NCBI GenBank assembly: GCA_028279405.1
Contig: JANQNU010000059.1
Span: 1-64,000 of the forward strand
DNA length: 64,000 bases
From: Phycisphaerae bacterium
GTDB lineage: Bacteria; Planctomycetota; Phycisphaerae; UBA1845; Fen-1342
Reading direction: 5' to 3'
The notes below the pieces were generated by a model. The model was not told the DNA's origin. It ran no database searches and saw nothing but the letters and a program-made list of their open reading frames with translations. The translations under genes were made by a program, and so were the position numbers. The stretch's first letter is position 1, and each line of letters opens with the position of its first letter. This document shows, in pieces, positions 1 through 64,000 of the stretch.

Positions 1-327
1 GTCTCGCTCGTCCAGATGGCCAAGACCTCTGCCGCGATCGCGAAGCTCGATGATGCCGGCGGTCTGTACATCGTCATCATGACAGACCCGACGACGGCCG
101 GGGTAGCGGCCAGCTTCGCGTTCCTCGGGGACGTGACAATTGCCGAACCGGGCGCGTTGATCGGGTTCGCCGGCCCGCGGGTGATCGCCAACACCATCAA
201 GACTACGTTGCCCGAAGGATTTCAGAGTGCCGAGTTCATGCTCGAGCACGGTTTCGTCGACCGCATCGTGCATCGCAAGGATTTGCGCAGCGAGGTCGCA
301 CGGATCATTGACTACTGTAACAAGTGA
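1..327 (+). CDS. accD: Acetyl-CoA carboxylase carboxyltransferase beta subunit, C-terminal part
   Basis: The reading frame is already open at base 1, so this is the 3' end of a gene that begins outside the window. The 108 visible residues hold the end of the carboxyltransferase crotonase-like fold: [11 protein letters not shown], then the [17 protein letters not shown] stretch, the IGFAGPRVI segment and the closing [13 protein letters not shown] typical of AccD. The enzyme pairs with AccA to move carboxyl from biotin to acetyl-CoA, the first step of fatty acid synthesis. The N-terminal zinc finger lies outside and cannot be checked. The next gene starts 6 bases after the stop, so the two are probably cotranscribed. 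Confidence 0.93.
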
Positions 328-333
328 CACCTT

Positions 334-1401
334 ATGCCCCCATCCGATCTGCCTGATTCGCGGCCTGAAGTCTCTGTCGTCGTCCCTGTCTTCCAGGAGC
401 AGGAGAGTCTTCCTACCGTCGTGCCGCGGTTCGTCGAATCTCTCTCGAATCAGCGCCGTTCGTTCGAGTTGATCTTCGTTAACGACGGTAGTCGCGACCG
501 GTCCGCGGAACTGCTCGACCGCTTCGCCGGAGACGATCCGCGCATCCGCGTGATTCACCTGGCGCGCAATTACGGGCAGACGGCGGCGATGATGGCGGGA
601 TTCTGGGCGGCCCGAGCGCCGGTCATCGTTCCGTTGGACGGCGATGGTCAGAACGAGCCGGACGAGGTCGAGCGGCTCGTTGACAAGCTCGAAGAGGGCT
701 ACGACGTCGTCAGCGGCTGGCGCAAGGAACGCAAGGATTCGTGGTTGCGAACGCGCGTATCGCGCTGTGCCAATTGGCTCATCGGCAAGATCACGGGGGT
801 TTATCTGCACGACTACGGCTGCACGTTGAAGGCCTATCGTGCCGAGATGATTCGCGACAGCCGTCTGTTCGGCGAAATGCACCGGTTCATTCCGGTGTAC
901 GCGAGCATGCACGGTGCGCGAATCTGCGAACTGGTGGTCCGTCACAATCCGCGCACACACGGTACCAGCAAGTACGGGTACAACCGCATCGTCAAGGTTG
1001 CGCTCGATCTGATCCTTGTCCGGATGCTTCAGAAGTACGGCACGAAGCCGATGCATTTCTTCGGGATCATCACGAAGTGGTCCTGGGTCGGAGCGCTGGC
1101 GTGCCTGGGGTTCGCGGTGATCAACGCGATCATCTCGCAGGATCCGTGGGCTGCGTTTTGGGGCAAGGCTCCGCTGTTTGGCCTGGGTCTGTTCACGCTC
1201 GGTTTCTTCGCGATCATGCTCGGGCTGGTGGCCGAGGTCGCGATGCGTTCCGCATACGAACACGACGCCGGCCGTTATTGGGACGAGGCCCGGCGAGTGA
1301 ACTTCGATGGGGCCCCGGATGCCCGGCCTCGAACCGCTGACTGGGAACTGAGCGCCCCCGGGCAACCGGCTGTGCCGGCCTATTCGCGCACCTCTGACTG
1401 A
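334..1401 (+). CDS. Family 2 glycosyltransferase, membrane-bound (polyprenyl-phosphate sugar transferase type)
   Basis: This 355-residue protein has a GT2 (GT-A fold) domain at about residues 10-235: VSVVVPVFQEQESL at the start, FVNDGSRD for nucleotide binding, the acidic DGDGQNEPDE in place of a DXD, and LHDYGCTLKAYR followed by GTSKYGYNR, as in DPM1/GtrB/ArnC-type enzymes. Two hydrophobic segments near residues 245-265 and 280-305 anchor it. Such enzymes transfer a sugar from a nucleotide donor to a polyprenyl phosphate at the cytoplasmic face. The sugar and the downstream acceptor cannot be told from the sequence. It follows accD closely on the same strand. Confidence 0.88.
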   Translation: MPPSDLPDSRPEVSVVVPVFQEQESLPTVVPRFVESLSNQRRSFELIFVNDGSRDRSAELLDRFAGDDPRIRVIHLARNYGQTAAMMAGFWAARAPVIVPLDGDGQNEPDEVERLVDKLEEGYDVVSGWRKERKDSWLRTRVSRCANWLIGKITGVYLHDYGCTLKAYRAEMIRDSRLFGEMHRFIPVYASMHGARICELVVRHNPRTHGTSKYGYNRIVKVALDLILVRMLQKYGTKPMHFFGIITKWSWVGALACLGFAVINAIISQDPWAAFWGKAPLFGLGLFTLGFFAIMLGLVAEVAMRSAYEHDAGRYWDEARRVNFDGAPDARPRTADWELSAPGQPAVPAYSRTSD

Positions 1402-1440
1402 CGCTCATTGGTTGGTACTAGAGGTTTTTGCATGAACACC

Positions 1441-1560
1441 GGGTGGCACTGGTAGCTTGCTACCGGTGTTTAGGCAGTGCTCGTGTGGTATTCGCTGGAT
1501 CCACTAGCAACTTGATCAACTGCACGTTCCCAACACTGGCGGCTCGTTCACCAGTGTCCT
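1441..1560. repeat. Two-armed inverted repeat element, copy 1
   Basis: A left arm at 1441-1471 (GGGTGGCACTGGTAGCTTGC and on to CCGGTGTTT) and an inverted right arm at 1529-1559 flank a spacer of about 57 bases. The spacer aligns with that of the copy at 60770-60891: both contain ATTCGCT, TTGATCAA or CTGATCAAA, and GCACGT next to CCCAACACTGGCGG. The two copies also share a conceptual peptide in the same frame. The element is non-coding and MITE-like in layout. It fills the gap between two genes that converge (glycosyltransferase and GNAT). Confidence 0.75.
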
Positions 1561-1587
1561 GCTGGTGTCAGCAACCTGCCGGCAGGG

Positions 1588-2151
1588 TTACGTCGGGGCG
1601 CTTCGTTCCAGCAGGTAGTCGTTTCGGCGGATCATCATTCGGAGCAGTCGTTCCGTTCGGCGATAGACGGGGAACGTGTGGGTTTCGAATCCGTCCTGGC
1701 GGAACCCGCACACGTGATACGTTGCGATCGCAGGGGCATTCTCGGTAAACACCACCAGGTTGACGCGCGAAGCGTCGCGCTCGACGAACGCGCGCCGTAG
1801 CAGGCGCTCCACGAGCAATCGACCGAACCCTTGGCCGCGAAGTGTGGGATTGACGAGGATGTGTCCGAGCCAGTAGCGGCCTGCGGGCCCGTTTAGCACG
1901 TTCAGCTCGCCGTAGCCGACGGGATCGTCGTCGTGAACCAGTACGTGGGGCTCGTGGCCGCGCTTCTCCCAGCCACGGACGTCGCTCGGCGTGATCGGCA
2001 GTCGCGTTTGCGGAGCGACCCAGTAACCCTCATTGGCGTCCGCAATCCAGGCCGCCACGCGCTCGGCATCTTCCGGGCGAGGAGTAACGAGTTGGACATC
2101 GGCATTGGCCGGCCGGGTTGCCACCTTTTCTCCTGCTGCGACTGACGTCAC
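1588..2151 (-). CDS. GNAT family N-acetyltransferase
   Basis: The product is 187 residues with a GTG start at 2151. It has the GNAT acetyl-CoA signature at about residues 103-112 (NPTLRGQGFGRLLVERLLRRAF) within the beta4-alpha3 element, followed by VNLVVFTENAPAIATYHVCGF, the usual beta5-alpha4 segment with the NxxA...Y...GF pattern. It probably acetylates a small amine or a protein N-terminus, but the substrate is unknown. It converges on the glycosyltransferase and diverges from the methyltransferase on the other side. An earlier or later start is possible. Confidence 0.8.
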   Translation of the reverse strand: MTSVAAGEKVATRPANADVQLVTPRPEDAERVAAWIADANEGYWVAPQTRLPITPSDVRGWEKRGHEPHVLVHDDDPVGYGELNVLNGPAGRYWLGHILVNPTLRGQGFGRLLVERLLRRAFVERDASRVNLVVFTENAPAIATYHVCGFRQDGFETHTFPVYRRTERLLRMMIRRNDYLLERSAPT

Positions 2152-2215
2152 AATCTACGATCGTAGATCACGCATACCATTGTATGCCCGAACTCGGTGC
2201 GAATGTGAGGATCCA

Positions 2216-2920
2216 GTGGAGGCGTTTCGCGGTTATCCGGTGATCGAACGCACAATCGAGGTAGCGGGTCGGACGTACACGATTGTCGGGCCGGCCAATT
2301 TCGAGTCGTTGCTCGACGATCCGCAGGTGATTGCGCGGTTCGATCAGGATGAGTTCATGCCCTATTGGGCCGAGTTCTGGCCAGCAGCGACGCTCCTCGC
2401 CGAAGAGGTCGCATCCTGGCCGCATGCGGCACAGAACAGCTCGCCGACCGTCCTCGAGGTTGGGTGTGGGCTGGGGTTGGTCGGGCTCGTCCTGCTGGAG
2501 CGCGGCTATGACGTGACCTTGTCGGATTATGACGACGATGCGCTGGCTTTTGTCGCACAGAGCGCGCAACGAAGCGGACTACCCGTTCCGAAGACGGCAT
2601 TCATCGACTGGCGCGAAACGTACCCACAGCACTATAGCGATCGGATCGTGGCGGCCGAGGTGCTCTACGAGCGGCGAAACCTCGATGCGGTGGCACGTTT
2701 CATCCAGCGCCATCTGAAGCCGGCTGGTGTTGCGTTGGTTTGTGACGGCAACCGACAGGTCGCTGACGGGTTCCGGGATGCTGCCCGACAGGCCGGGCTC
2801 GCGCTCTGTGAACGGTCGACGGAGAAGACCGTTGCTGGCCGAACGACGCCGATTCGCGGCAGGATCTTCGAGTTGCGACACAAGGGGAGTCACGATACCT
2901 CAACGCTTAACCGCGGTTGA
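2216..2920 (+). CDS. Class I SAM-dependent methyltransferase, METTL21/NNMT-like
   Basis: The frame is open from 2033, but that would overlap the divergent GNAT gene. The GTG at 2216 has GAGG six bases upstream and gives 234 residues. The SAM site is clear: VLEVGCGLGLVGLVLLERG (motif I), then LSDYDDDAL (motif II) and a WR.TYP..YSDRIVAAEVLYE segment where D/N-PP motifs sit in N-methyltransferases. The N-terminal FMPYWAEFWPAATLLAEEV matches the lysine/nicotinamide methyltransferase-like group, whose known members modify protein lysines. The substrate here is not known. Confidence 0.8.
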   Translation: MEAFRGYPVIERTIEVAGRTYTIVGPANFESLLDDPQVIARFDQDEFMPYWAEFWPAATLLAEEVASWPHAAQNSSPTVLEVGCGLGLVGLVLLERGYDVTLSDYDDDALAFVAQSAQRSGLPVPKTAFIDWRETYPQHYSDRIVAAEVLYERRNLDAVARFIQRHLKPAGVALVCDGNRQVADGFRDAARQAGLALCERSTEKTVAGRTTPIRGRIFELRHKGSHDTSTLNRG

Positions 2921-2944
2921 GTGTCCCGAACAGGAGCTTTCAAG

Positions 2945-3736
2945 ATGTACGGAATCGGAAACGCAATGGTCGTTGCCTGGTTTCTGATCGGATCGCAGAC
3001 GGTCGCCATGGCCGTGGGCCCTACCTCGGCGAAGCTGCCCGGTTCGGCTGTGCTGTCAGAGCAGGAGGAGCGGGCCCGTCAGAAGCCGGCGGAAGGCGCG
3101 CCGCCCGACATCAACGATCGCTTTCGGGATCCGACGCTGAAGGTCGACGATTGGGTAAAGCGCTGGGAGTCCGAAAGCCGTGAGATCGCCGCCCATCGGG
3201 ACGACGTCGTTTCGGCGATCGGTCTACGACCGGGTATGCACGTGGCCGACCTAGGGGCCGGCACGGGTCTCTTCCTCGAGCCGTTCGTACAGGCGGTCGG
3301 GGCCAAGGGCCGGGTGTATGTGCTGGAGATTGCGCCGAAGTTCGTCGAGTATTTGCGAGAACGCGCGCGGCAGGCGGGCTGGAAGAATGTCGAGGCCCGG
3401 CTGTCTCGCCCCGACGACACGACGTTGCCGGCGAAAGCCGTCGATCTCGTTTTCCTTTGCGATACGTACCATCATTTCGAGCAGCCGGAGAAGATGTTGC
3501 GCTCGATCCACCGCGCGCTGCGTGCCGGCGGCCAACTGATCGTGATCGACTTCGAACGCATCCCCGGCGAGTCACGTGATTGGATACTGGGCCACGTCCG
3601 CGCGGGCAAAGCGACGTTCCGCAAGGAGATCGAGTCCGCAGGCTTCGTGTTCCGCGAAGAAGTGAAGATCAAGGGATTTCGCGAAAACTACTTCCTGCGG
3701 TTCGAAAAGCCGACAACGAAGGTCGCGCCAAAGTAG
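2945..3736 (+). CDS. Exported class I SAM-dependent methyltransferase
   Basis: ATG at 2945 is preferred over a GTG at 2921 because AGGAG lies 9 bases before it. It gives 263 residues. Residues 1-24 are hydrophobic and end near AMA-VG, like a signal peptide. A methyltransferase domain follows: GMHVADLGAGTGLFLEPFVQAVG (motif I), VYVLEIAPKF (motif II), LVFLCDTYHHFEQPEKML and RAGGQLIVIDFER. Methyltransferases of this Ubie-like type with an apparent export signal recur in planctomycetes and some proteobacteria. The substrate and the source of SAM outside the cytoplasm are unexplained, so the N-terminus could instead be a membrane anchor. Confidence 0.82.
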   Translation: MYGIGNAMVVAWFLIGSQTVAMAVGPTSAKLPGSAVLSEQEERARQKPAEGAPPDINDRFRDPTLKVDDWVKRWESESREIAAHRDDVVSAIGLRPGMHVADLGAGTGLFLEPFVQAVGAKGRVYVLEIAPKFVEYLRERARQAGWKNVEARLSRPDDTTLPAKAVDLVFLCDTYHHFEQPEKMLRSIHRALRAGGQLIVIDFERIPGESRDWILGHVRAGKATFRKEIESAGFVFREEVKIKGFRENYFLRFEKPTTKVAPK

Positions 3737-3752
3737 ATGGCGCTGCGTGTCC

Positions 3753-4493
3753 TCAGTCCTCGTATGTATACCAGCCGGGCGCGAGTTGGATTTCGTCCGA
3801 TCGCCCTGGGAGTCGCCTGGGGCTGGGATCGAACTCGATGCCGACCGGGTCGCCGATGCTGGTTCCCGTCACGAAAAGGACGTGCGTACGACCGTCCCTG
3901 TAGGTTCGGCGTACGATGTGAGAGACTTGATACAAGCCGATCCAACGTCCTGGGAGCTTACCCCTTTGCAGGGCTTCCTGGGCAGCACGTTCGAACGCCG
4001 GCCGGCTCATTGCAAAGCGGAGGCGGGCCGGCCAGGGGTAGGTGATGCCGGTCAGCATCACCGCCGCGCATAATGGCGCGACCAGCCAGCGTCCAACCCG
4101 ACCGCGCGCGTGTGCATCCCGCCCGGCGCGCTCGCGATCGAGGTAGCAGAGCGCAGCGCGCACGAACGTCAGAACGACGAGGCCGAGCCACACCGGCGCC
4201 ATCAGGAGATAGAAGCAGCAACCCGGTACGGCGCTCAGCCATAGCGGCACGCTCATTTGAAGCAGGCCCAACGTCGTCAGTACCAGTAGCGTCCCGCACT
4301 CGGACATCGTGGGCGGCGATGCCCAGTCTCGCCAACTTCGCCGGGCGCCGAGCCGATAGGTCGATGGATTGCGCGCGTCGAACGCCCGCCCGCACTCCGG
4401 ACATGTCCGCTCCGGCAATCCCGTTAGCGTGTACCGACAATCGAGACATTCCGCGTTGATCGGCAACGGTAGGATCGTGTCGCGGGTATCCAT
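3753..4493 (-). CDS. Zinc-ribbon membrane protein of unknown function
   Basis: The protein has 246 residues. Cys16-x2-Cys19 (CLDCRYTLTGL) and Cys31-x2-Cys34 (CPECG) form a zinc ribbon of the kind repeated in planctomycete membrane proteins. Two strongly hydrophobic segments follow (about residues 68-120), then a basic stretch, a third hydrophobic segment (about 138-156) and a soluble tail ending APGWYTYED. I do not recognise a catalytic motif. The same ribbon occurs in the PrsW-like protein at 41183-42058 and in a small protein at 59091-59243. It diverges from the pentapeptide-repeat gene. Confidence 0.75.
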   Translation of the reverse strand: MDTRDTILPLPINAECLDCRYTLTGLPERTCPECGRAFDARNPSTYRLGARRSWRDWASPPTMSECGTLLVLTTLGLLQMSVPLWLSAVPGCCFYLLMAPVWLGLVVLTFVRAALCYLDRERAGRDAHARGRVGRWLVAPLCAAVMLTGITYPWPARLRFAMSRPAFERAAQEALQRGKLPGRWIGLYQVSHIVRRTYRDGRTHVLFVTGTSIGDPVGIEFDPSPRRLPGRSDEIQLAPGWYTYED

Positions 4494-4669
4494 GAGCGCT
4501 CACCGATCGGCTGCGGGCACACTGTCGTTCGATGCGCCCGATTGTCGGTCTCGAGCGGATTTGATAAAGTTGACGTTCTTGCCATTTGTACGCACTGCGC
4601 GGGGCGCGGGTTCATCAATGCGGGAATACCGGGCCCGTTTATCTCCAACGCCGACCGGTTTCGGAGCCC

Positions 4670-7351
4670 ATGACAGACAGCCGAGACAATCCGTCGAACG
4701 CAGCTACACCGAGCGATGCCGAGGAGCGAGGAATACCCGCCTCCGGTACGCCGCGGACAGCGGCCGCGACCAGTGTGCCGACCGACGCTGGAGCGCTCCT
4801 GGTTCCGTCGACGACGAGCGGCTCGACAGCGCTGTCTCAGCCAACCCTCGGTCCTAGCGTGACAGGGCAGGGGGCAGAGGCATTGGCGCCCGGCGAAGAC
4901 GTGAACGGCGGTAGGGGGCGCGGTCCCGATGAGATTGACGCGCTTCGCGACGCGGTCAACGAGGCCGCGAAGCATGTCACGACGCGCTTCGCGACGTTCC
5001 TGTTCATCACGGCGTACCTCGCGGTAACCGTCAGCGCGACGACCGACGAAGACCTGCTGCGCGAGAGTCCGTTGCAGTTGCCGTTGCTGGGGATCGGCCT
5101 GCCGCTGGTGCCGTTCTATATCACGATGCCGTGGATTTACCTGGTGATGCACGGCTATTTGCTGTTTCAGTTGCTGCTGCTCTCCGAGAAAGTGCAGGCG
5201 TTCCTTGAAGCGATCCCCAACCGTCCCGAGCTGCTACGCCAGCGCGCCCGGCTGTTTCCATTCCCAACACTGCACCTGCTCGTACGGGCCGACGCTGACG
5301 GACCGGTGAAGGGGGCAGCCCTGCACTTGGTTAACGCGATTCACCTGGTCGTACCGTTATTGATGCTGATGGGCATGTTGTGGCGGTTTCTGCCGTATCA
5401 CCACGCCTGGGGTCACGGCGTGCAACGGGCCGCGATTCTGGCGGACTTGGTCATGTTGTGGCTGATGTGGCCGATCATTGCTCGCGCCCGCGGCGCGGTG
5501 CGGGACATGGGATACGCCGGGCTACCAAGCATGCTCGATGGTGCGATGGCCACCCTCGCAGAATGGGCGCGCAACGCGCGGTTCTTCGTGACGGCGTTCA
5601 TCTACAAAATGACCGAGACCGCGATTCTGATGATGCACGCAATTGGGCCGTGGCGCGCGCCGGCTTCAGTGATCGTGCTTTTTGTCTCGTTTCGATTGCT
5701 GGTCGTGCCGGGTGGGGCATTGGATTCGTTTGTGCCGATGTGCACGCTGTCTGATACAGGCAAGGATGGTACAGAAGGTAAGCGGCTATACCATTGGCGG
5801 CTGGGCGAGTGGTCGCTGGGACGCATTGCGCTACGTGACTATGAAGCCTGGATCAGCCGCCTGTTCGGACGCCGCGTGCCCGGGATTGATAGGAACTGGC
5901 TGGAGCCGTGGGTGCACCGCAACTTGGACTTGGGTGGCAGGACTCTCGTCAAGGAGCCGCCACCGCCGGAACTCCTTGCAAGATACGTCGAACTAGGCGA
6001 TGAGGATTCGCGAGAAGCGCGAATCGAAGAATGCTGGCAACGGCATTCGATTGGTCTGGACCTCGCCGGCCGCGACCTGCGTGGTGCCTATCTGGAGGGC
6101 GCCAAGCTCTACAACGCAAACTTGCGCGAGGCGAATCTCAGCGATGCGGTAATGCGGCAAATTCAATGCCAAGGTGCGGACCTTTCGGTTGCCTTTCTCG
6201 ACCGGGTGGATTTGAATTCAGGCCATCTTGAGCGTGTGAGAGCAATAGGTGCGCGATTCCGCAATGCCGCCATGCCAGCAGTGCGCCTCGAGGCTGCTAC
6301 ACTCAGCGGCGCTCATCTCCAGGCTGCCGATCTAACAAGTGCCCACCTTGAGCGGTCCAGGCTCAATGCTGCCCGTTTCGAGGGCGCGCGCTTAGTTAGG
6401 GCCCGTCTAGATCGCGCGAACCTCCGGCAGGCTCGCTTGCGGGCCGCACAGCTCTGGTATGCTCATCTTGGTCATGCAGATCTCAGAGATGCTCACCTCG
6501 AGGCTGCGAGTCTCCGGAGTGCTCGCCTCGCGGGCGCTAACCTCAGCCGCGCCATCCTTTGGGGCGCGGACCTCAGGGGAACAGATCTGGTCGGTGCCAA
6601 TCTCGCCAATGTGTCGTTAGAAGGAGCGATACTAGTTGCGCCCAATCACCGCAATACGCACGTCTCGACGGCTGTTCTTCGTGCGTGCCTCCTTCAATAT
6701 GCTAGCCTCGAAGGCGTTTTTGGTGAGCCTGCGATATTTGAGGCGAATGACATCCGAATGCTCCGTGAGGCCGAATACCCTACCACGGAGATGTGGCATG
6801 AGTTCTCTGACGCAGTACTCGAGGTGATTCCGGAGGGCCGACACCGTCACGATGCCCGGCAGCAACTTGCAGATGCCTGGCGAGGAATCCAATTGGCGGC
6901 GTCTGAGGCAAGTTTGAAGCTTGAGCCCGGCGGCGACTGCCTAGTAGATCCGAGCAATAACTGGCGATCGAGTTCCGCAGGTAGTGCCGAGGCCCACTGC
7001 CGCGCCGTCATCCTGGTGGATTTGGCATGCGAGTCGAAGTGGGTCGCAAGTGCAATTGCAAGCCGTGCGTCCGGCTATGTACACAATCACGGCGAGGCTC
7101 ACATTGATCGAAGCCTCGGCGTCGTGCTTGCCCGCGCGCTGCTGGAACGACGCGCGACCCTCGATTGCGAAGGGATCAACGCGCTTTCGGACGACAACCT
7201 CGCACAGTTGCGCACGATTGTCGATGACGAGAACAACAAACATATCGTCGCCGAGTTGGAGGCCTACCTCGCGGAGCAGCGCGCGGGTGAAGAGGAATCG
7301 GGTCCGACGTCGTCCCAGCCGGCTGTGTCGCAGCCGGTGGGATCGCGCTGA
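4670..7351 (+). CDS. Membrane-anchored pentapeptide-repeat protein
   Basis: ATG at 4670 gives 893 residues. Residues 1-80 are Thr/Ser/Gly-rich and low in complexity. A multi-span membrane domain follows at about 95-370, opening with ATFLFITAYLAV and TTDEDLL.ESPLQLPLLGIGLPL, a sequence I recall from other membrane pentapeptide proteins. From about residue 461 to 660 there are roughly 40 pentapeptides of A(D/N/H)L-type, such as LREANLSDA and ADLRGTDLVGANL, which fold as a right-handed quadrilateral beta-helix. The last 230 residues are soluble and unlike any family I know. Base composition is lower in GC over the repeat. The function is unknown; a scaffold or sensor role is only a guess. Confidence 0.85.
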   Translation: MTDSRDNPSNAATPSDAEERGIPASGTPRTAAATSVPTDAGALLVPSTTSGSTALSQPTLGPSVTGQGAEALAPGEDVNGGRGRGPDEIDALRDAVNEAAKHVTTRFATFLFITAYLAVTVSATTDEDLLRESPLQLPLLGIGLPLVPFYITMPWIYLVMHGYLLFQLLLLSEKVQAFLEAIPNRPELLRQRARLFPFPTLHLLVRADADGPVKGAALHLVNAIHLVVPLLMLMGMLWRFLPYHHAWGHGVQRAAILADLVMLWLMWPIIARARGAVRDMGYAGLPSMLDGAMATLAEWARNARFFVTAFIYKMTETAILMMHAIGPWRAPASVIVLFVSFRLLVVPGGALDSFVPMCTLSDTGKDGTEGKRLYHWRLGEWSLGRIALRDYEAWISRLFGRRVPGIDRNWLEPWVHRNLDLGGRTLVKEPPPPELLARYVELGDEDSREARIEECWQRHSIGLDLAGRDLRGAYLEGAKLYNANLREANLSDAVMRQIQCQGADLSVAFLDRVDLNSGHLERVRAIGARFRNAAMPAVRLEAATLSGAHLQAADLTSAHLERSRLNAARFEGARLVRARLDRANLRQARLRAAQLWYAHLGHADLRDAHLEAASLRSARLAGANLSRAILWGADLRGTDLVGANLANVSLEGAILVAPNHRNTHVSTAVLRACLLQYASLEGVFGEPAIFEANDIRMLREAEYPTTEMWHEFSDAVLEVIPEGRHRHDARQQLADAWRGIQLAASEASLKLEPGGDCLVDPSNNWRSSSAGSAEAHCRAVILVDLACESKWVASAIASRASGYVHNHGEAHIDRSLGVVLARALLERRATLDCEGINALSDDNLAQLRTIVDDENNKHIVAELEAYLAEQRAGEEESGPTSSQPAVSQPVGSR

Positions 7352-7363
7352 GTGAAGGGGACA

Positions 7364-7790
7364 TTAGCGCAGCACGCCGAGCGCTGCGCGTCGGCGTGGC
7401 ACCCTGGGCGAGCGGTCAAATGGCGGGCGGGACGCCCGCCCCACCCTTGACTAGCACACGTCCCGAACACCGGCGGACAAGCGAGCCGCGAGCGCGAGCG
7501 AGCGGTCCGGACAGGTGAGGTGGTCAAGCCATTGCCTCCTCGCTTGGGTGGCACTGGCGGCTTGTTCGCCAGTGTTGGGGACGCCCTGGGTTTGGGTGAG
7601 CTCTTCCAGGACTTGCGCTGTGGCCCAGAGAATCGGAGCGCCGTAAGAACCCCTCGCTCGCGCTCGGGGTTCGTTGTCTATGGTGTGTGGTTCGCGCTGG
7701 GGCCTGTGGCGTAGACACAGGCCTCGCAAAGGGAGCTTGCTCCCCCTCGCGCTTGCGCTCGGGGTTCGTATTTCCGGAACGTCGGATTGT
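7364..7790. repeat. Intergenic repeat cluster upstream of the isc operon
   Basis: This stretch has no supported gene. It holds a small hairpin (GCGCAGC at 7367-7373 with GCTGCGC at 7383-7389), a reversed GGGCGGGCGTCTCGCCC-type module at about 7423-7444, a reversed CCGCTCGC...GCGGCTCGC module at 7481-7507, a single GGGTGGCACTGGCGGCTTG arm with its partner at 7546-7577, and two CCTCGC..GCGCTCGGGG modules at 7649-7675 and 7742-7770. All of these recur elsewhere in intergenic DNA of this window. Open frames across it are made of the repeats and are not genes. Confidence 0.8.
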
Positions 7791-7827
7791 GCGATTCGCC
7801 GCTTTTTTCGGACTTTTCGGCTCGGCC

Positions 7828-7856
7828 TTGAAATCGTACCAAATCGATACTATATT
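7828..7856 (+). promoter_or_regulatory. Sigma70-like promoter and possible operator of the isc operon
   Basis: TTGAAA at 7828-7833 and TATATT at 7851-7856 are 17 bases apart, close to the sigma70 consensus, in an AT-richer patch about 78 bases before the Rrf2 gene. Within the spacer, a 10-base direct repeat (AAATCGTACC then AAATCGATAC, 7831-7850) and an ATCG-N8-CGAT dyad (7833-7848) overlap the promoter. An Rrf2-type regulator binding here would shut off its own operon, which is how IscR acts. The operator part is inference. Confidence 0.6.
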
Positions 7857-7933
7857 CATCCTCGACGCGTACAATAGATGTAGAGGCTGATCAGCGTGTC
7901 GGAAGTGAGTTCGTCGATCGAGGGATTCGCGGG

Positions 7934-8434
7934 ATGTTGAGTCTGACCAAGAAGACGGAGTATGCGTTGATCGCGTTGTGCGATCTGGCGCAGCTGCCGA
8001 CGGACAGCGTGGTCAGTGCCCGCGACCTGGCGGGGCGGAACAACGTGCCGCTCTCGATCATGATGAACCTGTTGAAGCTGCTGGCCGGAACCGGTTTCGT
8101 CAAGTCGGTTCGCGGTGCCAACGGCGGCTATCGCCTCGATCGGTCGGCGGCGCACATCTCGCTGGCTGAAGTGATCGAGGTCATCGACGGACCGATGCGG
8201 TTCGTGCAGTGTGCCGGCAGTTCGGAGCATCAGCAGGCTTCGCACGCGGCGCGTCGTATCACGACGGCCATTGACGGCGTCAGCACCGGCAGCTGTGAGC
8301 TCGAATGTTCCTGTATCGTGCGCGACCCGTTGCGGCGCGTTCACGAGCGGATGCGAGCGTTGTTGGATGGAATTACGGTGGCGGAGTTGGCGGTTCGACC
8401 CGATCGGAGCCGCCTGACGGTCATGGGAACCTGA
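7934..8434 (+). CDS. iscR: Rrf2/IscR-type Fe-S-sensing transcriptional regulator
   Basis: The 166-residue protein opens with the Rrf2 winged helix: LSLTKKTEYALIALCDLAQ, then VSARDLAGRNNVPLSIMMNLLKLL and the wing VRGANGGYRLDR. Three cysteines in the C-terminal half, one in VQCAG (residue 96) and a group in SCELECSC (about 118-124), are placed like the [2Fe-2S] ligands of IscR. It heads the isc operon with iscS 33 bases downstream, so it most likely represses the operon when Fe-S clusters are plentiful. The gene name is given by context and family; NsrR-like sensing of nitric oxide cannot be excluded. Confidence 0.88.
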   Translation: MLSLTKKTEYALIALCDLAQLPTDSVVSARDLAGRNNVPLSIMMNLLKLLAGTGFVKSVRGANGGYRLDRSAAHISLAEVIEVIDGPMRFVQCAGSSEHQQASHAARRITTAIDGVSTGSCELECSCIVRDPLRRVHERMRALLDGITVAELAVRPDRSRLTVMGT

Positions 8435-8467
8435 GTGTTCGCAACCTCGAAGGGATGAAAAACAGCG

Positions 8468-9682
8468 ATGAGCAAGCGAGTCTACCTGGACAATAACGCG
8501 ACGACGCCGATGGACCCGCGCGTCCTCGAGGCGATGATGCCATACTTCACGGAGAAGTTCGGCAACGCCGCCTCGCGCAGCCACGCCTTCGGCTGGGAGG
8601 CTGAGGAGGCCGTCGAGACCGCCCGCAAACAGATCGCGTCCGTAATCGGCGCGGACTCCAAGGAGATCATCTTTACGAGCGGCGCGACCGAGGGCAACAA
8701 CATTGCCATCAAGGGCGCCGCGGCGATGTACGCCGACCGCGGCAAACACATCATCACCGAGGTTACCGAGCACAAGGCCGTGCTCGACCCGTGCGGATGG
8801 CTTCACCAGAACGGCTATGACGTCACCTATCTCGAGGTCGATCGCGAGGGCCGCGTCAGCGCCGAGCAGATCCAGGCGGCAATGCGAGACGACACGATCC
8901 TCGTCTCGATCATGCACGGCAACAACGAGATTGGCACGCTGCAACCGATCGCCGAGATCGGCAAGCTCTGCAAGGAGCGTGGCGTGCTGCTCCACACCGA
9001 CTGCGCCCAGACGTTCGGCAAGGTGCCGATCGATGTGAATGAGATGGGGATCGACCTTCTCACCGTCAGCGGCCACAAGATCTACGGCCCGAAGGGCGTT
9101 GGCGCGTTGTACGTTCGGCGTAAGCGGCCGCGCGTGCGGTGCGAGCCGATCGTCCACGGCGGTGGGCACGAGCGCGGCATGCGTAGCGGAACGCTCGATG
9201 TTCCGAGCATCGTCGGCCTTGGGGCGGCTGCGGAGATTGCGAAGAGCGATATGGCGTCCGACGCATCCCGAGTTTCGGGTTTGCGCGATCGGCTGATGAA
9301 GAAGATCCAGGACGCTTGTCCGGAAGTCTATCTGAACGGCCATCCGACCGAGCGACTACCGACGAACCTGAACCTATCGTTCGCCTTCGTCGAGGGCGAG
9401 AGCCTGATGATGGGTTTCAAGGAGGTGGCCGTCTCAAGCGGGTCGGCGTGTACCAGCGCCTCGCTCGAACCGAGTTACGTGCTGAAGGCGTTGGGTGTCG
9501 GCGATGAGCTGGCCCACAGCAGCATCCGCTTCTCGGTGGGGCGGTTCAACACGGAGGAAGAGATCGACCACGCCGCCGAGCGGGTCGTGGCGACGGTGGA
9601 GCATCTGCGGAAGATGAGCCCGCTGTTCGAGATGGCCCAGGAGGGCATCGACTTGAGTACGGTGGAGTGGGCGCATCACTAG
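8468..9682 (+). CDS. iscS: Cysteine desulfurase IscS
   Basis: At 404 residues this is full length for IscS. It is a class V PLP aminotransferase: [11 protein letters not shown] at the N-terminus, [10 protein letters not shown] and TEHKAV for cofactor contacts, PLP-binding Lys204 in [10 protein letters not shown], and catalytic Cys328 in [17 protein letters not shown]. The C-terminus VEWAHH matches the IscS end that docks IscU. It removes sulfur from cysteine and passes it as a persulfide to IscU. It lies between the regulator and iscU in one operon. ATG at 8468 has GAAGGGATG upstream. Confidence 0.97.
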
Positions 9683-9723
9683 CGCGACCAGAAGCATTGA
9701 GGTCCAAGTAGGAGAACGAATCG

Positions 9724-10152
9724 ATGGCCTATAGCGATAAAGTTGTGGAGCACTACGAGCGACCGCGCAACGTCGGCTCGCTCGACAAGAGTTCTGAGCA
9801 GGTTGGCACCGGGATCGTCGGTGCGCCGGAGTGCGGCGACGTGATGAAGCTGCAGATTCAGGTGGACGATGATCTGAACATCGTCGACGCCAAGTTCAAG
9901 ACCTTCGGCTGCGGGTCGGCGATCGCGTCCAGCTCGCTGGCGACCGAGTGGCTGAAGGGACGTCAACTGGACAACGCGCTCGATATCAAGAACACGGATA
10001 TCGTCAAGGAGTTGGCGTTGCCACCGGTGAAGATCCACTGCAGCGTGTTGGCTGAGGACGCAATCCGGGCGGCCGTGCGCGATCTGGAGCAGAAGCTGGA
10101 GAGTGCCGGCAAGCTGCCGAAGAAAGAAGCGGCCGCAACGGCTGGAGAGTAG
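9724..10152 (+). CDS. iscU: Fe-S cluster scaffold protein IscU
   Basis: The 142-residue protein has all scaffold ligands at the canonical positions: Cys37 (APECGD) with Asp39, Cys63 (FGCGSAIASSS) and Cys106 (KIHCSVLAEDAI). The LPPVK motif at 99-103, which HscA grips, is intact. It receives sulfur from IscS and builds [2Fe-2S] clusters in the cytoplasm. Start ATG at 9724 has AGGAGAAC seven bases upstream. The acidic/basic C-terminal tail (about 15 residues) is slightly longer than in E. coli. Confidence 0.97.
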   Translation: MAYSDKVVEHYERPRNVGSLDKSSEQVGTGIVGAPECGDVMKLQIQVDDDLNIVDAKFKTFGCGSAIASSSLATEWLKGRQLDNALDIKNTDIVKELALPPVKIHCSVLAEDAIRAAVRDLEQKLESAGKLPKKEAAATAGE

Positions 10153-10290
10153 CCGCGTCGGTCGTGACGACGCTTGGCAACGGGACGCGGCCAGCGTCGC
10201 AATTCGACGTTGGGCGCATCGTGGACGATAATATGGGTTGGCCGACGCCGATCGCGTGGTTCGGCGCGTTTGATAGTTGGGAGAGCAATG

Positions 10291-10737
10291 ATGAGCACGG
10301 CTCCGGAAACGCAAGACCAGGGAGTGACCGAGGAGACGAAAACGCCGACGCCGTCGGTGCATGAGCGCGCCCGCGAAGCGGCCGAGGGAGAGGGCATCAC
10401 GCTCTCTGACGCGGCGGCGGGCGAGGTTCAGCGGATTCTCAAGGAAGGGAACTACCCCGAGTCGATGTACCTTTACGTTGGCGTGAAGGGCGGCGGCTGC
10501 AGCGGATTGCAGTACGTGCTCGATTTGCGCGACGAAGCGCACGCGCCGGTGAACGAGAACGATGAGGTCTTCAAGAGCCAGGGCCTGGCGGTTGTCTGCG
10601 ATCTCAAGAGCTTCATCGTCGGCAACCTTGGCGGCACGGTCATCGACTATCAGGAAACGATGATGGCCAAGGGCTTCGTGTTCAACAATCCGAACGCGAA
10701 GCATTCCTGCGGCTGCGGTTCCAGCTACTCGCCGTAG
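10291..10737 (+). CDS. iscA: A-type Fe-S carrier protein (IscA/ErpA family)
   Basis: Either of two adjacent ATGs (10288, 10291) could start it; GGGAG sits just upstream and 10291 gives 148 residues. The HesB/IscA fold begins near residue 36 (ITLSDAAAGEVQRIL), after a 35-residue polar extension. Ligand cysteines are Cys70 in GGGCSGLQY and Cys140/Cys142 in SCGCGSSY. It carries clusters from IscU to target proteins. A 138-base gap separates it from iscU, longer than elsewhere in the operon. ErpA is an equally good name. Confidence 0.92.
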   Translation: MSTAPETQDQGVTEETKTPTPSVHERAREAAEGEGITLSDAAAGEVQRILKEGNYPESMYLYVGVKGGGCSGLQYVLDLRDEAHAPVNENDEVFKSQGLAVVCDLKSFIVGNLGGTVIDYQETMMAKGFVFNNPNAKHSCGCGSSYSP

Positions 10738-10913
10738 ATCGGCGGGCATCTGTGACCGGCACGAGCCCTGCCTGTTAGACCGGTGACACCAACCGCGGCA
10801 GGTGCTTCGAATCGTCCTTTCAGTGAGGTGGGCGCGCCCTCGACGGTGCGCCCTCGCGACCTGTGGCGGGGCGACTTTCAGTAACCGGACGCTACGCGAG
10901 GTGGTTCCAACTG

Positions 10914-11531
10914 GTGAGTGAACGAGAATCGACAGTTCATCTGCCGGCGAAGTGCGCGGGATGTGGCGAAGCGTTTGAGACGCCGATGGTCTGCTCGGCG
11001 TGTCATCGGCTCGTAGCGGATTTGGATACGGATTACTTCACGCTGCTCGGATTGGAGCGAACCTACGACGTAGATGGGGCGGTGCTGCGGAAGGCGTACC
11101 TGCGTGTTTCACGTGAAACACACCCCGATCGCTTCGATGCGAGCGACGCCGACGAGGCAATGCAGCTTAATGCCAGGTTGAACGAAGCGAACCGCGTCTT
11201 GAAGGACCCGGTATTGCGCGCGGAGTACCTGCTGGAGCTGAGCGGGGGCCAGTCTTCCGCGGAGAATCGTGAAGTCCCTCAGGAGATCCTGACGTACACG
11301 CTGATGACGCGGGAGGAAATCGAGGAGGCGCACGCGGCGAACGACGCGGGCGCGCTCGCGCGGATTCGCGATCAGGCGACGGCGCGTCACGACGGGACTG
11401 CGGCGGAGATTGGGGCGTTAGCGCGGCGTTTGCCGGGCGATGCAACGCTTCGCGGTCAGTTGCGCGACGCCTTGAACGCGATGAAGTACCACCAGCGGAT
11501 TCTGGCCGCTTTGGACGGGACCGACGAATGA
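10914..11531 (+). CDS. hscB: Fe-S co-chaperone HscB with N-terminal zinc site
   Basis: GTG at 10914 is preferred (GAGG upstream; a longer frame opens at 10863) and gives 205 residues. Cys14/17 and Cys27/30 form a CxxC-x9-CxxC metal site like that of human HSC20, which E. coli HscB lacks. The J domain covers about 38-110 with HPD at 70-72 (RETHPDRF), followed by the C-terminal helical domain (LMTREEIEEAHA...) that holds IscU. It recruits IscU to HscA and stimulates its ATPase. A perfect parS palindrome lies inside the J-domain codons, at 11105-11120. Confidence 0.93.
   Translation: MSERESTVHLPAKCAGCGEAFETPMVCSACHRLVADLDTDYFTLLGLERTYDVDGAVLRKAYLRVSRETHPDRFDASDADEAMQLNARLNEANRVLKDPVLRAEYLLELSGGQSSAENREVPQEILTYTLMTREEIEEAHAANDAGALARIRDQATARHDGTAAEIGALARRLPGDATLRGQLRDALNAMKYHQRILAALDGTDE
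11105..11120. promoter_or_regulatory. parS: parS centromere site (ParB-binding palindrome)
   Basis: The 16 bases TGTTTCACGTGAAACA are a perfect palindrome and match the conserved bacterial chromosomal parS. They encode V-S-R-E-T just before the HPD motif of hscB. ParB loads here and spreads to organise the origin region; parS sites cluster near oriC in most bacteria. dnaA begins 5.6 kb downstream, which fits. The parA and parB genes are not in the window. A random exact match in 64 kb is expected about 1.5 times in 100,000 at even base composition. Confidence 0.85.
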
Positions 11532-11568
11532 GCTCCGCCGACCGCTTGTCGTCTAGTTGACTGGAACC

Positions 11569-13581
11569 ATGCCCGCGCACGAACCGATCATTGGCATCGA
11601 TTTGGGGACGACCTTCTCGCTGGTCTCGTTCTGCGACGAGCGCGGGCCGCGGATTCTACGCGATGAGCGCGGCGAAGGGCGTTTGCCGTCGGTGATCGGC
11701 GTGACGCACGGTTCGGACGGCAAGCCGAGCATCGCCATCGGTTGGAGCGCCCGGGCGCATGCGGTGGAGAACGCGCGTGCCACGGTTTATTCGATCAAGC
11801 GCTTGATTGGCAAGAGCCTGGCCGAGATCGAGCAGGAGCTGCCGTTCCTGGCGTACGCTGTGACCAGCGGTCCGCGCGAGACGATCCAGATCGAGATCGA
11901 CGGTCGGCGTTATTCGCCGGAGGAGATCTCGTCGGCGATCCTGCGTTCGTTAAAGGAGCGTGCGGCGGCCGCGCTGGGCGTCGCGGTCACGAAAGCGGTC
12001 ATTACGGTGCCGGCATACTTCGACGACGCTCAGCGCCAAGCAACCCGTGACGCGGCGAGCGCCGCCGGACTCGAGGTGCTGCGGATCCTCAATGAACCGA
12101 CGGCTGCGGCCCTGGCGTACGGGATCGGCCTGCGGGAGCGCGCGGCTGCGGACGACCCTGAGACCGATCGCCAGCAGGTCGCAGGCGGTGCCAATGGACA
12201 TGTTGCGTTGCCGATGCCCAAGTGTTCGGACAGCGTGCCGGCTGATGGCGGCGAGGACGACATTGACGACGCAGACGAGCAACTGATCGCGGTATATGAC
12301 CTCGGCGGCGGAACGTTCGATGTTTCGATACTGCGGCTCGAGGATGGCGTTTTTGAGGTACTGAGCACGGCTGGTGACACCCACCTGGGTGGCGACGACT
12401 TCGATCGCGAGATCATCACGCTCGTCACCGCCGAGGTGCGCGAGCAGTTTGGCGTGGATGTTCAATCGCCGACGGCGCGCCAGGCGCTGCGCGGGTTGGC
12501 GGAGTCGGTCAAAATCCGCTTGAGCGAAGCCGAAGACGCGTCGCTCGAACTCGATCTTGGTGAAGGCCGACTCTATCGACGGGTGCTGACGCGTGGCGAG
12601 TTTGAGCGGCGTCTGCTGCCGCTGGTCAGGCGAACGTTGACCTTGTGCGAGCGGGCGCTGCGGGATGCGGGGCTTCGGCGCGATGAGCTGACGCAGGTCG
12701 TGCTGGTCGGCGGGTCGACGCGGATACCGCTGGTTCGTGCGCAGGTCGCCGAGCATTTCGGGAAGGCGCCGTATACGGCGCTGAATCCGGACGAAGTGGT
12801 TGCGCTCGGTGCAGGCGTTCAGGCGTCGATTCTCTCGGGGCAGCGGAGCGACATGCTGCTGCTCGATGTGACGCCGCTCTCGCTTGGTATCGAAACGATG
12901 GGGGGAGCCGTCGGCAAGATCATCCTGCGGAACGCGCGGATTCCGTGTCGGGCGCAGGAGATGTTCACGACGTTCATGGACGGCCAGACCGCGATCAAGA
13001 TCCGCGTGCTGCAAGGCGAGCGTGAGCTGGCGGCGCATTGTCGACTGCTGGCGGAGTTCGAGTTGCGTGAGATTCCGCCGATGCCGGCGGGTATCCCGAA
13101 GGTGCAGGTAGAATTTCTCATCGACGCCAACGGGATACTCAATGTCTCCGCCGTGGAGCAGCGGAGCGGGCAGCGGGCGGCCATCCAGGTCATTCCCAAT
13201 CGCGGACTGACGCGCGCCGAGGTCGAGCGGATCGAACAGGAGAGCATCGCGTTTGCGAAGGACGATATCGACGCGCACCGACGGATCGATCTGGTGAACC
13301 AGATCGTGTTCGACACACAGAAGGCCGAGCAGATGCTGGCGCGGGTCGGCAGCGGGGTCGACGGCGCGTTGCGGCGTGAGATCGAGCGTGAGATGGCGTC
13401 GTTGCGCGCGATGGCGCGCGATCCGAGCGACCTCGACGCGCTGCACGCCGCTCTCGACCATTTCGGTAAGCGGACACTCCCCCTGGCCGAAGCGGGGGTC
13501 CGCACCGCGCTCGTGCAAGGCGGAACACAGATGGCCCGCGAGGAAACAACAACCGCGGATCAACGAAACCCCGAGGAGTAG
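11569..13581 (+). CDS. hscA: Fe-S biogenesis Hsp70 chaperone HscA
   Basis: ATG at 11569 gives 670 residues; a TTG at 11557 is a less likely start. The nucleotide-binding domain has [14 protein letters not shown], the phosphate-2 motif [13 protein letters not shown] and [12 protein letters not shown], then a substrate-binding domain from about residue 430 ([17 protein letters not shown]). Position next to hscB, iscU and fdx identifies it as HscA rather than DnaK. An acidic, Gly/Ala-rich insertion of about 45 residues sits before YDLGGGTFD, where Hsp70s normally have only a few. It releases clusters from IscU in an ATP cycle with HscB. Confidence 0.92.
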
Positions 13582-13584
13582 TTA

Positions 13585-14001
13585 ATGGGTGGACAGAATC
13601 CTTACATTCCAGAAGCCGACATCGAGATGCCGAAGACGAAGTTCACGATTCGGTACGTCGACGAGCAGAAGAAGGAACACCTGATCGAAGTGGACCCGGA
13701 GAAGATTCCATATGACGATCATGGCCTTCCCGGGAGCCTGCTCGACATCGCAATGGCCCACGGTATCGAGATCGATCACGCCTGCGGCGGTGTCTGCGCC
13801 TGCAGCACGTGTCACGTCGTCGTTCGGGAAGGGTTGGAGACCTGTAGCGATTCCTCGGACGATGAGGAAGACCAGCTCGACCAGGCCTACGGTCTGACCG
13901 CTAGTTCTCGGCTGGCCTGTCAGTGCGTGCCGAATGGCAAGCAGAATCTCGTTGTCGAGGTCCCGGCCTGGAACCGCAACCTGGCGCGCGAAGCGCACTG
14001 A
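13585..14001 (+). CDS. fdx: [2Fe-2S] ferredoxin of the ISC system
   Basis: The 138-residue protein begins 3 bases after hscA. Cluster ligands are Cys67, Cys73 and Cys76 (ACGGVCACSTCHV, the C-x5-C-x2-C pattern) and Cys112 (LACQC), as in adrenodoxin-type ferredoxins; Cys71 and Cys114 are extra. The DSSDDEEDQLD acidic stretch after the ligands is the usual partner-binding helix. It supplies electrons for cluster assembly on IscU. An N-terminal extension of about 17 residues precedes the fold. It is the last gene of the operon and the next gene is convergent. Confidence 0.93.
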   Translation: MGGQNPYIPEADIEMPKTKFTIRYVDEQKKEHLIEVDPEKIPYDDHGLPGSLLDIAMAHGIEIDHACGGVCACSTCHVVVREGLETCSDSSDDEEDQLDQAYGLTASSRLACQCVPNGKQNLVVEVPAWNRNLAREAH

Positions 14002-14004
14002 CGA

Positions 14005-14943
14005 TCACTCGAGCTTGCGGAAGTCTTTCGGTGAGATGATCTGCACGCGGTTGTTGCCGGAGTCGATGACGTAGATGCGGTCGTTCGGACCGACGGCGAC
14101 CGCCCACGGATAAGCCAGTTCGCCGGGTTCGCGCCCGGCACGACCCCACCCGCCGAGATAGCGCCCGGAAGAGTCGAAGCGCTGCACGCGGTTGTTGCCG
14201 TACTCGACGACGATCAGTGAGCCATCCGAGAGCCGCTCGACGTTGTACGGAAAACGGAATTGTCCGGGGCCCCGACCGCGTTCCCCGAAGCTGCTCAGCA
14301 ACTCGCCTTCAAACGAAAACCGGCAGATCCGATGGTTCCCCGAGTCGGCGACCCACAGCGTGTTATCCGGGGCGATGCACAGGCCCTGCGGACGACGCAG
14401 TGCGGCTTCGCCGTCCTCGGCGCCCCCGAAGCTGTCGATGTATTCGTACTCGGGCGTGAATCGGCTGATACGGTCGTTGCCGGAGTATTCGCCGACGAAG
14501 ATCGTGCCGTCGGCAGCGATCGCGACGTCGGTGGGTAGTCGGAATTGTCCATCTTCGATACCGAATGACCCGAACCGCGCGACCTCGGTGCCGTCGGGGG
14601 CGAACGCGATGACGCGCGCGTAATGGGTGTCGGCCGCAAACAGTCGACCGTCGGGTGCGATGCCGACGCCGGTGGGCTTGCCGGCCTCCCATTCCGGCAT
14701 TCGCCATTCGCGGAGTAAGTTGCCTTCGGGCGAAAACCGCTGGATTCGGGCAGTCTTGTCGACGACGTAGAGATCGCCGTTGGGTGCGATGGTGGCGGCG
14801 CGCGGGTAGCTGAACTCGCCGGGGCCGTAGCCCGTCCGGCCGAAGGCATCGCGCGGGGGAATAGCAACGTCGCTTCCAGGTGGATCGCAACCGACGAGAA
14901 GCGCAAAGATCCAGGCGGCAGCGAGGAGTCGCGCGCGGCTCAC
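14005..14943 (-). CDS. NHL-repeat beta-propeller lipoprotein
   Basis: GTG at 14943 gives 312 residues. A signal peptide ends in a lipobox (ALLVGC, Cys19). Then come about six NHL repeats of roughly 45 residues, with recurring patterns such as GPGEFSYPRAATIAPNGDLYVVD and WVADSGNHRICRFS. NHL propellers usually bind proteins or ligands and show no enzyme signature here. The start overlaps the stop of the upstream thioredoxin-fold gene by 4 bases (GTGA), so the pair is translationally coupled and likely works together in the cell envelope. Confidence 0.88.
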   Translation of the reverse strand: MSRARLLAAAWIFALLVGCDPPGSDVAIPPRDAFGRTGYGPGEFSYPRAATIAPNGDLYVVDKTARIQRFSPEGNLLREWRMPEWEAGKPTGVGIAPDGRLFAADTHYARVIAFAPDGTEVARFGSFGIEDGQFRLPTDVAIAADGTIFVGEYSGNDRISRFTPEYEYIDSFGGAEDGEAALRRPQGLCIAPDNTLWVADSGNHRICRFSFEGELLSSFGERGRGPGQFRFPYNVERLSDGSLIVVEYGNNRVQRFDSSGRYLGGWGRAGREPGELAYPWAVAVGPNDRIYVIDSGNNRVQIISPKDFRKLE

Positions 14944-15431
14944 GGTTGTGACGGGGCGCGCGGCGGCGCCTGCGTGTCCGGATCCGGGGCGATCGTGAAA
15001 CGATACTTCTGTCGCGCGCTGTAGAGCGCGTCGAGCAGTTCTTTCTTGGTAACATCGCCGGAGCCGCGCTCGAGGACCTGTTCCTGCGGATCGAGAATCA
15101 CGAACGCTGGCGCTGTGTCCAGGCCCCAGCGGTCCGCCAGCGACTGGTCCCAGTCGTAGTTCAGGGGGATGTTGATCATGTCGTTCGTCTGTTCCAGGAC
15201 TTCCGGCGAGCTAAGAACGCGGTCCTCGAACTGGGTGCACTCGACCATGTACCAGTTTCGGAAGTAGACGAATATCAGCTTGTCGACGTCCCGATTCTGT
15301 CGACGAACGTCCTCGAATGAGCCCAACTGCCAGTTGATTCCCGGGTTGCAGCCCAGCGCGCCACACAGGGCCATCAGGGAACCGAGACCGACGACCCGCT
15401 CTGCGTATCGGTGCACCGCGCTGACCTCCAT
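14940..15431 (-). CDS. Thioredoxin-fold lipoprotein without a CxxC site
   Basis: ATG at 15431 gives 163 residues with a lipobox (ALCGALGC, Cys29). The rest resembles the thioredoxin-like fold of DUF255/thioredoxin_7 proteins: VDKLIFVYFRNWYMVECTQFED, then INIPLNYDWDQSLADRWGL and the cis-proline loop TAPAFVILDP. Where active members have WCxxC, this one has WYMVEC, so only the second cysteine remains and it is unlikely to be a normal oxidoreductase. It is coupled to the NHL lipoprotein downstream. It diverges from the GNAT gene. Confidence 0.75.
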   Translation of the reverse strand: MEVSAVHRYAERVVGLGSLMALCGALGCNPGINWQLGSFEDVRRQNRDVDKLIFVYFRNWYMVECTQFEDRVLSSPEVLEQTNDMINIPLNYDWDQSLADRWGLDTAPAFVILDPQEQVLERGSGDVTKKELLDALYSARQKYRFTIAPDPDTQAPPRAPSQP

Positions 15432-15540
15432 ATCGCAATCGAGCTCCGGTCGTGTTGCCGATTCGACCGATCCTTGGGAACATACGGCCTGCGAGTGTAT
15501 CGGCTGCCGAACCCTTCGCCAAGACGCGTCCAGGAGCACC

Positions 15541-16458
15541 GTGAGCCCCGTCGTGCCAACCAATGACGCCCAGACGTTCCGCGTGCTTGAACTCGTGCTT
15601 GGGACCGCCGACGCGCGCCCGAGCGTACGCAAGCGTCAGGTGACCAACTTTCTCGACTATCAACAGTGCTGCGCCGCGGGCTATGAACTGGGGTGTGTCG
15701 AGCAGGATGGGCGTATCGTCGGTGCCTGCTATGGTTTGGTTCTGCCCGGTCGAACGGCGCTGCTACTCGTACCGCCAATGTCCAGCCCGGGATTCTCCCC
15801 GGAGGCAACGCGCTCGGCCGTCGAGCGTTGCCTCGAACGCCTCGGCCGCCATCGGCTGCATTTCATCCAGGCGTTGTCGGATACGGCTGACGTCGAACAG
15901 GACAATCTGCTCACGGGTGTCGGTTTTCGGCCGCTAACGCGCTTGCAATACCTGGCGCGCTCGGCGCGCTATCCGTGGGTTGAGCCCCCGGCGACATTGC
16001 AGTGTACGTGGCAGCCCTACAGTGCCGCCCAGCAGTCCGTGTTCGAGAAGACCCTGCGAGAGTGCTACGCCGGTAGCCTCGACTGTCCGGAACTGACCGA
16101 CTTGCGACCGTTGTCGGATGCGTTGGAGTCGCACCAGGCGACTGGACCGTTCGATCCGGCGCTGTGGCAATTGTTGCGCGTCGATGACGAGATCGTCGGT
16201 TGCCTGTTGTTGTCGCGCCTGTTGCACATGGAGATGCTGGAGATCGTGTATGTCGGCGTCGCGGCGTCCCACCGCGGCCGTCGCTTCGGTTCTGTGCTGT
16301 TGTATCGCGCGTTGGAACTATGTCGTGAGGTCGGACGAGAATCGCTCACGCTGGTCGTGGATGTTCGCAACAAACCGGCGTTACGGCTGTATGAAGCGTT
16401 CAATTTCGCGTCTGTGGGAGAGCGCACCGCGTATCTGAGCGTGCCGACCGATTCTTAG
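15541..16458 (+). CDS. Two-part GNAT family acetyltransferase
   Basis: The frame is open from 15280, but GTG at 15541 has AGGAG four bases upstream and avoids the divergent lipoprotein; it gives 305 residues. The C-terminal half is a clear GNAT domain: VGCLLLSRLLHMEMLEIVYVGVAASHRGRRFGSVL, followed by LTLVVDVRNKPALRLYEAFNF. The N-terminal half (about 1-140) looks like a degenerate second GNAT fold, with FSPEATRSAVERCLERLGRH and LTGVGFRPLTRLQYL. The substrate is unknown. It sits directly upstream of the dnaA region. Confidence 0.78.
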   Translation: MSPVVPTNDAQTFRVLELVLGTADARPSVRKRQVTNFLDYQQCCAAGYELGCVEQDGRIVGACYGLVLPGRTALLLVPPMSSPGFSPEATRSAVERCLERLGRHRLHFIQALSDTADVEQDNLLTGVGFRPLTRLQYLARSARYPWVEPPATLQCTWQPYSAAQQSVFEKTLRECYAGSLDCPELTDLRPLSDALESHQATGPFDPALWQLLRVDDEIVGCLLLSRLLHMEMLEIVYVGVAASHRGRRFGSVLLYRALELCREVGRESLTLVVDVRNKPALRLYEAFNFASVGERTAYLSVPTDS

Positions 16459-16491
16459 CGCGTTGCTGACCTGGTTTTCACGTTGACCGCC

Positions 16492-16500
16492 TGTGGATAA
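16492..16500 (-). promoter_or_regulatory. Perfect DnaA box
   Basis: TGTGGATAA is the reverse complement of the consensus TTATCCACA. It lies 100 bases upstream of the dnaA promoter and 24 bases from an AT-rich tract, so it can serve initiation, autoregulation of dnaA, or both. Confidence 0.75.
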
Positions 16501-16599
16501 CCTGTTCGCAACGGGGAAACGTGAAAAAAAATTATCGCGCCAACCGAGCGTGGCAGCGGCGCTTAGGGCGCTTCGAACAGTTGGGGGTAGAAAACCCGA

Positions 16600-16628
16600 T
16601 TGAAGTCCACAGGCCCGAGTGCTATATT
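16600..16628 (+). promoter_or_regulatory. dnaA promoter
   Basis: TTGAAG at 16600-16605 and TATATT at 16623-16628 are exactly 17 bases apart, giving an expected start near 16635 and a 5' leader of about 100 bases. The -10 hexamer is the same as in the isc promoter. The TCCACA partial DnaA box begins one base after the -35 hexamer, so bound DnaA could repress its own gene. Confidence 0.6.
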
Positions 16629-16735
16629 TCGGGCCTTGTTTGAATCACGGATGTAGAGACTCGGCGTAGCTCTTTATCGCTTCTTCGCACACCACCCGGC
16701 CTCGGCCGGCGTTCACGTTCAGTCAGGGAACCTCG

Positions 16736-18166
16736 ATGCGAGAGACCACGGAGAAGGTCTGCACTCTACAAGCGCGCATTGCCGCCCGGATCGGCGATAG
16801 TCGCTATCGAACATGGTTCGCGGACAAGGCCCGTTTCGAGTTGGCGGAGCAACGGCTCACGGTCACGGTTGCGTCAGCTTTCGTGGGGAACTGGATCGCT
16901 TCGAACTTCATGGACGACCTGCAAGAGGCGATGCACGAAACCGTCGGCGACGGTGGCGTCGTTCGTTTGCGAGTAGGGACCGCGGATGGCGGCGAACACA
17001 CCAATGGTAGCGCGCAGAACGACCGCCCGCGCCGTCCGAGTCGTGCGGAGCGTTCGATCGAGTTGCGGACGGACCGCAGTCGGCGCGGACCGCGTTTTCG
17101 GGGTCAACTGGGTTCGTTCGTGGTCGGTCCTTGTAACCAGCTGGCGTACGCGGCGGCGTGTGCACTGGCGCGCAGGGACGCGGGCAACGGGCTGCGCCAC
17201 TTGCTGCTGCACGGCGCGAGCGGCCTGGGCAAGACGCACCTGCTGCAGGGCATTGCGAACGAGTATCAGGATTCGCATCCGGCACAGAGTTGCTGCTATG
17301 TCTCGGGCGAGGAGTTCACCAACGAGTTTGTGTATGCACTGAAGTCGGGCCGGCTCGAGTCCTTTCGAGCGCGTTTTCGGGGCGTCGACGTACTACTGAT
17401 CGACGATCTGCACTTTCTGGCGCACAAGAGTGCCACGCAGCAGGAATTCCTGCATACGTTCGATGCCATTGACGGTGTCGGGAAGACGATCGTCATGACG
17501 ACCGACAAGCATCCGCGAGCGATGACAGCGCTATCGGATCCGCTTGTGAGTCGGTTGATTGCGGCGACGGTCGTTGAGATCGAGCCGCCGGGGTTGGAGA
17601 CGCGCCGCGAGATTCTGCGTCGCCGGGCGGCGCAAATGAAGCGAGATCTGCCCGAGCCGCTGATTCATTACGTGGCCTCGCGCATCACGCGCAACGTGCG
17701 CGAACTCGAGGGCGCACTGTATAAGATCATTGCGCTGCAGACCCTGTCGAACGAGCCCTTGAATTTCGAGCTTGCACAGCGGGCGCTCGAGGAATCCGGT
17801 GCGGTCGGTCCGGTCCGGCCGGACGCCGAGCAGATCCAGCGGGCGGTTGCCCGATACTTCGGCGTGAACGTGCGGGACCTGCTCTCGGCCTCGCGCGACC
17901 GGACGGTGGTGACGGCGCGGGGCGTAGCGATGTACCTCATTCGCAAAGAGCTGGGTCTGAGCTTTCCGGAGATCGGTCGGCGAATGAAGCGCCGACATTC
18001 GACGGTCTGCATGGCTTGTCGGCGAATCGAGGAGACGGTCGAGCGAACGGGCGTGTTGAGCTGGCGTGCGGCAGGCGCGGTCCGGGAACAGCCGGTCGCG
18101 ACGATTCTCGAGCTGATCCGTGAGCAGTTGGCCGGCCGCACCGAGGCGCCGCGACACGCGGATTAG
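16736..18166 (+). CDS. dnaA: Chromosomal replication initiator protein DnaA
   Basis: All four domains are present in 476 residues. Domain I is about 1-75 (SRYRTWFADKARFEL), domain II a basic linker to about 120, and domain III the AAA+ module with FVVGPCNQLAY, Walker A at 159-167 (HGASGLGKT), Walker B at 219-224 (VLLIDD) and the sensor MTTDKHP. Domain IV (about 365-440) carries the DnaA-box recognition helix LSFPEIGRRMKRRHSTV. It binds ATP, opens the origin and loads the helicase. ATG at 16736 has AGGGA upstream. dnaN and recF do not follow it, unlike in most bacteria. Confidence 0.97.
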   Translation: MRETTEKVCTLQARIAARIGDSRYRTWFADKARFELAEQRLTVTVASAFVGNWIASNFMDDLQEAMHETVGDGGVVRLRVGTADGGEHTNGSAQNDRPRRPSRAERSIELRTDRSRRGPRFRGQLGSFVVGPCNQLAYAAACALARRDAGNGLRHLLLHGASGLGKTHLLQGIANEYQDSHPAQSCCYVSGEEFTNEFVYALKSGRLESFRARFRGVDVLLIDDLHFLAHKSATQQEFLHTFDAIDGVGKTIVMTTDKHPRAMTALSDPLVSRLIAATVVEIEPPGLETRREILRRRAAQMKRDLPEPLIHYVASRITRNVRELEGALYKIIALQTLSNEPLNFELAQRALEESGAVGPVRPDAEQIQRAVARYFGVNVRDLLSASRDRTVVTARGVAMYLIRKELGLSFPEIGRRMKRRHSTVCMACRRIEETVERTGVLSWRAAGAVREQPVATILELIREQLAGRTEAPRHAD

Positions 18167-18500
18167 GCCGAACGCGTCGCGCATTCGGCTCCTGACACGA
18201 ACGGTTTCCCTGTGGAGTGGCGCGGTCGTGAATCCGGACGTCGGCGACAAGGAGGTTGCCGGCGCCGGCTCCGTCCGATGCCGGTCCCGGAATCCGGGGA
18301 ATCGGGGGGCTTCATTTCGACAGGGGCCTGCGGGCTCGCTGCCACCTGCACTTGTGATGAGTCGGTCGACGACGCTATCGGCGGGGGCGGTCCCTTCGTA
18401 TACTAGCGGTTTCCCGGGCATTGTTGCCAGGCTTGGCCGGTTACCGGCCCGGCCCCGGATGCGGAACCGACAGATCCGAGACGGAGTTTGGAGTGATCTC
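18167..18500. other. Intergenic region downstream of dnaA
   Basis: There is no supported gene here. The only signal is a TATACT hexamer at 18399-18404 without a convincing -35 element, about 100 bases before the small lipoprotein gene. No DnaA boxes and no terminator-like hairpin with a T run were seen. Confidence 0.4.
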
Positions 18501-18692
18501 ATGAAGCGAAGTAGCTATCGTCGGCTGGCATGGCTCGCCGCTGGCGGCTGTGGCATGATGCTTGGCGGTTGTGTGAATGATCTGACGGCAAATCTCGATC
18601 GGCTACTGTCGCCGACGGCGTTCGACAACGCCCTGACGTTGCCGAACTTGCCGTTCGCCGACTTTGCGTTCGCGCTAATCCGGTTGCTGTAA
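18501..18692 (+). CDS. Small predicted lipoprotein
   Basis: This 63-residue protein starts with the basic MKRSSYRRLAWLAAGG and a hydrophobic stretch that ends in the lipobox MMLGGC (Cys24). The mature part of about 40 residues (VNDLTANLDRLLSPTAFDN...) has no known motif. ATG at 18501 follows GGAGTGATCTC, an acceptable ribosome-binding site. It stops 11 bases before the phosphatase gene, so the two may be cotranscribed. It is short, and its reality rests on the lipobox and spacing. Confidence 0.6.
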   Translation: MKRSSYRRLAWLAAGGCGMMLGGCVNDLTANLDRLLSPTAFDNALTLPNLPFADFAFALIRLL

Positions 18693-18703
18693 GAAGAGGT
18701 TCG

Positions 18704-20374
18704 ATGTTCGCATTGCGCGTGCAGACGGCGGACGGCCCGCAGACGATCGAGCTGGGCATGCGGCCGGTGATTCTCGGTCGTTCGGATGCCTGCGACATTG
18801 TCTTGCGCAATGACGGCGAAGTGTCGCGCGAGCACGCCCAGGTTTGGGTCGAGGCCGGCACGGTGCTCGTGTCCGATTCGAACTCCAAGAACGGCACGCG
18901 GGTGGACAACGGGGAGCTGTTTCGGAACGAGGTGCGACCGGCGGCGGAGTGTATCCGGATCGGGGGTTACGATATCTCGATCCTCGGTAGTACGGCGGGT
19001 GCGGATCTCGTCGGCGTTCGGTATCAACCGGATGCGCCGACCGGAATGGGCAACACCAAGTTCCTCCCGTCCTCGCGACCGCCGGCCCTGATTAATCAGA
19101 AACGGCTCGGCTTGCTCATGGGGCTGACGGATCGGATCGGCGGCGTTTTCGAGAAACGCCAGCTCATGGAGCAGGCGCTCGACGCCTGCTGCGAAGCGCT
19201 GGACTTCGAACGCGGTCTGATTGCCCTCAAGGCGCGCCGCGGCGAGACCGAAGAGCCGGTCACGCGTAACGTCCAACGGGATGAGAACGGTGCCTACAAG
19301 GTCAGCCGGACGCTGATCAACCGCGCGTTGGTGGAGGGCGAGCGCGCGATCGTGAACAACCCCGCCACCGATCTCGTCGACAACCTCTCGGAGAGTTTGG
19401 TTCGGTTTCCGATCTGCTCGGCGCTCTGCGTCCCGATCCAGCACCGCGACGACATCCTCGGTGTGATATACGGTGACCGGATCACGCGCGCCGCGACTTA
19501 TACGGATGAGGACGTCGATTTCTTTGCGGCCATCGCGCAGCAGGTCGCGGTCGGCCTCGCCAACCTGCGGCTCTTCGAGAGCCACGTGCAGTCGCAAAAA
19601 ATATACGCGTCGCTCGAACAGGCGCGGACGATCCAGCGCCGCCTGCTGCCGAGCAAGCCGCTGACCGTGCCCGGCGTCGCGATCACCGGAATGAACCGTC
19701 CGTCGACATCCGTCGGCGGTGACTACTTCGACTACTTTTCGCTCGACGAGCAGCGCGTCGGGCTGATCATCGCGGACGTAACCGGGCACGGCTTGCCGTC
19801 AGCGTTGATCATGGCCAACTTCCAGGCAGCAGTACACGTCGCGCTGACGCCGACGATCCCGCTGCCGGAGCTCGGAGAGCGGCTCAACCAGTTGGTGTTT
19901 CGGAACACGCCCGCGGAGGTCTTCATCACGGCGATCATTGCGCGGCTCGACGTACCGACCGGGCGAATCGAGTTCATCAGTGCCGGTCACCCCGGGCCAA
20001 TCGTCTTCGGCGACGGTGGTCCGGTGCAGTGGGAGGACGAGCAGGAGACCAACGCCCTGCCGTTCGGCGTGCTGCCCACCGACGAGTATCAGGTGCAGTT
20101 GCTGATGCCGGATGCCGCGTGCAATGCGTTGTTGTTCTACACCGACGGATTGACCGAGGCCGAGAATGCGGCGGGGAACATGCTGGGAGCGGAGCGCGTC
20201 GCGGATGCGTTGCGCGGGTTGCCCAATCCAGGGGCTCCGGAGCTGATCGATGCGACGCTGGCACTGGTCGGCGACCACGTCGGCGAGCACGATGCGGCCC
20301 AGGACGACTTGACGTTGATGGCGCTGCGTTATGACCCGGAGAATGTGAAATCTCGGTCATCGAATGGCAAATAA
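18704..20374 (+). CDS. FHA-GAF-PP2C (SpoIIE/RsbU-type) serine phosphatase
   Basis: The 556-residue protein combines three signalling domains. The FHA domain (about 1-95) has LGRSDACDIVL, VSREHA and DSNSKNGTRVDN, the phosphothreonine-binding loops. A GAF domain (about 125-290) follows, with FPICSALCVPI. A PP2C-type phosphatase fills 310-550 with SVGGDYFDYF and the metal ligand IIADVTGHGLPSALIMA. Such proteins remove phosphate from partners such as anti-sigma antagonists; the target is unknown. No kinase or anti-sigma gene is adjacent, but a phosphothreonine partner is implied by the FHA domain. Confidence 0.92.
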   Translation: MFALRVQTADGPQTIELGMRPVILGRSDACDIVLRNDGEVSREHAQVWVEAGTVLVSDSNSKNGTRVDNGELFRNEVRPAAECIRIGGYDISILGSTAGADLVGVRYQPDAPTGMGNTKFLPSSRPPALINQKRLGLLMGLTDRIGGVFEKRQLMEQALDACCEALDFERGLIALKARRGETEEPVTRNVQRDENGAYKVSRTLINRALVEGERAIVNNPATDLVDNLSESLVRFPICSALCVPIQHRDDILGVIYGDRITRAATYTDEDVDFFAAIAQQVAVGLANLRLFESHVQSQKIYASLEQARTIQRRLLPSKPLTVPGVAITGMNRPSTSVGGDYFDYFSLDEQRVGLIIADVTGHGLPSALIMANFQAAVHVALTPTIPLPELGERLNQLVFRNTPAEVFITAIIARLDVPTGRIEFISAGHPGPIVFGDGGPVQWEDEQETNALPFGVLPTDEYQVQLLMPDAACNALLFYTDGLTEAENAAGNMLGAERVADALRGLPNPGAPELIDATLALVGDHVGEHDAAQDDLTLMALRYDPENVKSRSSNGK

Positions 20375-20472
20375 GCGATGGGTGAGTTGCGGGTGAGCGC
20401 CTCCTCGCCCATAATGACCGGCTTGTCGATAATCGTAAACTTGACATCCGCATAGCATTCGGAGTGTGACGC

Positions 20473-21201
20473 ATGGGCGCAACGATCGACGCGCTGCGAG
20501 AGCTGCAGAGCATCGAGTTGCAGATCGTGGATATCCAGAAGCAGATGGGGCGCAAGGCGCGCGTCGTCGCTGCCCAGGAGAAGAAGCTCGACGGCTTGCG
20601 CAAGCAGATTGCCACCGCCGAGGCGGAATCCACGCGGGTCCAGATGGACCTCGACGCCGCCGACGTGGACCTCAAGGCCCGCCAGAGCTCAATTCAGAAG
20701 CTCCGCGAGCATCTCAATTCGGTCAAGACCAACAAAGAGTATGCCGCGGTATTGGCGCAGCTCAACAACGAGAAGGCGGATACCACGCGGATCGAAACAC
20801 GGGCCATGGAATTGATGGGGGACGTCGAGACTCGCAAGGGCGCGATTCAGGAGTTGCGCGACGCGGAGTCGCGCGAGGCCGGCCGCCTGGACGAGTTGAA
20901 CGACCAGGCGCAGCAAACGGAGAAGAGCTATTCCGGGCATCTCGATGCGTTGTTGGAGAAGCGCGAGGGTGCGGCCGGGCGTCTCGAGAACACGACCGTG
21001 ACGCAGTTCACGCGTTTGTCCGAGCGCTATGACGGCGAGGCAATGGCGCAGCTCGAGCGGACACATCCGCGGCGCGACGAGTACATCTGTACGGGCTGCT
21101 ACTTGAGTCTTTCGGCCGAGGTCGCGAATTCGCTGATGACGCGCGACGAGGTCGTTACGTGCAAGAATTGCGGCCGGATCCTCTACTACGAAAAAGAGTG
21201 A
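20473..21201 (+). CDS. Coiled-coil protein with C4 zinc ribbon
   Basis: The 242 residues split into a long coiled coil (about 1-185; heptad-rich LQSIELQIVDIQKQMGRKAR and a run of Glu/Lys/Arg/Gln) and a C-terminal zinc ribbon, CTGCYLSLS then VVTCKNCGRILYY. This is the zf-RING_7/CT398-like family. Members exist in actinobacteria (Rv2229c), chlamydiae and others, often next to an RNase H gene, as here 6 bases downstream. Proposed roles include ribosome or flagellar/secretion adaptors, but the role here is unknown. Confidence 0.88.
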   Translation: MGATIDALRELQSIELQIVDIQKQMGRKARVVAAQEKKLDGLRKQIATAEAESTRVQMDLDAADVDLKARQSSIQKLREHLNSVKTNKEYAAVLAQLNNEKADTTRIETRAMELMGDVETRKGAIQELRDAESREAGRLDELNDQAQQTEKSYSGHLDALLEKREGAAGRLENTTVTQFTRLSERYDGEAMAQLERTHPRRDEYICTGCYLSLSAEVANSLMTRDEVVTCKNCGRILYYEKE

Positions 21202-21207
21202 CGGATC

Positions 21208-22023
21208 GTGGCGCTGGTCGTCCATTTTGACGGGGGCGCCCGTGGGAATCCGGGGCCGGCCGGCGCGGGCGTCGTCATCGCGACCGAAGCCGGCGATTGT
21301 CTGCACGAGGGTGGGTACTTCCTCGGTCCGATGACCAACAATGCCGCCGAGTACAACGCGTTGATTCTCGCGTTGCGCCGGGCGGCGGAAATGCCGCCGG
21401 ACCAATTGCGCCTGCATTCCGACAGTGAGTTGCTGGTACGCCAGATTACCGGCGAGTATCGGGTCAAGAATCCGGTGCTCCAGCAACTTCACGAGCAGGC
21501 CCAGCTTCTGCTGTTGAAGGTCAAGAGCTGGACCATCCATCACGTCCGCCGCGAGCATAACCGTCGGGCTGACGAACTCGCGAACCTTGCGATGGACCGT
21601 GAGACCGACGTGATTGTGACCGAGCACGATCCCGATATTACGCGTCGCACGACACGGATGTCGAAGGGCAACGGCCATGCGGCACACGCGGCCGGCGCAC
21701 CGACGGCCGGTGGCGAGGCGGATGGCGCGCGGACGGACGTACCGGCGGTACGGATTGCGGTGACGCGTCCTCCGGCGGAAGACGGGTGTCCCGCGGGTCA
21801 GGCGTTTGACGGCGATGCGTTGCTGGTTGGTGCTCGGTTGCCGTCCGGAATGTGTACGAATTGCGCGCAAGCGGTGCTGCCGACCGTTCTCGCGATTCAG
21901 CGAACGGCGCCCGGCGAAGTCGGGCTGGTGCCGGCGATGGTGATCGTCTGCGCGCAGGGCGGGTGCGGGGCGCAGTTCAGCGTAGCACCGGCGCCGGGAG
22001 CCAATGGCGGTACGTCGGCGTGA
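21208..22023 (+). CDS. RNase HI-like protein with C-terminal cysteine-rich domain
   Basis: GTG at 21208 gives 271 residues. The RNase H domain (1-135) has the acidic residues in place: VVHFDGGARGNPGPAGAG, NNAAEYNALILAL, LHSDSELLV and ELANLAMD. It cleaves RNA in RNA-DNA hybrids. After a Gly/Ala-rich linker, residues about 185-262 contain GCPAGQAFD, LPSGMCTNCAQAVLPTVLAI and VIVCAQGGCGAQF, which resembles the TIGR04076 family of small cysteine-rich proteins; that match is from memory. It is the second gene of a conserved pair with the zinc-ribbon protein. Confidence 0.85.
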   Translation: MALVVHFDGGARGNPGPAGAGVVIATEAGDCLHEGGYFLGPMTNNAAEYNALILALRRAAEMPPDQLRLHSDSELLVRQITGEYRVKNPVLQQLHEQAQLLLLKVKSWTIHHVRREHNRRADELANLAMDRETDVIVTEHDPDITRRTTRMSKGNGHAAHAAGAPTAGGEADGARTDVPAVRIAVTRPPAEDGCPAGQAFDGDALLVGARLPSGMCTNCAQAVLPTVLAIQRTAPGEVGLVPAMVIVCAQGGCGAQFSVAPAPGANGGTSA

Positions 22024-22299
22024 TTGCGACCGGGGTGTGACGGCTGCGGCTGGGATTGCCTGTCGGAAATTGTGCTTTCTCGCGCAAGTTAGTGCGTAAC
22101 CCGTGTGGCGGCAAAGTACGGACGATAAGATATCGCGGAACGTTCGGGGCCGCATTGCTAGCAGGCGTTGAGCCGCGGAGGGTTGACGCCGAAGGCCGGA
22201 TGTGGGCCGAGTCGAGTTGAGAAAGTCGCCACGGCGGGCTGCGCGTCCGGCAGGGCACGTTCGAGCGACACCTATCTGAGGACTGGAAGGAGAGGCATC

Positions 22300-24198
22300 A
22301 TGAATCGATCGCTGCGAGCGATGACCCTGGGCTTGTGCTTGTTGGCGGCTGCTGCGCCCCTGCGGGCGGCGGACGTCAACGACTTCAAGCTATCGCAGGC
22401 GGTACCTGGGAACTCGGTGTTGGTGCTGCACGCACGCGACCACGCCGGCATGGAATGGGTCGAGAAGCAGTATGCCCGTGTATGGCGGGCGGTCGAAGAA
22501 CTGCATTTCGAGCAGGACCTGACGAACCTGATGAAGGCGCTCGCCGAGGAGTCGGGCGAGGACTCGGCGGAAATGGAAGCCGCGTTCCAGAAGGTCGGTG
22601 ACGCGTGCATGGCGGTCGACTGGGCGGCGCTGGCCGGTCGCGAGTTCACGATGGCCATGGCGTTGGAGTTCCCGACCGTCAACTTCGTGTTTCTCATGAT
22701 GCCCGAAGAGGGTAAGACCGACGCGCAGTTCGAGTCGCTTTCCCAGCTGGCAAAGATGCTGGTGAACATGGCGCCGCCGGGCGAGTTGTCGCTGGCGACG
22801 ACAGGCGAAGGCAGTCAGACGGTGCATCGGGTCTCGATCACGAACGCTCCGCTGCCGATCGGCATCGTATTGGCACGGCATCAGGACATCATTCTGATGG
22901 GGTTCGGCTCGCTCGCGGAGCAATCGCTGGCAATGCTCCAAGGCGAGGGTGGCGATCCGCTTCACAAATCGGATCGGTTCCGGAACGCCGTCAAGCCGCT
23001 GCCCAAGGCCGGCGAGACGCTGTTCTTCATGGACGTCGCGATGATGATGCAGCAGGTACGAAGTGTCATCAGCCAGGGGATCTCGATGGCTGACCCCCAA
23101 GGCAACATGATGACCGAGATGGAGCGGACGCTCCCCGGCAAGCTCGTCGACGAATTTGATATCTTCGAGACGGTCGCCGAAGTCACCATGACCAACGGGA
23201 TGAAGACGACCACCAACATGGTCACGCAGTTCAAGAGCAGTGCGAACGTCAAGCCGTTCTACCAGTTCCTGTTCGGTGGCGGTCAGCTCGACCAGCCGAT
23301 GAGATATTTCCCGAAGGAGGCGCTGAACTGCGCGGCGTACAGCGGGCTCAACATCGACGCGCTGTACAAGGGAACGATGAACTTCGTCAAGAACAACGTT
23401 CCGGACGGCGAGAGCCTCATCAACGAGATGCAGGTGCAGCTACAGACGCTGAAGTCGCCCGATCAGCCGTTCCCGATCGACGTCGAGAACGGGATCATCG
23501 CCGCCATCGGCGGTGAGTTCCGCACGTTCTCGATCCCGGGCCGCAGCGCGTACAGCCCGCCGGAGTGGGCGATGATGGTCTCGCTCCGTGATGAGCAGCG
23601 GTTCGGCGACATCTACAACCGCGCCATGGGGATGGTCTCGGGCATGCTCGAGGCGCAGCAGCAGGGCTCGCTCAACGACGCCAAGATCGACGGAGCCGAC
23701 GGCTTCAAGGTCCTGGCCAGCCCGATGCTGATCATGCTTCCGCAGGTCGGCACGCCGACATTCGGTATCAAGGATGGCTATCTGATGATGGCGTCGAGCC
23801 CGCGCACGATCGCTCTCGCGCTCAAGACCGCGGCCGGCGAGAACGATAACTTCAGCAAGAATGAGCGCTACGCGAAGGAAGGGCTCCCGCTCAAGTCGGG
23901 CGTGACCTCTTATTCCTTCGCCGACATGACGACGCTCGGCGATGACCTCAGTCAGGTGCTCGCGATCTTCCCGATGATGATGGCCTTCAACCCCGCGATG
24001 GGCAAGAATCCGGCCGCCAAGACGTTGATCGGCGTCACCAACAAGCTCAGCCGGGTCGTCCGCAAGTTGGACTTCTTCCAGTCGACTTGCTCGACGTCGC
24101 AGATGAACGGCAACACGCTCACGACCACCACGGTCATGAACTATCGCGAACCGCCGAAGGCTACCGGCGAGTCCTCCTCGAGCGAGGACGCTAGCTAG
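22300..24198 (+). CDS. Large secreted protein of unknown function
   Basis: ATG at 22300 follows a strong AAGGAGAGG site and gives 632 residues. Residues 1-24 are a Sec signal peptide (LGLCLLAAAAPLRAA). The mature protein is methionine-rich and of even composition. Repeated patterns such as FFMDVAMMMQQVRSVIS and LMMASSPRTIALALKT suggest two similar halves, in the manner of planctomycete DUF3352-like proteins, but I do not recognise a catalytic motif. A factor-independent terminator follows. It probably works in the periplasm. Confidence 0.75.
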   Translation: MNRSLRAMTLGLCLLAAAAPLRAADVNDFKLSQAVPGNSVLVLHARDHAGMEWVEKQYARVWRAVEELHFEQDLTNLMKALAEESGEDSAEMEAAFQKVGDACMAVDWAALAGREFTMAMALEFPTVNFVFLMMPEEGKTDAQFESLSQLAKMLVNMAPPGELSLATTGEGSQTVHRVSITNAPLPIGIVLARHQDIILMGFGSLAEQSLAMLQGEGGDPLHKSDRFRNAVKPLPKAGETLFFMDVAMMMQQVRSVISQGISMADPQGNMMTEMERTLPGKLVDEFDIFETVAEVTMTNGMKTTTNMVTQFKSSANVKPFYQFLFGGGQLDQPMRYFPKEALNCAAYSGLNIDALYKGTMNFVKNNVPDGESLINEMQVQLQTLKSPDQPFPIDVENGIIAAIGGEFRTFSIPGRSAYSPPEWAMMVSLRDEQRFGDIYNRAMGMVSGMLEAQQQGSLNDAKIDGADGFKVLASPMLIMLPQVGTPTFGIKDGYLMMASSPRTIALALKTAAGENDNFSKNERYAKEGLPLKSGVTSYSFADMTTLGDDLSQVLAIFPMMMAFNPAMGKNPAAKTLIGVTNKLSRVVRKLDFFQSTCSTSQMNGNTLTTTTVMNYREPPKATGESSSSEDAS

Positions 24199-24228
24199 GC
24201 GAGATCGCACAGGTTCGTCGACAACTAC

Positions 24229-24268
24229 GCAAGGCGGGCTCTGCAAAGGGCTCGCCTTGCTCATTTTA
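24229..24268 (+). terminator. Factor-independent terminator, possibly bidirectional
   Basis: GCAAGGCG at 24229-24236 pairs with CGCCTTGC at 24253-24260, extended by partly paired GC bases, around a short A-rich loop. TCATTTTATT follows on the plus strand. It lies between the convergent secreted-protein and aldolase genes and can serve both. Confidence 0.65.
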
Positions 24269-24931
24269 TTAGCGATTGCGTTTCCAGGACGCGCGGATGC
24301 GCTGGCCGAGTGCGTCCAGCTCCGGACGTTTCTCCGGCGGTATCGATTGGGGACTGCCGATCTGCCGGGCGAGGTGCGTGGCGCGACAGAACGCCTCGAG
24401 CATTTCGGTTAGTGCGTAGGCGGTCTCGAGGTCGGGTCCCCAGCTCACGGCGCCGTGGTTGCTCAGCAGGACGGCGTTGGTCTCCGCCGCGAAACGCGCC
24501 ACAGCAGCACCGAGCGCGTCCGTTCCCGTGGTCTCGTAATCGACGACCGGGATGGTGGGGAAGAAGATGTCCGCTTCCTGGAGCACGCCCGTCGGGGGCG
24601 ACTCGCCGACGATCGCGTACGCGGTAGCGTACGGCGGATGGGTGTGCACGACCGCTCCGATATCGGCGCAAGCACGGTAGATCGCCAGGTGCAAGCGAAT
24701 CTCGCTGCTCGGACGGCTCAGGCCTTCGATCACGGCCCCGGCCTCATCGATCACGCACAACTCGTCCGGCCGCAGAACGCCCTTCGGTCGAAACGTCGGC
24801 GTACAAAGGATCCGATCGCTGTCCAATCGAGCGGAAAAGTTGCCTTCGGTACCCGCGACGAGTTCCCGCAGGGTCGCACGCCGACCAATGTCGCACATGA
24901 GCCAGGCTATGTCTATCATAGACCGAATCAT
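24269..24931 (-). CDS. Class II aldolase/adducin family protein
   Basis: ATG at 24931 gives 220 residues; the frame upstream of it (to 25072) reads through a dispersed repeat and is not family-like. The fold is clear: AGTEGNFSARLDSDRILCTP, the zinc-binding VVHTHPPYATAYAI with HTH at about 97-99, and LLSNHGAVSWGPDLETAY with the third ligand His. Relatives include fuculose-phosphate aldolase, ribulose-5-phosphate 4-epimerase and methylthioribulose-1-phosphate dehydratase; which reaction applies cannot be said. The catalytic Glu candidate is in EADIFFPTIPVV. Confidence 0.85.
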   Translation of the reverse strand: MIRSMIDIAWLMCDIGRRATLRELVAGTEGNFSARLDSDRILCTPTFRPKGVLRPDELCVIDEAGAVIEGLSRPSSEIRLHLAIYRACADIGAVVHTHPPYATAYAIVGESPPTGVLQEADIFFPTIPVVDYETTGTDALGAAVARFAAETNAVLLSNHGAVSWGPDLETAYALTEMLEAFCRATHLARQIGSPQSIPPEKRPELDALGQRIRASWKRNR

Positions 24932-25011
24932 AGCCGCGCGCCGAATCCTTGGCTGCGCCCGCGCACGGTTGAGGTGGGCCGGCGTCATTCCTTCGGACCA
25001 GGGGCCCTGAG

Positions 25012-25042
25012 ACCGCTCGCTCGCCCTCGCGGCTCGCCAGGG
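25012..25042. repeat. Degenerate GC-rich dispersed repeat
   Basis: ACCGCTCGCTCGCCCTCGCG followed by GCTCGCC is a copy of the module CCGCTCGCTTGCGCTCGCGG found at 28261, 50401 and 56472. It lies just upstream of the aldolase-like gene and extends that frame artificially. Confidence 0.65.
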
Positions 25043-25090
25043 CCGGTGGGGCGAGAAGTCCAAGCCCCGCATGTGCGAGCAGTTTAGGTG

Positions 25091-28000
25091 CTAGTCTTTC
25101 GGCGGTTCGTCATCGCCGCGCGCTCGGCGTTTGGCCTTGAGCAGCCGCGAGGTGTAGTCGCCTTCGGACTGGACAGGCTTCTTTTGTGTCGGGCGGGCGA
25201 CAACCGGCGCATTCTGTTCGGAGGTCCCGCCGAGCGCCCGGCTCAGGTCCTCCGTTGCCTTCGAGGCGCGCTCCGGCGCCTCGTATCGTGCTCCACGTGT
25301 CGGCGGCGCGCCGGTCTCGCTTGCTTCGGGCTTGACTTCCTCGCGGACGCGTTCGCGCGCCCCCTTGAGCGAGGTCAGCACGGCGGCGCTCTGTTCGCCT
25401 TTCTGTCGCGCACCGGCCATTTCACCGATTCGCCGACGGAGCTTTCGCGCGACCTCGACCGGGTTGATCGCAATTCGACGAATCGCGACGTCCAGGAGGA
25501 ACAGGATCAGCGTCCAGCGGATCAAGTCTTCCCAGATCGGTCTTCGCGTCTCGACTTCGGGGAGTGAGCCGCGATCGTACGCTGTGGCCGCCTCACCCGC
25601 GCTGAGCGTTCGTCCGTTCGTGAGCGTCTGCAATTCGCTCAGGACGGCCAGATTCGGCTCGAGCTCCTCATACTCCGGCGAGTACGCAACCGACACGCCT
25701 GTGCGAAGGTTGCCGGAGATCGCGTCGGCACCGACGCCCATCGAGTAGCCGAGATTCACGATGTAGTTGCCCCGACCCTGAGCGTCGAACTCGCCTTCGT
25801 AAACGCCGGGACTTACCTGCAGCAACTCGATCGGCGCCGCTTCCTGATCCGGGTCGACCAGCGAACCGCGTAGCGTCATGAAGTTGATCGCCGCGGCGTC
25901 CTTGTCGAGCGCTTCCACGCGAATCTTGCCCTTGCCTCCGACGACCGTCGTATTGACGTCGAGATTCGCGGACTCGTGCTGTCGGCTGGCCCAGCGGGCC
26001 ATCTGTGCCCAGAACTTCGAGAACCCCGGCCAAGCCGCCCAGTTGCTGCCCCAACGCGACCACATGCCGCTCGTAAACGCCACGGTTCTACCCAGGCCGA
26101 CCTGCCAGTAGGCGAGGACCGGGTCGTTGGAGCTGTCCTCCGTCGCGCGAACCAGCGGGATCTCGGCCAACGGCTTCGGCGTCGTCAGCACGATTCCGCC
26201 CAACGGCGGCACCGCGTCGAGCGACTGTACCAACGACGACAGCTGCGACGACATCTGCGGCGTGAACGGGGTTTCCTGGATCAGCGATCGCCGAACGATA
26301 CGGGCTTCTTTCATGAAGATCTTCGGAAGCTGATCGAACTTGGCCGTGGCATAGAACTTACCGCCCGTCGATTCGGCGATCCACTTCGCCTTCGGCTCGT
26401 CGATCATGTGTCCGCCGTACCCGATCGCGATGGTCGAGCAGGTGATGTTATTGTCCTTCATCTTGCGAATCAGGGCATTCGACGGCTCCTGTGGGTCGAA
26501 GTCGGAGACGATGATCATATGCTTGACGGCGGCGTCACGTCGTTTGGCCAGGGCGTCGACGCCCGGCTTCATCACCTCGTGCAGGTCCGGCATATCACCC
26601 ATCTGCATCTTGAGTACGCGTTGAATGATCGCGGTCTTGTTGGTGACCTGCTGCAACGGAATATCCCAGAAACCCTGCTCGCTACTCTGCCATTGGTACG
26701 AAAGCACCCCGACAAGGTCGCGCGTGCTAAGCGTCTTGATCGCCGACACGGCGCACCGCTGACCGATGTAGTTGCCGTTGGGGACCTCGCAGGCGTGCAT
26801 GACCAGCACCAGGGCGCCCTTGGGAATCTGCTTCTCACCCTTGACGTCGAAGCTGACCGGCATGATCTCCTCGACGGGCGTGTCCATCCACCCGCCGGCA
26901 CCGAACGCCGAATCGCCGCCGATCATGATCAGGCCGCCGCCAAGCTCACGCACGTAAGTCGCGAGCGCCGCGACTGCGTTGTCTCCGATCTCGTTGCGGG
27001 GCAGGTTCGAGAGAATGACCAGCGAGTACTCCAACAGCCGTACCTGGTCGAGGGGGGCCTGCCCCGGCGTCTCGAGGTCGACCGTGAGCCCTTCGCGCTC
27101 CAGCGCCTGCTTCAGTACCACAGCTGACGGGGCTGTGAGGCTCATGTCCTCCTCAGTCGTGAGAATCAGGATCTTGCCCTGACCCGAAACGATCGTGAAC
27201 CCCATTCCTTCATTGTTGGTGCTGATCGCGTCGTCCCCAGGGTTGTCCGGCTCGAAGACCGCTCGGAAGCGATGAGCGCCCGCGACACGCATCTCGATCG
27301 GAACCGAGAAGCGGTTCGGGCCGCGATCCAACTCGACCGGGAAACCCGTCCCGTCCCCGAAATCGAGCAATTTTTCGTTCTGATACACAAGTACGCGACC
27401 GCGGGTCGGACGCTGCGCACGCATCACCATCTGCAGGTTGATCGTCTGTTCGGCCGCCGCCGTCGCCGGTACGCGCAACTGCTCGAAAACGACCTCGTCC
27501 GAGTGCTCATAGGTCAGCGGAACCACGTCGATCGGCACGCCGGTGGCGCGGTATTGCTCGGCTTCGCGCAAAGCCTGGCCGACGTTCTCGTTCCCGTCCG
27601 TCAGGATAATCACCCGGCGCAGCGTGTCCGGCGGAAACAGCGCCATCGCCAATCGCAACGCGCCCGAGATGTCCGTCTGGTCGGTATCGATCGTAGCACT
27701 GATCCGATCCAGCGCCAGACGGCTCATCGGAATCTGCTCGACCGAACTGCTGCCGCTGAACGCAATGACACCCACCCGGTCATCCTTGTCGATCCCGTCC
27801 TCCGACTGCTCGATGAACGCGAAGGCGCGTTCCTGTAGCGGCCGCGGGATGCTGGCGGATCTGTCCAGCAGGAACAGCACGGTCAGGTCGTCACTCTTGC
27901 GCATGCGACTGGCGCCGGCCAGCGCAAGCACCATCATCCCCACTACGGCGCAGCGCACCGCGATCGCGACCCACCGTCGAACGGGTCCAAGGCCCGAGAG

Positions 28001-28102
28001 CGACTTAATGGAGATCGCGACGATCAGCGGAATGAGCAGCAGTAAGATCAGATAGCCCGGCGACTCGAACCGCAGCACCGCAAGAATCCACGTATTCGTC
28101 AT
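25091..28102 (-). CDS. VWA-domain membrane protein with glutamine-amidotransferase-like segment
   Basis: The 1003-residue protein starts with two or three membrane helices. A VWA domain with a MIDAS-like site (LLDRSASIPRP, then VIILTDGNEN) follows at about 75-200. A Rossmann-like segment with GGGLIMIGGDSAFGAGGW (about 400) resembles the class I amidotransferase fold, but I see no catalytic Cys. A second VWA-like part (HMIIVSDFDPQEPS) lies near 540, then beta-rich domains and a final membrane helix near 890. The C-terminus is basic and Glu-rich. The Bat-like layout recurs in planctomycetes; the role is unknown. Confidence 0.85.
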   Translation of the reverse strand: MTNTWILAVLRFESPGYLILLLLIPLIVAISIKSLSGLGPVRRWVAIAVRCAVVGMMVLALAGASRMRKSDDLTVLFLLDRSASIPRPLQERAFAFIEQSEDGIDKDDRVGVIAFSGSSSVEQIPMSRLALDRISATIDTDQTDISGALRLAMALFPPDTLRRVIILTDGNENVGQALREAEQYRATGVPIDVVPLTYEHSDEVVFEQLRVPATAAAEQTINLQMVMRAQRPTRGRVLVYQNEKLLDFGDGTGFPVELDRGPNRFSVPIEMRVAGAHRFRAVFEPDNPGDDAISTNNEGMGFTIVSGQGKILILTTEEDMSLTAPSAVVLKQALEREGLTVDLETPGQAPLDQVRLLEYSLVILSNLPRNEIGDNAVAALATYVRELGGGLIMIGGDSAFGAGGWMDTPVEEIMPVSFDVKGEKQIPKGALVLVMHACEVPNGNYIGQRCAVSAIKTLSTRDLVGVLSYQWQSSEQGFWDIPLQQVTNKTAIIQRVLKMQMGDMPDLHEVMKPGVDALAKRRDAAVKHMIIVSDFDPQEPSNALIRKMKDNNITCSTIAIGYGGHMIDEPKAKWIAESTGGKFYATAKFDQLPKIFMKEARIVRRSLIQETPFTPQMSSQLSSLVQSLDAVPPLGGIVLTTPKPLAEIPLVRATEDSSNDPVLAYWQVGLGRTVAFTSGMWSRWGSNWAAWPGFSKFWAQMARWASRQHESANLDVNTTVVGGKGKIRVEALDKDAAAINFMTLRGSLVDPDQEAAPIELLQVSPGVYEGEFDAQGRGNYIVNLGYSMGVGADAISGNLRTGVSVAYSPEYEELEPNLAVLSELQTLTNGRTLSAGEAATAYDRGSLPEVETRRPIWEDLIRWTLILFLLDVAIRRIAINPVEVARKLRRRIGEMAGARQKGEQSAAVLTSLKGARERVREEVKPEASETGAPPTRGARYEAPERASKATEDLSRALGGTSEQNAPVVARPTQKKPVQSEGDYTSRLLKAKRRARGDDEPPKD

Positions 28103-28189
28103 ATCAAAAAGGTATCACGAAACCGTCCCGCCGAAAACGTAAAAAAGTCGCGAACAACGCTTGGCTCCGGAACGGCCCGCGAGGACGAA

Positions 28190-28361
28190 CACCACAAGCC
28201 CCAAGCGCGAGCGAGGGGATCAAGAAACAATTGGGTGGGGCGGGCGTCTCGCCCGCCATTGACCGCTCGCTTGCGCTCGCGGCTCGCATTGACGTCGCTT
28301 GGCTCCGGAACGGCCTGCGAGGATCGAACGCCACGAGCCCCAAGCGCGGCGGGTGGTCGCC
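28190..28361. repeat. Intergenic repeat cluster between VWA gene and tsaB
   Basis: There is no gene between 28103 and 28361. It carries AAGCCCCAAGCGCGAGCGAG (28197-28216), GGGTGGGGCGGGCGTCTCGC (28233-28252), CCGCTCGCTTGCGCTCGCGG (28263-28282) and a second AGCCCCAAGCGCGGC copy (28336-28350). The modules occur in the same order as at 50371-50490 and end one base before the tsaB stop codon. Confidence 0.75.
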
Positions 28362-29108
28362 TCAGCTTGATGCCCCCGCACGCTTCGCGATCGCGGCCGC
28401 CCGGCGCTGTTCGAAGACTTCCTCACACTCCGGCGGACGAAGATAGGCCGGCACGATTTCGGTCGGCTGCAGCAACTTCCGTTCTTCCGCCAGATGCCAC
28501 CCGATCGCCGCACAGACCCGGGCACGCGGCACCCATGCTCCCGAATCTGCCGACAGCGGGGTTAGACCGGCGTTCTGCGCCGTGTCGACGTGCGTTCGCA
28601 GTCCATCCCCGACCATGATCGCCGGCGAAATCTCGGCGAACCAATCGCCCGGCGTGCGCAGCGCGGCGGCTGACAATGTCCGCAACGGCCCGTTCAGCGA
28701 CTCGAGCGCATACAACGCACCGTACACCTGCCCGCGCCGCGCATCGACGATCGCTGCAATCCGTTGCGGCGGGGATGGGGTCGCGCTCATTTCATCGACG
28801 ACGCCCTGAGCAAGCACCTGCAGCGAGGGGACGCCGACGACCGCACAACCCGTCGTCGCCTGCAGCATGCGGGCGACTGTGGCCGCGATCCGCAGGCCGG
28901 TAAAGCTGCCCGGCCCCTGCGAAAAGCATAGCAGCTCGATCTGTCGCGGAGTGTAGGGGTGTGCCCTCAGCAGCGCGTCGATTGCGGGGAACAACTCGGA
29001 AGCGTTTCGCCGATCGGCCGAGAGGGCAGTCTCACCGAGCAGCCGACCGGCGCTCGATAGCGCTACGCTACCGGCCAATGCAGATGTTTCCAGCGTGAGC
29101 TGCAGCAC
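28362..29108 (-). CDS. tsaB: tRNA threonylcarbamoyladenosine biosynthesis protein TsaB
   Basis: GTG at 29108 gives 248 residues. The actin-like ATPase fold of TsaB is seen in LTLETSALAGSVAL, ASELFPAIDALL, LCFSQGPGSFTGLRIAATVARML and AIVDARRGQVYGALY. TsaB dimerises with TsaD and, with TsaE, makes the t6A modification at position 37 of tRNAs reading ANN codons. It starts 9 bases after the mrp stop, so the two are in one operon with fabI upstream. The C-terminal part runs up to a repeat cluster. Confidence 0.92.
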   Translation of the reverse strand: MLQLTLETSALAGSVALSSAGRLLGETALSADRRNASELFPAIDALLRAHPYTPRQIELLCFSQGPGSFTGLRIAATVARMLQATTGCAVVGVPSLQVLAQGVVDEMSATPSPPQRIAAIVDARRGQVYGALYALESLNGPLRTLSAAALRTPGDWFAEISPAIMVGDGLRTHVDTAQNAGLTPLSADSGAWVPRARVCAAIGWHLAEERKLLQPTEIVPAYLRPPECEEVFEQRRAAAIAKRAGASS

Positions 29109-29117
29109 GGCCTGCGG

Positions 29118-30212
29118 TTACCCCGAGATCTTGAGTTGCGGCAGGGGAGTCCGCTCGCGGGCGCGCACGTCCACGCGTTCCAGCAGTCGGTCGATAATCG
29201 TGTCCAGTGCCGCGGTCAGCTCCGAATCCGAACTCTTGAACACGTCGAATGGCGTCCCGGCGTCGCCGCACTCACGAACGAACGGATTCAGCGGAATCCC
29301 GCCGAGGAAGGTCGTTCCCAACTCGCGCGCCGCCTTCTCCACACCGCCGCGACCGAAGAGATACTCGCGTTCGCCGCTGGCCTTGTTGAAGTAGTAGCTC
29401 ATATTCTCGACCATGCCGAGCGATTCTACGCCCAGCTTCTGGTACATCCGGTGGGCCTTGATGGCGTCGAGCAGCGCGACATCCTGTGGCGTGCACACCA
29501 CGATCGCGCCAGTCAGCGGGATGCTCTGCGCCAAGGTCAGCGGGATATCTCCGGTGCCGGGCGGCAGGTCGACGATCAGGTAGTCGAGCGACCCCCAACT
29601 GCCGCGGTCGAGGAACTCTTTGACGTACTTCTGGGCCATCGGGCCTCGCCAGATTACGGCCTGGTCGGCGGGCACGATGTACCCCATGCTCATGATTTTC
29701 AGGCCACCCTCGGCCTCCGGCGGAATGATCCGACCCTGCTCGTCGGAATAGGGCTGCTCGCTTTCGGTGCGGGTCATCTTCGGAATCGATGGCCCGTATA
29801 CGTCGGCATCGAGCAGGCCTGCCGACACCCCGCGCTTCAACAAACCTGCCGCCAACAGCACCGAAACCGTGCTCTTGCCGACGCCGCCCTTGCCGGCACC
29901 GACCGCAATCACATGCTTGACGCCCGGCAACGTATCGGTGGTCCGCGCCGCCGGCTGCGGTGCGAAATTGACCTCGACGTGCTTCATGCCGCTAATCTCC
30001 AGCACACGTCGAGTCGTCTCCCGCCGCAGTTGCTCCTGTACCGGGGAGTTATGCAAATGCTGCGGCAGCTCGAAGTCCACCCGCGCGACGCCGTCGCAAT
30101 AGCCCACGTTCCGCGCGAACCCCAGGGCCACGACGTCGCGGTTCGACGCCGGCTCGATCACCCCCTGCAGGGCCTCGACGATCCGTTCACGCATTTCCGC
30201 CACGTCGGGCAT
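29118..30212 (-). CDS. apbC: Mrp/NBP35 family Fe-S carrier ATPase lacking the CxxC motif
   Basis: ATG at 30212 follows GGGAGAGG and gives 364 residues. An N-terminal MIP18-like (DUF59) domain covers 1-85. The P-loop ATPase has the deviant Walker A GAGKGGVGKSTVSVLLAAG at about 104, DADVYGPSIP, IVDLPPGTGD and CTPQDVALLDA. In Mrp proteins ENMSYF is followed by CxxC, whose cysteines bridge an Fe-S cluster in the dimer. Here the text reads ENMSYYFNKASGEREYLFGRGG, so the pair is absent. It would still bind ATP, but cluster transfer by that site is doubtful. Confidence 0.9.
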   Translation of the reverse strand: MPDVAEMRERIVEALQGVIEPASNRDVVALGFARNVGYCDGVARVDFELPQHLHNSPVQEQLRRETTRRVLEISGMKHVEVNFAPQPAARTTDTLPGVKHVIAVGAGKGGVGKSTVSVLLAAGLLKRGVSAGLLDADVYGPSIPKMTRTESEQPYSDEQGRIIPPEAEGGLKIMSMGYIVPADQAVIWRGPMAQKYVKEFLDRGSWGSLDYLIVDLPPGTGDIPLTLAQSIPLTGAIVVCTPQDVALLDAIKAHRMYQKLGVESLGMVENMSYYFNKASGEREYLFGRGGVEKAARELGTTFLGGIPLNPFVRECGDAGTPFDVFKSSDSELTAALDTIIDRLLERVDVRARERTPLPQLKISG

Positions 30213-30287
30213 CAAATCCTCTCCCTGTCGTTGGTCCGCTCCCGCGGTCGTTCGCAACAAGTCCGAACGACCACAGATGGCGTGCTG

Positions 30288-31061
30288 CTACCAGCCGATA
30301 ATGTTGTAACCGGCGTCGACGTAGTGCACCTCACCCGTGACGCCACTGGAGAGGTCGCTGAGCAGGTAGAGCCCGCTCTTGCCCACCTCTTCACTCTCGA
30401 TGTTACGCGCCAACGGTGCTTTCGTCGGATAGTGATCGAGCATTTGTCCGAATCCGCTGATCCCGGCGCTCGATAGCGTCCGGCACGGCCCCGCGGAGAG
30501 CGCGTTGACGCGGATCGCCTTTTCGCGGCCCAGCTCGGCCGCAAGGTATCGGGTCGAGGACTCGAGGGCCGCCTTGCAGACGCCCATGACGTTGTACGAC
30601 GGAACCACCTTCACCGAACCGAGATAGCTCAACGACAACACGGAAGCGCCGGAGGCCATGCAGTCGAGGCCGTGATTGCACAAGGCGACCAGGGAATAAG
30701 CGCTGATCTCCATCGCTTGCAGAAAATCGGCGCGCGTTGTCTTGTAGAACGGATTGTACAGGGCGTCGGTGCTGGCGAATGCGACGGCATGCAGCACGAA
30801 GTCGAGTTCACCCATCGTTTCACGCGCCTGGTGGAAGCTCGCCCGGATCTGGTCGTCGTCGGAGACGTCGCACGGGACGATCACCTTCGCGCCGATCGGC
30901 TCGGCCAGCTTGCGAACGCGCCGCTCCATTTTCTCGTTGGGCAGGTGCGTGAAGCCGAGCTGGGCGCCCTCCTGATGGAGTTTCTCGCTGATGTACCAAG
31001 CCAGCGAACGGTCGTTGGCGACGCCGAAAATCAGCCCCTTCTTACCGGTCATCAAACCCAT
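30288..31061 (-). CDS. fabI: Enoyl-[acyl-carrier-protein] reductase (NADH)
   Basis: ATG at 31061 gives 257 residues, the usual FabI length. It is an SDR enzyme with KKGLIFGVANDRSLAWYIS at the N-terminus (the FabI form of the nucleotide loop), LHAVAFAS, and the catalytic Tyr-x6-Lys in PSYNVMGVCKAALES. RVNALSAGPCRTLSSAGI and the C-terminal VHYVDAGYNIIGW are typical. It reduces the enoyl-ACP double bond in the last step of each fatty acid elongation cycle. It is the first gene of a fabI-mrp-tsaB group on the minus strand, facing away from yidC. Confidence 0.95.
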   Translation of the reverse strand: MGLMTGKKGLIFGVANDRSLAWYISEKLHQEGAQLGFTHLPNEKMERRVRKLAEPIGAKVIVPCDVSDDDQIRASFHQARETMGELDFVLHAVAFASTDALYNPFYKTTRADFLQAMEISAYSLVALCNHGLDCMASGASVLSLSYLGSVKVVPSYNVMGVCKAALESSTRYLAAELGREKAIRVNALSAGPCRTLSSAGISGFGQMLDHYPTKAPLARNIESEEVGKSGLYLLSDLSSGVTGEVHYVDAGYNIIGW

Positions 31062-31294
31062 TGTCGGTCCTCGCAACCGCGACCCCACCGGTTCGGAAAC
31101 GTTCCGTTGCCGGGGTCTGCGGCATGACGTTGGTGTTGTTCTGCCACCGGTACCGGTACAACCGTTCCCGGTCAAATCGAATCCCCGTAGTGTACGAGAG
31201 GCCGATTTTGCCTGCAAATTGTCGAAAAGCGTGGCGTAGACCACACGTTCCGTGGAGCGAACCGCGATCCGCCTGCACTCTCTCGCGGCGCGCG

Positions 31295-31322
31295 TTGCAG
31301 CGAGGCGCAGGGTGCCTACAAT
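31295..31322 (+). promoter_or_regulatory. Possible yidC promoter
   Basis: TTGCAG at 31295-31300 and TACAAT at 31317-31322 are 16 bases apart and lie 67 bases before the yidC ATG, in the divergent fabI-yidC gap. Each hexamer matches the sigma70 consensus at four or five of six positions. Confidence 0.45.
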
Positions 31323-31388
31323 GCGGGACTTGTTTTGTCGCCGAGAGCGAATTCCTGCGCCGCGACCCCGAATCCCTCGCGAGGAAGA

Positions 31389-33554
31389 ATGGAAACGCGC
31401 CAGACCATAACGGCATTCGTCATCGCGCTGCTTGCCTTTCTGACCTACCTGTTCGTCGCGACCTGGTTCTTCAGCGGACCGCGGCCGAATGGAGCAGCCA
31501 GCGAGCCGTCGGCAACCACGCAGAGCGCAGCCAGTGCCCCGACGGGCGCCGCCGAGACCGCGGCGTCCGATTCACCAGCGCCCGCCACAAACGGTGCCAC
31601 CGTCCGCGTAATGCCGGCCGACCCGGCTCCGGCGGTCGAGCTGGGCCGTACGGGCACGGAGGCGACGCCGCTCCACATGCGAATCGATCCGGTCGGTGCG
31701 GGCATCCGGGAGATCGATCTCAGCGCTCGGGATGCCAAGGGACGATTCGTCCACCCGCAATCCGCCGACCGTGATGAACCGTACACCGTCGTCAGCGCCG
31801 TAGCCGTCAACGGCGGGGCCGGGGCCGTCAGCTCCTTTCGGACCCATCAACTCTGGGTTCGCGAACGCGACAACCGCGGCTGGCGGCTGGACGACGTACC
31901 CTGGCAGGTCATCACCGCGTCCGCAGACCGGGTCGTCCTTGGCAGCGGGCTGTTGCTCGATAACGAGGATGGTTCAGAGAGCGAGCGGGTCACGGTGCGA
32001 AAGACGTACGCGTTGCACGACGACCAGCCTTTCATCGATATGACGGTCGAGCTGACGAACGATTCGAAGCAGCCGTTGACCGTTACGCTCGCCCAGGATG
32101 GCCCGGTCGGCGTTTCACGTGAGCACATCCAGTTCGAGATGCGGCGCGTGATTGTCGCCCACGATGGTGAGGGGACGGTCCGCTATACCGCCCGCGACCG
32201 CAACACACTGGTCAAGAACGGCGTCCAGACCGTATTGACGCCTGAGGAGCCGTTCGCATGGACGGCGCTGACCAACAAGTACTTCGGCGTCTTTACCCGC
32301 CCGTTGCCGCTCGCGGGTGATCAGGGGCAGGCCATCGCGATCCAGAAGGTCGACGGACTTGCCGTCGGACCGGCGACCGTGGCTCCGGAGGCCGCGGGTG
32401 ACATGGTGGCGCGGATGATCACGCAGCCCGTATCACTGGCACCCGGCGAGTCACGGTCCATGAAGTTCGAGATCTACGCCGGGCCGAAGGATCCGGACGT
32501 ACTGTCGAAGATCAACCCCGCCTTCACCGACACCACCAAGATCGGTTACAGCTTGGCGCAAGGCACGGATCGGCGTTGCATGTGCACGTTCGAGCCATTG
32601 CCCTGGTTGATGACCGAGCTGATGCGGTTGATCCACCTGCTGGTCCGCAACTATGGCGTCGCAATCATCGTGCTCGTGATCATCGTGCGGACAGTGATGC
32701 ACCCGATGACCGTCTTTCAGCAGCGTTCCATGTATCGCATGCAAGAGGCGATGGGCAAGCTCCAACCCAAGATGGCTGCGATCAAGGAAAAGTACGCCAA
32801 CGATCAGACGCGCCAGAACCAGGAGATGATGAAGCTCTGGGCCGAGGAGAACGTCAACCCGTTCGCGTCGATGGTCGCGATGGTGCCGATGCTGCTTCAG
32901 ATGCCGATTCTGGTTGCGCTGTGGACGGCGTTGAACACGGATGTTCAGCTTCGGCTGGCGCCGTTCGACGGATACTGGATCACGGATCTTTCGGCACCCG
33001 ACGCGCTGATCAAGTTTTCGGGCAATGGCCTGACGATTCCGCTGCTCGGCCACCTGCCATTGATCGGAACGCTCTTTCGGGACATTCCTTCATTCAATCT
33101 GCTGCCGATTCTGATGGGGATCAGCATGTGGTTGCAGCAGAAGTACATGCCCAAGCCGCACCTGCAGGCCAAGCTCGAGGAGGCCAAGAAGAATCCCGAG
33201 AAGCAAAAGGCCGCGGGTGGCATGTCGGCCGAGGACCAGATCCGCCAGCAGCAGATGATCGCGAACATGATGGCGGTCATGCTGCCGATCATGTTCTACT
33301 ACATGCCGTCGGGCCTGGTGCTATATTGGATGGCGACCAACGTGTTCGGCATCTTCGAGTCGTTGCGGATTCGCAAGCAACTCGAGCGTGAGAAGCAGAT
33401 GCGTGAGGCCGGTGTGCTCCCGCCGCCAAAACGCCGTGAGCCCGGAGCGCTGGCGCGTATGATGCGTCGGATGGCCGAGCAAGCGGAAGAACTACAACGG
33501 ACGGCGGACGAAGCCAGCGGTCGCGCGCCGAAGAAACGCCGAAAGGTGAAATGA
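31389..33554 (+). CDS. yidC: Membrane protein insertase YidC
   Basis: ATG at 31389 follows GAGGAAG and gives 721 residues, long for YidC. An N-terminal membrane helix (TAFVIALLAFLTYLFVATWFF) is followed by an Ala/Thr-rich linker and the periplasmic beta-sandwich (about 80-390). The conserved core then begins with LIHLLVRNYGVAIIVLVIIVR, KMAAIKEKYAND and the last helices MLPIMFYYMPSGLVLYWMATN. The C-terminus is basic (RAPKKRRKVK). It inserts proteins into the inner membrane with or without Sec. The next gene overlaps its stop by 4 bases. Confidence 0.95.
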   Translation: METRQTITAFVIALLAFLTYLFVATWFFSGPRPNGAASEPSATTQSAASAPTGAAETAASDSPAPATNGATVRVMPADPAPAVELGRTGTEATPLHMRIDPVGAGIREIDLSARDAKGRFVHPQSADRDEPYTVVSAVAVNGGAGAVSSFRTHQLWVRERDNRGWRLDDVPWQVITASADRVVLGSGLLLDNEDGSESERVTVRKTYALHDDQPFIDMTVELTNDSKQPLTVTLAQDGPVGVSREHIQFEMRRVIVAHDGEGTVRYTARDRNTLVKNGVQTVLTPEEPFAWTALTNKYFGVFTRPLPLAGDQGQAIAIQKVDGLAVGPATVAPEAAGDMVARMITQPVSLAPGESRSMKFEIYAGPKDPDVLSKINPAFTDTTKIGYSLAQGTDRRCMCTFEPLPWLMTELMRLIHLLVRNYGVAIIVLVIIVRTVMHPMTVFQQRSMYRMQEAMGKLQPKMAAIKEKYANDQTRQNQEMMKLWAEENVNPFASMVAMVPMLLQMPILVALWTALNTDVQLRLAPFDGYWITDLSAPDALIKFSGNGLTIPLLGHLPLIGTLFRDIPSFNLLPILMGISMWLQQKYMPKPHLQAKLEEAKKNPEKQKAAGGMSAEDQIRQQQMIANMMAVMLPIMFYYMPSGLVLYWMATNVFGIFESLRIRKQLEREKQMREAGVLPPPKRREPGALARMMRRMAEQAEELQRTADEASGRAPKKRRKVK

Positions 33555-34408
33555 GCTGCCTGGTGCCCGATGGTCGCGCACAAACGCCCGATTCCGCTGA
33601 TCTTCGACAAATCGCGGTCAACGCCGCGAGGGTTGGTGGAACGCTGGCCTTGGAAGCGTTTCGTAGCGAGTTCGCAGTCCAACTCAAAGCAGACCGCAGC
33701 GAAGTGACCGACGCGGATCTCGCAGCCGAGCGGGCCGTCGTCGAAACCATCCGAGCCACAAGACCGAACGACGCATTCATCGGAGAAGAGGGCGTCGCGC
33801 AGCGCGAGGATGCTGTCCCGCAAGTGTCTGCGTCCGATCAGGTCTGCTGGGTGATCGATCCGATCGACGGTACACGCAACTATGTCCGCGGCGTTCCATA
33901 CTTTGGTTGCGCCGTGGCGGCGATGGTGGCGAATCAACCAGTGGCAGGAGCGGTCTTTGTGCCGTTGAGCGGCACGATGTATTCAGCGAGTCTGCCCGAG
34001 GGGATGTTCATCGATGACGAGCACATCGATACGCTTCCCGATCCGACCGAGCGAACGCGAGCGCGGAAGCTGCTCGTCGGCACACCCAGCAGTGCGGCGG
34101 GGCCTGCCGGCGACTGGTTTCAACGTCTTTGGAACCGCGTCGTCGCGCGCAACTTCGGCGCAACGGCTGTTCATCTCGCGTGGGTTGCCGCCGGACATCT
34201 CGATGCGGCGTTGGTCTCGGACAGCAAACTGTGGGACGTCGCCGCCGGCGCGGTGATGCTCGCCGTAACGGGCGGCTGTTTGAACGACCTGGACGGCAAA
34301 CCGGTCTTTCCGCTCGACGTCGCGCAATATCGCGGCGAACCCCTGCCATGTGTCGCCGCGAGCGGCGACGACGTTTACGAACGCCTCCTCGAAGTTGGGC
34401 GGCCCTGA
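33551..34408 (+). CDS. Inositol monophosphatase family phosphatase
   Basis: The 285-residue protein starts inside the yidC stop (ATGA), so it is translationally coupled. Lithium-sensitive phosphatase motifs are present: VTDADLAAERAVVE, FIGEEGV, the metal-binding WVIDPIDGTRNYVRG and, near the C-terminus, LWDVAAGAVMLAVTGGC. Substrates in this family include inositol phosphate, histidinol phosphate, fructose-1,6-bisphosphate and PAP; the sequence alone does not decide, though HisN-like sequences often look like this. No histidine genes are nearby. Confidence 0.87.
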   Translation: MSCLVPDGRAQTPDSADLRQIAVNAARVGGTLALEAFRSEFAVQLKADRSEVTDADLAAERAVVETIRATRPNDAFIGEEGVAQREDAVPQVSASDQVCWVIDPIDGTRNYVRGVPYFGCAVAAMVANQPVAGAVFVPLSGTMYSASLPEGMFIDDEHIDTLPDPTERTRARKLLVGTPSSAAGPAGDWFQRLWNRVVARNFGATAVHLAWVAAGHLDAALVSDSKLWDVAAGAVMLAVTGGCLNDLDGKPVFPLDVAQYRGEPLPCVAASGDDVYERLLEVGRP

Positions 34409-34571
34409 CAAGGCGCGACACGCAACGCGAGGCAGGGCATCCCCTGAAAGCACACGCCGTGGTCCGTCTTCGTGGTGCATTCGTTGGGAACGCACGCTTC
34501 GACGTTTCCCAATAGGATCGCTTGGCACGTTCGTCAACGAGCAATGCACGCTTGGCGCCTGAGGCCGTATC

Positions 34572-35462
34572 ATGTCAGCGATGAGACCATTGGTCGGCGC
34601 GCTCATACTCCTTTTCGGTCTCGCGCCCGTTGCGGGTGCGACGCGTGGCGCCGTGCAGCGTCAGGTGCACGAGTATGGCGGATTCGTACGATATGTGCCG
34701 GAGGCCGATCCGCACGAGATCGTCGTCCTGGTGCACGGAACGATCCGCAAGGACGAGTCGGCGTTAGCTGTAGCGGAGACGTTCGTCAAACGCTGGGTGC
34801 CGGTCGCAGAGCGTCGACGGCTCGTCCTTCTTGCGCCGGCGTTCGACCAAGAGAACTTCGGCGGCCACGCGGGCCCCGGAGGCGGCTACCGAGGTCTGTT
34901 CGGGCGCGAGGTCGGCGCCGACGTCTTCGTCAATGCGCTCGTGGACGCCACCCGGGCGGCCTTTCCGACGGTATCCGCCAAAATTCGCCTCTACGGTCAC
35001 TCCGCCGGCGGCCAGTTCGTCAGTCGGTATCTCGTGATGCATCCTGAGCGCGTCGCGTCAGCCGTCATTGGGTCGGCGGGAACGTTCGCGTTTCCCGATC
35101 CTGACGTTCGCTGGACCAATGGGATGAAGCCGTTGCGTCGGCGAATGCGCTGGCGCGATACGGATCCATGGAAACAGATCGCGATCGAACCCGCCCCGGA
35201 CGGGTGGCTGAAGGCCGCTCAGATCCCGGTTACGGTCGTGGTAGGGGAGCGCGACGACTCGAAGACGAAAGCAATCCCAGGAAACCCCGGCAGGACGCAC
35301 GTCGAACGCGGTCGTGCGTGGGTGCGCGCGATGCAGGCGCTCGCGCGCCGACACGGAAAACGACCGCGCGTTCGGTTCGTGGCGGTGAAGAATGTAGGCC
35401 ACAACTCCAAAGCGCTCACGCCCGCTTCGCAGAGAGCGCTCTTCGCGCAAGTCGGTGGGTAG
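34572..35462 (+). CDS. Exported alpha/beta hydrolase, esterase-like
   Basis: The 296-residue protein has a signal peptide (about 1-23, LVGALILLFGLAPVAGA). The alpha/beta hydrolase fold shows EIVVLVHGTIR for the oxyanion region, the nucleophile elbow GHSAGGQFV (Ser near 142), VVVGERDD for the acid and VKNVGHNSK for the catalytic His. PHB depolymerase-like and feruloyl-esterase-like members share this look. The substrate is unknown. The 163-base gap before it contains nothing recognisable. Confidence 0.83.
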   Translation: MSAMRPLVGALILLFGLAPVAGATRGAVQRQVHEYGGFVRYVPEADPHEIVVLVHGTIRKDESALAVAETFVKRWVPVAERRRLVLLAPAFDQENFGGHAGPGGGYRGLFGREVGADVFVNALVDATRAAFPTVSAKIRLYGHSAGGQFVSRYLVMHPERVASAVIGSAGTFAFPDPDVRWTNGMKPLRRRMRWRDTDPWKQIAIEPAPDGWLKAAQIPVTVVVGERDDSKTKAIPGNPGRTHVERGRAWVRAMQALARRHGKRPRVRFVAVKNVGHNSKALTPASQRALFAQVGG

Positions 35463-35474
35463 GGGGGATGAGCC

Positions 35475-38231
35475 CTACGCCACGTGGAGGGCATCGAGCA
35501 CATTGGTTCGTGCGGCGCGCCGAGCGGGCAGGACGCCGGCGATGATGCACAGGGTGAGGGTGATCGCGACCGACGCGAGCACGTAGCCCCACGGGATCGT
35601 GTACGGGGTCTGGAAGCCCCACATGCGGGTCGTCATCGTGTTGATGTTCCAGGCCAGGTGCAGGCCGAGGCTCAACCCCAGCAGGCTGCCGAGCAGACCG
35701 AGCACGATCGCCTCGCCGATAACCATCCGGACCAGTTGGCCTTGTGTTGCACCCACAGCGCGCATCATCGCCAGTTGCCGCGCACGACTCGTCACGTTCG
35801 CGGTCATCAGGTTTGCAACGCCGATGGCGGCAACCAGTAGCGCTACGAAGGGAATCGCCGCCAGCAGTCCCGTCATCTTGGTCAGCTCGGCATCGATCGT
35901 ATCCTTCAACTCGCGGACCGTTCCCGGAAATGCGAACGGGGCGCGGATCTTCTCACGAACATGGTTCAGCACATCAGACTCGCGAACGCGGCGCCAGCGC
36001 CGGTCGCGTGAGAGCGACCTGTCATGCGCGATGGGCGGAAGCCGGGCGCCCGCAGCACTGTCCGGCGGCGGCGGCCAGTTCGATGGGACCGTGGAATCTT
36101 CAAGCTCGAAGTTGAGCAGCATCAAGCGAAAGCCGTCGATGCCGAATCGGCGTCGCAGATCATCGTTGGTGCCGATCACCGATCCGACCGCTGCGACGCG
36201 CATTTCCGCTTCAGCCTGGAAATAGCTGGCCGCCACGTCGAGGGCCGGCGAGTCGATCACGCCCGCAACACGAAACCGGCGCACCGGCGAACTGCCGATC
36301 CAGACCTTGATCTCGTCGCCGAGGTGCTTGTCACGCGTGCGTGAGAAGTCCGACGCGATGAGCACGTGGCCGCCGGCGCAAAGCTTCTCGATCGCATCTT
36401 CACGGTCACCTTCGATGAACTCGAGCTGGACCAGGTCCAGAAAACTCTCCGGCTCGCAACCCAGGAACCAGAACATGCTGCGCGCCAGTTGCCTGACGAA
36501 CGGCAGCTGCTCGACGGTCTGGGCTTCGATCGCATTCGCGACCGTGAACGACTTCACCCCCGGTACCGAAGCCGCGAGCTGCGAGTTCTCGAGGGGGAGT
36601 TGCTCGTAGCTCCAGATGAACGCTTCGGGGAACTTCTTCGGGAACTGCCACCCGGCCTTGAAGCTGTCGTTGAACACCGCCAGGCCGACAATCAGCGACA
36701 GTCCGACCATCATACCGCAACAGATACCGGTCGAACGCCAGACCGCGTGTCCGAGTTGGTCCTGAATCAGATGGCCGCGCAGCCGCATGACCGCCGCCGC
36801 AAGACCAACCGAGATGCGACTCGTGGCGCGGACAACGATCGGCGCCAGCAGCGCGTAGCCGACGTACAGCATCACGACCGCGGTCGTTGCCCAGTAGACG
36901 AAAGCCAGCGAACGCTGCACGCGCTGTTCGACGATCAGATACTGGCCCACAAGCAGCGCGCACCCCAGTGCAAATGCCAGCACGATGCCGACGTGGCTCC
37001 CTTTGCGGGCCCGCGGGCGCGACGCCTCCAGCGGTGCCACCGACGTCGCGGCGAGCGCCGGAATCAAGCCGGCCAGTAACGTCGTCAAAGCGCCACCCCC
37101 GATCGCGAGTAGGAGGCCGCGCTGGCTGATTGCAAAAGATCCGACATACTCCGGCAATAGCGCCACACTGAGCCATGTGAGCCCGAGGCCGATCGGAATC
37201 CCGAGCGCGATCCCGAGAGCGCCCAACGGCACGACCTCCGCGAGGATCAATCGCGCAAGCTGACCGCGCGTCATCCCGACACACCGGAGCAGGCCGAGCT
37301 GCGCGATCCGCTCGACCATCCCCATGCTGAGGGTTGTGAGAATGATGAACAGTGAGGTCAGCATTGCGACCGAACTGAGCAGGACCAGCACCAGCTCCTG
37401 TTGACTTTGTGCACGTTCGATCTGGTCGAGGCGCGCGGCCGAGCTCTTGATGTTGACGGCCGATGTGACCTTGGTCACGACGCGTCGGATGGCGAGTGCC
37501 GCTTGCTTGAGCGTTGCGCCGTCAGGCGATTCCTCCCGGAGCACGACATCGATTGCGGAAAGCAGCGCATACTTGAGCGTAATCTGCTGGACGGTTCTCA
37601 ACGGTACGAGCGCGACCGGTTTTTGGAACCGCGCGAGCCGACGACGCTCCTCGAGCCCTACGATCTCGAGCTCGAACGGTTCCGGCTGGGCGTAGCTCCA
37701 GACCAGAAGCACGTCCCCGACCTTGACCTGCATCTCGCGCGCCCAGCCGGCCTCCACCACGGCCGCCGGCCCGTCGTCCGGCTCGAGTGCACGGCCGGCG
37801 ACGATCTGGTGGTCGCGCACCAGCGGCTCACGCTCCGCGTCGATGCCGATAAGATCCACCTCGGGAATCAAGTGATCGCTCGTGTACGTCCGGGCAGACG
37901 GGTTGGCGTCGAGATACCCGCGCGGCATGATCACGCCGCGCAGTCGCTGCGTGAGCGACGGGATCGCGTGCTGTACATCCTGCGTCTGTTCGATCAGGCG
38001 CAACGCGGCCTGGGGGAATTGACCGTAACGTCCCAGGCGCGGTTCGATGTTGACGTGGCCTTTGCCGACGTAGCCTTGCGCCCACTCGTTGATCGTGAGC
38101 CGCACCGACTCGTAGCAGCACGTCACCCAGATGACCGAGCCGGTTCCGAGAGCGATGGCCAGAATCGCGCCCAGCGTGCGGACGCGCCTAACCCATAAGC
38201 TCCTGGTAACCAGCAAAGACCAAAGACGCAT
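35475..38231 (-). CDS. ABC transporter permease, FtsX/MacB-like, two-module
   Basis: ATG at 38231 follows AAAGGA and gives 918 residues. It has two FtsX-type membrane modules: helix 1 near residues 13-35 (LGAILAIALGTGSVIWVT), a large periplasmic part, helices near 265-430, then a second module near 490-520 with a periplasmic part and helices near 790-900 (LLAAIPFVALLVAAIGVANLMTANV). This matches permeases of LolCDE/MacB-like export complexes. It overlaps the ATPase gene by 44 bases, so expression is tied. The cargo is unknown; lipoprotein release or efflux of a hydrophobic molecule is plausible. Confidence 0.9.
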   Translation of the reverse strand: MRLWSLLVTRSLWVRRVRTLGAILAIALGTGSVIWVTCCYESVRLTINEWAQGYVGKGHVNIEPRLGRYGQFPQAALRLIEQTQDVQHAIPSLTQRLRGVIMPRGYLDANPSARTYTSDHLIPEVDLIGIDAEREPLVRDHQIVAGRALEPDDGPAAVVEAGWAREMQVKVGDVLLVWSYAQPEPFELEIVGLEERRRLARFQKPVALVPLRTVQQITLKYALLSAIDVVLREESPDGATLKQAALAIRRVVTKVTSAVNIKSSAARLDQIERAQSQQELVLVLLSSVAMLTSLFIILTTLSMGMVERIAQLGLLRCVGMTRGQLARLILAEVVPLGALGIALGIPIGLGLTWLSVALLPEYVGSFAISQRGLLLAIGGGALTTLLAGLIPALAATSVAPLEASRPRARKGSHVGIVLAFALGCALLVGQYLIVEQRVQRSLAFVYWATTAVVMLYVGYALLAPIVVRATSRISVGLAAAVMRLRGHLIQDQLGHAVWRSTGICCGMMVGLSLIVGLAVFNDSFKAGWQFPKKFPEAFIWSYEQLPLENSQLAASVPGVKSFTVANAIEAQTVEQLPFVRQLARSMFWFLGCEPESFLDLVQLEFIEGDREDAIEKLCAGGHVLIASDFSRTRDKHLGDEIKVWIGSSPVRRFRVAGVIDSPALDVAASYFQAEAEMRVAAVGSVIGTNDDLRRRFGIDGFRLMLLNFELEDSTVPSNWPPPPDSAAGARLPPIAHDRSLSRDRRWRRVRESDVLNHVREKIRAPFAFPGTVRELKDTIDAELTKMTGLLAAIPFVALLVAAIGVANLMTANVTSRARQLAMMRAVGATQGQLVRMVIGEAIVLGLLGSLLGLSLGLHLAWNINTMTTRMWGFQTPYTIPWGYVLASVAITLTLCIIAGVLPARRAARTNVLDALHVA

Positions 38232-38979
38232 CGGCGGATCCTTTCGGCTCGAGCGTACCCACGATCCGGCCATCGCGCAACACGACCACATTGTCGGCGT
38301 ACGCGGCGCCTTGGGCCTCGTGCGTGACCATCAGGATGGTCTTCCCTTCGTCGCTCGCGATTCGACGCAACATGGCCCAGATCTCGATCGATTGCTTCGA
38401 ATCGAGGTTGCCGGTCGGTTCATCGGCCAGCACGATCGCGGGATCGTTCAGCAAGGCCCGCGCAATCGCAACCCGCTGCTGCTCCCCGCCCGATAGCGCG
38501 TCCGGCCGGTGGTTACCGCGGTGCTCCAGGTGCACCAGCGCCAGCAGCGCGTCAGCCCGCGGCAGCACTTCCGGCAACGACTTGCCGTCGAGCAGCATCG
38601 GTAGCGCGACGTTCTCTCGCGCTGTCAACGTCGGCAGCAGGTTGAAGTCCTGAAAGATTACCCCCAGGCGGCGGCGCCGAAACACCGTCCGCTCACGATC
38701 GCTCATCCGCGCCAGGTCACGGCCCTCGACGTGGACCTCGCCGCCGTTGGGAGGCGTCAAGCCGCCGACCAAGTAGAGCAGCGTACTCTTGCCCGAGCCG
38801 CTGGCACCCATGATCGCGGTAAATGTACCGGGATGGATCTCCAACGACAGGCCCGCCAGGGCCGTCACCGGCGGCTCGCTATCGTAGACCTTCTCCACAT
38901 CGCGAACCAGGACGATCGGCGGCGCAAGCGACGACGAGGTTTCGGTGGCCGGCACGGCGTCGTCATGGGCTTCATGCAT
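38188..38979 (-). CDS. ABC transporter ATP-binding protein, LolD/MacB type
   Basis: The 263-residue ATPase has Walker A at about 58-66 (GASGSGKST), the Q-loop FQDFNLLPTLTARENV, the signature LSGGEQQRVAIARALLNDPA, Walker B VLADEPTGNLDSKQS and switch His in LMVTHEA. A polar extension of about 25 residues precedes the domain. The LADEPTGNLD pattern is shared by LolD, FtsE and MacB-type subunits. It powers the permease encoded directly downstream. Confidence 0.93.
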   Translation of the reverse strand: MHEAHDDAVPATETSSSLAPPIVLVRDVEKVYDSEPPVTALAGLSLEIHPGTFTAIMGASGSGKSTLLYLVGGLTPPNGGEVHVEGRDLARMSDRERTVFRRRRLGVIFQDFNLLPTLTARENVALPMLLDGKSLPEVLPRADALLALVHLEHRGNHRPDALSGGEQQRVAIARALLNDPAIVLADEPTGNLDSKQSIEIWAMLRRIASDEGKTILMVTHEAQGAAYADNVVVLRDGRIVGTLEPKGSADASLVFAGYQELMG

Positions 38980-39139
38980 CCACCTAGTCTATTCGGCGGC
39001 CCGGATCCGCTCAAACACGCCGAACTCCGCCAAATTGTGTCGAATCGTCGGATCGGCATTCAGGATCACACCGCGCGGCGTGAGAGGCGCCGGCCCCAAC
39101 CCCCATTGCCACCCGCGTGCGGCACGATATGCTGCCGGG

Positions 39140-40243
39140 ATGATACGATACGATTACCGTCAACACAGATTCACCCTACCGATCATCATCACCATGTGTG
39201 GCGCAGCGCTGCCGATCGGCTGCACCACGTCCGACCCCATGATCTCCGTCGACACGTTGCGCCCTGCATCGCTCAACTATGCACGAAGCCGGATCGGAAA
39301 CCGCACATATCCGATCCCGGGCTACGCACGATTGCTCGACGGCGTGCGCATCTGCCTCGATCCAGGCCACGGCGGCGACGCTCATAAACGCGGCTTCAAA
39401 CGCGGACCGACCGGCGTGCGCGAGGCGGAGATCAACTTGCGCGTTGCGCAATACCTGCGCGACTTTCTGGAGAGCGTCGGAGCCGAGGTGAAGCTGACGC
39501 GCGAGTCGGACGTCGATCTGTCGCACGCCGACCGGGCTGCGGTCGCGACCGCATGGAACGCCGACCTGTTCGTCTCGGTCCATCACAACGCGATCGCAAA
39601 CAAACCCGAAGTCAACTACACCACCGTCTGGTACCACGGTGTGGTCGACGATCGGCCGGCAAACCTGGATCTTGCGCGCTACCTGTCCGACGGGCTGCAC
39701 GATCATTTGCCGCTGGATCGCGTCGTCGGTGTACCCCTCAAGAGCGACCAACTGATGTACGCCGACGGTTTTGCGGTTCTGCGCCACGCACGCGTGACCG
39801 CCGCGCTCACCGAAAGCACGTTCTACACGAATCCGGAGGAGGAACAACGACTGCGTCAGCCGCGCTACAACCTGCAGGAAGCGTATGCGCTATTCATCGG
39901 GTTCGCGAAGTATGCCGCCGCCGGCCTGCCACGGGCTAAACTCGTCGCGCCCGACGACGGGGTCGTTCAGGCAAATAGCCGAATGCTGTCGTTCGAGCTG
40001 GATGACGGGCTACGCTCCCGCGGCGATTGGGGATCGGAGCGGCAGATGATCCTCAGCGACACGATTGCAGTGTACGTCGGCAGCCGTCGACTCGCGCATA
40101 CGTTCACGAACGAGGACTACCGGCTACGTGTCACGCTTCCCGCGGACCTCGCCCCCGGCCCGCAGCAGGTTCGCGTCCACTTTCAGAACATGAACAAGAA
40201 CTCGAACCTCAATCCGTTCTTCACGGTCGAACTGCAACCATAG
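39140..40243 (+). CDS. N-acetylmuramoyl-L-alanine amidase lipoprotein
   Basis: ATG at 39140 gives 367 residues. A hydrophobic N-terminus ends in a lipobox-like ALPIGC (Cys about 28). The Amidase_3 domain (about 70-265) has ICLDPGHGGDAH with the first zinc His, REAEINLRVAQYL with the Glu ligand, LFVSVHHNA with the second His, and LTESTFYTNPEEEQRL with the catalytic Glu. It cuts between MurNAc and the stem peptide. The last 100 residues are beta-rich (RLAHTFTNEDYRLRVTL) and may bind the wall. Its presence supports a peptidoglycan wall. Confidence 0.9.
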   Translation: MIRYDYRQHRFTLPIIITMCGAALPIGCTTSDPMISVDTLRPASLNYARSRIGNRTYPIPGYARLLDGVRICLDPGHGGDAHKRGFKRGPTGVREAEINLRVAQYLRDFLESVGAEVKLTRESDVDLSHADRAAVATAWNADLFVSVHHNAIANKPEVNYTTVWYHGVVDDRPANLDLARYLSDGLHDHLPLDRVVGVPLKSDQLMYADGFAVLRHARVTAALTESTFYTNPEEEQRLRQPRYNLQEAYALFIGFAKYAAAGLPRAKLVAPDDGVVQANSRMLSFELDDGLRSRGDWGSERQMILSDTIAVYVGSRRLAHTFTNEDYRLRVTLPADLAPGPQQVRVHFQNMNKNSNLNPFFTVELQP

Positions 40244-40276
40244 GGGGCGCGGATCGACATTGCACACCACTGGACG

Positions 40277-41053
40277 CTATTCTTTCTTCGCCGCTTCGTC
40301 ACCGGCGGCGGCGCCGACCTGGGCGCTCGGCGGGGGCTTGGTAGTGTTGTCGAACTTCTGAATCCCCTCTGGCACCTTCAGCTCGAAGCGCTCCTTGTCC
40401 ACCTTCGCGTTAAGCTTGAACGTTCCTAGCTTGAGCGCGGCGTGCGGCTCCTTGAACTGATCGTAGCCGATCCGCTCGAGCAGCAGCCCGGTCTTCTTCC
40501 CGAAGAAGTAACGCGTCTCAATGACCTTTGAACGGGGATTCGGTTCGAGCGGACGGGCCATGATGACCCAGGTAGCGGCGCCGTCGCGCATCGCCGACCC
40601 TTCGAACGTCAGCTCGTGGGTCCGCCGAAGGTATTCGAGCAGTTGCTCCACGGCGAAGGGGTCCTGCCCCACACGCCAGTGAATCGACATGAAGTGCATC
40701 GGCGTATACCGCAACCCACGACTCTTGTCTCCGCGATGAACGACTTCCGTCTTCTGATCGACGCCGTTCGCGGTCTTCGAGGTCATGTCGACCCGGACCA
40801 GCACGTCCTCACCATCCCGCAACATCCAGACCGTGCCCTTGCCGAGCGTAAACTGCTGCTGACCCTGGTTGTACCAGATGGTGGTCTTGGACTCGAAGGA
40901 TGCCTCTAGTGACTTGACCTTCTTGAATTGCCGGAGGATCTCCTCTTCGACGTCGCCGTAGGTCTTTGGTCCGGGCTCGTCCGCCAGCACCAGCGAAAAC
41001 GTCGACGCGGCCAAGAACGTAGCCGCCAACCGTACTCCCAGTTTTGTTCGCAT
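40277..41053 (-). CDS. LolA-like exported outer-membrane lipoprotein carrier relative
   Basis: ATG at 41053 follows GAGGGA (a GTG lies one codon earlier) and gives 258 residues. Residues 1-25 form a signal peptide (FLAASTFSLVLA). The rest has the half-barrel look of LolA/DUF2092-type proteins: LRQFKKVKSLEASFESKTTIWY, KGTVWMLRDGEDVLVRVDMTS, TRYFFGKKTGLLLERIGYDQF and FELKVPEGIQKF at the end. The C-terminal 25 residues are low in complexity. It may chaperone lipid or lipoprotein in the periplasm. An ABC transporter of LolCD type lies 2 kb away, but a link is only inferred. Confidence 0.7.
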   Translation of the reverse strand: MRTKLGVRLAATFLAASTFSLVLADEPGPKTYGDVEEEILRQFKKVKSLEASFESKTTIWYNQGQQQFTLGKGTVWMLRDGEDVLVRVDMTSKTANGVDQKTEVVHRGDKSRGLRYTPMHFMSIHWRVGQDPFAVEQLLEYLRRTHELTFEGSAMRDGAATWVIMARPLEPNPRSKVIETRYFFGKKTGLLLERIGYDQFKEPHAALKLGTFKLNAKVDKERFELKVPEGIQKFDNTTKPPPSAQVGAAAGDEAAKKE

Positions 41054-41182
41054 CACGGCATCCCTCGATTGCGATCCAGTTTACTCCGCAAGCCCTCTCC
41101 TCCAGTTATTCGTCGAGCGACCCACGCCGCTCGAACAAAATACAATGTGCTTGTTATCGGTCGTAGGTGGACCGAACCCTGC

Positions 41183-42058
41183 CTAAAAGAACGGATCCAG
41201 GAACATGGCAAAGAAGTTGTACGCGCCATGGATCACGATCGCGATCAGCAGCCAGCGCCCGCCGGCCGTAATCTTCGGTGGACGCAGTTCCGTCATCGTC
41301 CGCTGCCAGACGAACACCAGCCCCTGTGTCGCGACCCAGGTGCAGCCGACGTGTAGCGCGACGCAGATGGTCCAGCGCCAGATGACGAGCAGGGGGCTAG
41401 GGTTCGAGATGTAGACCAGCAGATAGAGCAGGTTCTCGATGATCGCGAAGACCGCGGCGCTACCGATTGCAGCGACCTGCAATTGCTCGACGCGCTTGAA
41501 AAGATACGGCCTGGTCTCCACGATGACTGCCGCGAGCCCGATCTTCAAGATCTCCTCGACGGTCGGACCGAACACCACGACCGGCAATAGCATTGTCATG
41601 CCGGCGAGCCCGCTGGTGGTTGTGTCGAGGAACGCGCCGACCACCGCAAACGGACCACCCAGCAGCGGCAGCAGCAAGGCGACGAGCCATGTTCGGCGCT
41701 CGCTGGTTTTTCGCATGCGGTCCGTGAGCCATTTCTGATAACCCGAACGATCGTCCGGCGGCGGCCGGTAGATATCGACCTGCCCGCATTCCGGACAAGG
41801 CGCATCCGTCATCAACCCGCGCCGGTTGTAGCCGCAGTGCGTGCAACTCCAGTCGCGCGTGATCCGTTCCGGGCCGCGGCCGAAAATGTCCGGCTCGTCG
41901 TGAACGCTCTGCTCCAGCGCGGCGTTATTGTCGGCTTCGGCCGCCCGTTCGCGATCGAGCGCCCGGGCCGCCTTGCTCTCGCTGGCATCCGACTGCGAGG
42001 ACGTCGGACGTAAGTGCGGCTCGTTGAAGATGGAAGGGTCGTGTTCGGGTTTGGCCAT
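41183..42058 (-). CDS. PrsW-like intramembrane protease with zinc ribbon
   Basis: ATG at 42058 lies just after the upstream stop; a GTG at 42067 is the alternative. The 291-residue protein has a polar N-terminus, a zinc ribbon (Cys72/75 in CTHCGYNRRGL, Cys88/91 in CPECG) and then seven or so membrane helices. PrsW/CAAX-type motifs are present: Glu168-Glu169-x2-Lys172 (TVEEILKIGL), Glu208 in FAIIENLLY, His236 and His277 in IHGAYN. PrsW cleaves the anti-sigma factor RsiW in Bacillus. It forms a tight group with two YbjQ-family genes. Confidence 0.85.
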   Translation of the reverse strand: MAKPEHDPSIFNEPHLRPTSSQSDASESKAARALDRERAAEADNNAALEQSVHDEPDIFGRGPERITRDWSCTHCGYNRRGLMTDAPCPECGQVDIYRPPPDDRSGYQKWLTDRMRKTSERRTWLVALLLPLLGGPFAVVGAFLDTTTSGLAGMTMLLPVVVFGPTVEEILKIGLAAVIVETRPYLFKRVEQLQVAAIGSAAVFAIIENLLYLLVYISNPSPLLVIWRWTICVALHVGCTWVATQGLVFVWQRTMTELRPPKITAGGRWLLIAIVIHGAYNFFAMFLDPFF

Positions 42059-42059
42059 C

Positions 42060-42536
42060 TCAGGCACGCTTGCGCACGACGGCTGTCCCGAACGCGAATA
42101 CCTCGACGCTCACCGCCGGGTTACGACGTGAAGCGCTGAGAATGTTGGACGTTTCGAAGCGGATGTTCCAGACCTCGGTCGCGCCCAGTTGTCGCGCTTG
42201 GGCGATCAGGCGGAGCGTCGCTTCGCGCCGGGCGCGCAGCATCAGCGTCTCGTACGAACGGATTTCGCCGCCAACGAGGTTGCGCAGGCTCGCCGCGAAT
42301 CCTTTGAAGTAGTCGGTTGCGATCACCGCATCCGCCGTGACGAGGTGCGCGCTCTCCACCGCTTCCGGCTCCGAAACTCTTCGCAAGTTGACGACGCCGA
42401 CATCAGCCGCCTGTTGCTCACGAACCGCGAGCGACCGCAGGTGCGCCTTTTCGACGACGGTTCCGATCGTGAAGCCGAGAACCAGCAGCGCCAGTACGAT
42501 CAGCATCGGGAGAAATTGCAGGATGATCGGCGACAT
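42060..42536 (-). CDS. YbjQ/UPF0145-family protein with N-terminal membrane anchor
   Basis: ATG at 42536 follows GGGAGG and gives 158 residues. A membrane helix (about 4-26, LQFLPMLIVLALLVLGFTIG) precedes a UPF0145 domain: FKGFAASLRNLVGGEIRSYETLMLRARREATLRLIAQARQLGATEVWNIRFETS and VFAFGTAVV. The pentamer-forming YbjQ fold is often called heavy-metal-binding but has no proven role. It is a diverged paralog of the protein encoded just upstream, and its stop touches the protease start. Confidence 0.85.
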   Translation of the reverse strand: MSPIILQFLPMLIVLALLVLGFTIGTVVEKAHLRSLAVREQQAADVGVVNLRRVSEPEAVESAHLVTADAVIATDYFKGFAASLRNLVGGEIRSYETLMLRARREATLRLIAQARQLGATEVWNIRFETSNILSASRRNPAVSVEVFAFGTAVVRKRA

Positions 42537-42546
42537 GGCAGCCTCC

Positions 42547-42861
42547 CTACTCGACGACCACGGCTGTACCGTACGCGTACAGTTCCGCCGCCCCCTGGGT
42601 AACGGCGCTCGTTGTAAAGCGGACGTTGACGATGGCGTTAGCACCAAGTTGCTGCGCTTGGGCGATCATCCGTTCGATCGCCTGTCGGCGTGCCTCGGTC
42701 AGTAGCTCGGTGTAGCCGCGCAGCTCACCGCCAACCAGGTTCTTGAAGCTGGCCGCGATATCGCGCCCGACGTGCTTGGCGCGAATCGTGTTGCCTTGCA
42801 CCAATCCTTTGACTTCCCGAACGGTGTGCCCGGGAACCATCTCCGTGTTGACCAGGATCAT
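42547..42861 (-). CDS. YbjQ/UPF0145-family protein, soluble
   Basis: The 104-residue protein is a full-length, soluble YbjQ: MVPGHTVREVKGLVQGNTIR, GRDIAASFKNLVGGELRGYTELLTEARRQAIERMIAQAQQLGANAIVNVRF and ELYAYGTAVVV. It is the first gene of the YbjQ-YbjQ-PrsW group and ends 10 bases before the membrane-anchored paralog starts. Ring-shaped pentamers are known for the family; a mixed ring with the anchored paralog would tie the soluble form to the membrane, which is inference. Confidence 0.9.
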   Translation of the reverse strand: MILVNTEMVPGHTVREVKGLVQGNTIRAKHVGRDIAASFKNLVGGELRGYTELLTEARRQAIERMIAQAQQLGANAIVNVRFTTSAVTQGAAELYAYGTAVVVE

Positions 42862-43051
42862 GCTCGGTCCTTTCCGGATCGATCAATGGATCGTCTGCTA
42901 ACGTGCGGGTCGGCGTTACGACCACCGGCCTCGGCGCTACTCAATGATACCCAATGCCGCGATCCCGGGGGAGTGAAAGACACGGCTGAAATCGGGCGGC
43001 CCGCCAGCCGGTTCGGCGATGGCTCGTCCCTCCGTCAAGATTGCCGTGCGC

Positions 43052-43087
43052 AAAAAAAAGGGTGGTCGCCTCGGGAAGCGACCACCC
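43052..43087 (-). terminator. Factor-independent terminator of the small unknown gene
   Basis: GGGTGGTCGC at 43060-43069 pairs perfectly with GCGACCACCC at 43078-43087 around an 8-base loop. Eight A residues at 43052-43059 become a T run on the minus strand. It lies 30 bases after the stop of the 43117-43431 gene and supports that gene's reality. Confidence 0.88.
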
Positions 43088-43116
43088 TCGATCACGCCGG
43101 CGCGGACGTGTTGCAT

Positions 43117-43431
43117 CTACGTCGACGCATCTTCCTCCACGTCGGCACCCGACGTGCCGCCGTCCAGCGCGAACAGCGCCTCGCGAAGCAGGGTGCGAGC
43201 CTCCGTCAGCAGACAGCGCTGCCGCTCACGGTCGCAATCGGCGATATGTTTCGCGCAAATCAGCATCCGTTCGGCGCACTCGCGGAGCTCCCGGCTGATG
43301 CGGCCGCGCTCCGGGACCTCACGCTCCAACACCGGAAGCATTGCCGCTACTCGGTCCAGGCAGTAACGTTCGCGGCTCGGGAGCAGCGCTCGGTCGGCCT
43401 CCAGCATCCAATCGTCAATCGTCTTGAACAT
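43117..43431 (-). CDS. Small helical protein of unknown function
   Basis: ATG at 43431 (GGAG nine bases upstream) gives 104 residues, MFKTIDDWMLEADRALLPS onward; the open frame extends further to 43593 but the extra part looks non-coding. The sequence is helical and rich in Arg, Glu and Leu, with four cysteines (Cys28, and three around ECAERMLICAKHIADC) and an acidic C-terminus. I know no family for it. A perfect terminator follows, which favours a real gene. Confidence 0.55.
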   Translation of the reverse strand: MFKTIDDWMLEADRALLPSRERYCLDRVAAMLPVLEREVPERGRISRELRECAERMLICAKHIADCDRERQRCLLTEARTLLREALFALDGGTSGADVEEDAST

Positions 43432-43815
43432 CACCAACACTCCAGATTCCCGAGCGACGGCGGATCGCTCGGCGTTCGTTGGCATTATTCGGAGGTTCGA
43501 ATAGCCCGGGAGCGCGTGGCCGTGGCGTCGGACGTCGCCCATTACCGGATGTGCGGTAGGGGGCACCGGTCGCCGTCCTGCGGGTATCAGCAAAGCTGCC
43601 GAGTTTTGGCGTAGGTTCGCCCAACGGGATGTCGGCGCGGCAAAGGTGCGACGGCAAATAGCGGGCAGGAAGGCCGATCGTTATAATTCAGGCGCATTTT
43701 TTGAGCAACCAGATGGCAATCGCGTCTCGCTGCCAAGCGCAGTTTCCTATTGGACATACCGTGATTTTCGGTAGCTTGGCACTACTGTCGCCTCGGCAAA
43801 CAAAGGGAATCCCTG
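43432..43815. other. Intergenic region between divergent genes
   Basis: No repeat modules of the two families were seen here. A TATAAT hexamer at 43682-43687 lies 128 bases before the next gene on the plus strand, but its expected -35 position (TAGCGG) is poor. AAAGGGA before the 43816 ATG is a usable ribosome-binding site. Confidence 0.4.
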
Positions 43816-46251
43816 ATGGTAGACCGCGCCAAAGCCCCAAGTGTCCAACAGATTGCAAAGCACTATTCAGAATTGCTAAAGCCCTTGGGGAACGCGACAG
43901 ATCTCTGGGTCCGCCCAGTACTCATGGGACCGCAAGGTAAGTGGGTCCATGAGCTACTGGCATCGACAATGCTGCGAGAGATGGGGCTCCTGAAACCAAA
44001 GTCGCCTTCACAACACAACGGGGCGTGGAAGACTGGCAATTTTCTGCAAACGGTTGAAGAGGATGCCAGTCGCGCCGGGTACACCACACGGCTGCTGTTT
44101 TGCCGGAAGACGTGCGCGCCATCTTATGAACTCCTGGTCGACGTGATCGGCGCTCTTGGGGACCCGGGGCGCTACCTAGGAACGCCGACCGCCGATCCGA
44201 ACTCCGGGTCATTGAGGCCCGAGGCCGAGCGAGCACGCCGCGTACTTGCCGCATTCTGTCAGCGGCTCGGCGCCGATTGCTGGACGGCCTATGCCTACGA
44301 TCGGGTAGACAACCGCCCCGTACTATATGACATGAGTGGCTTGCAATGGCCTGAGGCGATGTACAGCCATCGACTGCTGCACTCGGTTGTAGCACGCCAC
44401 ATGTTCGGCGCTGATTCGACAGAGGTAATACTCGCGGCACTCGTCGACTCGTCCTTGAGCGCGCCGTCGTTCGTGTCTTTTGCCCGTCGGGAAGGCGTCG
44501 ACCCGCGACAGGTGATCGCCATTCGGTTGCTGTGGCGCGATTCACGGGTGCTAATCTTCCTAAATCGTCGAAAGGGAGGGGACGAATCGACGCTGGAGGA
44601 TACCGTTCGGTCGATTGGGACGAAAAGGGCCGGGGCAGCGTCAACCACGGATCAGCCGTTGCCCGACGACTTTCACCATCCGCCGGCGTTGGCCAACTTA
44701 TGGGCCGCGCTCGCAGACCTTCCTGATCATCGAGATACGGGCTATGCCAAAGCGCGAGAACGAGTGGAGGCCGAGCGCCGAACGCTCGATCTCACCGTCC
44801 GGCAGTTACAGGGCTTCCTGAACGGCGTCGGTGGTGACCTGTCGGTCGTCCGTGCCGATCGGCGCCCGGAGCTCCCCCTGGATCCCATCATGAAGTCGCT
44901 GATTAGCGCCTACCGCGATGGTAACGGCCTTGCGCATCTCGAGGGGGGGTTGAAGGTTGCGCTGAACTCAAAAGACAGCGTCAAGGGACACCAAGAGTAT
45001 GCACGGCTCATATACGCGCGTGTCTTGGAAGTTCAGGACGGGAAGGTCCACTTTCCGAAGAACGACGAGTACCTGTACGTCTTGCCCAGCGGCGAGTGTG
45101 AACAGGCGCTTTCGGCTTCGGTTCGTACCGATGATGCCGGCCTTGTCGAGACTTCGATATGTGCCCAGGCTGCCGCGTGGGGCGTGTCGCTTCTGGTTGG
45201 GAAGGGCGATGCACTCGAGCGCAAGCGAGTGCGGCGAATCAGCCGGGACCGAGTCGGTGTAGGGATGGATCCCGCTCAGGTGCCGGCGCTTTGCGCGCCT
45301 GTCGGTGCGGAAGTTGCGATACCGATTCGTGGGCAATCAGCACGTGAAGTGGTCGCAGTTGCGAATCTCGAATGCGAAACCACGCTCGACGCCGACCAGC
45401 TCAAGCGCGCCGAAGCGGTCGTGCGGGCATACGAGGCGCTTCGTGAGTACAACAGTCGTGGCAGCACCGGGTTCGTCGCAGAATGCCTCAATCAGGCCGC
45501 CGAAACAGATCGCGAGAAAGCAATGGAGCTGCGACCGCTTCTGAAAGGATTCTGCGATTGGCTGGTGCGCACCGTGCCGTGCGATATGGCGCGGATCGTG
45601 AGCTACGATCGCCGGACGCGCTCCTGGCGCCCAGTTGCGGTTGCCGTTAGCCGGGAACTTGCGAAACAGGCACTAGCAAACTGCGACGTGCTCAATATGG
45701 GTGTGCAGGCTGCCGGCGCGCTTGCCGCGGAACTCGCTTCGCCTGAGCCGACCGAGGCCGCCACGATCCGGGCCACGGCGCTGGACGACGGCGTGCGGGA
45801 GATCGTCGCCGAGGCGATTGCTCCTGCGTTCTATCCAAGAAGTCGCGGGATTACCTGGGACACGTTCACGGGCCGGCGAACCCACTTCTTCTGCCACGAG
45901 GCCCACCGTAGTAAAGACGTGCTGGGCGATGAGTACGAAGAGAAAACCCAGGCCGAGCAGAAGAACAACGACGGTTCGGGGACATGCGCCCGCGACGGCT
46001 CGAATGCCGAGGAGTCTGATGGTCCGACGCGCGGCGGGCGTGTTTCTTACCAGACGCTCATCGAGCGGTACTCGCAGTGGCTCTATTGCGCTCCGTTTAC
46101 CGCGAACGAGCATGCGTTTCCCGAAGGCGTTCTTTCGTTGGCCTGCATGACGGACAACGGCAAACGGCCGAACGAGGTGGAGCAAATCATCGGTGCTGAT
46201 TTGCGAGTGCTGGCAGCGATCTATGCGCTGAATCGTTACTTCTCGCCCTAG
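43816..46251 (+). CDS. Large orphan protein with GAF-like segments
   Basis: The 811-residue protein has no membrane helix, signal peptide or catalytic signature that I recognise. Three regions look GAF-like: about 130-270 (LAAFCQRLGADCWTAYAYD...), 410-545 (CAPVGAEVAIPIRGQSAREVVAVANLEC, the typical IPI..G.vvGVLnLe ending) and 570-811 (FCDWLVRTVPCDMARIVSYD, then YSQWLYCAPFTANEHAFPEGVLSLACM). There is no kinase, cyclase or DNA-binding output, so it may sense a ligand or serve as a partner for another regulator. Its text is a little lower in GC than neighbours, which hints at a different history. Confidence 0.72.
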   Translation: MVDRAKAPSVQQIAKHYSELLKPLGNATDLWVRPVLMGPQGKWVHELLASTMLREMGLLKPKSPSQHNGAWKTGNFLQTVEEDASRAGYTTRLLFCRKTCAPSYELLVDVIGALGDPGRYLGTPTADPNSGSLRPEAERARRVLAAFCQRLGADCWTAYAYDRVDNRPVLYDMSGLQWPEAMYSHRLLHSVVARHMFGADSTEVILAALVDSSLSAPSFVSFARREGVDPRQVIAIRLLWRDSRVLIFLNRRKGGDESTLEDTVRSIGTKRAGAASTTDQPLPDDFHHPPALANLWAALADLPDHRDTGYAKARERVEAERRTLDLTVRQLQGFLNGVGGDLSVVRADRRPELPLDPIMKSLISAYRDGNGLAHLEGGLKVALNSKDSVKGHQEYARLIYARVLEVQDGKVHFPKNDEYLYVLPSGECEQALSASVRTDDAGLVETSICAQAAAWGVSLLVGKGDALERKRVRRISRDRVGVGMDPAQVPALCAPVGAEVAIPIRGQSAREVVAVANLECETTLDADQLKRAEAVVRAYEALREYNSRGSTGFVAECLNQAAETDREKAMELRPLLKGFCDWLVRTVPCDMARIVSYDRRTRSWRPVAVAVSRELAKQALANCDVLNMGVQAAGALAAELASPEPTEAATIRATALDDGVREIVAEAIAPAFYPRSRGITWDTFTGRRTHFFCHEAHRSKDVLGDEYEEKTQAEQKNNDGSGTCARDGSNAEESDGPTRGGRVSYQTLIERYSQWLYCAPFTANEHAFPEGVLSLACMTDNGKRPNEVEQIIGADLRVLAAIYALNRYFSP

Positions 46252-46280
46252 GCGCTGCTCCCACTCAACCCCGCGTGGCA

Positions 46281-47324
46281 TCATTCTGATGGTTTGAGTT
46301 TCGCGGCTCGCCGTTGAGCGAGACGTCGGGCAAGACGTTGCATATCGGAAACCGGGTCGGTCTCGTCGATGATCTCGTGACCGATGAGCGTTTCGAGCAC
46401 ATCTTCCAGCGTGACGATCCCTTCGACGCCGCCGTGCTCGTCAACCACTAAGGCGATATGGGCGTTGCGCGTCAGCATTTGATCGAGGGCATCGGCTACC
46501 GAGGCAAGCCCGGGCAGACTGAGAATCGGCCGCTTGAGCGTTCTAAGCAGCGCCGCTGACTTGTCGTGCGCAGCGGCGTTCGCGATGTCGTAGCGGGTAA
46601 CATAGCCGACGATATCATCGATGGATCCGCGGTAGAGCGGAATACGGGAGAAACGAAGCGGCGGCTGCGCATTGAGCGCGTCGGAGATCGTCTGGTCCAA
46701 TGGCAGCGCAACCATCACGGTGCGCGGCGTCACGATCTCCGAGACCCGAACGGTGTTGAGTGTCAGCAGGTTCGTGACGATGCGATGGTCGCGCTCGTCG
46801 AGTGCGCCGCCTTCGTGGCCCAAGCGGATCGTGGCGAGCACCTCCAGTCGTGTGATCCGCTCTCGATGCCGCTGAAAACCTACCAGCCGGTTGATCCATT
46901 CGAGTGGCACGACGATCGGAATGCAAAGCTTGACCAACGCATGGGTGCTGTACGCAGTGAAGGCGACGAGGCGATTCGCATGCACGGCGCCGAGCGTCTT
47001 CGGAATGATCTCGCTCAGCAAGAGTATCGCGAGCGTCATCACTGCGCTCGCGACACCCACCGCGGTGTCGCCGAATGCGACGGCCGCCTGCGCACCGACA
47101 CCGGCAGCGCCGACGGTGTGGGCGATCGTGTTCAACGTGAGAATGGCTGCAAGCGGCCGGTCGAGGTTGTCTTTCAGGGCCTTCATGCTTGGGCCCGCGG
47201 CGGCGCCCTGGGCCACCAGCGACTCGACGTAGCTCCGCGGCAGACTGAGCAGACTCGCTTCAAGCAAGGAGCACAGGAAAGACCCCCCGAGCGCGAGCAC
47301 GGCGTAGAGGATCAAGAGTGTCAT
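46281..47324 (-). CDS. CNNM/CorC-type transporter-associated protein (DUF21 plus CBS pair)
   Basis: The 347-residue protein has the DUF21 membrane domain (about 1-150; LCSLLEASLLSLPRSYVESL, AHTVGAAGVGAQAA, LLSEIIPKTLGAVHANRL) followed by two CBS domains (VSEIVTPRTVMVALP, FSRIPLYRGSIDDIVGYVTRYDI, then HIALVVDEHGGVEGIVTLEDVLETLIG). Proteins of this type export magnesium or sodium-linked divalent cations or modulate such transport. The C-terminal CorC-HlyC domain is missing, replaced by a short basic tail. It converges with the GAF-like gene. Confidence 0.9.
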   Translation of the reverse strand: MTLLILYAVLALGGSFLCSLLEASLLSLPRSYVESLVAQGAAAGPSMKALKDNLDRPLAAILTLNTIAHTVGAAGVGAQAAVAFGDTAVGVASAVMTLAILLLSEIIPKTLGAVHANRLVAFTAYSTHALVKLCIPIVVPLEWINRLVGFQRHRERITRLEVLATIRLGHEGGALDERDHRIVTNLLTLNTVRVSEIVTPRTVMVALPLDQTISDALNAQPPLRFSRIPLYRGSIDDIVGYVTRYDIANAAAHDKSAALLRTLKRPILSLPGLASVADALDQMLTRNAHIALVVDEHGGVEGIVTLEDVLETLIGHEIIDETDPVSDMQRLARRLAQRRAAKLKPSE

Positions 47325-47543
47325 GATCGCAAACTCCTACCCCTCCGCGACTAACCGTGCGATTGAGTACCGCCGCGCCACGCAGTCGGCCGCACGGATG
47401 CTCTCCCGCGTCATGAGGAGCATGAGGATCGTCAATGATGTCGTCAAGCCTCGACCAGGGGCGCCAATAGGCGGCGCACGTACTATGTCGGGAGCTGCTC
47501 TGGGGCCTTGCCGGTCGCGTGTGCCGTACGCTACCCTCTCTGC

Positions 47544-48242
47544 ATGTCGCAGGATTTTTCTCAGTACGACACACGTGGCTATCCGATGCTCCCGGCGCGC
47601 GAGGGATATGCGGAGTGGGTTGCGAGCTACGAGCAATCGGTCAAGGACGAAATGGACTTGCGCCTGTTGGATCGATTGCCACCGTCGTCCTGGAACGCCG
47701 CCGAGGTGATCGATCTGGCGTGCGGTACCGGGCGCATCGGCGTCTGGCTCGCCAACCACGCCGACCTCGGCGCGATCGACGGTGTCGACCTGACCCCCGA
47801 GATGCTCGCCGGCGCTGCGGCCAAGAAAGTCTATCGGCGTCTGACGGTGGGGGACGTCGGCGCGACCGGACTGCCGGGCGCCGCCTATGATCTCGCGATC
47901 GCAGTGCTCGTCGACGAGCACCTGCACTCGCTGAAGCCGATCTACCGTGAAGCGGCACGCCTGCTGCGACCGAGTGGCCGGTTCGTGATCGTCGGATTTC
48001 ACCCCCAGTTTATCATGAGCACCGGAATGCCGACGCATTTTCATCGCGCCACCGGCGAAGCGGTCGCGATCGAAACCCACGTGCACCTGCTCAGCGATCA
48101 CGTCCGGGCAGCGCTCGGCGCGGGATTGACCTTGACCGCGATGGACGAGGGCGTGATCGATGACGCCTGGATCGCTCAGAAGCCGAAATGGGAGCGTTTC
48201 CGCGGACGTCCGGTGAGTTTCCTCTTCGATTGGCGCAAGTAG
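47544..48242 (+). CDS. Class I SAM-dependent methyltransferase
   Basis: ATG at 47544 gives 232 residues. Motif I is VIDLACGTGRIGVWLANH, then GVDLTPEML, AYDLAIAVLVDEHLHSLKPIYREAARLLRPSGRFVIVGFHP. The C-terminal part (HVHLLSDHVRAALGAGLTLTAMDEGVID) is typical of small-molecule or menaquinone-like Methyltransf_11/25 enzymes. The substrate is unknown. It lies between two minus-strand genes and so is probably transcribed alone. Confidence 0.87.
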   Translation: MSQDFSQYDTRGYPMLPAREGYAEWVASYEQSVKDEMDLRLLDRLPPSSWNAAEVIDLACGTGRIGVWLANHADLGAIDGVDLTPEMLAGAAAKKVYRRLTVGDVGATGLPGAAYDLAIAVLVDEHLHSLKPIYREAARLLRPSGRFVIVGFHPQFIMSTGMPTHFHRATGEAVAIETHVHLLSDHVRAALGAGLTLTAMDEGVIDDAWIAQKPKWERFRGRPVSFLFDWRK

Positions 48243-48249
48243 GCGCCGC

Positions 48250-49455
48250 TCATCCGTTCGCGTGCGCACTCAGCCAATCGAGCACAAGCGGGTAGACCTG
48301 CTCGTACGCGGCAGGGGAGTACTCGAACTCGCCGTGGCCGAGGTCGTCGAAAACGCGCAATGTCTTGTCCGTCGAACGTACGGCGTCGAAGAACACTTCC
48401 TCACAGACCTGCGCGTCCGCGATGTTGTCCATTCCGCCCAGGATGAGCAGCAGGGGCAGATCGATCTGATGGTAGTGCTGGGCATAGTCATGCTCGTTGC
48501 TGCCCAGGGCGCTGACGAATGAGCGTGCCCGCACGCTCTTGGCGAGCTGCCGTAGTACGCCGGCCTTCATGCGGTCGGCGGCGTAGCGGATTCCCTCCAG
48601 AAAGATCTCCGGCTGAAACGTTTCGATACCCTTGAACTGGTTGGCGAGGAATGCGACCGTGCCGCCCCACAGTTTGTCGAGCGGGTCCCAGAAATCCCGC
48701 CAGACCTGCGGCATCTCCGCCTTTCGCCGCCACTCGTCCGATGGTCGCGCCCAGTCGAGTCGCAATTCGCCGAACGCGTCGACCAGTACCTGAAGCCAGA
48801 CCGCGTCCGAGAGAATCTCAAACAGGTAGTTCGCGCCGCCGACGCGCTCCGACCGCGGCTGAAAGAGCCGTGACAGGCGCAGGGCGCCATGCTCGTCGTA
48901 GAGCGACGCGGGCCAGCGTAGTGCAGCCGGGAACTCGAGCAGCACGCAGCCGCGAAGTAATGCCTGACGCTCAGCGGCGCGACGCGGGTCCGCCACAATC
49001 CGCTCCGCACCGGTCGCGGGCTTCACCAAGTCCGCACCCTGCAGCCAGGCGCTGGTCGACATTGCCCCCATGCTGTTTGCGACGACGATCGGGCGCTCAC
49101 CGGTCGCTCGCTGGACCCCGTTGACGACCGCCGGCACGTCATAGAGCGCAAAGTGATCGACGCACCAATCCTTCTGGTCCGTCGGCGCTTCGCTACGGGA
49201 CGCACCGTTTCCGTGCCCGCGCAGGTTCATTAGCCAGACGTCGTAGCCGGCTTCATAGGCCAACGTCGGCAAGCTGCGGAACGTCCCGGCGCGCGTTTGA
49301 ATGTCCGGCATGTCCCACAAATCGACATTGACCGCGAGTCCATGGATGAAGATCAGCGGTGGGCCGTCAGGAGAGGCCCGACGACGTACTCGGATCGCAG
49401 CCCCGTCATCGGTAACGAACGTGTGAATGTCGACGCTTTGCGGGTCAGCCGTCAT
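48250..49455 (-). CDS. Alpha/beta hydrolase, PhaC/lipase-like
   Basis: The 401-residue protein shows PPLIFIHGLAVNVDLWD (oxyanion loop), the nucleophile elbow ANSMGAMS (Ser near 128), ILGGMDNIAD for the acid and LGHGEFEYSP for the His. A long insertion (about 150-290) forms a cap. The layout resembles the polyhydroxyalkanoate synthase/lipase branch, but the nucleophile is Ser instead of the Cys of PhaC, so it is a hydrolase rather than a synthase. No signal peptide is seen. The stop lies 7 bases from the convergent methyltransferase stop. Confidence 0.8.
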   Translation of the reverse strand: MTADPQSVDIHTFVTDDGAAIRVRRRASPDGPPLIFIHGLAVNVDLWDMPDIQTRAGTFRSLPTLAYEAGYDVWLMNLRGHGNGASRSEAPTDQKDWCVDHFALYDVPAVVNGVQRATGERPIVVANSMGAMSTSAWLQGADLVKPATGAERIVADPRRAAERQALLRGCVLLEFPAALRWPASLYDEHGALRLSRLFQPRSERVGGANYLFEILSDAVWLQVLVDAFGELRLDWARPSDEWRRKAEMPQVWRDFWDPLDKLWGGTVAFLANQFKGIETFQPEIFLEGIRYAADRMKAGVLRQLAKSVRARSFVSALGSNEHDYAQHYHQIDLPLLLILGGMDNIADAQVCEEVFFDAVRSTDKTLRVFDDLGHGEFEYSPAAYEQVYPLVLDWLSAHANG

Positions 49456-49622
49456 GGTGAATCCGCGCCACGTAGATGAGATGGGCAGTCGAAAACCAGC
49501 CCATTAATTGTCCGACAGAGGTAAGCGAAACGAAGGAAAGGTCGGGGTCCTGCCACCACATTCGTGAGGATCGTCACCCGACCGACAGCCCCAACAGGCA
49601 ACCCGGAGGCGCAGCCAAGAAG

Positions 49623-49988
49623 CTAGGCCGCAGCCGTGACGTTTTGCTTGGCAAGCTCGACCAGCTTGTCAAACGCGGCGGGATCGGCGATCGCCACCTC
49701 ACTCAACATCTTGCGGTTGAGGATGACGTTCGCAAGCTTCAAGCCATGCATGAACCGACTGTACGAGATACCCCGCTCGCGGCACGCCGCAGTGACACGG
49801 ACGATCCACAGGGCCCGGAAATCCCGCTTGCGATTGCGACGGTCACGGAACGCGTACTGTCCCGACTTGATCACCGCCTGCTTGGCGTTCTTGAACAGCT
49901 TGCTCCGCGAGGCGACGTAACCCCGTGCCTTGCGAAGAATCCGCTTGCGTCGTCGTCGGGTAGCTGGCCCGCCGCTCACTCGTGGCAT
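49623..49988 (-). CDS. rplT: Large ribosomal subunit protein bL20
   Basis: The 121-residue protein is a full-length bL20: basic N-terminal helix ([24 protein letters not shown]), [40 protein letters not shown] and [25 protein letters not shown]. It binds 23S rRNA early in assembly. It follows rpmI by 35 bases. Confidence 0.97.
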
Positions 49989-50023
49989 GACTCACAACTC
50001 CTGCAATTCAGCGCCCAACGGCG

Positions 50024-50218
50024 CTACACGCCCAAGGCCCGCAAGGCCGAATCGTTCAGCCGCCCCTTGAAATCATTCTTCTTACGCAGCCGTTGGCAAT
50101 GACGGCCCGGCGTCCCGCTCATCAGGTGACCGGCGAATGACTTCTTGAAACGCACCTTCTTCTTGGCGCTAACGGTCACCCGTTTCTTCAAGCCCTTGTG
50201 CGGTTTGAACTTCGGCAT
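50024..50218 (-). CDS. rpmI: Large ribosomal subunit protein bL35
   Basis: ATG at 50218 gives 64 residues, the normal length; the longer open frame upstream runs through repeats. MPKFKPHKGLKKRVTV, SAKKKVRFKKSFAGH and RQ/RLRKKNDF are typical of bL35. In most bacteria infC precedes rpmI and rplT in one operon. Here the 490 bases upstream are repeat-bearing non-coding DNA, so infC has been separated or lost from this locus. Confidence 0.95.
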   Translation of the reverse strand: MPKFKPHKGLKKRVTVSAKKKVRFKKSFAGHLMSGTPGRHCQRLRKKNDFKGRLNDSALRALGV

Positions 50219-50370
50219 CACTGTTCTTCCGTTCCAGAGTTTCGAGTCGCATACTATAAGCCCACTCGACCCACTCTGCAAGCACCTCCCAGCGAGCCCG
50301 GGGAGCAAGCCGCCAGGATGAGGCATGCGTCTACGCCGCCTGCCCCGGCAAGCAACTTCCGCCAACAAAA

Positions 50371-50540
50371 GGGTGGGGTGGGCGTCTCGCCCCTCTTTGA
50401 CCGCTCGCTTGCGCTCGCGGCTCGCCTTGGCGTCGCTTGACTCCTGCGAGGACCAAACACCACGAGCCCCGAGCGCCAACGAGGGGCTCAAGTTACGTGA
50501 GATGGACAGAAACCGTCGCTTGCGCTCCGGGCTCGCGTTG
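50371..50540. repeat. Intergenic repeat cluster upstream of rpmI
   Basis: The 493-base gap 50219-50711 contains no supported gene. GGGTGGGGTGGGCGTCTCGC (50371-50390), CCGCTCGCTTGCGCTCGCGG (50401-50420), CACGAGCCCCGAGCGCCAAC (50462-50481) and GTCGCTTGCGCTCCGGGCTC (50515-50534) follow each other in the order seen at 28233-28350. The rest of the gap holds nothing I recognise. Confidence 0.75.
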
Positions 50541-50711
50541 TACCCGGCCCCACAGCAGGGCCGCGGCACCCCTCGGGCCCCCGATTTTCCTTGCAAGCAC
50601 GTCCAGAACCCGGCAAGCTGACAGAGATCTCGCTGTGGTGGGCCACTACGGAAGAGGACGACAAACGCCCGGGCTCTGCGATGATTCCTGGGAATACTGG
50701 AGGGTGAGAGC

Positions 50712-51917
50712 ATGCTTGCGACAACGTTTGCTTCGAGCGTCACCCGGTTCGGCGTAACCTGCCTATTGGCGGCCATCGCTCAACCGGTGGTGGCCGGCAC
50801 GACCTACATCCTGGAGCCGCTCTTTCCAGCCGGCGGGGGCGCGTTCTCCTTCGGTTACGCGATCAGCAATAGCGGAACAGTCTACGGCGATACGACCACC
50901 GGGGTCGGAAAAAGGGGCACACGCTGGAACGCCGGCACCGGCGAATTGCTCGAGACGATCCAATCCGGAAGCGGTTCCGGCGCCAACTGGGGCAACGACA
51001 ACGGCTGGGCGGTCGGGTTTTCCTCGACGAGCGACGGATCACGAGGCGCGGTCTGGAAGCCCGGACAGGGCAACTCGCCGATCAACATCGGCAACCTTGG
51101 CCAGGGACGCACCCAGAGTCGATTGTTCGGCATCAACGACCAGAACGTCGCGGTAGGCTTCGCGCCCGCGCCGAACGCCAAAAACGGGGTGTTCCGGGCC
51201 GCGACCTGGACCGAGGCCGACGGGATCGAGATCCTGCCCGATTTCCCCGGCACCAATCGGACCGAAGGCTACATGATCAATAACAAAGGCGTCGTCGTCG
51301 GTGAGGGCAGTACGTCGATGGGCGTACGTGCAATGCGCTGGCAGCCCGGCGAGGCGGCGCCGCGGATCCTCGACTCGGTGAGCGGGAACGGGTCCAGCAC
51401 CGCTTGGTCGGTGAACGACGCCGGCGTCGCAGTCGGCTACGGGACAACGAGCAGCGGGATTCGCGCGACGATGTGGAGCGCCGACGGAACACCGACCAGC
51501 CTCGGCAATCCGATCAACCGAAACCAGGCGACCTACGCCTACGACATCAACGAAGCCGGCGCGGTCGTCGGTCAGGTCGCGGACCAAGGCGGTCGCGAGA
51601 ACCGCTCGGGTTCCGGCGGCCGGCGCGGTTGGATCTGGACCGCGGTTGACGGAATGGTCCTGCTCGACGACCTGATCGACCCCAGTACGCCGAGTCGCGG
51701 GTTGTGGGACGTGATCCTGGAAGCGAACTCGATCAACGATGCGGGCCAGATCACTGGCCTGGGCATCTTCAACGGGCGATCCGTAGCCTATGTTGCCACG
51801 CCAATTCCCGAGCCGGCCAGCTTCTGGCTCCTGGCGTCATTGCTGCTGCCGGCGCTCGCGCGACGCCGAAAGGGTGGCACTGGCGGCTTGTCCGCCAGTG
51901 TTCGAAGCGCGCGTTGA
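50712..51917 (+). CDS. PEP-CTERM protein with HAF repeats
   Basis: The 401-residue protein starts with a signal peptide (about 1-27, FGVTCLLAAIAQPVVAG) after GGAGGGTGAGAG. It is built of repeats of about 45 residues of the extracellular HAF type, with motifs such as GINDQNVAVGF and MINNKGVVVGEG and AYDINEAGAVVGQV. The end PIPEPASFWLLASLLLPALARRRK is the PEP motif, hydrophobic helix and basic stop of PEP-CTERM proteins handled by exosortase. The final 14 residues (GGTGGLSASVRSAR) are encoded by a dispersed inverted repeat that reaches into the gene. Confidence 0.88.
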   Translation: MLATTFASSVTRFGVTCLLAAIAQPVVAGTTYILEPLFPAGGGAFSFGYAISNSGTVYGDTTTGVGKRGTRWNAGTGELLETIQSGSGSGANWGNDNGWAVGFSSTSDGSRGAVWKPGQGNSPINIGNLGQGRTQSRLFGINDQNVAVGFAPAPNAKNGVFRAATWTEADGIEILPDFPGTNRTEGYMINNKGVVVGEGSTSMGVRAMRWQPGEAAPRILDSVSGNGSSTAWSVNDAGVAVGYGTTSSGIRATMWSADGTPTSLGNPINRNQATYAYDINEAGAVVGQVADQGGRENRSGSGGRRGWIWTAVDGMVLLDDLIDPSTPSRGLWDVILEANSINDAGQITGLGIFNGRSVAYVATPIPEPASFWLLASLLLPALARRRKGGTGGLSASVRSAR

Positions 51918-51942
51918 TTGGTTGCATGCGACAAGTGCCACG
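51872..51942. repeat. Two-armed inverted repeat element, short copy
   Basis: GGGTGGCACTGGCGGCTTGT and its inverted inner partner (51872-51902) are followed by an outer arm that reads, on the minus strand, GTGGCACTTGTCGCATGCAA. It is a shortened copy of the elements at 1441-1560 and 60770-60891. It covers the last 14 codons and stop of the PEP-CTERM gene. Confidence 0.65.
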
Positions 51943-52004
51943 CGGCCGCCATCGACCCATCGCTTGTGCTCCGAGCCCGTATCGGTGTCCCCGGCACTAT
52001 GACT

Positions 52005-52595
52005 TCAACGGTACGCGATCGCCTGCTGAAGGCGCGCTGCAACGTCGCGGTCCTCAACTGTAGCCAGCACGTCCTTCCATGCCTCCGGACCGCCTGTCTG
52101 TCGGACCCGCGCGACAGTTTCGCGGAGCAACCGGTCGCGGCTGCGGACAAAGTTGTCGAACGCCGACCGGAGTTCGTCACGCGACCAATGCGTGAGCGGG
52201 TCAGCGATGCCCGTCTGGTCGCGCGCCCAGCGCAACAGGCTCTTGTCGTCCTCGGTGTACCGGAACAAGGCGCTGATGGCGACGATTCTCTGGCTAGCAG
52301 TGCCGAGGAAGTCGCGGACGTGTTCCGGGAGCGCGCGGAGCCGATCATCGAGCGTCGCACCGCCGAGCGTGTCGATCCAGCCGGCAGCGCGCGTGGGCTG
52401 CTCCTCATCCGGCGGTTCGAGCCGCGCCGGCGGAACGACCAGATGCCGGTGACCGGTCGGGAATTGGATGGACACCCGATGGGCCGCTGCACCGCCCGCG
52501 GTCGTTGGCTGGACCCGCAGAACGGTACCGATGCCCCACTCGGGCCGCGCCGGCACGCGTACCTTCTTGCCGATCAGACCGGCCGTAATCTCCAT
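52005..52595 (-). CDS. DUF3553-like protein adjoining the sheath fusion gene
   Basis: The 196-residue protein begins with a domain (about 1-62) that resembles DUF3553, with VRVPARPEWGIGTVLRVQ and HLVVPPARLEPP, a small beta-barrel-like module recalling the CarD or Tudor types. A basic helical part (about 85-196) follows, with HWSRDELRSAFDNFVRSRDRLL and repeated Arg. No enzymatic motif is seen. Its start is 34 bases after the TssB-TssC fusion stop on the same strand, so it is likely cotranscribed. Whether it helps the sheath or acts on nucleic acid is unknown. Confidence 0.65.
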   Translation of the reverse strand: MEITAGLIGKKVRVPARPEWGIGTVLRVQPTTAGGAAAHRVSIQFPTGHRHLVVPPARLEPPDEEQPTRAAGWIDTLGGATLDDRLRALPEHVRDFLGTASQRIVAISALFRYTEDDKSLLRWARDQTGIADPLTHWSRDELRSAFDNFVRSRDRLLRETVARVRQTGGPEAWKDVLATVEDRDVAARLQQAIAYR

Positions 52596-52629
52596 CCGCA
52601 GCTCGCTCCCGTGTCGCAGGTCGCGACGA

Positions 52630-54390
52630 CTACTGTGGCACCGCGAAGTTGAAGTCGATATGAAGTCCGCCGGGAACGATGGTGGGGGGCGGCGTCATCC
52701 GGACCTGAACGACCGTGCCATGCTGTGGGTCGTCGCCGACACCGACCATCGCTGACTCGGCTGCCTCCTCGCTCGTGAGCCCCAGCAAGAGCTGGATCCC
52801 GCCGAGCAGCCTCTGCTGAATCTCAGGCGCCCCGAGCCCGGCCAATTGCGGCTGTTGCGCGACGATCCAGTCACTGGCAATGTTCGCAAACAACTGATAC
52901 GGCAGGCTGACCTCGAGCGTTGCATCCTGCTTTCCGCGCTCCGGCGTCACGATCGGTCGCCCCGCACTCACGCCGCCGAGCAACGTACAGGCATCGGCAT
53001 CGCGCTGGGCGCGCACCAGATTGATCCCGACGTCGTGCAACTCCGGAATCTTCGCGTCGGGGAGCGTCGCGTCGCCGGGACCCCACGGGCGCGACGCGTC
53101 GTTCGGGTTCGCGACGATCGGCAGATTGTCGAGCTTGCCCGCTTCCGAACCAAACATACGCGTCGGCCAGCGATGATTGGCAAAGGAGCGCGCCGCGCAG
53201 ATCGGCATCGCGTAGGTTCCCGGTGCCCATAGCACTTCCGACATCTTGCTCACGGTTTCCGCGAACGTGAACTCGTCACGGCCGTCCACCCGCTCGTGCA
53301 ACGGACGGAGAACGATGCGCCCCAGGACCGGGACCAGTGCTCTCGCATGCCGCTGGTCGCGCAGTGTCTTCCATTTGGCAAACTGCCAGCCGTCGCAGAG
53401 ACCGGCGAGGTTCGGCAGGTTCTTGACGAGCGGGACGCTCTTGACGTTGAAGAACGCGGCCGTCAGCGGAAAGACCACGGGGACGGGTACGCCGGCCGCG
53501 TGCTGGGCCAGCGTGTCGAGCATCGCGATATCTTGCGGGTTGTTCTCGCACGCAAAATTGGCCACGACCATGTTCGGCGTCGGAAGCTGCCCCTCGAAGA
53601 CCGGATCGATAACGTGATCCAGGAACGCGTCGACCAGCCCGTCGCGTGGGGTATCCAGAATTGCCAAGCGGGCGCCGCCGCGAAAGTCGAGTCGGTCGAC
53701 AAGGAATTTCACGCCGCGCCATGCCGCCTCCAGCCGCTGAACGTCGCCCTGTTTGTAGAGCGCGTTGGCAACGGTCGCGAGTTCGAGTTCGAGCCGTTTC
53801 AGGGTCGCGTCGAGTTGCGACACCTGGCCGGCGGAAACACGTCGCTCGGGATCGCTTGCTTGCGCCGCCAGTCGCTCGATATCCGCCTCGACCTTGCGAC
53901 TCTCGGTGGGCTCGTCGACAAGATCGAGAATGCTGCCACCGCCAGAAGCGGAAGCGGCTTCCGGGCTGGCAGCTGTGCCCGCGTCGTTGCTGCTGGTCAA
54001 CCACGTGAGCGACGGGTCCGAACCGGCGGCCGTCTGCAACGCCTGGTCGAGTTCCGACTCGGAGACACTGCCTTTTCGTCGTCCGTGAATCTTCTCGCGA
54101 AGTCGCAGCCGAGCGCGCGCCGCTGGCACCTGCTCGAGCAACGGGCCAGGCTCGAAGTCCTTGAGCGACGCGAACGCGAGCGGAAACTCCCATGTCTCGG
54201 CGGCGTTGAGCGGGTTCGGCATCGCGATTGCAAGCTGCGGCGCCGCCTCCCGCAACACGTCCGAGAAGCTGTCGGTGTCGATAGTTGTCAGGCGTGCCAA
54301 CCGGCCCGCCGTCCCGAGGTCTTCGATGAGGACAACGTGAAAACGTCGATCCTGTGTGGTCGAGGCCGGGTTTTCCGTGGCGTCCGACAT
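52630..54390 (-). CDS. Type VI secretion contractile sheath TssB-TssC fusion
   Basis: ATG at 54390 follows AAAGGAC and gives 586 residues. Residues 16-125 align with TssB/VipA: FHVVLIEDLG, DTDSFSDVLREAAPQLAIAM, FPLAFASLKDFEPGPLLEQV. An Ser/Ala-rich linker (about 128-152) leads to a TssC/VipB-like part: ILDLVDEPTES, LEAAWRGVKFLVDRL (220-234), FACENNPQDIAMLDTLA, VPVVFPLTAAFF, ICAARSFANHRWPTRMFG and LPYQLFANIASDWI. In standard systems these are two proteins that build the contractile sheath. No TssA, tube, spike, baseplate or ClpV gene lies in the flanks. It may be an orphan or part of a split system. Confidence 0.8.
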   Translation of the reverse strand: MSDATENPASTTQDRRFHVVLIEDLGTAGRLARLTTIDTDSFSDVLREAAPQLAIAMPNPLNAAETWEFPLAFASLKDFEPGPLLEQVPAARARLRLREKIHGRRKGSVSESELDQALQTAAGSDPSLTWLTSSNDAGTAASPEAASASGGGSILDLVDEPTESRKVEADIERLAAQASDPERRVSAGQVSQLDATLKRLELELATVANALYKQGDVQRLEAAWRGVKFLVDRLDFRGGARLAILDTPRDGLVDAFLDHVIDPVFEGQLPTPNMVVANFACENNPQDIAMLDTLAQHAAGVPVPVVFPLTAAFFNVKSVPLVKNLPNLAGLCDGWQFAKWKTLRDQRHARALVPVLGRIVLRPLHERVDGRDEFTFAETVSKMSEVLWAPGTYAMPICAARSFANHRWPTRMFGSEAGKLDNLPIVANPNDASRPWGPGDATLPDAKIPELHDVGINLVRAQRDADACTLLGGVSAGRPIVTPERGKQDATLEVSLPYQLFANIASDWIVAQQPQLAGLGAPEIQQRLLGGIQLLLGLTSEEAAESAMVGVGDDPQHGTVVQVRMTPPPTIVPGGLHIDFNFAVPQ

Positions 54391-54540
54391 GGGTCTGTCC
54401 TTTATTATGGGATCCCGTTCCGCACATGCAGGATCGCGCGCGGCCGTGCGATCGTCAAGTTTTTCCCCGACGGGGCAGACAGGCCGCAAAAAGAGCTATA
54501 CTTATTAGGAATCGAGCCACCTCCATCTTGGGAGCAATGA

Positions 54541-55410
54541 ATGTTGAGACGAAATCTGTTGGCGACTGGTGTTCTGGCCCTGTTCGTGGCGGCTGCAGTC
54601 GCTGGCGAAGAAGAGACCAAGCTGAAATGGCTCAAGAGCTGGGACGAGGCGGTCACGACGGCGAAGAAGGAGAGCAAACCGATCTTCGTCGATGTGTTTA
54701 CGACATGGTGCGGCCCTTGCAAGATGCTGGACAAGCGGACGTTCACCGACGACCGCTTCAAGAAGTTCGCGCAGCACGTCGTGCTGCTCAAGCAGGATGC
54801 AGAGAAGGAAGGCCGCGATCTTGCGAAGAAGTACGAAGTCGGCGGTTACCCGACGCTGCTACTCGTCGGCGCCGACGGCGAGCTGATGGGCCGCATGATG
54901 GGGTTCCAGCCGGCGGAGCCGCTCGTAGCCGGCATGACCAAGATCATTGATGCGACAAAACGCCTGCCGGCATTGACGGAGGCGCTCAAGAAGACGCCGA
55001 ACGATCCCAAGCTCAATATGGAGTATGCGGACGCGCTGTTCACCCGCGGCTCCGACGCCGAGGGCATGAAGGTCATGGCCAAACTCGACGAGTTGGGTGT
55101 CAATGACCCGGCGATGGCGCCGCTCTATCTCAGAATGGCTGAGGCGGTATACAAAACGACGCCGCGTGAGGAGCAGGAAGGCGCAATCCAGCGGATCCTC
55201 GAACTCGGCAAACGTGCAGAGGCCATTGCCAACGAGCCCAAGAGCAAGGCGGAAGCGCACCTTCTTCAGGCTCAGATTCAGATGATGCTGGGGGATCAGG
55301 CGGCGGCTCGCAAGCACGCACAAGCCGTCACGGCGCTGGCAGACGCACCGAAGCAGCAGAAGGCGTACGCGGAACGAATCCTCGCGAGCCTGAAGGCGGC
55401 CGAGAGCTAA
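54541..55410 (+). CDS. Exported thioredoxin-fold protein with CGPC site
   Basis: The 289-residue protein starts with a signal peptide (about 1-21, VLALFVAAAVAG). The thioredoxin domain (about 25-145) has FVDVFTTWCGPCKML and the cis-proline loop EVGGYPTLLLV. The C-terminal half is helical, TPR-like (LTEALKKTPNDPKLNMEYADALF, then IQRILELGKRAEAIAN). It should act as an oxidoreductase in the periplasm. A TATACT hexamer at 54497-54502 may belong to its promoter. The next gene is a duplicate. Confidence 0.88.
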   Translation: MLRRNLLATGVLALFVAAAVAGEEETKLKWLKSWDEAVTTAKKESKPIFVDVFTTWCGPCKMLDKRTFTDDRFKKFAQHVVLLKQDAEKEGRDLAKKYEVGGYPTLLLVGADGELMGRMMGFQPAEPLVAGMTKIIDATKRLPALTEALKKTPNDPKLNMEYADALFTRGSDAEGMKVMAKLDELGVNDPAMAPLYLRMAEAVYKTTPREEQEGAIQRILELGKRAEAIANEPKSKAEAHLLQAQIQMMLGDQAAARKHAQAVTALADAPKQQKAYAERILASLKAAES

Positions 55411-55518
55411 GCCAACCGCGATTTTTCCCGGCCCGCGGTCGAATCGCGCACCGCGGGCCTCCAACCACGCACAACGGTCCATGTCCCGGGGCGAGCCAAC
55501 AGGACATCGGAGGCGGGA

Positions 55519-56394
55519 ATGTCAACCTACTACGCGTCCGCGTGGTGCGGACTGGTCTTGAGTTGCGCCGTCACGGTCGGAGCGGAGCCGGAGAAACAGC
55601 AGCACGTCCCATGGCTCAACCGCTGGGACGCCGCGGTGGCAGCAGCCCGACCTGCGGACAAGCCGATCCTGCTGTATTTCCACACCAAGACCTGCGCGCC
55701 GTGCAAGGTGCTCGAGGCCAAGACGTTTCCCGACCGGCAGTTCCGACGGTTTGCGGAGGGTGTCGTCCTGCTCAAACAGGACGCCGACGTGGAAGGGAAG
55801 GCCACCGCCAAACGCTACGAGGTGCGTGGCTATCCGACCATGCTGCTGCTCGAGCCGGACGGCACTGTTATGGGACGCGTAATCGGCTTCCGCGACGCGG
55901 GCCCGTTGGTGGCCGCGTTGAAGGAGATTATTGCTGCTTGCAAGCGGATGCCGGAGATCGACGCAGCGTTGACCAAAGCGCCTGACGACCCTCAGTTGAA
56001 CATGGAGTACGCTCGGCTACTGTTCGTTCGCGGAGATAGCGCCGCCGGGCTGAAACAGATCGAACGCCTGGACGCGTTGGGTATCCGTGAGGCCGCGATG
56101 GTGCCGCTGTACTTGCGTTCGGTACAGGCGGCTTATGAGACGGGGTCATGGAGCGATCCGGCGGGCATGGCCAAGCGAATCGTCCATCTGGCCTCGAAGG
56201 CAGACGCACTCGCGACGGAGCCGGGCCATCAGGCGGACGCGAAGCTAGCTTTGGCTGAGGCGTACATGATGCTCGGCGAAGTCGGGAAAGCTCGGCGTTA
56301 CGCCGAGGCGATCACCAAGATGGCCGACGCGTCTGCGGAGCAGCGGTCGGCGGCCGAGAAGATGGTCGAGAAACTGAAAGGCCGCGGCAATTAG
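55519..56394 (+). CDS. Exported thioredoxin-fold protein with CAPC site, tandem paralog
   Basis: The 291-residue protein starts with a short signal peptide (about 1-22) and has the same order of parts as the gene before it: WLNRWDAAVAAARPADKPILLYFHTKTCAPCKVLEAKTFPDRQF, EVRGYPTMLLLEPDG, then the TPR-like half (IDAALTKAPDDPQLNMEYARLLF). The active site is CAPC instead of CGPC. Sequence identity to its neighbour is moderate, so the duplication is not recent. A hairpin follows the stop. Confidence 0.87.
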   Translation: MSTYYASAWCGLVLSCAVTVGAEPEKQQHVPWLNRWDAAVAAARPADKPILLYFHTKTCAPCKVLEAKTFPDRQFRRFAEGVVLLKQDADVEGKATAKRYEVRGYPTMLLLEPDGTVMGRVIGFRDAGPLVAALKEIIAACKRMPEIDAALTKAPDDPQLNMEYARLLFVRGDSAAGLKQIERLDALGIREAAMVPLYLRSVQAAYETGSWSDPAGMAKRIVHLASKADALATEPGHQADAKLALAEAYMMLGEVGKARRYAEAITKMADASAEQRSAAEKMVEKLKGRGN

Positions 56395-56395
56395 C

Positions 56396-56520
56396 CAGGG
56401 TTCCAGAGTGGGGGACGCTTTTTGGGGCAACGTCCCGCAGGGTAGAACCCTGGGGCACCAAGCGCGCCATTGACCGCTCGCTTGCGCTCGCGGCTCGCAC
56501 GTTGAGTGTCCGGTTCGTGC
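56396..56520. repeat. Hairpin and dispersed repeat downstream of the thioredoxin pair
   Basis: The 302-base gap 56395-56696 has no gene. CAGGGTTC (56396-56403) pairs with GAACCCTG (56445-56452), and GGGACG (56412-56417) with CGTCCC (56431-56436); there is no T run, so it is a hairpin rather than a clear terminator. A CCGCTCGCTTGCGCTCGCGG module follows at 56473-56492. A TATACT at 56634-56639 sits before the cyclophilin gene. Confidence 0.65.
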
Positions 56521-56696
56521 AGGGGCCTGAGGCGCAGACACAGGCCTCGCAAAGGAGCTTCGTTGCTCGCGCAGCATCTGCGCTTGCCGAGCTGCCGTAA
56601 AATGGACTATGGCGATCGTCCGAATTGTGCGAATATACTATGTGGATGTCCCGAGTCGGCTGCTCCGGCTCGACCAATCTTGATACGGGAACTGGA

Positions 56697-57947
56697 ATGA
56701 TTCGAGTAACGCTCTTCGGGTTGTTGTTATTGCCGCTCGCGCAGATCCTGCCGGACGGCTGTCCGATGCAGGGTGAACCGCCGACCACGACGCCGGAGCC
56801 CGTCGATCGTCGGCCGATCGAGACCAGCGCGTCGGCGAGTCCCGATCGGGCCGCCACGGATGAAATGGTCGAGTTGACAGCGAGCGTCGCGAATCCGAGC
56901 GGGGTTTCGTTCAGTTGGTTTCAGGTCTCCGGGCCCGGTGCTCGTCTAACGAACGCTGACAGCGCCACGGCGCGTTTTTCAGCGCCTTCGCTCCGTGAGG
57001 ATGCCACGTTGCGGTTCATGGTGTCCACGACAAACGCCGCCGGCGATGTGGGTCGGGCGACGGTGGACGTGCTGGTACTGCTGGATGATACGTTGCCATT
57101 CGACCCGGACGACGGCAGCGGGCCGAATCCCGGCGATGGTGGGACCGGAAGCCTGGTGGCCCGTGCGGGGGTCGATCAGCAAGTACGCGGCGGCGACCTC
57201 GTTACGCTCGATGCGTCGGGCAGCCGTGGAACCGGGCTCAGCTTTCGCTGGCGCCAGGTCGGCGGTCCGATGGTGCAACTGATCGAGGATGACTCGGCGA
57301 TGCCCAGTTTCGTGGCACCGGCGGAATCTGCGGGGCTGAACACGGTCGAGTTCGAGGTCATTGTCACCGACAACAAGGGAGCGAGCGACACCGACCGGGT
57401 GCTGGTGCGCATCATGCCACCGGGCGGCGACCCGGATGACGATACGATGCCGCAGGTACGCTTGGTCACGAATTTTGGCAACATCGTGCTCGAGCTGAAT
57501 CCGGCCGCGGCGCCGATTACCGTCGAGAATTTCCTGCAATATGTGGATGAAGGCTTTTACACCAACACGCTGTTCCACCGGGTCGTACCGGGGTTCGTGG
57601 TTCAGGGTGGGGGCTTCCTGCCGGGGCTGACACCGAAGGATACACGTGACCCGATCGCGTTGGAGGCGGATAACGGGTTGCAGAACGACCAGGCCACCGT
57701 CGGTATGGCACGAACCAACGCCCCGAATTCCGCGACTTCGCAGTTCTATATCAACCTGGTGGACAACGACAGCCTGAACGCGGACACGCAGCCGCCGGGC
57801 TTTGCGGTGTTCGGCCGGGTGGTGGAAGGGTTCGACATCGTCACCCGCATCGCCGCCGTCGCGACGGAATCGCGAGACGGTTTCATGGACGTGCCGGTCA
57901 ATGACGTGCTCATTCGGCGTGCGGAGCGCGTTACTCCTGAGAATTGA
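56697..57947 (+). CDS. Exported cyclophilin-type peptidyl-prolyl isomerase with Ig-like domains
   Basis: ATG at 56697 gives 416 residues. A signal peptide ends near a possible lipobox (QILPDGC). Two PKD/Ig-like domains follow: about 45-130 (VELTASVANPSGVSFSWFQVSG) and about 155-245 (LVTLDASGSRGTGLSFRWRQVGG). The cyclophilin domain is at about 255-416, with LVTNFGNIVLELNP, FLQYVDEGFYTNTLFHRVVPGFVVQGGGF, MARTNAPNSATSQFYINL and FAVFGRVVEGFDIV. It isomerises prolines and probably folds envelope proteins. The Gly/Asp linkers are typical of cell-surface planctomycete proteins. Confidence 0.9.
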   Translation: MIRVTLFGLLLLPLAQILPDGCPMQGEPPTTTPEPVDRRPIETSASASPDRAATDEMVELTASVANPSGVSFSWFQVSGPGARLTNADSATARFSAPSLREDATLRFMVSTTNAAGDVGRATVDVLVLLDDTLPFDPDDGSGPNPGDGGTGSLVARAGVDQQVRGGDLVTLDASGSRGTGLSFRWRQVGGPMVQLIEDDSAMPSFVAPAESAGLNTVEFEVIVTDNKGASDTDRVLVRIMPPGGDPDDDTMPQVRLVTNFGNIVLELNPAAAPITVENFLQYVDEGFYTNTLFHRVVPGFVVQGGGFLPGLTPKDTRDPIALEADNGLQNDQATVGMARTNAPNSATSQFYINLVDNDSLNADTQPPGFAVFGRVVEGFDIVTRIAAVATESRDGFMDVPVNDVLIRRAERVTPEN

Positions 57948-57983
57948 TCGGGTTGTGCGGCCGGTCGATCCGATAGCAGCGCT

Positions 57984-59087
57984 ATGGCCCAGCTTGACGC
58001 CGAAACCCGACCGACTTGTAGCCGCGTGAGCCGGCTCGCGATACCGGTCACGTTCACGCCGACGTTGAAGGCCAAGCCGTGGGGGGGCAACGCTCTGGCT
58101 CGGCTTTTCGGTCGCGCGATCCCTGAAGCGGAAACAATCGGCGAATCATGGGAAGTGGCGGATTTGGCCGACACCGTCGCGACGGTGCGCGGCGGACCAC
58201 TTGCCGGCACCCGGCTTGACGATCTGCGCGCCGTTTGGGGCCCGTGGCCGCGCGGCATCGGGGCGGATGACGGTCGATTCCCGCTGCTGATCAAGTTTCT
58301 CGATGCCCGCGAAGCGCTCAGCGTTCAGGTCCACCCATGTCCGGAGCACGCCGATTCGGACGGCCTACCGATCAAGCATGAGGCATGGTACGTCGTCGAC
58401 GCGGAGCCCGGCGCGGTGATCTATGCCGGCTTGAAGCCGGGAGTCACGCCGACCGATTTGGCCCGGCATGCTGGTGAGGCGGGCTGTGTCGATCTCCTGC
58501 GGACCTGGCCGGTCACGCGCGGTGATTGCTTCTATCTGCCGAGCGGGACGGTGCACGCACTGGGAGCCGGGGTCGTGGTTGCGGAAGTGCAGACGCCGTC
58601 TGACGTCACTTATCGTTTGTACGACTGGGATCGCACGGGCACCGACGGAAGTCGGCGTGACTTACATCTCGAGCAGGCCCTGCGACACGCACGGTTCGAC
58701 GTACGCGATGACGATATTCGGCCGCTGGCTGTGCCATGCGACAGTGGCCGCATGCGGCGCATCGCTTGCGATCATTTCGCGATCGACGAGATTCGCATTC
58801 CGCCGAAGCCTGGTGGGGTCGGCGATGAGCCCGATCGTACGCCCATTTGCCTCGATCCGGCACGACTGTGCATCTGGATCGTGCTCGAGGGCGCGGTCTC
58901 GCTGGACTGGTCCGTAGCAACAACAGCCGGAGCGACGACAAACCAGTCTCAACAACAGCCGAATGAATCCCTCGCGCTTCGGGCCGGCGAGGTCGGCCTG
59001 TTGCCGGGCGCCGGAGCTGTTGCGACGGCTGGTGCCACGCCCGGCGCGCACATCCTCGAAGTGACGCTGACGCCAGCGCGCGTGTAG
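57984..59087 (+). CDS. manA: Mannose-6-phosphate isomerase, type I
   Basis: The 367-residue protein is a cupin metalloenzyme. PLLIKFLDAREALSVQVHP and EHADSDGLPIKHEAWYVVDAEPGA hold zinc ligands (His, Glu) and the LPSGTVHALGAGVVVAEVQTPSDVTYRLYDWDR segment is the class I signature. It converts fructose-6-phosphate to mannose-6-phosphate. A start at GTG 58026, giving a form nearer family length, is an alternative to ATG 57984. The C-terminal 100 residues are more diverged. Confidence 0.9.
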   Translation: MAQLDAETRPTCSRVSRLAIPVTFTPTLKAKPWGGNALARLFGRAIPEAETIGESWEVADLADTVATVRGGPLAGTRLDDLRAVWGPWPRGIGADDGRFPLLIKFLDAREALSVQVHPCPEHADSDGLPIKHEAWYVVDAEPGAVIYAGLKPGVTPTDLARHAGEAGCVDLLRTWPVTRGDCFYLPSGTVHALGAGVVVAEVQTPSDVTYRLYDWDRTGTDGSRRDLHLEQALRHARFDVRDDDIRPLAVPCDSGRMRRIACDHFAIDEIRIPPKPGGVGDEPDRTPICLDPARLCIWIVLEGAVSLDWSVATTAGATTNQSQQQPNESLALRAGEVGLLPGAGAVATAGATPGAHILEVTLTPARV

Positions 59088-59090
59088 CGC

Positions 59091-59243
59091 TCACGCCGAC
59101 TTCGCGATCGTTCCACATTCCGGACAGCGCGGCGAATCGAGCCCATGCAGCGAGTAGCCGCAGTTTCGGCACAGGCCGCGCCGCGATCGGCGAAACTGGG
59201 CAACATCGCGCCAGACCGCCAGCGGAATCGGCAGCAAGGCCAA
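59091..59243 (-). CDS. Small zinc-ribbon protein with one membrane helix
   Basis: The frame opens upstream inside the GNAT gene; a TTG at 59243 is a plausible start and gives 50 residues, starting LALLPIPLAVWRDVAQF. The end has CRNCGYSLHGL and RCPECG, the same zinc ribbon as the proteins at 3753 and 41183. The helix would anchor it. The start is uncertain, and the gene may overlap the end of the GNAT gene. The ribbon makes it more than a chance frame. Confidence 0.5.
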   Translation of the reverse strand: MALLPIPLAVWRDVAQFRRSRRGLCRNCGYSLHGLDSPRCPECGTIAKSA

Positions 59244-59248
59244 GAGTA

Positions 59249-59755
59249 CTAGCGTACCCAGCGAGCCATGAGGATCTCGTCCGCGTCGCCGCGCGCCAGG
59301 CGGACCTGCCCTCGCCGACGTCCCTCCTCCACGAAACCGAACCGCCGATACAACTTCAGTCCGAGTGTGTTCGTGCTGTAGACCGAGAGGTACACCCTTT
59401 CGATCCCGGGATTCGCCGACGCCCAGTCCAGCCCCGCTTCCATCATCGCCGACCCGATCCCACGGCCGCGCCACGTGGTCCCGAGCACCATGCCCAACTC
59501 GACCGTGTGCCCCATTCGCCGATGGGCATGGCCGATGAGGCCCAGCAAGCCGACGATCTCGCGCTCGACCTGCGCCAGCATCAACAGGCTGGTCGGCCCA
59601 TCACAGAACGAACGAATGAACGCTTCCTCCCCGGAAACGTGCGTCGGCAACTCGTCCGGCGACCGCACCTGGTCGGTCGAACGCATCGCGAGATGGGTGA
59701 ATGAGAGCACGGCAGCCGCGTCGGCGATCTCCACCGACCGGAACGACACAGTCAT
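59249..59755 (-). CDS. GNAT family N-acetyltransferase
   Basis: ATG at 59755 (after GGGGAC) gives 168 residues; ATG at 59788 and a start at 59818 are alternatives. TVSFRSVEIADAAAVLSF is the first strand and helix; HTVELGMVLGTTWRGRGIGSAMMEAGLDWA is motif A with the acetyl-CoA loop, followed by IERVYLSVYSTNTLGLKLYRRFGFVEEGRRRGQ. It resembles the RimJ/RimL-like branch. Its target is unknown. It lies downstream of thyX on the same strand. Confidence 0.87.
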   Translation of the reverse strand: MTVSFRSVEIADAAAVLSFTHLAMRSTDQVRSPDELPTHVSGEEAFIRSFCDGPTSLLMLAQVEREIVGLLGLIGHAHRRMGHTVELGMVLGTTWRGRGIGSAMMEAGLDWASANPGIERVYLSVYSTNTLGLKLYRRFGFVEEGRRRGQVRLARGDADEILMARWVR

Positions 59756-59840
59756 GTCCCCACGAATCGATTTCGTGATCGGCCGCATCGTTCCCACAAA
59801 GCGCGCTCCTGGCAGCAAAGCGATGCGTCACCGGTCGGCT

Positions 59841-60611
59841 TCAGACCTTGCGATACTCGGTGTGCGCGATCTCCGTGCCGTCGTCGAGTTCCTCGATCTT
59901 GTAGTCCCCGAACAGCGTCGGCGACTCCTGCTGCATGATTCGCAGCACCTCGATCGCGACCTTCCGGATCTCCACTTCGGCATGCTCGTTGGCCCGCAGC
60001 TCGACGAAGTGGCGCAAGGCGCGGGCATTGGCGGTCACGAAGATCTTCGTTTCGGTCGCGTTCGGCAGCACGCTTCGGGCGGCCTGCCGGGCAAGCTTTC
60101 GCCGAAGTGTCGCCGACGGTTCGTCCGCGTACTTCTGCGCCAGCCCCTCGACCAGACGACAATAGGCTTCGTGCGATTGACGAATCGACTCCTCCCAAAG
60201 CGCGTGCAGCTCGGGATCGTCGGCGATGCAGTCGGGCTCGACGAAATCGGACGTGCTCTCGTCGACGTAACGCTGCGAGAGTTGCGAGTAACCGAAGCCC
60301 GCACGATGCCGGATCAGCTCGTGCGTGAACGACCGGGATACGCCGGTGAACAGGAAGTTCCACACTGCGTGTTCCAGCACGGAGCCATGCTGCATGCCGA
60401 TAATGTTCTGGAGGTACTCCGCGTTGGTCTTGCGACCCTTGCCGTAGGACATGTAACAAACGCGCCCGGCCGCCTCACACAGAACTTCGGCGCCGACCTC
60501 GCTGTCCGTCTGCCAACTGGCTTCATGGTCACGCAGGAACGCGTCGATCGCCGCCTGCTCCACAACCTGCCGACCGACCAGATACACACTCGGGTCTCGA
60601 ACGATCTTCAT
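59841..60611 (-). CDS. thyX: Flavin-dependent thymidylate synthase ThyX
   Basis: The 256-residue protein has LQNIIGMQHGSVLEHAVWNFLFTGVSRSFTHELIRHR followed by AGFGYSQLSQRYVDES. The usual ThyX signature RHRx7S is changed to RHRx8S, but flanking SQRY is retained. The second half (LRRKLARQAARSVLPNATETKIFVTANARALRHFVELR) matches the family. It makes dTMP from dUMP with FAD, NADPH and methylene-tetrahydrofolate. thyA is not in the window. Confidence 0.9.
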   Translation of the reverse strand: MKIVRDPSVYLVGRQVVEQAAIDAFLRDHEASWQTDSEVGAEVLCEAAGRVCYMSYGKGRKTNAEYLQNIIGMQHGSVLEHAVWNFLFTGVSRSFTHELIRHRAGFGYSQLSQRYVDESTSDFVEPDCIADDPELHALWEESIRQSHEAYCRLVEGLAQKYADEPSATLRRKLARQAARSVLPNATETKIFVTANARALRHFVELRANEHAEVEIRKVAIEVLRIMQQESPTLFGDYKIEELDDGTEIAHTEYRKV

Positions 60612-60717
60612 CGCACCGCCTCCTTGCCTCCTGCCTCTCGAATCTTGTCGAACAGGATCTTACATCGAAGCCGTGCGGAGCGGAATCCAACGAGTGGCGT
60701 AGGGAGCAAGCGTCTTC

Positions 60718-61090
60718 CGTCGCTTGCGCTCACGGCTCGTTTCGCGGGCCCGGGTTCGTCCGATCAGCCGGGTGGCACTGGTGGCTTGCTACCAGTGTTC
60801 AGGGCGTGCTTGCCCGGAATTCGCTCAATCCAACAAGGGTCTGATCAAACGCACGTACCCAACACTGGCGGACAAGCCGCCAGTGCCACCCGCCGTCCCC
60901 TCGCTCGCGCCCGGGGCTCGTGATGTGGCCAGGGGGCGCCAGTGCGAGCCCGGAGCGCAAGCGACGGGTCATTCCTTCACCCCCAAGAAGAGCTGGCGCA
61001 CCAAGCCACGGAGCGCTCCCGTTCACCTCACGTACCCTGATCCCCTCGCTCACGCTCGGGGCTCGTTGTGTGGCCAGGGGAGCGCCGGTG
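60718..61090. repeat. Repeat-rich intergenic region with a complete two-armed element
   Basis: No gene is supported in 60612-61116. A GTCGCTTGCGCTCACGGCTC module lies at about 60718-60742. A complete two-armed element fills 60770-60891: left arm GGGTGGCACTGGTGGCTTGC, right arm its inverse ending GCCAGTGCCACCC. CTCGCTCGCGCCCGGGGCTC (60899-60918), GAGCCCGGAGCGCAAGCGAC (60947-60966) and CTCGCTCACGCTCGGGGCTC (61046-61065) follow. Confidence 0.75.
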
Positions 61091-61116
61091 CGGGCCCGGG
61101 TTCGTCCGATCGGCAC

Positions 61117-62199
61117 CTAGCGACCGCGACGTTTGAGCCAGTTTTCGGCCGCGGACCGTCGCAGCCGGAGCGTTCCCGGTCGCGCGAACTTGTTCCTGGC
61201 AAGGAAGTTGTTCTGATCGATAACGATCTGAATCAACTGGTCCCCGCGGCCGCTTCCGAAGAAGCCCTCGGGCCGCAGAATCGGCCCCCGGTCACCCGGA
61301 AGCGTGATCACGTTGGGCAACCGGTCGATTTCCTGCGTAAGCAGTCGCGTAAAGGCCGCCGTGGCGTCGGAGTTGCGCAAGTCGAGAATGGCCTCTCGTC
61401 CGCCGCCAGGATTGAGGATGCCCAGCCCGTCGTTGCGGAGCCGGTTGAACGCGACCTCGAAGTCTCCCTGGCCCAGGATGTCGGCGATCGCCACGTTGCG
61501 CGAAATCTGTGCCTGGTCCATCCAGCGCCGCATCGCTTCCGTCACGTTCTGGCCGCTGCGCAGCTCACGGACCTCGCCGGTGATCTTGTACAGCGCCTCG
61601 ACGAGCCCGCGATCGAGCAGGAAGACGTCGAAGCGGTTCGTGGCCCGCTCGTAGAACATCCCGAAATTCCACGTGCCCTTTTTCGACAACGTCGCCACCG
61701 GCGTGTCGACCGTGAAGTCGCTCTGCAGGCCGCCTTCGGCTACGCCGCCACGAACTTTGCCAAACGAAAGGCCGATCCGGACGGTCTTGGTGGTCGCGGT
61801 CTTGAACAGCTCGCTCATCGTGATCGTCGAGACCGGCTCGACCACGATCACGCTGTAAGGCGCCTCGGTGCCCAGCTGGAATTTGACGGAACCGCCGAGC
61901 CCGGTGATGACCTGCGTGTACTGCGGATACTCGTCGCCGACCTTGCACGGCTGCCAGTCCTTCCCGTCCAGGCCGGCGCGTCGCGCGTCCCCCTTGACCT
62001 CAATCACCCGCGCCAGGATTGCCTCGGCCCCACTGGGAACGCCATTGACCGCTGGCTTGGCCGCAGTCGCCTCAGTCGTCGGCGGCGCTTCCTGGCCACG
62101 ATTTTCCGCCTCGACCGGCTGCATCGACTGCGCCTGGCCCCAGCTCTGTCCGACCGGCAATACGACAAGGACCGATAGTATCGCGATTTTTTGAATCAT
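61117..62199 (-). CDS. FecR-like exported protein
   Basis: ATG at 62199 follows GGAGCACC and gives 360 residues. The signal peptide is about 1-22. A FecR-like domain follows (about 60-170): ILARVIEVKGDARRAG, WQPCKVGDEYPQYTQVITGLGGSVKFQLG, FGKVRGGVAEGGLQSDFTVDTPVATLSKKGTWNF. FecR domains sit in anti-sigma and surface proteins and bind ligands at the cell face. The C-terminal 150 residues are helical then basic. It lies 98 bases downstream of the membrane protein gene on the same strand. Confidence 0.75.
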   Translation of the reverse strand: MIQKIAILSVLVVLPVGQSWGQAQSMQPVEAENRGQEAPPTTEATAAKPAVNGVPSGAEAILARVIEVKGDARRAGLDGKDWQPCKVGDEYPQYTQVITGLGGSVKFQLGTEAPYSVIVVEPVSTITMSELFKTATTKTVRIGLSFGKVRGGVAEGGLQSDFTVDTPVATLSKKGTWNFGMFYERATNRFDVFLLDRGLVEALYKITGEVRELRSGQNVTEAMRRWMDQAQISRNVAIADILGQGDFEVAFNRLRNDGLGILNPGGGREAILDLRNSDATAAFTRLLTQEIDRLPNVITLPGDRGPILRPEGFFGSGRGDQLIQIVIDQNNFLARNKFARPGTLRLRRSAAENWLKRRGR

Positions 62200-62297
62200 T
62201 TTGGTGCTCCAAGCTCAGAATGGGGCCCCAGGAGCCATAGCATTCTTCGGTTCAAAAGTGCGTCCGTCAACCGTGTCGCGCCGATCGTTCGCGCACG

Positions 62298-64000
62298 CTA
62301 CCCGGACTGCCCGGCGATGGGAAGCGCGACACCGCCTTCGTCGTCATCGGGCTGCTCGTCCTCGTCGAGATCGGGCCCGCCTTCGAAGTACAGCTCGTCG
62401 AAATCGGTCCCGTCCTGGTGCCGGCGCAGCAGAAGGTAGATTTGCACCATCCCGCAATAGAAGAAGTTGATGCCGATCGCGGCCACGATGCCGACGATGA
62501 CAAAGCACCAGAAGGCAATCAGCAACGCTGCAACCGACTCCGTACCGCTCAACGGCGCGTTGTAGAAGCTCCCCCAGAACGGCGTCGGCGCCGTTCCCGG
62601 AACGACGGTCAATTCGCCCCATTCGGGCATGTGCCACATCGCGTCGAGCTTGCCGATCGAGAACATGTTCGCGCTGGTCACCCAGCCCATCCCCGCCGAG
62701 ATCCCGCTGTGAAACAGCTTCAACAGAACGAACGCCAACAGGCGAAGGAACGTGAAGCAGACAGCGCCATAGGCAAACAGCAACACCGCATAGGCACCCA
62801 GATGCCACGGCTTCTGCATGACGTACGCGATCGACCGCGAGACCGCATCGAATGCATCCGAGCCCTCCACTGCGATGACCGGCCACATCAAACTCGTGGC
62901 CAACATCGACAAAATCGCAGCCAAGGCCATCGCAAACGCCAGAACCAGGCCGAGTCCCATCAACAGGCCCAGAACCAACTCGCCGAGCCAGGGAATCGCG
63001 GCAATCAACCCGCCCAGCACCAACACCAACATTCCCGCCGCCAGCAGGATTGGAACGAACAGCGGCGCAAGCACTAACTCACGCAGTTTCTCACGCGCGA
63101 AGCGCGAGGCGTCCTTCCGCGGCAATACCATGTCCCGACAGATCTGAACGGAGGCGTGCCGACAAATGGCGCCGCCGGCCCAGGCCCATACGATCAGGTG
63201 AATCAGGGACCAAATCGTGGCATACAGCGGTCGTTGCGAGAAGAGCCACTGCTTCGCGCGCAACATCTCCCCAAACCCTGCCGCCAGGGACGGCTCGCCT
63301 TCGTTCGCGAACGCGAGGTTGCCGCGGAGTACGCCGCGCATCGAACGCGCGACCACTTGTTGGATGTGCTCCAGCAGCGCCGCAAACGGCCCGATCGGCG
63401 CGCTGCGTGCATGAGCCAGGGCCGCTGTCTGGTGTGCCAGAACAACCTGAAACAACGAACGGTCGTCAGCGCGCCGAGCGTCGTCCGACAGCACGAGCAG
63501 GCCGGCCAACGCGTCGCTGGCCGCCGACACACTGGCGCGCGGGCCACCCTCCAGGGCCAGACGGACCGCATCGAAGTCGCGCCGCATCTCGGGTGTCGCG
63601 GCCTCGAAGGTCGCCAACGTGCGCCCCAGTTCGGTGAGCCGGGTCCGCGCCTCCGTAAGACGCTCACGGCCCGGATCTTCCTTGAGCGCCGCCGCCCGTT
63701 CGTCGAACAGCGCTCGAGCGCGCTGCTCCCAAGCCGCGTAGGTATCGAGCGCTCGGCTTGCGTAGGCGTTGATCCCCGTGATGCGCGCGTCGGCTGCCGG
63801 CGCACTCGGCATCGTCGAAACGACGACCGGTACTCCGCCGCCGCCGGCGAGCCAGATCGCATCCAGTACGCGGCCGGAGAGGTACGTCGCGGTCAGCGCC
63901 ACGAAGGCGATCACGACGCGCGTCGGGTTCAATGCGTTGCCAAAAGTTCGAAACAGCCGCAAGACGGGAAGCGTCTCGTGCCATCGAACACCGCGAATGA
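62298..64000 (-). CDS. Multi-span membrane protein of unknown function, 5' end uncertain
   Basis: At least 554 residues can be read from a TTG at 63962, but the frame stays open to the window edge (reading VRWHETLPV before LRLFRTFG), so the true start may lie beyond base 64000. One membrane helix near residue 20 is followed by a soluble helical part (about 60-230), then at least five membrane helices (about 240-520). The C-terminus is acidic (DELYFEGGPDLDEDEQPDDDEGG). I know no family for it. It leads a two-gene set with the FecR-like protein. Confidence 0.7.
   Translation of the reverse strand, partial: IRGVRWHETLPVLRLFRTFGNALNPTRVVIAFVALTATYLSGRVLDAIWLAGGGGVPVVVSTMPSAPAADARITGINAYASRALDTYAAWEQRARALFDERAAALKEDPGRERLTEARTRLTELGRTLATFEAATPEMRRDFDAVRLALEGGPRASVSAASDALAGLLVLSDDARRADDRSLFQVVLAHQTAALAHARSAPIGPFAALLEHIQQVVARSMRGVLRGNLAFANEGEPSLAAGFGEMLRAKQWLFSQRPLYATIWSLIHLIVWAWAGGAICRHASVQICRDMVLPRKDASRFAREKLRELVLAPLFVPILLAAGMLVLVLGGLIAAIPWLGELVLGLLMGLGLVLAFAMALAAILSMLATSLMWPVIAVEGSDAFDAVSRSIAYVMQKPWHLGAYAVLLFAYGAVCFTFLRLLAFVLLKLFHSGISAGMGWVTSANMFSIGKLDAMWHMPEWGELTVVPGTAPTPFWGSFYNAPLSGTESVAALLIAFWCFVIVGIVAAIGINFFYCGMVQIYLLLRRHQDGTDFDELYFEGGPDLDEDEQPDDDEGGVALPIAGQSG

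Follow-up and report, generated by a model that had tools for sequence, protein, structure and literature searches.

The window (the whole 64-kb stretch of DNA that was analyzed) carries an isc operon with genes for Rrf2, Aminotran_5/iscS, NifU_N/iscU, Fe-S_biosyn/iscA, hscB, HSP70/hscA, and ferredoxin. A parS-type site lies within the coding region of hscB, and the features around it are listed below.

8468-9682, + strand: iscS-like gene (Aminotran_5) in the operon of hscB
9724-10152, + strand: iscU (NifU_N domain match)
10174-10737, + strand: iscA-like gene (Fe-S_biosyn domain match)
10863-11531, + strand: hscB, with J domain and HSCB_C (Pfam DnaJ and HSCB_C matches)
11105-11120, no strand assigned: parS-type site TGTTTCACGTGAAACA, a perfect palindrome with 0 mismatches
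11121-11129, + strand: HPD codons CAC CCC GAT, immediately 3' of the site
11557-13581, + strand: hscA (HSP70 domain match)
13585-14001, + strand: ferredoxin gene (Fer2 domain match)

The product of hscB has the marks of an HscB co-chaperone, namely a J domain with HPD, an HSCB_C domain, and a gene within the isc operon. The frame across the site reads ...A-Y-L-R-V-S-R-E-T-H-P-D-R-F, and the site encodes V-S-R-E-T directly before the HPD of the J domain; this frame and the DnaJ and HSCB_C matches agree with the placement given in the preliminary description. When the whole window was searched, TGTTTCACGTGAAACA matched once (n = 1), at 11105-11120, where the 16-bp palindrome tGTTTCACGTGAAACa is present exactly, and no second match was found in the window at up to 3 mismatches. 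Judged by its sequence, the hscB 16-mer is a parS, as the earlier claim of a perfect consensus palindrome had it.

An order-3 Markov model gives an expectation of 6.7e-6 for the 16-mer per window (close to the earlier estimate of 1.5e-5 per 64 kb) and of 5.9e-4 per 5.63-Mb genome. The six codons CGT-GTT-TCA-CGT-GAA-ACA are all non-preferred, with a joint synonymous probability of ∼6e-6, and equally rare six-codon stretches make up 0.5% of the 18,389 in the window. Across the chromosome there are 8 exact 16-mers and 27 copies of the 14-mer core, with the hscB copy included in both tallies. That the 16-mer appeared in hscB by chance might be favored by the family peptide [LV]SRE[VIT]HPD, which is close to the one that parS encodes, but the low expectation per window, the rare codons throughout, and the 26 other copies in the genome make this exceedingly improbable. 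For the whole set of sites, chance is statistically refuted.

The history of the site was traced by comparing 30 hscB loci, 29 of them from relatives, and the site was present in none of the relatives' loci. Their peptide at this position is mostly [LVI]SR[EGDN][VIT]HPD, compared with these loci hscB has nothing inserted at the site, and one relative (G010) has the peptide A-S-R-E-T without the parS DNA word. V-S-R-E-T, as these sequences indicate, falls inside the natural variation of the HscB family, whose motif means that the stretch was already near the peptide that parS encodes. Because the site is missing from every examined relative's hscB, it is most likely recent in this lineage, having arisen by substitution in a stretch already close to parS. 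Conservation of these codons in related species, which had been proposed as a sign of selection on the DNA, is thus not found (0 of 29 relatives' loci with the site). The proposal that protein and centromere share these bases holds insofar as the parS word lies in coding DNA, but nothing special is needed for this, given the family motif and the precedent of parS within genes in Caulobacter (PMC5815017).

The preliminary description had also placed the site 5.4 kb from a candidate origin. This distance is right when taken to the DnaA box at 16492, beside which lie the following features.

16492-16500, - strand: DnaA box TGTGGATAA, the only exact DnaA box in the 64-kb window
16736-18166, + strand: dnaA paralog of a second DnaA clade, not linked to dnaN (tree and synteny)
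18704-20374, + strand: FHA-GAF-SpoIIE gene adjoining the dnaA paralog (domain architecture)

Two deeply split dnaA genes are present in the genome that holds the window (G000, a draft of 5.63 Mb in 92 contigs, 95.5% complete) and in most relatives searched. The tree separates the window dnaA from the other copy by a deep split with support of 100/100, and the FHA-GAF-SpoIIE architecture is also found beside the second dnaA of a relative (G012). Neither dnaN nor gyrB was found beside the window dnaA, and the GC skew has no sign change there. The canonical dnaA lies on contig C92 at 25291-26604 (L326 9292-10605), followed by dnaN and gyrB, and at this cluster the GC skew steps up from ∼0 to +0.1-0.17. 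From tree and synteny, we conclude that the window dnaA is an ancient paralog; replication probably does not start at the spot of the 16492 box, to which the earlier distance was measured. The hscB site (contig C28) and the canonical dnaA-dnaN-gyrB cluster (C92) are on separate contigs of the draft assembly.

The 14-mer core GTTTCACGTGAAAC occurs 27 times in G000 against an expectation of 0.015, and the reversed core word, used as a control in the same genome, occurs 0 times. These 27 cores form 23 clusters on 21 of the 92 contigs, compared with 17.8 ± 1.8 contigs under uniform scatter, and 2 same-contig cluster pairs were observed versus 7.0 expected. A single contiguous zone of ≤3 Mb out of 5.63 Mb is rejected (P ≤ 0.0007 in a test that assumes random contig order), and the sites are not confined to the origin-flanking ∼20% of the chromosome within which parS mostly lies (PMC7022226). 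The 123-kb contig with the window dnaA holds one core site only, and this scatter runs against the predicted clustering of the 16-mer and its variants around dnaA. The longest contig (C57, 475,701 bases) has no core site, with P ∼0.13 under uniform scatter, and is possibly a site-free terminus region.

An ordinary origin-proximal parS that backs an origin at the window dnaA would fit the exact parS word, the presence of a ParB in the genome, and a dnaA with one exact DnaA box ∼5.5 kb away. This explanation is very unlikely, since the sites are scattered genome-wide, the window dnaA is a paralog that lacks dnaN, gyrB, and a skew sign change, the 64 kb hold one exact DnaA box, and the canonical cluster and skew step are on C92. 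The support that the site had been thought to give to an origin at the window dnaA falls away with it.

When sites with ≤2 mismatches were placed relative to genes in G000, 17 of 31 were inside genes versus 87% expected (P ∼2e-5), so coding sites are under-represented and intergenic ones over-represented. About half of the sites are deep inside genes, and several others lie between convergent genes or just past stop codons. These positions are not promoter-like, and a promoter-operator reading of the sites was rejected on this ground. On contig C23, two convergent genes have three sites between them (151142, 151184, and 151226), at intervals of 42 bp.

A parS reading requires a ParB gene, and one gene above the family cut-off was found in G000, on contig C52; three exact 16-mers lie inside this gene or a short way downstream of it. 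The DNA-binding domain of its product belongs to the Spo0J/ParB type and keeps the equivalents of R173, N178, G201, and R204, with different residues at positions 162 and 171 (Ala and Glu). R173 and G201 are reported to be invariant in parS-binding ParBs (PMC7383237), and with them the C52 protein has specificity residues of the parS type. The Noc-type residues Q173, K179/184, and R201 and the Noc word ATTTCCCGGGAAAT are not what this genome has; its ParB carries R and G at 173 and 201, and its sites have the parS core. An SMC gene is present, as is a Soj-like ParA on C74, with MRRIAVLNQKGGVGKTTTAVNVAAAL, that does not adjoin parB. At parB, nearly all relatives carry 1-6 sites (the ParB comparison among relatives leaves out the G011 row), and their dnaA of the C92 clade is 23-64 kb from parB in five relatives and farther in G015 and G023.

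The sites of G000 share more than the core. TTG is found at positions +5 to +7 outside the core in 34 of 54 half-sites (background 1.3%, P ∼1e-50), and most sites fit an extended palindrome of ∼30 bp, GCAAN4-core-N4TTGC, in which the conserved flank sits 12-14 bp from the center. No similarity among the G000 sites was found beyond ∼14 bp outside the core center. The GCAA...TTGC flank is also present on sites of G020 and G011, and single-site relatives are mostly without it. An exact search for GCAAN4-core-N4TTGC in 84,980 species genomes returned 50 stretches, most labeled Phycisphaerae and most of those from G020. Among the 27 cores, flanks are weakest at the hscB copy, which has no extended palindrome; the Pro codon of HPD fills its positions +5 to +7, where most other sites have TTG. 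J proteins need HPD, and the hscB copy would lack the flank because this motif, which the protein cannot spare, occupies those bases.

To our knowledge, the GCAA/TTGC flank is outside any known parS consensus, so another protein or a repeat element could be involved. The sites could be operators at which another DNA-binding protein (for example a transcriptional regulator or one resembling Noc) reads the extended palindrome. A flank conserved 12-14 bp from the center and missing in single-site relatives is consistent with this, as are the scattered Noc sites of Bacillus (PMC4331003). We consider such operators unlikely, however, because the core is the parS word and not the Noc word, the sole ParB-family gene above the cut-off in G000 has parS-type residues, and the site positions are not promoter-like.

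High copy numbers are not confined to G000. For the 396 members of the class with a completeness of at least 90%, a count of 0-2 core sites is typical, and the exceptions are G059 (51), G064 (34), and G000 (27); G020, seen in the relatives search, has 61. These four genomes span three families of one order. When site positions in G000, G020, and G059 were compared for orthology, parB was the only one in common, and this between G000 and G020, so the expansions look independent or subject to fast turnover. Flanks vary by lineage (GCAACG in G000, CAAATC in G059, AGCGAA in G064). The sites of G020 and G059 are mostly intergenic (nearly all in G059), and those of G059 are often paired 31-32 bp apart. 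The G059 pairs (e.g. L186, L193, L198, and L205) often end in GCGCAGATTT / AAGATTTGGCC and form a directional unit of ∼67 bp scattered over the genome. The same genome encodes three extra ParB-domain proteins of ∼590 amino acids (C30:49125, C41:167387, and C9:51528). In G064 (L173, L179, and L223-L225), clusters of 2-5 sites are found beside simple repeats, CAGCCATCAGC... and CACAGCCGCCCTCGGCTGTG, and their flanks do not resemble the G000 ones. Similar sizes of neighboring genes in G020 and G059 proved to be an artifact of the ±1-kb windows around sites.

These patterns bear on the main rival explanation, in which a REP/REPIN-like palindromic repeat spread by copying, its core resembles or contains parS, and ParB binding is incidental. 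REP/REPIN elements with RAYT are likewise short palindromes, with many copies, often intergenic, and the sites of G059 resemble them in being paired; the ∼30-bp extended palindrome, the lineage-specific flanks, and the nearly all intergenic 31-32-bp pairs of G059 would all suit a copied repeat. Unlike REP/REPIN, the G000 sites have no conserved sequence outside the palindrome, similarity ending ∼14 bp outside the core center, and about half are intragenic. The hscB site has neither an insertion relative to relatives nor the flank. A Y1 (RAYT) transposase flanked by the repeat was not found at any of 30 Y1 loci from 8 genomes (0 of 30 hold a site), and G000 has one weak Y1 match, fewer than single-site genomes have. 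The copied-repeat explanation is weakened by this evidence and, on balance, doubtful; it stays strongest for G059 and G064.

Comparison with known systems places the sites of G000 nearest to chromosomal ParABS. The systems of Bacillus subtilis, Caulobacter crescentus, Streptomyces coelicolor, and Listeria innocua have the same 16-bp/14-bp word and a parS-type ParB/Spo0J, and known chromosomal systems also share a Soj-like ParA, SMC, a cluster at parB, and some intragenic sites (Caulobacter, PMC5815017). They differ in that their sites are mostly near the origin, reaching 20-23 there in the published counts found (PMC7333895), whereas the ∼27 cores of G000 are spread over the genome, most with the extended GCAA...TTGC palindrome, and ParA is apart from parB. 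Noc and its NBS sites in Bacillus are alike in having a ParB-family word scattered around the chromosome, but that word is another one, and G000 shows no sign of a membrane or division role. In Pseudomonas aeruginosa, ParB contacts also extend across the whole chromosome, through half-parS sites of 7 bp that are present by the hundred (PMC7022226); those of G000 are full palindromes, far above chance.

Based on the word itself, the ParB residues, and the genome-wide excess, the hscB 16-mer is probably a genuine ParB site, one of ∼27 dispersed cores, next to an ancestral three-site centromere at parB. Point substitutions in the J-domain stretch, whose peptide was already near the parS-encoded one, would have made the hscB site, in a lineage that gathered its ∼27 cores chromosome-wide beside the ancestral centromere. 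Each site would take up ParB dimers, which would close with CTP, slide over a short distance, and recruit SMC, and the dispersed sites may serve as chromosome-wide entry points for ParB and condensin or as nucleoid-organizing marks rather than as an origin label. Several results count against dispersed parS, including the different positions in G000 and G020, the absent flank in hscB, and the under-representation in coding DNA. Caulobacter is harmed by extra parS placed in mid-arm (PMC5815017), and scattered sites active by the dozen would therefore be unexpected.

In the papers searched, mostly open-access ones, full parS scattered over a planctomycete genome had not been described. A broader proposal, which we put forward tentatively and hold less firmly than the one for hscB, is that in several planctomycete lineages ParB may act as a genome-wide organizer, with dozens of parS in a lineage-type extended palindrome as distributed loading points for ParB and condensin, even in conserved codons of genes like hscB. 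Reviews have asked why the number of parS varies and why parS stays clustered at the origin (PMC7333895, PMC5815017), and distant extra parS is poorly tolerated in Caulobacter and Pseudomonas experiments (PMC7333895, PMC5815017). G000, where full parS words by the dozen extend over most of the genome, would be a direct natural exception to origin-clustered parS, together with no fewer than three other, separate high-copy genomes of the same order, and it makes testable whether ParB loads at all sites and what change in ParA, ParB, or SMC allows it.
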